Virus record (IMG/VR): IMGVR_UViG_3300025118_000183
Location: 1 to 21,490 of that record
DNA from: a virus
Length of the DNA stretch: 21,490 nucleotides
Strand: one strand, 5' to 3'
Below, piece after piece: positions 1 to 21,490 of this stretch (positions are counted from its first letter, which is position 1; every line of letters starts with the position of its first letter). A model generated the notes under the pieces. It was not told the DNA's origin. It saw nothing but the letters and a program-made list of their open reading frames with translations, and made no database searches. The position numbers and the translations under genes are program-made.

Positions 1-49
1 CTGAAAGCTGTACATCAATGTCGTAGCTTGGTTCACTTGGTTCACTCAT
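1..49 (-). CDS. 5' end of a leftward gene, cut by the window edge
   Basis: ATG lies at 49-47 on the minus strand and the frame stays open to the window edge, giving about 16 residues (MSEPSEPSYDIDVQLS). A GGAG ribosome binding site lies about ten bases upstream, inside the end of the preceding gene, and the start follows that gene's TAG after one base, so translation is probably coupled. Too little is visible to name a product. Confidence 0.6.
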   Translation of the reverse strand, partial: MSEPSEPSYDIDVQLS

Positions 50-50
50 A

Positions 51-1016
51 CTAATATAACTCCAATTCACGAAGATATGACATAGCAATATCACTCAATG
101 GTTGCTTGCCTCGCACAACTTCAATCTTCTTGGCATTAGAGTTAGCTAAGTCATGATATTCCATTGACTGGATAGCATTCCAAGCGCCCCATGCAGTTGC
201 ACCTGCTGGACCAGCTTTCTCTTCACCCCAATAGTATTGAGCAGCTTCAACCTTCTTGTCATAGATGTTCTGGGTACGACCATGGATCTTACCTTCTTCA
301 TCTACTTCAGGTTCAGGCACAATGATGTCAAACATACGTCTGAACTCACCATCACTCACTTTGAGATGCTTCAGCGCAGATGCATTAGTCATGTACCTTT
401 CAAGGCTGTCTGCCTTATCAGCAAGAACAGTTGACCGAAGATGCAAACGAATGTCATGGTTCGTTGAACGCTTAACTGAAATAATGCTCCCACCAAGACG
501 TTGTTGGTTCGTGCAAAACAAACGAGTAACAAACGTAATGACAGAAGTAGTCCAAGTTGAGTTCAACGAAGCAAGCCCCAGAATATGGGGTTGTACGACA
601 TCGCCGTCACCTAGATCCACTGGTTCTTCCAGAAGCCAGCGACATGCAAGCCTAGCACCGCCATCCAACACATCTACATTGATGCAGGATTGAGGGAATA
701 CAGACTCCATCATCTCTAGGAACTGTTGGTAGTTAGACGCAGGATGGGATGGATGCGCTACGTTAAGAATTTTCTGTAGCGGACCCATTGGATCATCATC
801 ATGGGTGCGGTAATAGATCTGATGAGTTGGCTTATCTCTGTACTTGCCTTCCTCAATCTTCTCTACTGATACACCTCCATGCCTACTAACTCTGACAGGT
901 TGGGTGTGGACCTTGAATAACGCACCTGAGTCAAGAGCGAGATTCATTGTATTCCTCTCCTCCTCGTCATCAGGATCGCTAAACATGTGATCCTTAACTG
1001 TATATAAAGTTGACAT
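51..1016 (-). CDS. DUF932-family phage protein
   Basis: A 321-residue protein. The start is fixed by AAGGAG about seven bases before the ATG at 1016. The layout matches the DUF932 family (phage/plasmid-related proteins): an N-terminal segment with ALDSGALFKVHTQPV, a central stretch LFCTNQQRLGG followed by LHLRST, and a late TAWGAWNAIQSMEYH motif. DUF932 proteins occur in many phages and plasmids next to early or replication genes. Their biochemical role is not established, so none is assigned. The gene is the fourth of the D-C-B-A leftward chain, separated from the gene before it by a hairpin, a tRNA-like element and a second hairpin. It is followed by the truncated gene at the window edge. 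The family call rests on memory of the motif pattern. Confidence 0.72.
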   Translation of the reverse strand: MSTLYTVKDHMFSDPDDEEERNTMNLALDSGALFKVHTQPVRVSRHGGVSVEKIEEGKYRDKPTHQIYYRTHDDDPMGPLQKILNVAHPSHPASNYQQFLEMMESVFPQSCINVDVLDGGARLACRWLLEEPVDLGDGDVVQPHILGLASLNSTWTTSVITFVTRLFCTNQQRLGGSIISVKRSTNHDIRLHLRSTVLADKADSLERYMTNASALKHLKVSDGEFRRMFDIIVPEPEVDEEGKIHGRTQNIYDKKVEAAQYYWGEEKAGPAGATAWGAWNAIQSMEYHDLANSNAKKIEVVRGKQPLSDIAMSYLRELELY

Positions 1017-1037
1017 ATAGTCTCCTTATTTTTTATG

Positions 1038-1056
1038 TCTCAGGCTTATCCTGAGA
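1038..1056 (-). other. Short stem-loop upstream of the DUF932 gene
   Basis: Inverted repeat with 7-bp arms (TCTCAGG 1038-1044, CCTGAGA 1050-1056) and a 5-base loop. It sits between the tRNA-like element and the ribosome binding site of the DUF932 gene. No T tract follows on the minus strand, so it is a 5' leader structure rather than a terminator. Confidence 0.55.
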
Positions 1057-1060
1057 TCGT

Positions 1061-1103
1061 GGTCTATGCAGGAATTGAACCTGCACATGTCGCCAGATAG
1101 ACC
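1061..1103 (-). ncRNA. Minimal tRNA-like element: acceptor stem plus T-arm only
   Basis: Read on the minus strand from 1103: GGTCTAT, a 12-base linker, a T-arm of GCAGG / TTCAATT / CCTGC, then ATAGACC and a discriminator-like A at 1060. The 7-bp acceptor stem and 5-bp T-stem pair perfectly, and the T-stem runs straight into the acceptor 3' strand, as in a real tRNA. The loop TTCAATT fits the canonical T-loop TTCRANY. No D-arm or anticodon arm exists; only CTGGCGACATGT joins the two helices. CCA is not encoded (ACGA follows). Such an acceptor/T-arm minihelix is the known minimal substrate type for RNase P, so a role as an mRNA processing or stability element is likely. A tRNA-derived attachment site is a weaker alternative. 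Confidence 0.7.
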
Positions 1104-1123
1104 ACCACGCATCAATGCGTGGT
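1104..1123 (-). repeat. ACGCA-loop-TGCGT hairpin, copy 1
   Basis: Arms ACCACGCAT and ATGCGTGGT around a CA centre on the plus strand; the minus-strand loop is TTGA if read as a tetraloop. It overlaps the last base of the stop codon of the 109-codon gene and abuts the tRNA-like acceptor stem with no gap, so the two helices could stack in the leftward mRNA. Confidence 0.9.
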
Positions 1124-1452
1124 TAAAGTAAATCACTGGGGTTTTTATCAATACGCCTACGCTCATTGATATCAATAACCTCAGCTACATGGGTAGCAAT
1201 ACCTTGGTCAGCTTCGCCATCCTCAACCCGCTGTTTCAATTGTTCAAACGCTTCAGGATTAACTTCCTTCAGTGTCTCCAATTGATCAGCTAAAGACGGA
1301 TCTAAAGTATCCAGCACTTGGTCTATTACTTGATCCATCGCTGTTGATGCTTCTTCCATCCATATCTTAATTGCCATCAGACAATCAAGAGCTTGGTTGA
1401 GTTCGGAAAACCCGACAGTGTATGTCTTTGGTGGTTCTTGGTGGTCACTCAT
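1123..1452 (-). CDS. Small acidic helical protein, unknown function
   Basis: A 109-residue protein I do not recognise. It is rich in Glu, Asp, Gln and Leu and predicted by eye to be mostly helical (for example the stretch around LADQLETLKEV and FEQLKQRVEDG), with a charged tail RRRIDKNPSDLL. No cysteine cluster, signal peptide or membrane segment is visible. Its ATG overlaps the stop of the preceding gene as ATGA (1452-1449), a sign of coupled translation, with a weak AGG about eight bases upstream. Its TAA stop falls at the edge of the first hairpin copy. A role in an early phage process is inferred only from position. Confidence 0.7.
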   Translation of the reverse strand: MSDHQEPPKTYTVGFSELNQALDCLMAIKIWMEEASTAMDQVIDQVLDTLDPSLADQLETLKEVNPEAFEQLKQRVEDGEADQGIATHVAEVIDINERRRIDKNPSDLL

Positions 1453-1688
1453 CTGTATGCCTGCATGATAAAGATGCCTTTGTCATTGTCAATACTAGTG
1501 CGTAGCTTCAGCCCTTTCCTAGCAGCATGTTGCACCATCGCACCACGAGCATTCTTAGCATCCTTGTAACGTGACAGGTCTGTCGCTATCTCTAGCTCCC
1601 ATACCTGACCATTAAACCATGAGGGATCACCACCGAAGCGACGACCCCGACCATATTGTTTGGGAAATTCTTTCAAAATTCTAGCCAT
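1449..1688 (-). CDS. Small basic protein with W-x-G-x-VWEL motif, of an actinophage-like type
   Basis: The real start is taken as the ATG at 1688 (MARILKEFPKQYGRG), preceded by GAGG, giving 79 residues. The frame is open further upstream, but that part lies on top of the well-supported 155-codon gene. The order GRGRRFGG, SWFNGQVWELEIATD, AARKGLKLRTS, FIMQA resembles small proteins I recall from actinobacterial phages with a WLDGRVWxLxxGxDF motif followed by a helix and KVRTS. Their function is not known to me; the basic character suggests nucleic-acid contact, which is inference. The start overlaps the previous gene by eight bases and the stop overlaps the next start as ATGA. Confidence 0.7.
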   Translation of the reverse strand: MARILKEFPKQYGRGRRFGGDPSWFNGQVWELEIATDLSRYKDAKNARGAMVQHAARKGLKLRTSIDNDKGIFIMQAYR

Positions 1689-2148
1689 TGTCAGAATCCT
1701 CAAATAAGTCAGGGTTAGCTTCTCTGATAGCTTTACTACGTTCTTCACGCTTACGCTTTTCCTCTGCGTCATACTCTTCCTGACTGACAAAATGAAAGTC
1801 ATCCGAGTTTGCCCATTTCTCAATGGTGCGAACGATAGCTTGCGCTTGAAACCCACGCCCACCATACGAACCGTAGTCTCGCCAAGTTAAACCAATCTGT
1901 CCAGCTAACCATTCAACGAACACAAGGTTATAGATACCTTTAAGTTCCTCTACTGGTTCACCATTCACAAAGAGCGTACTCTTGTGATCTGACAAGTCTG
2001 ATTTAAACGTATGTACCAGATGTTCAACATCAAAGTGCTTACCATAAAAATCAGGGTTCATGATGCTGTGTCCGTCACCGAGAATTATCTCATCGGCGAC
2101 TGCTTCACGCACCAACTCTTTGGTTATTTCTTTATATTTAATTGTCAT
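1681..2148 (-). CDS. Hypothetical 155-residue phage protein
   Basis: The chosen start is the ATG at 2148 (MTIKYKEITKEL), preceded by GGGAGA at 2158-2153 with good spacing. A longer frame starting at 2181 would begin inside the hairpin repeat and is rejected. The product is mixed alpha/beta by eye, with a conserved-looking aromatic patch FVEWLAGQIGLTWRDYGSYGG and a strongly charged C-terminal helix EEYDAEEKRKREERSKA. I do not recognise the family. It is the first gene after the leftward promoter at 2225-2234 and heads the unit that runs through the two small genes to the DUF932 gene. The hairpin at 2159-2180 touches its ribosome binding site, so translation may depend on that structure. Confidence 0.75.
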   Translation of the reverse strand: MTIKYKEITKELVREAVADEIILGDGHSIMNPDFYGKHFDVEHLVHTFKSDLSDHKSTLFVNGEPVEELKGIYNLVFVEWLAGQIGLTWRDYGSYGGRGFQAQAIVRTIEKWANSDDFHFVSQEEYDAEEKRKREERSKAIREANPDLFEDSDNG

Positions 2149-2158
2149 ACTTTCTCCC

Positions 2159-2180
2159 TGCCACGCATCAATGCGTGGCA
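2159..2180 (-). repeat. ACGCA-loop-TGCGT hairpin, copy 2, abutting a ribosome binding site
   Basis: Arms of 10 bases (TGCCACGCAT and ATGCGTGGCA) around CA on the plus strand; minus-strand loop TTGA. On the mRNA the 3' arm ends one base before GGGAGA of the 155-codon gene. This position suits translational control or 5'-end protection. Confidence 0.9.
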
Positions 2181-2224
2181 TAGTTGGTTATATATGTTTA
2201 GTGAGATATCACTCACTCATATAC

Positions 2225-2234
2225 CCATTATATC
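2225..2234 (-). promoter_or_regulatory. Leftward promoter -10 element, GATATAATGG copy 1
   Basis: On the minus strand this reads GATATAATGG, with a perfect TATAAT at 2232-2227. No good -35 hexamer lies 16-18 bases upstream. The same ten bases recur exactly at 5162-5171 and 6465-6474, each ahead of a leftward gene, which supports a real promoter. A small inverted repeat (AGTGA / TCACT, about 2201-2214) lies just downstream. Confidence 0.65.
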
Positions 2235-2289
2235 TGTGACCATAGGATCTTTTCTACTTCAAATATGGTTACGCATAATGAGCATATGA

Positions 2290-2333
2290 GAGAGGCGGTG
2301 AGGGGAAAAGCAATAAACCCCCACCGCCATCTC
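2290..2333 (-). terminator. GC-rich stem-loop at the end of a leftward unit
   Basis: GGCGGTG at 2294-2300 pairs with CACCGCC at 2322-2328, extended inward by GGG/CCC and outward by GAGA/TCTC with one bulged base. The A2301-C2321 mismatch on the plus strand becomes a G-U pair on the minus-strand RNA, so the helix is better formed in the leftward transcript. It lies 15 bases after the stop of the preceding gene, but no T tract follows, so it may be a factor-dependent terminator or a 3'-end protector. Confidence 0.55.
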
Positions 2334-2347
2334 AGAAGCTGGTAACT

Positions 2348-2650
2348 CTACGAGAGAGTAGCTTCAGCATCATCGTCATCAAATATAGCGTCATCCATAT
2401 AAACTTCAGGACCATAAGTCCTATTCACTGGAATGTCCTTCCCCTTGACGATAAAGGGTCGGCGCTGTCTTGCCATCATGTCACATAGTAAATACTGGTG
2501 AGCGTCATCGTAGCTTTTGAAAGGTCCGATGATATCTCTACGGTAAGTACCTTGTCTTGGATAGTTCTTCCAATCCTTAGGCTTAAACCAATCATGGATT
2601 ACGAACCATTCATCTGAATCAGTCGTTGTTGTTTCTCTTGAATCAGTCAT
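2348..2650 (-). CDS. Small acidic protein, unknown function
   Basis: The start is taken as the ATG at 2650 (MTDSRETTTTDSDEW), which overlaps the preceding stop as ATGA; an ATG six codons earlier is possible. The product has 100 residues. A folded core is suggested by EWFVIHDWFKPKDW, IIGPFKSYDDAHQYLLCDMMARQRRPFIV and VYMDDAIFDDDDAE, which looks like a small alpha/beta domain with an acidic tail. I do not recognise a family. It is the last gene of the gp88-like unit and is followed by a strong stem-loop. Confidence 0.65.
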   Translation of the reverse strand: MTDSRETTTTDSDEWFVIHDWFKPKDWKNYPRQGTYRRDIIGPFKSYDDAHQYLLCDMMARQRRPFIVKGKDIPVNRTYGPEVYMDDAIFDDDDAEATLS

Positions 2651-2946
2651 CCAATCGCTACTGCCCATTGGATTCTCTCAGCTTGACGCTGATTAAAATC
2701 AACCATAGCTTCTTCCTTACCAATAATGTAGTGACCACTTGAAGCTGTCTCTAAATAGATAGGACTGTATTGCTCTAGCGGATCTATATTCCCAGCAACA
2801 TGCCATGTGACATATTCCTCAGGATCTATATTTCCCCAATGGCAAAGCACAGTCCCAACAATTGGGTAGCCTTTACTAGTGTCTTGGAATAGCGCAACTT
2901 TTACGATGTGCCTTCCATTCTTCATTTTTATCAAATTATTTAACAT
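2647..2946 (-). CDS. Small hypothetical protein
   Basis: The start is placed at the ATG at 2946 (MLNNLIKMKNGRHIV) because AAAGGA lies four bases upstream; the longer frame would begin with GTG inside a hairpin. The product is 99 residues, beta-rich by eye (HIVKVALFQDTSKGYPIVGTVL; YSPIYLETASSGHYIIG) with a helical end DFNQRQAERIQWAVAIG. I do not recognise the family. It overlaps the following gene by four bases (ATGA) and lies downstream of a nested stem-loop pair in the same mRNA as the gp88-like gene. Confidence 0.7.
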   Translation of the reverse strand: MLNNLIKMKNGRHIVKVALFQDTSKGYPIVGTVLCHWGNIDPEEYVTWHVAGNIDPLEQYSPIYLETASSGHYIIGKEEAMVDFNQRQAERIQWAVAIG

Positions 2947-2978
2947 ATTATCCTTTGATAATCTCTGCAAGAAATCTT

Positions 2979-3026
2979 CTTGCATGTAAACCCCCACGCA
3001 TCACTGCGTGGAGACTTACATGCAAG
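2979..3026 (-). repeat. Nested hairpin containing ACGCA-loop-TGCGT copy 3
   Basis: The outer arms CTTGCATGTAA (2979-2989) and TTACATGCAAG (3016-3026) are perfect 11-bp complements. Inside, after a 4-by-4 internal loop, lies CCACGCA/TGCGTGG (2994-3011). The minus-strand tetraloop is GTGA, a GNRA loop; on the plus strand it is TCAC, which is not. The structure lies between the gp88-like stop and the ribosome binding site of the next gene. Confidence 0.88.
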
Positions 3027-3043
3027 CCCTACCGAAGCAGGGC
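3026..3043 (-). other. UUCG-capped stem-loop after the gp88-like gene
   Basis: On the minus strand: GCCCTGC, loop TTCG, GTAGGGC, i.e. a 7-bp stem with one G-U pair closed by C(UUCG)G, an exceptionally stable tetraloop. On the plus strand the same position is an A-C mismatch with loop CGAA, so the structure belongs to the leftward mRNA. It lies seven bases after the gp88-like stop codon and has no T tract. Confidence 0.7.
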
Positions 3044-3050
3044 AAACATG

Positions 3051-4079
3051 TTATCCTTCCTCATACCAATTCGCTGACTGATCACAGTCAGGGCATGGAC
3101 CTAAGTCCACTAGCACAGTTGGCGCTTCCTCAACGATTGATTCCCACCTGCCAGTATCGCCACAGGTGTTGCAATCTTCAACTCCATATACTTCTGTCAT
3201 TGCTTCACCTCCGTATCTATTAGGATGAACAGCGAACTGAACATTGCCATTGCCATAAACGCAATACTGGCATTTAGCGCACGCACCTTGACCCAAACGT
3301 TTACCACGCTCAGTCTCAGCAGTACCCCATTCAACCAGATCAGTACGACCAGTTTGTTCAGGACATTTAAGCATAGGTCGCATTCCCAGACCCCTCGCAA
3401 GCTTTTCAGTATCTGCAAATGTGTCGCCACAAAACGCATAGTCCACGGTTCCTTCAAGACCAAGCAAATTCAACTCCACTAAACGATGTTTATTATATTC
3501 ATCAACAGACAAATACAAAGAAAAGTTGCCTCGTAGAATTACATCATTGCCTGATGCATCAATCGGGTTATCAAGATACTGACGGACATACCCAAAGCTC
3601 CGAGTATAAACCCAGAACTGTACACGAGGGAACGAAGCAGACAGACGCATCAATGCTTCAAGGAACTCATAACTAGGAATATCACCATCCCATAGATGGC
3701 GAAATATCCATTCTTCCTCAGGCACACCAAGGCGGACCATCTCATCCACGCACTCAGCAACCATCGGTTCCATCAAGCGTAGTAGCTCATCACTGTTATC
3801 TAAATGGGGTTTAAACGTCATCCAGTTATGCCAAACTTTATCCATGACGCTCGGAATGTCCTCAATTGAGGCTGCATAGCAATCATCACAAAACTTAGTC
3901 ATACCTTCCTGACAAGACACAACAGCAGGCAAACCGAATGTATTCCGAATGCCCCTACTGATCGCATTGTTCAGACGCTCACCCTTCTGCACTGCAAAAG
4001 GCGTGACCTTCCTGTCTAACGATAGGCGCACCCGACCTAATGTCGGCTTGTGCTTGAGTTTAACCATTGTTTCTAACAT
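3051..4079 (-). CDS. gp88-like phage protein with Cys clusters
   Basis: The start is the ATG at 4079 (MLETMVKLKHKPT), because AAGGAG lies seven bases upstream; ATGs further up lack this. The product is 342 residues. It matches the 'gene product 88' type of actinobacterial phages: FGLPAVVSCQEGMTKFCDDCYA near residue 50, then IFRHLWDGDIPSYEFLEAL and VQFWVYTRS, where the family has a RxHxxGDF and FYAYTKS pattern, then KCPEQTG and ACAKCQYC. Two extra Cys pairs (CNTCGDTG, CPDC) near the end look like a zinc ribbon. The family role is unknown; metal or Fe-S binding is likely from the cysteines. It heads the unit 4079 to 2348. Confidence 0.7.
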   Translation of the reverse strand: MLETMVKLKHKPTLGRVRLSLDRKVTPFAVQKGERLNNAISRGIRNTFGLPAVVSCQEGMTKFCDDCYAASIEDIPSVMDKVWHNWMTFKPHLDNSDELLRLMEPMVAECVDEMVRLGVPEEEWIFRHLWDGDIPSYEFLEALMRLSASFPRVQFWVYTRSFGYVRQYLDNPIDASGNDVILRGNFSLYLSVDEYNKHRLVELNLLGLEGTVDYAFCGDTFADTEKLARGLGMRPMLKCPEQTGRTDLVEWGTAETERGKRLGQGACAKCQYCVYGNGNVQFAVHPNRYGGEAMTEVYGVEDCNTCGDTGRWESIVEEAPTVLVDLGPCPDCDQSANWYEEG

Positions 4080-4119
4080 AGCTTTCTCCTTATTATTTAA
4101 TTGTACGGTAACCATATGA

Positions 4120-4167
4120 TCACCCATATAACCAGACATGCAACCATCTAGTCATATGGCTAACCAT
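4120..4167 (-). CDS. Possible 15-residue leader peptide (MVSHMTRW...)
   Basis: ATG at 4167, stop TGA ending at 4120; reads MVSHMTRWLHVWLYG. It follows the shared CGCCACTATCGGCGG element by about 22 bases. A second short frame of similar opening (MVKHLVRG...) follows the other copy of that element. The ribosome binding site is weak here. It may be a chance frame; listed because of the parallel arrangement. Confidence 0.22.
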   Translation of the reverse strand: MVSHMTRWLHVWLYG

Positions 4168-4189
4168 AAACACACCCACGCATCCAGCT

Positions 4190-4204
4190 CGCCACTATCG
4201 GCGG
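4190..4204 (-). repeat. CGCCACTATCGGCGG element, copy 1
   Basis: A 15-base exact match to 5282-5296. It forms a small stem CGCC/GGCG around ACTATC. Both copies lie in gaps upstream of leftward genes and are followed on the minus strand by GTTTATGGT. It could be an operator or leader element. Confidence 0.6.
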
Positions 4205-4274
4205 AGCCTTTCGGCGCAGCCCAACTGCGCCAAAAAAAGAGAACAAAAAAAAGACACAAAAAAAAGAGTCAAAG

Positions 4275-4306
4275 AAAAGCCCCACGCATCGCTGCGTGGG
4301 GCTTTT
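4275..4306 (-). terminator. Leftward terminator built on ACGCA-loop-TGCGT copy 4
   Basis: Arms of 14 bases (AAAAGCCCCACGCA 4275-4288, TGCGTGGGGCTTTT 4293-4306). The minus-strand loop is GCGA, a GNRA tetraloop. It starts 11 bases after the stop of the 60-codon gene, and its 3' arm runs into TTTTCTTT, followed further on by T8 tracts, so it looks like a Rho-independent terminator for the 5121-4317 unit. Confidence 0.85.
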
Positions 4307-4316
4307 CCTGACTACC

Positions 4317-4499
4317 CTAAATACCTAACAACTTCTCAAACTTCCGCCAAGCTGCAAGGACAATAGGTCGCAGATCCTCAACCCATAACGGCTGCACACA
4401 AGATTGCCAAAGAACCTTCGCTTGCCAGAAGACTATTGGAAATACAATCAGATACACAGATATCCAGATGAGATCTGTCCAATGAAATGGTTCTAACAT
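4317..4499 (-). CDS. Small single-pass membrane protein
   Basis: 60 residues: MLEPFHWTD, then a hydrophobic, Trp-rich segment (about residues 10-31, LIWISVYLIVFPIVFWQAKVLW), then a C-terminal helix ending WRKFEKLLGI. One membrane span is likely. Its ATG overlaps the previous stop by seven bases (ATGTTAG), so translation is coupled to that gene. A small membrane protein among early genes could modify the host envelope or act in lysis or superinfection exclusion; none of these can be chosen from sequence. It is the last gene before the terminator at 4275-4306. Confidence 0.6.
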   Translation of the reverse strand: MLEPFHWTDLIWISVYLIVFPIVFWQAKVLWQSCVQPLWVEDLRPIVLAAWRKFEKLLGI

Positions 4500-4864
4500 T
4501 CGCTGGTAACTATCTTAGTTAAGTCTGAAATAACCTCAGACAAACCATCACATTCAAGCACATAAGGACCATTGTCCCTAGGCGTAGTTAACCAAAGCTG
4601 GTTTTGTTCCACATCTAAACTCAGCAAGATACTCTCAAGCCACATAATATTACGAGACCGATTATCAACAGGATCTAAAACTAGCTCCTTATGAATACGA
4701 TCACGCAACATCAACTGACTCACATCTATCGCCAACATGCCGACTCGTGAACGGCTGTTAGAGATACTGAATGTAGCATGAACAGTCTTACCCAAAACAT
4801 TAGGCAGACGAACCATACCCTCATACCAAACTTGTCTGGTATAAGTAATATTGCTTTTACTCAT
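4493..4864 (-). CDS. Hypothetical 123-residue protein
   Basis: The ATG at 4864 is preceded by AAGGGAG with good spacing. The N-terminal half looks beta-rich (ITYTRQVWYEGMVRLPNVLGKTVHATFSI; RVGMLAIDVSQLML), followed by IMWLESILLSLDVEQNQLWLTTP and a helical end. I do not recognise the family; no cysteine cluster or signal peptide is visible. It lies between the 36-residue Cys-containing gene and the small membrane protein gene. Its leader is highly structured: a hairpin repeat copy at 4885-4906 and two overlapping stems at 4907-4970, and a CTCC just before the GGGAG could pair with it. Confidence 0.7.
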   Translation of the reverse strand: MSKSNITYTRQVWYEGMVRLPNVLGKTVHATFSISNSRSRVGMLAIDVSQLMLRDRIHKELVLDPVDNRSRNIMWLESILLSLDVEQNQLWLTTPRDNGPYVLECDGLSEVISDLTKIVTSEC

Positions 4865-4884
4865 GTATTACTCCCTTAAAAGGA

Positions 4885-4906
4885 GACTACGCATCAATGC
4901 GTAGTC
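4885..4906 (-). repeat. ACGCA-loop-TGCGT hairpin, copy 5, with a compensated base change
   Basis: Arms GACTACGCAT and ATGCGTAGTC around CA (plus strand); minus-strand loop TTGA. Compared with other copies the outer C-G pair is T-A on both sides (CTACGCA/TGCGTAG), a compensatory change that preserves pairing. It sits just upstream of the ribosome binding site of the 123-codon gene. Confidence 0.9.
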
Positions 4907-4970
4907 AGGGCTATTTGCCCTACGGAACAGCCAACCACGAACCAAACAACGTGACTAGCTGCTCCGTAGG
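4907..4970 (-). other. Two overlapping, mutually exclusive stem-loops in a leader
   Basis: Stem one: CCTACGGA-x-CAGC (4919-4931) with GCTG-x-TCCGTAGG (4958-4970); the A-C mismatch on the plus strand is G-U on the minus-strand RNA, giving 13 pairs. Stem two: AGGGC (4907-4911) with GCCCT (4917-4921). They share bases 4919-4921, so only one can form fully at a time. They lie between the 36-residue gene and the 123-residue gene. Confidence 0.55.
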
Positions 4971-4976
4971 ACATTC

Positions 4977-4996
4977 CCCACGCATCGCTGCGTGGG
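4977..4996 (-). repeat. ACGCA-loop-TGCGT hairpin, copy 6
   Basis: CCCACGCA (4977-4984) and TGCGTGGG (4989-4996); the minus-strand loop is GCGA (GNRA). It starts 14 bases after the stop of the 36-residue gene and has no T tract on the minus strand, so it is more likely an mRNA structure than a terminator. Confidence 0.88.
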
Positions 4997-5010
4997 AACA
5001 TCCCACAAAC

Positions 5011-5121
5011 TTACTTCTTCTTCAGGTACTCCTTAATATCTGACCTGTCAGGGTTCTCCTTCAGGTGCTTCCGCAGTACCTTCCTGCAACCATCAGTGCA
5101 ATTGCAATTCTTGTAACTCAT
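5011..5121 (-). CDS. 36-residue Cys-containing basic protein
   Basis: ATG at 5121, TAA at 5013-5011, with AAAGGA upstream at good spacing. It reads MSYKNCNCTDGCRKVLRKH followed by LKENPDRSDIKEYLKKK. Three cysteines in CxCx3C at residues 6-12, followed by a strongly basic helical tail, suggest a tiny metal-binding or nucleic-acid-binding protein. No family is recognised. It is the first gene after the GATATAATGG promoter at 5162-5171 and heads the unit that ends at the 4275-4306 terminator. Confidence 0.65.
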   Translation of the reverse strand: MSYKNCNCTDGCRKVLRKHLKENPDRSDIKEYLKKK

Positions 5122-5161
5122 GCTTTTCCTTTCCAGTGAATGGAACTCCCACTCACAACTA

Positions 5162-5171
5162 CCATTATATC
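5162..5171 (-). promoter_or_regulatory. Leftward promoter -10 element, GATATAATGG copy 2
   Basis: The minus strand reads GATATAATGG with TATAAT at 5169-5164, about 40 bases ahead of the 36-residue gene start. No recognisable -35 hexamer is present at normal spacing, as with the other two copies. Confidence 0.65.
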
Positions 5172-5190
5172 GGGGCAACCCTGTTCTTCG

Positions 5191-10168: not shown

Positions 10169-11054
10169 GTCGTATAGTCTATCAGAGATTAAGCGAGAAG
10201 CCGAATGGCGGAAGTGTGTAAAAAATGAAGAATATTTTTTGCGAAACTATTGGAATATAGCTCATCCAGCGCATGGCCGTATATTGTTTGATTTGCGTAA
10301 AGCGCAGTCAACAGCGTTAGAGCATTGGGAAGAAAACAGGTATTCTTTAACGTTGAAAGCTAGGCAGATTGGGTGGTCTACGCTTGTAGCTGCTCATCAG
10401 TTCTGGCTAGCGTTTTTTCATTCTGACCAGAATATAATTGATCTTTCTCGTACTGAACGTGAAGCTGTGCTATTATTACGTAAGACCAAATATGGCTTTA
10501 AGCATTTGCCTGAGTGGATGCTTGAGCGTGGTCCTAAATCATTAATGGAACATCAACAAAGAATGGGATTTGAGAATGGATCGCTTATTACGTCAATGCC
10601 TTCAGCATCTGACCCAGCTCGTGGTGAGTCAGCAAGTCTTATTGTTGTGGATGAATGGGCTTTTCTCCCAAATCCTGAGGAAGCTTGGGCCTCTATTGAA
10701 CCTGTTGCTGACATTGGTGGTCGCATTATTGGTCTCTCCACTGCGAATGGTTCTGGGAATTTTTATCACCAGTTGTGGGTTGGTGCTACTACTGGTTCAA
10801 ATAAGTTTGCGCCGATGTTTTTTCCTTGGTCAGCAACTGAAGATCGGGGAGATGCTTGGTATCAAGAGAAGATAGAAAGCATGCTGCCTTGGCAGCTAGC
10901 GCAGGAGTATCCTACAACACCTGAGGAAGCGTTCGTTAAGTCAGGTAACCCTGTTTTTGATCTGGATGTATTACAAGAAATGGACCAAAAAACTATCCGA
11001 GGGCAACTTGGTTATATGTGGCGTAATGGTAATCATGTGGAGTTTAGAAGATAA
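10167..11054 (+). CDS. terL: Terminase large subunit, ATPase part
   Basis: 295 residues with the packaging-motor ATPase motifs: Walker A-like KARQIGWST (64-72), Walker B SLIVVDEWAF (157-166, with D162 E163) and coupling motif STANGSG (191-197), followed by PWSATEDRG and PTTPEEAFVKSG, which are typical of the large terminase linker. It stops at TAA 11052-11054 exactly where the nuclease half begins in another frame. Together the two make about 518 residues, a normal full-length large terminase. The ATG has only a weak ribosome binding site and overlaps the oppositely directed oxygenase start. Confidence 0.85.
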   Translation: MSYSLSEIKREAEWRKCVKNEEYFLRNYWNIAHPAHGRILFDLRKAQSTALEHWEENRYSLTLKARQIGWSTLVAAHQFWLAFFHSDQNIIDLSRTEREAVLLLRKTKYGFKHLPEWMLERGPKSLMEHQQRMGFENGSLITSMPSASDPARGESASLIVVDEWAFLPNPEEAWASIEPVADIGGRIIGLSTANGSGNFYHQLWVGATTGSNKFAPMFFPWSATEDRGDAWYQEKIESMLPWQLAQEYPTTPEEAFVKSGNPVFDLDVLQEMDQKTIRGQLGYMWRNGNHVEFRR

Positions 11055-11725
11055 TGGCAGTTGAAGTTTGGAAAGAACCAGAATCACGATCCGCTTATGT
11101 AATGGGTGTTGATACTGCTGAAGGTTTAAAACATGGAGACTACTCATGTATACAAGTATTAAATGTTGGAACAGGAGAACAAGTTGCTATTTGGCATGGA
11201 CACATTGCACCTGATTTACTTGCTGAGGAAGTACATGCTTTGGGGTTGTGGTATCGTGATGCTCTTTGTTGCGTTGAGTCTAACAATCATGGTCTTACGA
11301 CAATTACGGAATTAAGGCATTTAGGGTATCCTAATCTATTTAGGCGAAGGCAATTAAATAATATTAGTAACAGAATAAGCCAAGAATATGGTTGGAAAAC
11401 AACTAGGACATCTAAACCTTTGATGATTGATGATCTTGGTTCTGCTCTTAGAAATTGGGAATTATCCATTTACGACAAGCATACTGTTGCCGAGCTTAGA
11501 ACCTTTACTAGGAACGATAGAGGTTCTATGTCTGGTTCTCCGTATGATGACCGTGTTATGGCCCTTGCTTTAGCTAACCAAATGAGGAAATACGCTTATG
11601 AACCTGAATATGCGCCGAAAGTGGATGATTACTGGACTGTTGATTGGTTTGCTCGCCTTGGGAATGATGCTCCTTCGGAAATTCCGCTTCAAATAGGCTT
11701 ACATAATCTTCGTGGGACACTCTAG
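11054..11725 (+). CDS. terL: Terminase large subunit, nuclease part
   Basis: 223 residues carrying the RNase H-like nuclease of large terminases: D20 in VMGVDTAEG, E75 in CCVESNNHG and D165/D166 in GSPYDDRVMALALAN supply the metal-binding acidic residues. The ATG overlaps the ATPase stop as TAATG, so re-initiation could yield two chains that assemble. In this frame a TAG lies at 11045-11047, only two codons before the ATG, so the ancestral fused gene must have lost or gained a base near 11046-11053. A single-base sequencing error there would give the same picture. Confidence 0.83.
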   Translation: MAVEVWKEPESRSAYVMGVDTAEGLKHGDYSCIQVLNVGTGEQVAIWHGHIAPDLLAEEVHALGLWYRDALCCVESNNHGLTTITELRHLGYPNLFRRRQLNNISNRISQEYGWKTTRTSKPLMIDDLGSALRNWELSIYDKHTVAELRTFTRNDRGSMSGSPYDDRVMALALANQMRKYAYEPEYAPKVDDYWTVDWFARLGNDAPSEIPLQIGLHNLRGTL

Positions 11726-11764
11726 TTTACTTATAGAGCATATGTATACATGGAAGGTGCTTTA

Positions 11765-12049
11765 ATGGCAAGAAAATTTGTTTCGCACACAAGTGCGTCA
11801 GAAACAGTTGACGGCAAGTCAGGTCAAAACAATAAGATGGAACGTGGCGCTAGTGTTTGCGCTAACCCCATTTGGGAACCACATGGTCCTCAGAGTCCAA
11901 AACAGCGGTTTAGTGGAGGCAAAATTAACAATCACACCAATGATAAAGGTGCGACTTGGGAACGGCCAACTCCTAAAAATCAGCATGGTTTGTCTGGCAA
12001 GGTAGAACCTGCTTCTAAACAACCTAAATATAAAGGTAACCCAGCTTAG
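11765..12049 (+). CDS. Small hydrophilic phage protein, unknown
   Basis: 94 residues from the ATG at 11765 (MARKFVSHTSASE), chosen because GGAAGGTG lies seven bases upstream; an earlier ATG at 11750 is the source of those bases. The product is polar and basic, low in hydrophobic residues, with many Gly, Pro, Lys and Asn (NPIWEPHGPQSPKQRFSGG; KGATWERPTPKNQHG), so it is probably extended rather than globular. No family is recognised. It lies between the terminase and portal, where head-assembly accessory proteins are common. Confidence 0.62.
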   Translation: MARKFVSHTSASETVDGKSGQNNKMERGASVCANPIWEPHGPQSPKQRFSGGKINNHTNDKGATWERPTPKNQHGLSGKVEPASKQPKYKGNPA

Positions 12050-12051
12050 AT

Positions 12052-12309
12052 ATGGCTATCTTGCCTGATGGGGCAAGCTACCAAGAATTTGCGGATTACG
12101 TTACTAATCTGCGTGGCGCTGTTCCCGAAGATGAGTTAAAAGAGCTATATCAACGACATCTCAAGTTAAAAGGTCTAACTTTTGATTTGAAACGTGGTTG
12201 GAAAGCTATTGCTTTAGCTGATGATGAAATGGATTTAACGAACAATCAACGTGAGCAGAAAGTAGTAGCTGAAGCTAAAGCTCAAGGTAGGAATATCGCA
12301 AAGGTCTGA
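12052..12309 (+). CDS. Small hypothetical protein before the portal gene
   Basis: 85 residues, starting two bases after the previous stop and ending one base before the portal GTG. It is helical and charged (EFADYVTNLRGAVPEDELKELYQRHLKLKG; EMDLTNNQREQKVVAEAKAQG). No family is recognised and the ribosome binding site is poor, suggesting coupled translation. Position alone suggests a head or packaging accessory role. Confidence 0.62.
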   Translation: MAILPDGASYQEFADYVTNLRGAVPEDELKELYQRHLKLKGLTFDLKRGWKAIALADDEMDLTNNQREQKVVAEAKAQGRNIAKV

Positions 12310-12310
12310 T

Positions 12311-14221
12311 GTGGCAAAAAAAACTCGTGCAGAAAAATTAGTTAATACTAAAGAACGTATTGATAAGTGCAAGAGATGGCGTGATTCTGAAGGATTAGAC
12401 AGAACATGGCGTAGATTAAATGATCTATACCGTGGTAAGCACTTTCCTCAAACAACAGCTAACGAAGATCTAATCGCAGTTAACCTAGCATTCTCAACAG
12501 TTAACGTTATTGAACCTTCTGTTGCTGTTAACTACCCTAAAATAACTGTTCAAGCTAATAACCCTGAAGATAGAGATAGGGCTGTATTTGCTGAGGCAGT
12601 AATTAACTATTTATGGCGACATCATGACTTTAGGACACCATATAGGCGTGCAGTTAAAGACTTTCTAATATTTGGGCATGGTTGGGTAAAAGTTGGTTGG
12701 AAATTCGTAGAACAAGAACAAACAGTTTCTGATACTGAACGTGACATTATGCTTAAACAAGGGATTTCTGAAGCAGATCAGTTTGTAATGGAACAACCTG
12801 AACTATCTCTTGAAATTCCAACTAATCCAGAAATAGAAGCAAATCTACCTGAAACAATTATGAAAATAGTTGAAGATCAGCCTTTTGTAGAAAGAATCAG
12901 CCCCTTTGACATTTATGTTGATCCTGATGCTACATGCATGGCTGATGCTAAATGGATTGCACAAAGGATTGTTAGACCTTTAGAGATGGCAAAGAAGGAC
13001 AAAAGATACAAACCTTCAGCTAGGAAACGCTTATCTGTATCAATAGACCCCGACTTGTATTCCAAAACAGATAGAGAAGAAAAAGCTCAGTTCACTGATG
13101 ATCAAGTTGTCGTATGGGAATTTTATGATATAGCTGACAACACTATTGCAATATTTGCGGACCAAGGTGAAGAATACCTTGTTGATCCCATTGCTATGCC
13201 TTATGCTTATGGTCAGCCTTTCGTTATGTTGCGAAACTATGATGTTCCTGATCATTTCTATCCAATGGGTGATCTGGAAGCTATGGAAGGTTTACAACTT
13301 GAGTTAGATAAAACTAGAACTCAATTGATGAACGATAGGAAACGATATGCTCGTAAATACTTATACCATGAACGTTCCTTCGGACCTGAAGGCCGTGAGG
13401 CATTGGAATCAGAGCAAGATGGTCGCCTTGTGCCTGTTGTTGATGAGAATAAACCACTTAGTGAAGTGGTTATTCCTATGCCACAAATCCCGATCTCTCC
13501 TGAAATCTACAACTATTCGCAAATAATTGAAGAAGATATCAATACTGTAACAGGTCTTTCTGAGTATGCTCGTGGAGCTATGCCTGAGATACGAAGAACA
13601 GCAACAGAAGCTTCTATTGTAGCTGACGCACAGAATGCTAGATCTTCAGATAAGTTGGCAATTATTGAACTAGGGATTACCTTCGTTGCTCGCCGTGTAT
13701 TGCAATTAATGCAACAATTCATGACTGGTGATCAAATGGCTAGAATTAACTTGCGTGGTGGTGAAACTGCGTGGGTTCCCTATGGCAGAGATGAGATTTT
13801 AGGGGAATACGACTTTGCGGTGCAAGCTGGTTCTACACAGCCAATGAATGAAACTATTAGGAAACAGCAAGCTATTTCCTTAATGAACGCATTAGGTCCA
13901 CTTATTGGGGTTATTATTGACCCAAGTGCTTTAGCAATGCATGTTCTTGAAGCAGGATTTGGCATTACTGATCCTGAGCGTTTCCTAATGCAACAAGGTC
14001 CACCACCTATGGGTGGGCCTGAGGAAGGTATGCCTCCTGAAGGTGGTATGCCTCCTGAAGCAGGAATGATGCCCCCACCAATGGGGCCACCAATGGGGGA
14101 ACAAGCTATGATGCCTCCGCCAACACCTGAAGGTGGAGTATTTGCTCCCACAGGTGGTATTCCGCCAGAAATCCTTGCCCAACTGCAAAATCAGATGGGA
14201 TTGGAACTTCCTTCCCTTTAA
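12311..14221 (+). CDS. Portal protein (P22-like)
   Basis: 636 residues from a GTG start. The order NDLYRGKHFP, AVNLAFSTVNVIEPSVAVNYPKI, FLIFGHGWVKVGW, FVERISPFDIYVDPDA and a late helical region (RTATEASIVADAQNARSSDK; RRVLQLMQQFM) is that of P22/podovirus-type portals, which form the dodecameric ring for DNA entry at one capsid vertex. Residues about 560-620 are a Pro/Met/Gly-rich tail with repeats of the type MPPEGG and MPPPMG, unusual for the family core and probably flexible. It is followed by scaffold and capsid genes in the usual order. The call is strong on context and moderate on sequence. Confidence 0.83.
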   Translation: MAKKTRAEKLVNTKERIDKCKRWRDSEGLDRTWRRLNDLYRGKHFPQTTANEDLIAVNLAFSTVNVIEPSVAVNYPKITVQANNPEDRDRAVFAEAVINYLWRHHDFRTPYRRAVKDFLIFGHGWVKVGWKFVEQEQTVSDTERDIMLKQGISEADQFVMEQPELSLEIPTNPEIEANLPETIMKIVEDQPFVERISPFDIYVDPDATCMADAKWIAQRIVRPLEMAKKDKRYKPSARKRLSVSIDPDLYSKTDREEKAQFTDDQVVVWEFYDIADNTIAIFADQGEEYLVDPIAMPYAYGQPFVMLRNYDVPDHFYPMGDLEAMEGLQLELDKTRTQLMNDRKRYARKYLYHERSFGPEGREALESEQDGRLVPVVDENKPLSEVVIPMPQIPISPEIYNYSQIIEEDINTVTGLSEYARGAMPEIRRTATEASIVADAQNARSSDKLAIIELGITFVARRVLQLMQQFMTGDQMARINLRGGETAWVPYGRDEILGEYDFAVQAGSTQPMNETIRKQQAISLMNALGPLIGVIIDPSALAMHVLEAGFGITDPERFLMQQGPPPMGGPEEGMPPEGGMPPEAGMMPPPMGPPMGEQAMMPPPTPEGGVFAPTGGIPPEILAQLQNQMGLELPSL

Positions 14222-14283
14222 TGGGACACGTTTTACTTCTTATAGGAACAACTTATTAGTTAAGACTCCAAAGGAGGGCAATT

Positions 14284-15024
14284 GTGCCTGAAGAAACAGA
14301 AGTCATAGAACCCACGATTACAGTGGATAACCTTGAAACTTCAACCGAAGTACCACAGGAACCTGAATATACTATCAAAGTAGATGGTGAGGAACAGCAG
14401 GTCAGTCTGGAAGAACTTCAAAACGGTTATCAACGACAAGCGGATTACACTCGTAAGACGCAGGAGATAGCTGCTGAACGTGAGCGTTTGCATCAAGCTG
14501 AGTCTATTGTGTCAGCGTTGGAATATGATCCAGCGGGGACACTTCAAACTTTAGCTAGTTCTTTTAATGTAAATATGGGTGGTAACCAACCTGTGAATCA
14601 ACCTGCGAATGAAGAATATATTTCTTCTTCTTGGGAAGAACCCGATAAGACATCTCTAAAGATAGCTGAGTTGGAAGGTAAAGTAGCAAGGCAAGAGCAG
14701 ATACATCGTGTTCAGCAAGTAGAGCGTGAAGTTAATGCTTTGCAAGAGAAATATGGAGAGTTCAATAGGCGAGACCTACTGAATCATGCAGTCAAAAATG
14801 GCATACCCAACTTAGAAGCTGCGTATGCTCATTGGCAATTTGGAGATGTTAAGTCTATTGCGGATAAACTTTCGCAAGAGCAAGAAATCACATCAAAGAA
14901 ACGTGATGCAGCGGTTGTTAGTGCTGGAGGGTCAACCCAATCGGGAACCGAATCTGAACCTACTCCTAATATTTCCAGTCTTAGAGAAGCTTTCGCTTTA
15001 GCAAAACAACAGTTAAACAATTAA
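14284..15024 (+). CDS. Head scaffolding protein
   Basis: 246 residues from GTG behind AAAGGAGGG. The acidic N-terminus leads into YTIKVDGEEQQVSLEELQNGYQRQADYTRKTQEIAAERERL, a pattern typical of phage scaffolds, then long coiled-coil helices (KIAELEGKVARQEQIHRVQQVEREVNALQEKYG) and a C-terminal helix SLREAFALAKQQLN likely to contact the coat protein. It is placed directly before the major capsid gene as expected. Scaffolds direct procapsid assembly and leave before DNA fills the head. A CTCC just upstream could pair with the GGAG of its ribosome binding site. Confidence 0.82.
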   Translation: MPEETEVIEPTITVDNLETSTEVPQEPEYTIKVDGEEQQVSLEELQNGYQRQADYTRKTQEIAAERERLHQAESIVSALEYDPAGTLQTLASSFNVNMGGNQPVNQPANEEYISSSWEEPDKTSLKIAELEGKVARQEQIHRVQQVEREVNALQEKYGEFNRRDLLNHAVKNGIPNLEAAYAHWQFGDVKSIADKLSQEQEITSKKRDAAVVSAGGSTQSGTESEPTPNISSLREAFALAKQQLNN

Positions 15025-15043
15025 CCTCTAAGGAGACAAGAAT

Positions 15044-16003
15044 ATGGCTGCTGGAAACAGTAACTTTGACGAGATTCTTACTACTACCTTAAAAAACTAT
15101 GTACCAAAATTAACTGACAACATTTTTAGCGCTAGGCCTCTGTTCTACGCTCTAACAAATGGTCAGACAATTCGGCGCATAGGTGGTGGTTCTAAGGTTG
15201 TCGTTCCAATAATTTATGGAACAAACTCTACCGCTGGTTCTTACTCTGGAACAGATACTATTGACACGACTGCTCAGACAGGCATTTCGGCTGCTGAGTA
15301 CGACTGGAAACAGTACGCTGCCACAGTAACAATCTCTGGTATTGAAGAAGCCAAAAACAATGGTGAGGCACAAATCATTGACCTTCTCGAAGGCAAGATT
15401 TTCCAAACCCAAGAAACAATAATTGAAAACATGAATTCTATGTTTTATTCAAACGGTGCTGGAAACGGTGGAAAGGACTGGCTAGGACTTAACGCTCTAG
15501 TTGGAACTGGAAACGATTCAGGTAGCGCTATTGGTGGCATTGATGCTACTGATTCAGATAACTCATGGTGGAGATCAACCCTGACAAATCAGGGTGACGC
15601 TCTAACTGTTGCTGCTATGGCAACCATGTACAATACTGTTTCTGTGGGTAACGATCAGCCAACGATCATCATTACTGACCAAGACGAATACGAAAAGTAT
15701 GAGTCTCTTCTCACTGGAAACATTCGGTACACAGATACTGATATGGCTGACAGTGGGTTTCAGAACCTTCTATTCAAGGGTGCGCCTGTAACGTTTGATT
15801 CAAATTCTGAATTAGATGGGAAGATGTTCTTTTTGAACACGAAGTATCTACAACTCGTTGCACATAGCGATGTTTGGTTTAAACCAACACCGTTTGTACG
15901 ACCAACTAACAAAGACTCTGTGTTCTCACAGATTCTTTGTTACGGTAACTTAACAACAAGCAACCGTTCCCGACAGGGCATGCTTTACGGTCTAACCGAC
16001 TAA
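15044..16003 (+). CDS. Major capsid protein (HK97 fold)
   Basis: 319 residues, ATG behind AAGGAGA. The N-terminal NSNFDEILTTTLKNYVPKLTDNIFSARPLFYALTNG, then GGSKVVVPIIYGTN, EYDWKQYAATVTISGIEEAKNNGEAQIIDLLEGKI and the late HSDVWFKPTPFVRP with a short C-terminal strand are typical of coat proteins of this podovirus/siphovirus type. Codon choice leans to C-ending codons compared with neighbouring genes, as expected for the most strongly expressed virion gene. Scaffold precedes it and the head-tail adaptor follows. Confidence 0.88.
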   Translation: MAAGNSNFDEILTTTLKNYVPKLTDNIFSARPLFYALTNGQTIRRIGGGSKVVVPIIYGTNSTAGSYSGTDTIDTTAQTGISAAEYDWKQYAATVTISGIEEAKNNGEAQIIDLLEGKIFQTQETIIENMNSMFYSNGAGNGGKDWLGLNALVGTGNDSGSAIGGIDATDSDNSWWRSTLTNQGDALTVAAMATMYNTVSVGNDQPTIIITDQDEYEKYESLLTGNIRYTDTDMADSGFQNLLFKGAPVTFDSNSELDGKMFFLNTKYLQLVAHSDVWFKPTPFVRPTNKDSVFSQILCYGNLTTSNRSRQGMLYGLTD

Positions 16004-16010
16004 GTTGCTA

Positions 16011-16262
16011 ATGGGAAGAGAATACGCTTACGCATATAAATCAAACGCAAGACCTTATGGCCAACCTAAGGATAACTTTCACGAAAGTACTCCTCGGCCT
16101 GAAAGTGTCGGTTTGAATAGAAATGTCCGTCAAGTTATGGACACCAGCGTAAATGTTGCATCCCCTGAAGTTACCAAATGCAGTTCGCTAACTCGCAAGG
16201 GTGACCCCTGTAAAGGGCGACCCCCTGCGGGTGGCGATCTGTGTAACTTTCATAGGAAGTAG
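16011..16262 (+). CDS. Small protein with C-terminal zinc-knuckle motif
   Basis: 83 residues from the ATG at 16011 (MGREYAYAYKSNARP); a TTG two codons earlier is an alternative. The N-terminal part is polar. The C-terminus reads CSSLTRKGDPCKGRPPAGGDLCNFH, i.e. Cys, Cys, Cys, His spaced like the short C-x(8-9)-C-x(10)-C-x2-H zinc knuckles seen in small proteins of actinobacteria and their phages. The role is not established; it sits between the capsid and adaptor genes, so a minor virion or head-completion role is possible. Confidence 0.68.
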   Translation: MGREYAYAYKSNARPYGQPKDNFHESTPRPESVGLNRNVRQVMDTSVNVASPEVTKCSSLTRKGDPCKGRPPAGGDLCNFHRK

Positions 16263-16264
16263 TT

Positions 16265-16978
16265 ATGGAAATACAGGATATGCGAACCTACATTCGTGGG
16301 TTGCTAGATATTGATTCTAATGATATTTCTAACGACATCCTAAATCGCTTTATAGGCGAGGGATACGACCAAGTGGTGTATTCCGAAAAGCGTTGGCCTT
16401 TCTATGAGGTAGAAGATACGTTCCCTACGGTAGGGAATACGTCTGATTATGATTTGAAGTCTTCTTCAACAACGCTTGTAACTAATACTAATGGATTACG
16501 TGACGTAGCTGCTTTACGCACAGATGATCATATTGTCAACTATATAGGCCGTGATGACGGTGATTTAGTTTATCCGCTTAATACAAGTAGTAGCGGAGAT
16601 GTTTGGTATTGGTCTGATTGGGCTGAAAAAGTACGGTTATATCCTTCGCCGTCTTCTGCCCAAACAATTCATGTAAGGGGATATAAAAAGCCAGCAGCAT
16701 TTGGTGCAGGTAGTGTTGATGCCACAGAGCCTTCTGATTTCCCTGAGCCTTTCCATATTCTATTCGCTACATATGGGGCTGCTCGTGCTTACGAGCAACA
16801 AGAAGACCCTGAGATGGCTGGACAGTATTATGGTGTGTTCGCTAGGGAGTTAGATAACCTTCGTGCAAGATATATTGACGTTCCTACACCTCAACCTCTT
16901 ATCATGAATAGTAGTAGAGCTTCTAGGTGGCGTTCACAGTCGTATATGGGTGACCGTTTGCGCTATAGCTGGGAGTAG
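16265..16978 (+). CDS. Head-tail adaptor protein (gp4-like)
   Basis: 237 residues. The N-terminal MRTYIRGLLDIDSNDISNDILNRFIGEGYDQVVYSEKRWPFYE is the characteristic opening of phage adaptor proteins that bind below the portal, followed by a beta segment (VRLYPSPSSAQTIHVRGYKKPA) and the helix FHILFATYGAARAYEQQEDPEMAGQYYGVFARELDNLRARY. It lies after the capsid gene and directly before the gp10-like tail gene, as in P22-like and related podoviruses. The start follows the previous stop by two bases. Confidence 0.78.
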   Translation: MEIQDMRTYIRGLLDIDSNDISNDILNRFIGEGYDQVVYSEKRWPFYEVEDTFPTVGNTSDYDLKSSSTTLVTNTNGLRDVAALRTDDHIVNYIGRDDGDLVYPLNTSSSGDVWYWSDWAEKVRLYPSPSSAQTIHVRGYKKPAAFGAGSVDATEPSDFPEPFHILFATYGAARAYEQQEDPEMAGQYYGVFARELDNLRARYIDVPTPQPLIMNSSRASRWRSQSYMGDRLRYSWE

Positions 16979-16980
16979 CT

Positions 16981-18606
16981 ATGGCAAAAAAGGCGTATCA
17001 AACTCAAGTTCTTGAGAGTTTCCAAGGGGGATTAAATTTTCGTACTGATCAATTCAATGTTTCTCCTAATGAATCCCCTGATTTATTGAATGTTGATGTA
17101 GATCCTCGTGGCGGGGTTAAGCTCCGTAATGGTGTCGCTGCATTAAATAGTACGCAAGCTAGCGCTCATCAGATTAATGGACTTGGATCTTTTTTTACTG
17201 ATTCAGGCACAGCGCATATTATTGCGAATACAGCAGATACTAGTAATAATATAAAGTACAGTTCAGGTGGTAATTTTTCTACTTTGAGTGGTCCTACGGC
17301 TAGGACATCTACTTCTCGCATGTATGGCATGACTATGAATAACGTATTCTATGGCGTGTCAGGTGATCTTGTTTCGTTTAAGTGGGATGGTTCTAGTGGT
17401 GCTGATTTAGGCACAGATATTGACGGAACTGCTGGTAATTTCCCTATAGCCCAGTATGTTACTTTTTGGAATAACCTTGCTTGGGTGGGCAAAACTCGTG
17501 AACCTTCAACTTATCACAATTCAAGGCTTCGTTGGTCTAATATTAATGATCCTGAGAAATGGTCAGCTACAGATTATGTAGATATTGACGTAGGTGAACG
17601 TGGAGATGTTATTACTGGTTTGGTTCCTTTAGCTGATCGTTTACTTATCTTTAAAAACAATAGTGTTCATGCTATGTATGGGTTTGGATCTGATTCTTTT
17701 CAGGTTACAGCATTGACTCGTGATGTGGGATCTATAGCTTTATCATCTCCTGTTTCTACACCGTATGGTGTCTTCTTCTGGCATGATCGTGCAGGAGTGT
17801 ACCTGTACAATGGAGAACAATTCATTAACATATTTGAAAAATTAAGGCCTGCTATTGATAATGGGAGAATCAGCTTTACTACTGCACCTCAACTTGCATG
17901 GTACGAGAATCGTTTGTACGTGACAGTTGATATGTTGAAGTATTATGAGACTGGTTCAGTTACTGCTCGTCATACTTTTATATTTGATCCTTCTATTGAG
18001 GCTTGGACTTTAACCGATATAAATGCAACTACTTTACATGTGCATTCTCCTCCTGCTGGGCTGCCTACGCTTCTTGGCACATCTGTGTTTTCAACTTCTG
18101 CTGATAAGGGTCGTGCAATTAAATTAGAGGAATCCAGATCAACAGATAGCTACAATGGTAGTGCCTCAACCCGCATCAATGCGTATTTCACTACTCCTTG
18201 GATGTCTGGTAAAAATCCTGTAGTTAAAAAACGTTGGGGTAGGCCTCAAATAGTTTTGGATGCTTCTTCAACTTTAACTATGCCTATTGAAGTTTATTCA
18301 GATTATGATAAATCTTCAAGCGATAAGACTATCTATTTGAATTTAGCTGGTCGTGAGTCTAGTTCAACTTGGGAATCTTCAGGTTCTACTACGACTTGGG
18401 CTTCTGGTTCAGATGTAGATGGTGAACCTGTGGGTGGTACTGGTGTATGGGCTTCTGAAGCTGCTTCTACGATTACTGATATCGTGCGTTTGCAAAGTTT
18501 GGGAATGGCTAAAGCTATCGCTCTAAAAATAAATGGTCCTTCTCAATCAAGTAGTTGGGAAATTAATGGGCTTATGTTTACTTACAAGAATAGGAAGGTA
18601 CGTTAA
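16981..18606 (+). CDS. Tail hub/nozzle-type protein (P22 gp10-like)
   Basis: 541 residues beginning AKKAYQTQVLESFQGGLNFRTDQFNVSPNESPDLLNVDVDPRGGVKLRNG, the usual start of this large beta-propeller class (tail stabilisation / tail tubular B-like). Repeated beta blades follow: YGVSGDLVSFKWDG, WVGKTREPSTYHNSRLRWSNINDPEKWS, YGVFFWHDRAGVYLYNGEQ, HTFIFDPSIEAWTL. It probably forms the lower tail tube below the adaptor. Its gene starts two bases after the adaptor stop and its TAA overlaps the next ATG (TAATG). An inverted repeat matching the left-arm hairpin core lies inside it at 18172-18183. Confidence 0.72.
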   Translation: MAKKAYQTQVLESFQGGLNFRTDQFNVSPNESPDLLNVDVDPRGGVKLRNGVAALNSTQASAHQINGLGSFFTDSGTAHIIANTADTSNNIKYSSGGNFSTLSGPTARTSTSRMYGMTMNNVFYGVSGDLVSFKWDGSSGADLGTDIDGTAGNFPIAQYVTFWNNLAWVGKTREPSTYHNSRLRWSNINDPEKWSATDYVDIDVGERGDVITGLVPLADRLLIFKNNSVHAMYGFGSDSFQVTALTRDVGSIALSSPVSTPYGVFFWHDRAGVYLYNGEQFINIFEKLRPAIDNGRISFTTAPQLAWYENRLYVTVDMLKYYETGSVTARHTFIFDPSIEAWTLTDINATTLHVHSPPAGLPTLLGTSVFSTSADKGRAIKLEESRSTDSYNGSASTRINAYFTTPWMSGKNPVVKKRWGRPQIVLDASSTLTMPIEVYSDYDKSSSDKTIYLNLAGRESSSTWESSGSTTTWASGSDVDGEPVGGTGVWASEAASTITDIVRLQSLGMAKAIALKINGPSQSSSWEINGLMFTYKNRKVR

Positions 18607-18956
18607 TGACTTTAGCTATAACTAATGACAATTTTCAAGCTGGCAATGCGATTGTTGCTTCTGAGATGAATACTAACTTTACTGAAGTAGAAAACTATAT
18701 TAATAATAGTTTACCTACTTTAGCAGGTGCGAATACGTTTGCGGGGACTGCTGCATTTAATGCTGCTGTGACAATAACTAGTACGTTGGCTTTTACTGGC
18801 GCTCTTTCAGGCACTAACTCTGTGCCTCGCATGGCGTACAGAGGTGATGGCGCTGCTACTGTGGCTAGCAATCAAATGGATGCTAACCCTACAATTTTTA
18901 TATGCACGACTGAACCTACTGCTACTAGCACAGGCGATATTTGGATTGATATTTAA
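18606..18956 (+). CDS. Small tail-fibre-associated protein
   Basis: 116 residues, coupled on both sides by TAATG. It opens with NDNFQAGNAIVASEMNTNFTEVENYINN, a helix seen at the N-terminus of many phage tail appendage proteins, followed by a Thr/Ala-rich beta-like region (AGTAAFNAAVTITSTLAFTG) and an end IFICTTEPTATSTGDIWIDI, which resembles linkers to fibre modules. It is probably a tail appendage component. Confidence 0.6.
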   Translation: MTLAITNDNFQAGNAIVASEMNTNFTEVENYINNSLPTLAGANTFAGTAAFNAAVTITSTLAFTGALSGTNSVPRMAYRGDGAATVASNQMDANPTIFICTTEPTATSTGDIWIDI

Positions 18957-19711
18957 TGGCTCTTAATTATTGGAACAGTTCAGCTTGGACATCTATACCT
19001 GACGGTACAGCCGTTAAGTATTGGAACGGTTCTGCGTGGACTAATCCTACTGCTGTTAAGTATTGGGATGGTGATTCTTGGGAAACAGCGTGGAACAAGT
19101 CTGATCCTAAGACTGTTTCATTCAAAGCTACAGCCACAAATTCGTATCGCAGCACAGGTTGGCGAGGAGCCGATGACCTGCGAGCAGGAAACTACTATGG
19201 GTATGGGACACATATAGGTTTAATGAACTTCACTGATGCGACATCTACTGGTGATATTACTGGCGATACTATAACTGAAGTTCTTGCTACAGGTAGAACC
19301 ACTTTAACGAGTGTCACGCTTACGTTAGAGCGTGATGGTTCTACAGGTACTAACCCATTTGGTAATGGTTCTGGAACTGAGAACAATTACTACGTTGGTT
19401 ATTACAGTAGTGATGGAGGAACGTTTGCTAGTGGGAATGCACAGACTTTGCTAACTACTACCAATATGGCAACAATTACTTTCGCTACGCTTGAAGATTG
19501 GGCGTTTAACGCAACTCAAGCTTTGGCGTTGAATGCTAACGTGGGTGCTGCTGCTGCCACAAAGTACCTTTGGATTTCTGACATGTCTAGCGGTTGGTTG
19601 GCTAACACAGGAAACGGAGGTTCACCTATCTATTCAGAAGTGTACGGCGCATTTGAAGGTGATCCTTCAGATGCAAACGTAGCTACATTAACATTTACAG
19701 CGGATTACTAA
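18956..19711 (+). CDS. Tail protein with YWNGSAW repeats
   Basis: 251 residues. Three aromatic repeats near the N-terminus (YWNSSAWTS, YWNGSAWTN, YWDGDSWET) match the short W-x-G-x-x-W units common in minor tail and fibre proteins of phages of Gram-positive and actinobacterial hosts. The rest is beta-rich and Thr/Gly/Ser-rich (TEVLATGRTTLTSVTLTLERDGST; NNYYVGYYSSDGGTF), consistent with a receptor-binding or fibre domain. It ends directly against the collagen-like fibre gene without a gap. Confidence 0.63.
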   Translation: MALNYWNSSAWTSIPDGTAVKYWNGSAWTNPTAVKYWDGDSWETAWNKSDPKTVSFKATATNSYRSTGWRGADDLRAGNYYGYGTHIGLMNFTDATSTGDITGDTITEVLATGRTTLTSVTLTLERDGSTGTNPFGNGSGTENNYYVGYYSSDGGTFASGNAQTLLTTTNMATITFATLEDWAFNATQALALNANVGAAAATKYLWISDMSSGWLANTGNGGSPIYSEVYGAFEGDPSDANVATLTFTADY

Positions 19712-21376
19712 ATGCCTAAAGATATTCAATACACCAAACTATTAGATCCTATTGTTCAGGTAGCAATAGCTAATGGTCCAGATTATGAAGGAACATATGC
19801 AGGTGGCACTACTTACGCTGCTGGCGATGTTGTAACCTATAACGGTTCTTCTTATGTGGCTAGGCAAGCTACGACTGGGAATACGCCAGCGGAATCAGCG
19901 TATTGGCAGACGTTAGCTTCTAAAGGTGATACTGGATCTACAGGCCCAAGTGGTCCTAGTGGTGGTACTGGACCTGCGGGTCCGACTGGACCCGCTGGTC
20001 CTACTGGGCCAAGCGGTCCTTCTGGCCCAAGTGGTCCAACAGGTTCTACTGGTCCGACTGGTCCTGACGGTCCTGACGGTCCTAACGGTCCTACTGGTTC
20101 TACTGGTCCTGCTGGTCCCACTGGACCCGCTGGTGGTACTGGTCCAACTGGTCCAACTGGACCTGCTGGACCTTCAGGGGGGACTGGTCCGACTGGGCCT
20201 ACAGGCCCAACTGGAACTGCTGGGAAAACAGTTTTGAATGGTTCAGGAGATCCTTCTGGACCTACTGGTGTAGACGGCGATTTCTATATCCAAACAAGCG
20301 ATAACGAGATTTTTGGTCCTAAAGCTACTGGGTCATGGCCTTCTGGCGTTTCTCTAGTTGGACCAAGTGGTCCAACAGGTCCAACAGGTCCAACAGGTCC
20401 AACAGGACCAACTGGCCCTAGTGGTACTGGTCCAACTGGTCCTACTGGTCCAACTGGTCCCTCTGGGCCAACAGGTTCTACTGGACCTACTGGCCCTGAT
20501 GGTCCTGATGGACCTAATGGACCTTCTGGCCCTACTGGGCCTAGTGGTCCAACTGGTTCTACTGGTCCTGCTGGACCTAGCGGTCCTGCTGGTGGAACTG
20601 GACCCACTGGTCCGACTGGTCCCACTGGTCCAACTGGTCCTACTGGTACTCCTTCTGGTTCTGATACCTACATACAATTTAATGACGGTGGGTCGTTTGG
20701 TAGTTCAGCTAATTTAACATGGGATGATACAAATTTCTTGTGTAACGGTTATCTTATTCTTGGGGATGAGACTACGAATGGTCCTAAATTGTATGATGGG
20801 GGTTCTGATGATTTGATGGTGAATACAGGCGATGGAACATGTAGTGTTGGTCCTAAAAGCACTAGCGGTAACCACTTTTATACTAGCTTGGTGCGACATT
20901 ATTTTGGTTTGTACAACGTAGCAGAGTATGTGATGTCGCCAACTTCTTTTTATCCTTACAATGACAATCATCAAGATTGCGGAGCTTCAAGCTATCGTTG
21001 GGATGACATACGAGCAACAAACGGCTCAATCCAAACATCAGACCAAAGAGACAAAACAACGGTAACTAACATTGATCTTGGATTGTCGTTTATAGATTCA
21101 TTGCGACCTGTCACATACAAATGGGATGACCGAAGCGGATACACAGGCACAAGAACACACATGGGTTTTATAGCTCAAGAAGTAGCTACTGCTTTAGGCA
21201 ACAAAGCTACTGGTAGAGCGTTGTGGACTAACGATGAAGCTGGAACAGATGTAAATGATATGGGCGATGAAGTGCAAACTGTTGAACGTCAAGGTTTACG
21301 ATACACAGAACTATTAGCCCCACTAGTTAAAGCAGTGCAAGAACTGTCAGCTAGAGTGACAGCATTGGAGGGCTAG
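19712..21376 (+). CDS. Collagen-like tail fibre with self-cleaving S74 chaperone domain
   Basis: 554 residues. Residues about 31-71 ([29 protein letters not shown]) resemble a small carbohydrate-binding module. Collagen-like Gly-X-Y repeats (GPTGPTG) occupy about 72-172 and 217-314, separated by a globular insert ([26 protein letters not shown]). After a beta region comes an intramolecular chaperone of the Peptidase_S74 type at about 443-554: SDQRDKT with the catalytic S443-D444, [21 protein letters not shown], and a final trimeric coiled coil [21 protein letters not shown]. The family helps trimer folding and then cuts itself off at the Ser. The second repeat block has one Gly-X-Y phase break (GPSGTGPTG). 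Confidence 0.85.
20364..20406 (+). repeat. Tandem 9-base repeat within the collagen-like region
   Basis: GGTCCAACA repeated in perfect tandem several times, encoding GPT units. The surrounding Gly-X-Y codons are more varied, so this stretch is the most recently expanded part and a likely place for length changes. Confidence 0.7.
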
Positions 21377-21379
21377 TGC

Positions 21380-21490
21380 GTGGCTGGCGTAGCATACCGT
21401 ACCTCAACAGACTACAGGTCGTCACTTCTTTACAGACCAGTCATAGTTGCTAAGACTAGTTCTGATACTGGGTCGGGAGCTGATGCTGCC
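21380..21490 (+). CDS. 5' end of a further tail gene, cut by the window edge
   Basis: GTG at 21380, preceded by GGAGG in the end of the fibre gene, with a frame open to the window edge (37 codons): AGVAYRTSTDYRSSLLYRPVI, then VAKTSSDTGSGADAA. It is likely a further structural protein by position; no family can be named from this length. Confidence 0.5.
   Translation, partial: MAGVAYRTSTDYRSSLLYRPVIVAKTSSDTGSGADAA

Follow-up and report, generated by a model that had tools for sequence, protein, structure and literature searches.

A candidate mimic of the tRNA top half in a phage DUF932 leader

Why should the acceptor stem and T-arm of a tRNA, joined to each other with nothing but a short linker between them, stand inside the message of a phage protein gene? 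The question is raised by a locus on the minus strand of a 21,490-base virus record, analysed here over its full length as the window; its source is a marine tailed phage, and virus records of this type may be fragments. To our knowledge natural acceptor/T-arm minihelices inside messages are rare, and in the open-licence part of PubMed Central we recognised no paper on such an element beside a DUF932 gene.

The minihelix and its setting

The minihelix is held in the leader of a DUF932 gene (minus strand, 51 to 1016; 321 residues; Pfam PF06067, E 2.4e-12; phrog_1221), the ATG of which follows a Shine-Dalgarno-like AAGGAG read by eye (minus strand, 1022 to 1027). The upstream ORF (minus strand, 1123 to 1452) encodes 109 residues without known function, and no relatives of it were found in viral contigs. 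Hairpin repeat copy 1, ACCACGCATTGATGCGTGGT (that is, ACCACGCA-TTGA-TGCGTGGT; minus strand, 1104 to 1123), shares the final base of the upstream stop codon and adjoins the minihelix on its 5' side without a gap, which bears out the placement of the element by the earlier note between two leftward ORFs and against this hairpin. A second hairpin, TCTCAGG-ATAAG-CCTGAGA (minus strand, 1038 to 1056), is kept in the related loci G001, L120 and L121. Dispersed hairpin repeats with the core ACGCA-NNNN-TGCGT recur in several more copies through the leftward gene block (window 1104 to 6629), and their outer stems show both-sided changes.

The minihelix itself occupies positions 1103 to 1060 of the minus strand and comprises a 7-bp acceptor stem, a 12-nt linker, and a 5-bp T-stem closing a 7-nt loop. 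Read from the sequence, the 5' acceptor strand GGTCTAT (1097 to 1103, minus strand) is followed by the linker CTGGCGACATGT (1085 to 1096, minus strand), which replaces the D and anticodon arms, and by the T-arm (1068 to 1084, minus strand), in which GCAGG (1084 to 1080) pairs with CCTGC (1072 to 1068) around the loop TTCAATT (1079 to 1073). The 3' acceptor strand ATAGACC (1067 to 1061) and a discriminator A (1060) complete the element on the same strand, followed by CGA (1057 to 1059), not CCA; the resulting ACGA is also found in G001, L120, L121, L131/L142 and L126/L149. All 12 pairs are Watson-Crick, none is a G3-U70 pair, and the loop matches TTCRANY. Acceptor stem, T-stem and loop are thus of tRNA form, and in place of the D-arm and anticodon arm there is the 12-nt linker only; re-reading of the minus strand found the earlier coordinates, and the description as tRNA top-half geometry without D or anticodon arm, to be right.

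Chance was assessed with 400 first-order Markov shuffles of the window, allowing linkers of 2 to 20 nt. The strict T-loop with 7 + 5 Watson-Crick pairs occurs once in the window and in none of the 400 shuffles, and admitting G-U pairs with the strict loop still gives 0 of 400; a much looser loop with G-U pairs is found in 14 of 400, and a still looser pattern with six of seven acceptor pairs in 118 of 400. Against the Rfam tRNA model (RF00005) the minihelix scores 21.0 bits, below the gathering score of 29; neither this model at its gathering threshold nor ARAGORN finds a tRNA gene in the window. Folding of the 47-nt element gives a z of -2.2, its lowest-energy fold having 5 outer and 7 inner pairs as against the 7 + 5 of the sequence reading; the whole intergenic region has a z of -3.9, a stability reached in none of 200 shuffles.

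Elements at the same position in related phages

The nearest relatives by DUF932 identity to the window are G001 and G002 (82%), L120 (60%) and L121 (59%). All four have, at the minihelix position, a continuous hairpin followed by ACGA and a second hairpin like that of the window, and none has the T-loop or linker there; in the folds of G001 and L120 the hairpin is 12 bp with a six-base loop, and the stems of G001, L120 and L121 show both-sided changes at two pairs. Loss of the 5' acceptor strand in relatives, which the earlier note had named as a refutation, is borne out in part: linker and T-loop are absent from the four nearest, while a continuous stem of the same length stays. Because these four have the hairpin without T-loop or linker, what the DUF932 clade of the window keeps is, as judged from the sequences, stem length and position, the T-arm form being so far confined to the window.

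These hairpins bring in a competing explanation, that an ordinary leader hairpin has its 12-bp stem maintained by selection for the sake of translation or RNA stability, the T-arm form being one variant with no role linked to tRNA. It is favoured by the continuous 12-bp stem and six-base loop at the same place in G001, L120 and L121, with both-sided changes at two pairs and the same ACGA and CTCAGG hairpin following. An ordinary hairpin, however, has no need of a TTCRANY loop, of a bulge exactly between 7 and 5 pairs, or of a discriminator A (a combination seen in 0 of 400 shuffles), and a second DUF932 clade carries cloverleaf-like and large-insert forms with T-loops. We consider this explanation rather unlikely.

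In that second clade (clade B) the DUF932 proteins are about 30% identical to that of the window, and an acceptor/T-arm element lies upstream of DUF932 in all ten testable phage contigs. The T-loop is TGCAANT, the linkers run from 18 to 294 nt, a D-arm-like AGCTAATAGAGC is kept, and the element either adjoins the last leader hairpin or is separated from it by one more structured stretch. The form varies: in G007 and L115 it is a 66-nt cloverleaf-like structure with a 7-bp acceptor, a short D-like arm, a second arm and a 4-bp T-stem with the loop TGCAAGT; L116 is similar with the second arm altered, and L131/L142 and G015 vary further. L126/L149 form three helices with different stem sequences and the loop TGCAACT (L126 also has a 7-bp acceptor partner 128 nt upstream, and the local 6-bp partner shared with L149 was used), and in L146 and L200 the distance from the 5' acceptor strand to the T-arm is 294 and 264 nt, with the loop TGCAAAT. 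The acceptor is followed in every case by AC and then by CA, TA, GA or GC, giving CCA only in G007 and L116; the window minihelix likewise has the acceptor/T-arm core followed by AC upstream of DUF932. Among the 20 loci of a clade-B DUF932 search the element is present in ten, two are cut inside the gene and eight (39-46% identity) are without it, and a wider set of 63 DUF932 loci, several of them incomplete, yields ten, on the same contigs. The search of 50,697 known phage records gave no match for the window region, the clade-B region or DUF932, and 16 for the portal protein.

The core pattern used to scan the loci was designed after elements had been seen. Four of its sequences (L163; L186 with overlapping loci; L187; L206/L207) were dropped as they have only six acceptor pairs, and as far as examined none has a DUF932-leader position; L187 may be a real tRNA. 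A minihelix in L007 was dropped as part of a long A/T hairpin array: the minus strand of this phage relative carries, over 1 to 700, many near-perfect hairpins built on ACTTAGTAC/GTACTAAGT. Two further structures were seen near the clade-B elements. One, with TCGGGAG / CTCCCGA closing it, separates the tRNA-like element from DUF932 (L106, about 14910-15005; L115, about 2190-2285; L116; L200, about 2230-2415) and had no Rfam match in L106 or L116 at gathering thresholds or in L115 by E-value search; the other is a conserved non-coding stretch before the tRNA-like element in L106 (about 14715-14835, closed by TATCGCT / AGCGATA), L126 and L149.

We built a covariance model (R1) from five clade-B elements, leaving out the window, L126, L146 and L200. 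In 73 records it found nine matches at E<=1e-3, never more than one to a record and all of them upstream of DUF932; among them are elements outside its training (L126 and L149, 27 bits; the record of L200, 19.7 bits). The element of G052, with an insert of 294 nt, escaped the model and was seen by the core-pattern scan, and the window is not among the matches listed for the 73 records. With filters off, the minihelix ranks first in the window and in exact register, with a weak score of 9.8 bits (E 0.58); by simple proportion the E value would be about 0.0014 if only the roughly 105-nt leader were searched on one strand, which is a post-hoc narrowing. Lesser matches in G034, G040, G061 and G066 (E 0.017 to 0.5) were not counted, those in G040 and G066 falling on mRNA-less tmRNAs. 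That R1 has a single strong match in each matching record, and every time at DUF932, speaks for a role linked with this gene.

Pairing was compared across 12 element sequences (the window, eight clade-B forms and three hairpins), with the identical L131/L142 and L126/L149 each counted once and G002 not taken apart from G001. Only two of 132 pair cells are unpaired and nine of 11 pairs show both-sided change, the pooling assuming that the elements of the two clades are comparable; within clade B alone both-sided changes occur at three pairs, all contributed by L126/L149. On a tree of 34 DUF932 proteins the clade-B members with the element form one group (support 92/89), and another (100/100) unites the window with G001 (as L118), L120 and L121. 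On this tree the T-arm character needs two changes, which is compatible both with a single ancestral element that was later lost in some lineages and with two independent origins. The minihelix is likely to be related to the larger clade-B elements and may share an ancestor with them. Of the related phages, those of clade B thus have an acceptor/T-arm at the same place, and the nearest relatives have no T-loop.

Likeness to tRNA genes

The T-arm and 3' acceptor could be an attachment site that duplicates the 3' half of a tRNA gene of the host, and the tRNA-like character of just these parts is what speaks for such an origin. An identical host tRNA 3' half matching 1061 to 1084 had been named beforehand as the finding that would overturn the minihelix reading, and it did not appear: this exact 24-base sequence is absent from viral_contigs and from genome_contigs, which cover one genome for each of 84,980 species and may not include the true host. 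The attachment-site reading is not supported, because no identical tRNA 3' half was found in those genomes. The 5' acceptor strand is moreover present too, and no integrase was found in ten leftward ORFs (PHROGs) or ten proteins (Pfam) of the window, itself a fragment. We regard this origin as very improbable.

A tRNA gene acquired by the phage and decayed to a remnant by loss of its D and anticodon arms would also leave such an element. A full-tRNA pattern with the GGTCTAT acceptor is found in 73 genome stretches, in which ARAGORN calls tRNA-Asp 73 times and tRNA-Val once; the tRNA-Asp genes with this acceptor are mostly from Bacteroidota, chiefly Chryseobacterium. In the closest of them 22 of the 24 T-arm and 3' acceptor bases agree with the minihelix, and the two that differ make one compensated pair. 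Consistent with decay are the existence of these cellular genes, the D-arm-like AGCTAATAGAGC of clade B, and the call of L116 as tRNA-Glu by ARAGORN. The likeness to tRNA-Asp is, however, partly built in, as the acceptor and most of the loop were set in the search pattern; the best match has G73 where the minihelix has A, all 12 pairs of the minihelix are intact, and the position beside DUF932 recurs. The matches being mostly from Bacteroidota also tells against decay. Bacteroidota make little use of AAGGAG-like sites, and since such a site is present here they are an unlikely host. No window-type minihelix with the same acceptor was found in viral_contigs, and no full tRNA gene in 27 loci from relatives; in 56 further loci ARAGORN reports one tRNA-Glu, seen in the overlapping L116/L156 of a single contig, and this is the clade-B element. 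Decay is in our judgement unlikely.

The tRNA machinery and the DUF932 gene

Another RNA with acceptor and T-arm and no anticodon arm is the tRNA-like domain of tmRNA, as in the mRNA-less tmRNA of mycobacteriophage DS6A (PMC4131195, PMC11915505). Molecules of this kind, with both tmRNA ends and no tag-coding part (83 or 106 nt), are encoded in seven DUF932 phage records, scoring over the cut-off in five of 54 records (G039, 16968-17050, plus; G040, 40606-40688, minus; G044, 5682-5764, minus, L137:38-120; G045, 28475-28557, minus; G047, 11650-11732, minus) and in two of 28 (G066, 12123-12205, minus; G069, 15266-15371, plus). They reach 61-81 bits with the Rfam tmRNA model, and a stem-loop replaces the tag part. 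The G3-U70 pair, which marks alanine tRNAs, is visible in all seven folded sequences, the sequence of G045 being identical to that of G047. Since both tmRNA ends are already contained in the 83-nt form, a 324-nt tmRNA call in L181 and L182 (among 14 further loci) was taken as spurious. A weaker tmRNA-like stretch (35.5 bits) lies in G080 (8617-8701, plus) just before a GGAGG...ATG start. Directly 3' of the mRNA-less tmRNA in L181/L182 (G047, G045), and also in L183 (G040), is a tRNA-like stretch in which GCACGGG / CCCGTGC surround the T-arm GCGGG-TTCGATT-CCCGC, and in which ARAGORN finds no tRNA.

These mRNA-less tmRNAs look like further members of the kind known from DS6A, since that phage carries such a form and a similar molecule, the tmRNA tRNA-like domain, inhibits tmRNA, perhaps by titrating SmpB (PMC4131195, PMC11915505). 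By analogy the window element might be excised and released as a decoy that titrates a host tRNA-handling protein, and that related DUF932 phages encode such molecules, with the inhibition and the DS6A form as precedent (PMC4131195), favours the idea. A decoy need not adjoin one particular gene, yet the element does, and unlike the tmRNA forms it has neither the TGGTTTCGA D-region nor G3-U70; no tmRNA match (RF00023) was found in the window record (G000). A released decoy seems to us decidedly improbable. The bacterial Y RNAs (YrlA), which have a tRNA-like module beside the rsr gene, resemble the window element as tRNA-like RNAs linked to one protein gene; a Y RNA/Ro60 pair was set aside, the TROVE (Ro60/Rsr) protein being absent from all 24 records searched.

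The reading we favour, with a confidence that stays tentative and somewhat short of even, is that the minihelix is a tRNA top-half mimic in the DUF932 leader, kept because a host factor that measures the acceptor/T-arm stack (11-12 bp) would act on it. That larger and simpler versions stand at the same place in related viruses suggests that the tRNA-handling machinery of the cell is used in controlling the DUF932 gene. Host RNase P, or RNase Z at the 3' side, would recognise the acceptor/T-arm and cut the polycistronic transcript; the cut would separate a hairpin-ended upstream message from a DUF932 message starting with a stable structure, and this separation would set DUF932 expression.

Of the host enzymes RNase P comes first, since a hairpin of acceptor and T-arm is enough for it to cut in vitro (PMC11143913) and since it has been described as a ruler that works on the stack of T-arm and acceptor (PMC4919913). 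The proposal that an acceptor/T-arm hairpin is a type of RNase P substrate accords with this, such hairpins being established model substrates (PMC11143913). The window element resembles two of these, AT1 and pMini3bpUG, in its stacked acceptor and T-stem, its T-loop and its lack of D and anticodon arms; those are synthetic and contact RNase P via their own 3' end (PMC11143913), whereas it occurs in nature, with a 12-nt linker, a paired 5' flank and ACGA at its end. Among the natural substrates that are not tRNAs are phage M3 RNA, the C4 RNA of P1/P7 and T4 gene 32 mRNA; like the window element these are phage RNA structures, and cutting by the tRNA enzyme is shown for them (PMC11143913) and is a prediction for the window element. 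The clade-B T-loops TGCAANT fit the T-loop-like triloop consensus UGNRA (PMC2258182).

The 7 + 5 pairs give, by sequence, a stacked acceptor and T-arm of tRNA length. A 3' RCC(A) beside the acceptor stem is helpful for RNase P and not strictly required; the window has A-CGA there, and an encoded CCA is absent from the window and most relatives. Hairpin copy 1 is fully paired and flush with the acceptor at 1104/1103, and there would therefore be no single-stranded 5' leader at the cut site. This paired flank speaks against RNase P, as do the lack of a CCA and the absence of the T-loop from the nearest relatives, and the linkage to one gene is also what would be expected of a gene-specific regulator. 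Cutting of the minihelix by RNase P is nonetheless plausible; like it, the CCA addition suggested in the earlier note is hypothetical. It is possible, and we hold this with a little more doubt than the mimic itself, that an RNA family tied to DUF932 is built on the tRNA top half, which serves as a frame around inserts of anywhere from 0 to about 300 nt. The window would then have the smallest T-arm form that occurs naturally, a minihelix of 43 nt through which a viral message would be processed or gated by the machinery that matures host tRNAs.

No informative fold match was obtained for the protein itself. Its AlphaFold model (pLDDT 80.7, pTM 0.67) has no Foldseek match in the PDB at E<=0.001; the best VIA-align 2 hit, a Mediator subunit at Z 8.5, is near the level of common arrangements and not informative, and the best profile match of the sequence to the PDB has an E of 0.13. 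The element offers a handle on DUF932, a family without known role. With cloverleaf-like, three-helix, large-insert, minihelix and 12-bp hairpin forms all occurring at a single locus, the length-measuring idea can be tested directly. Should tRNA enzymes turn out to cut or bind the minihelix, one gene of a polycistronic phage message would have a compact means of control, and nature would have supplied a test of the smallest part of a tRNA on which such enzymes can act.
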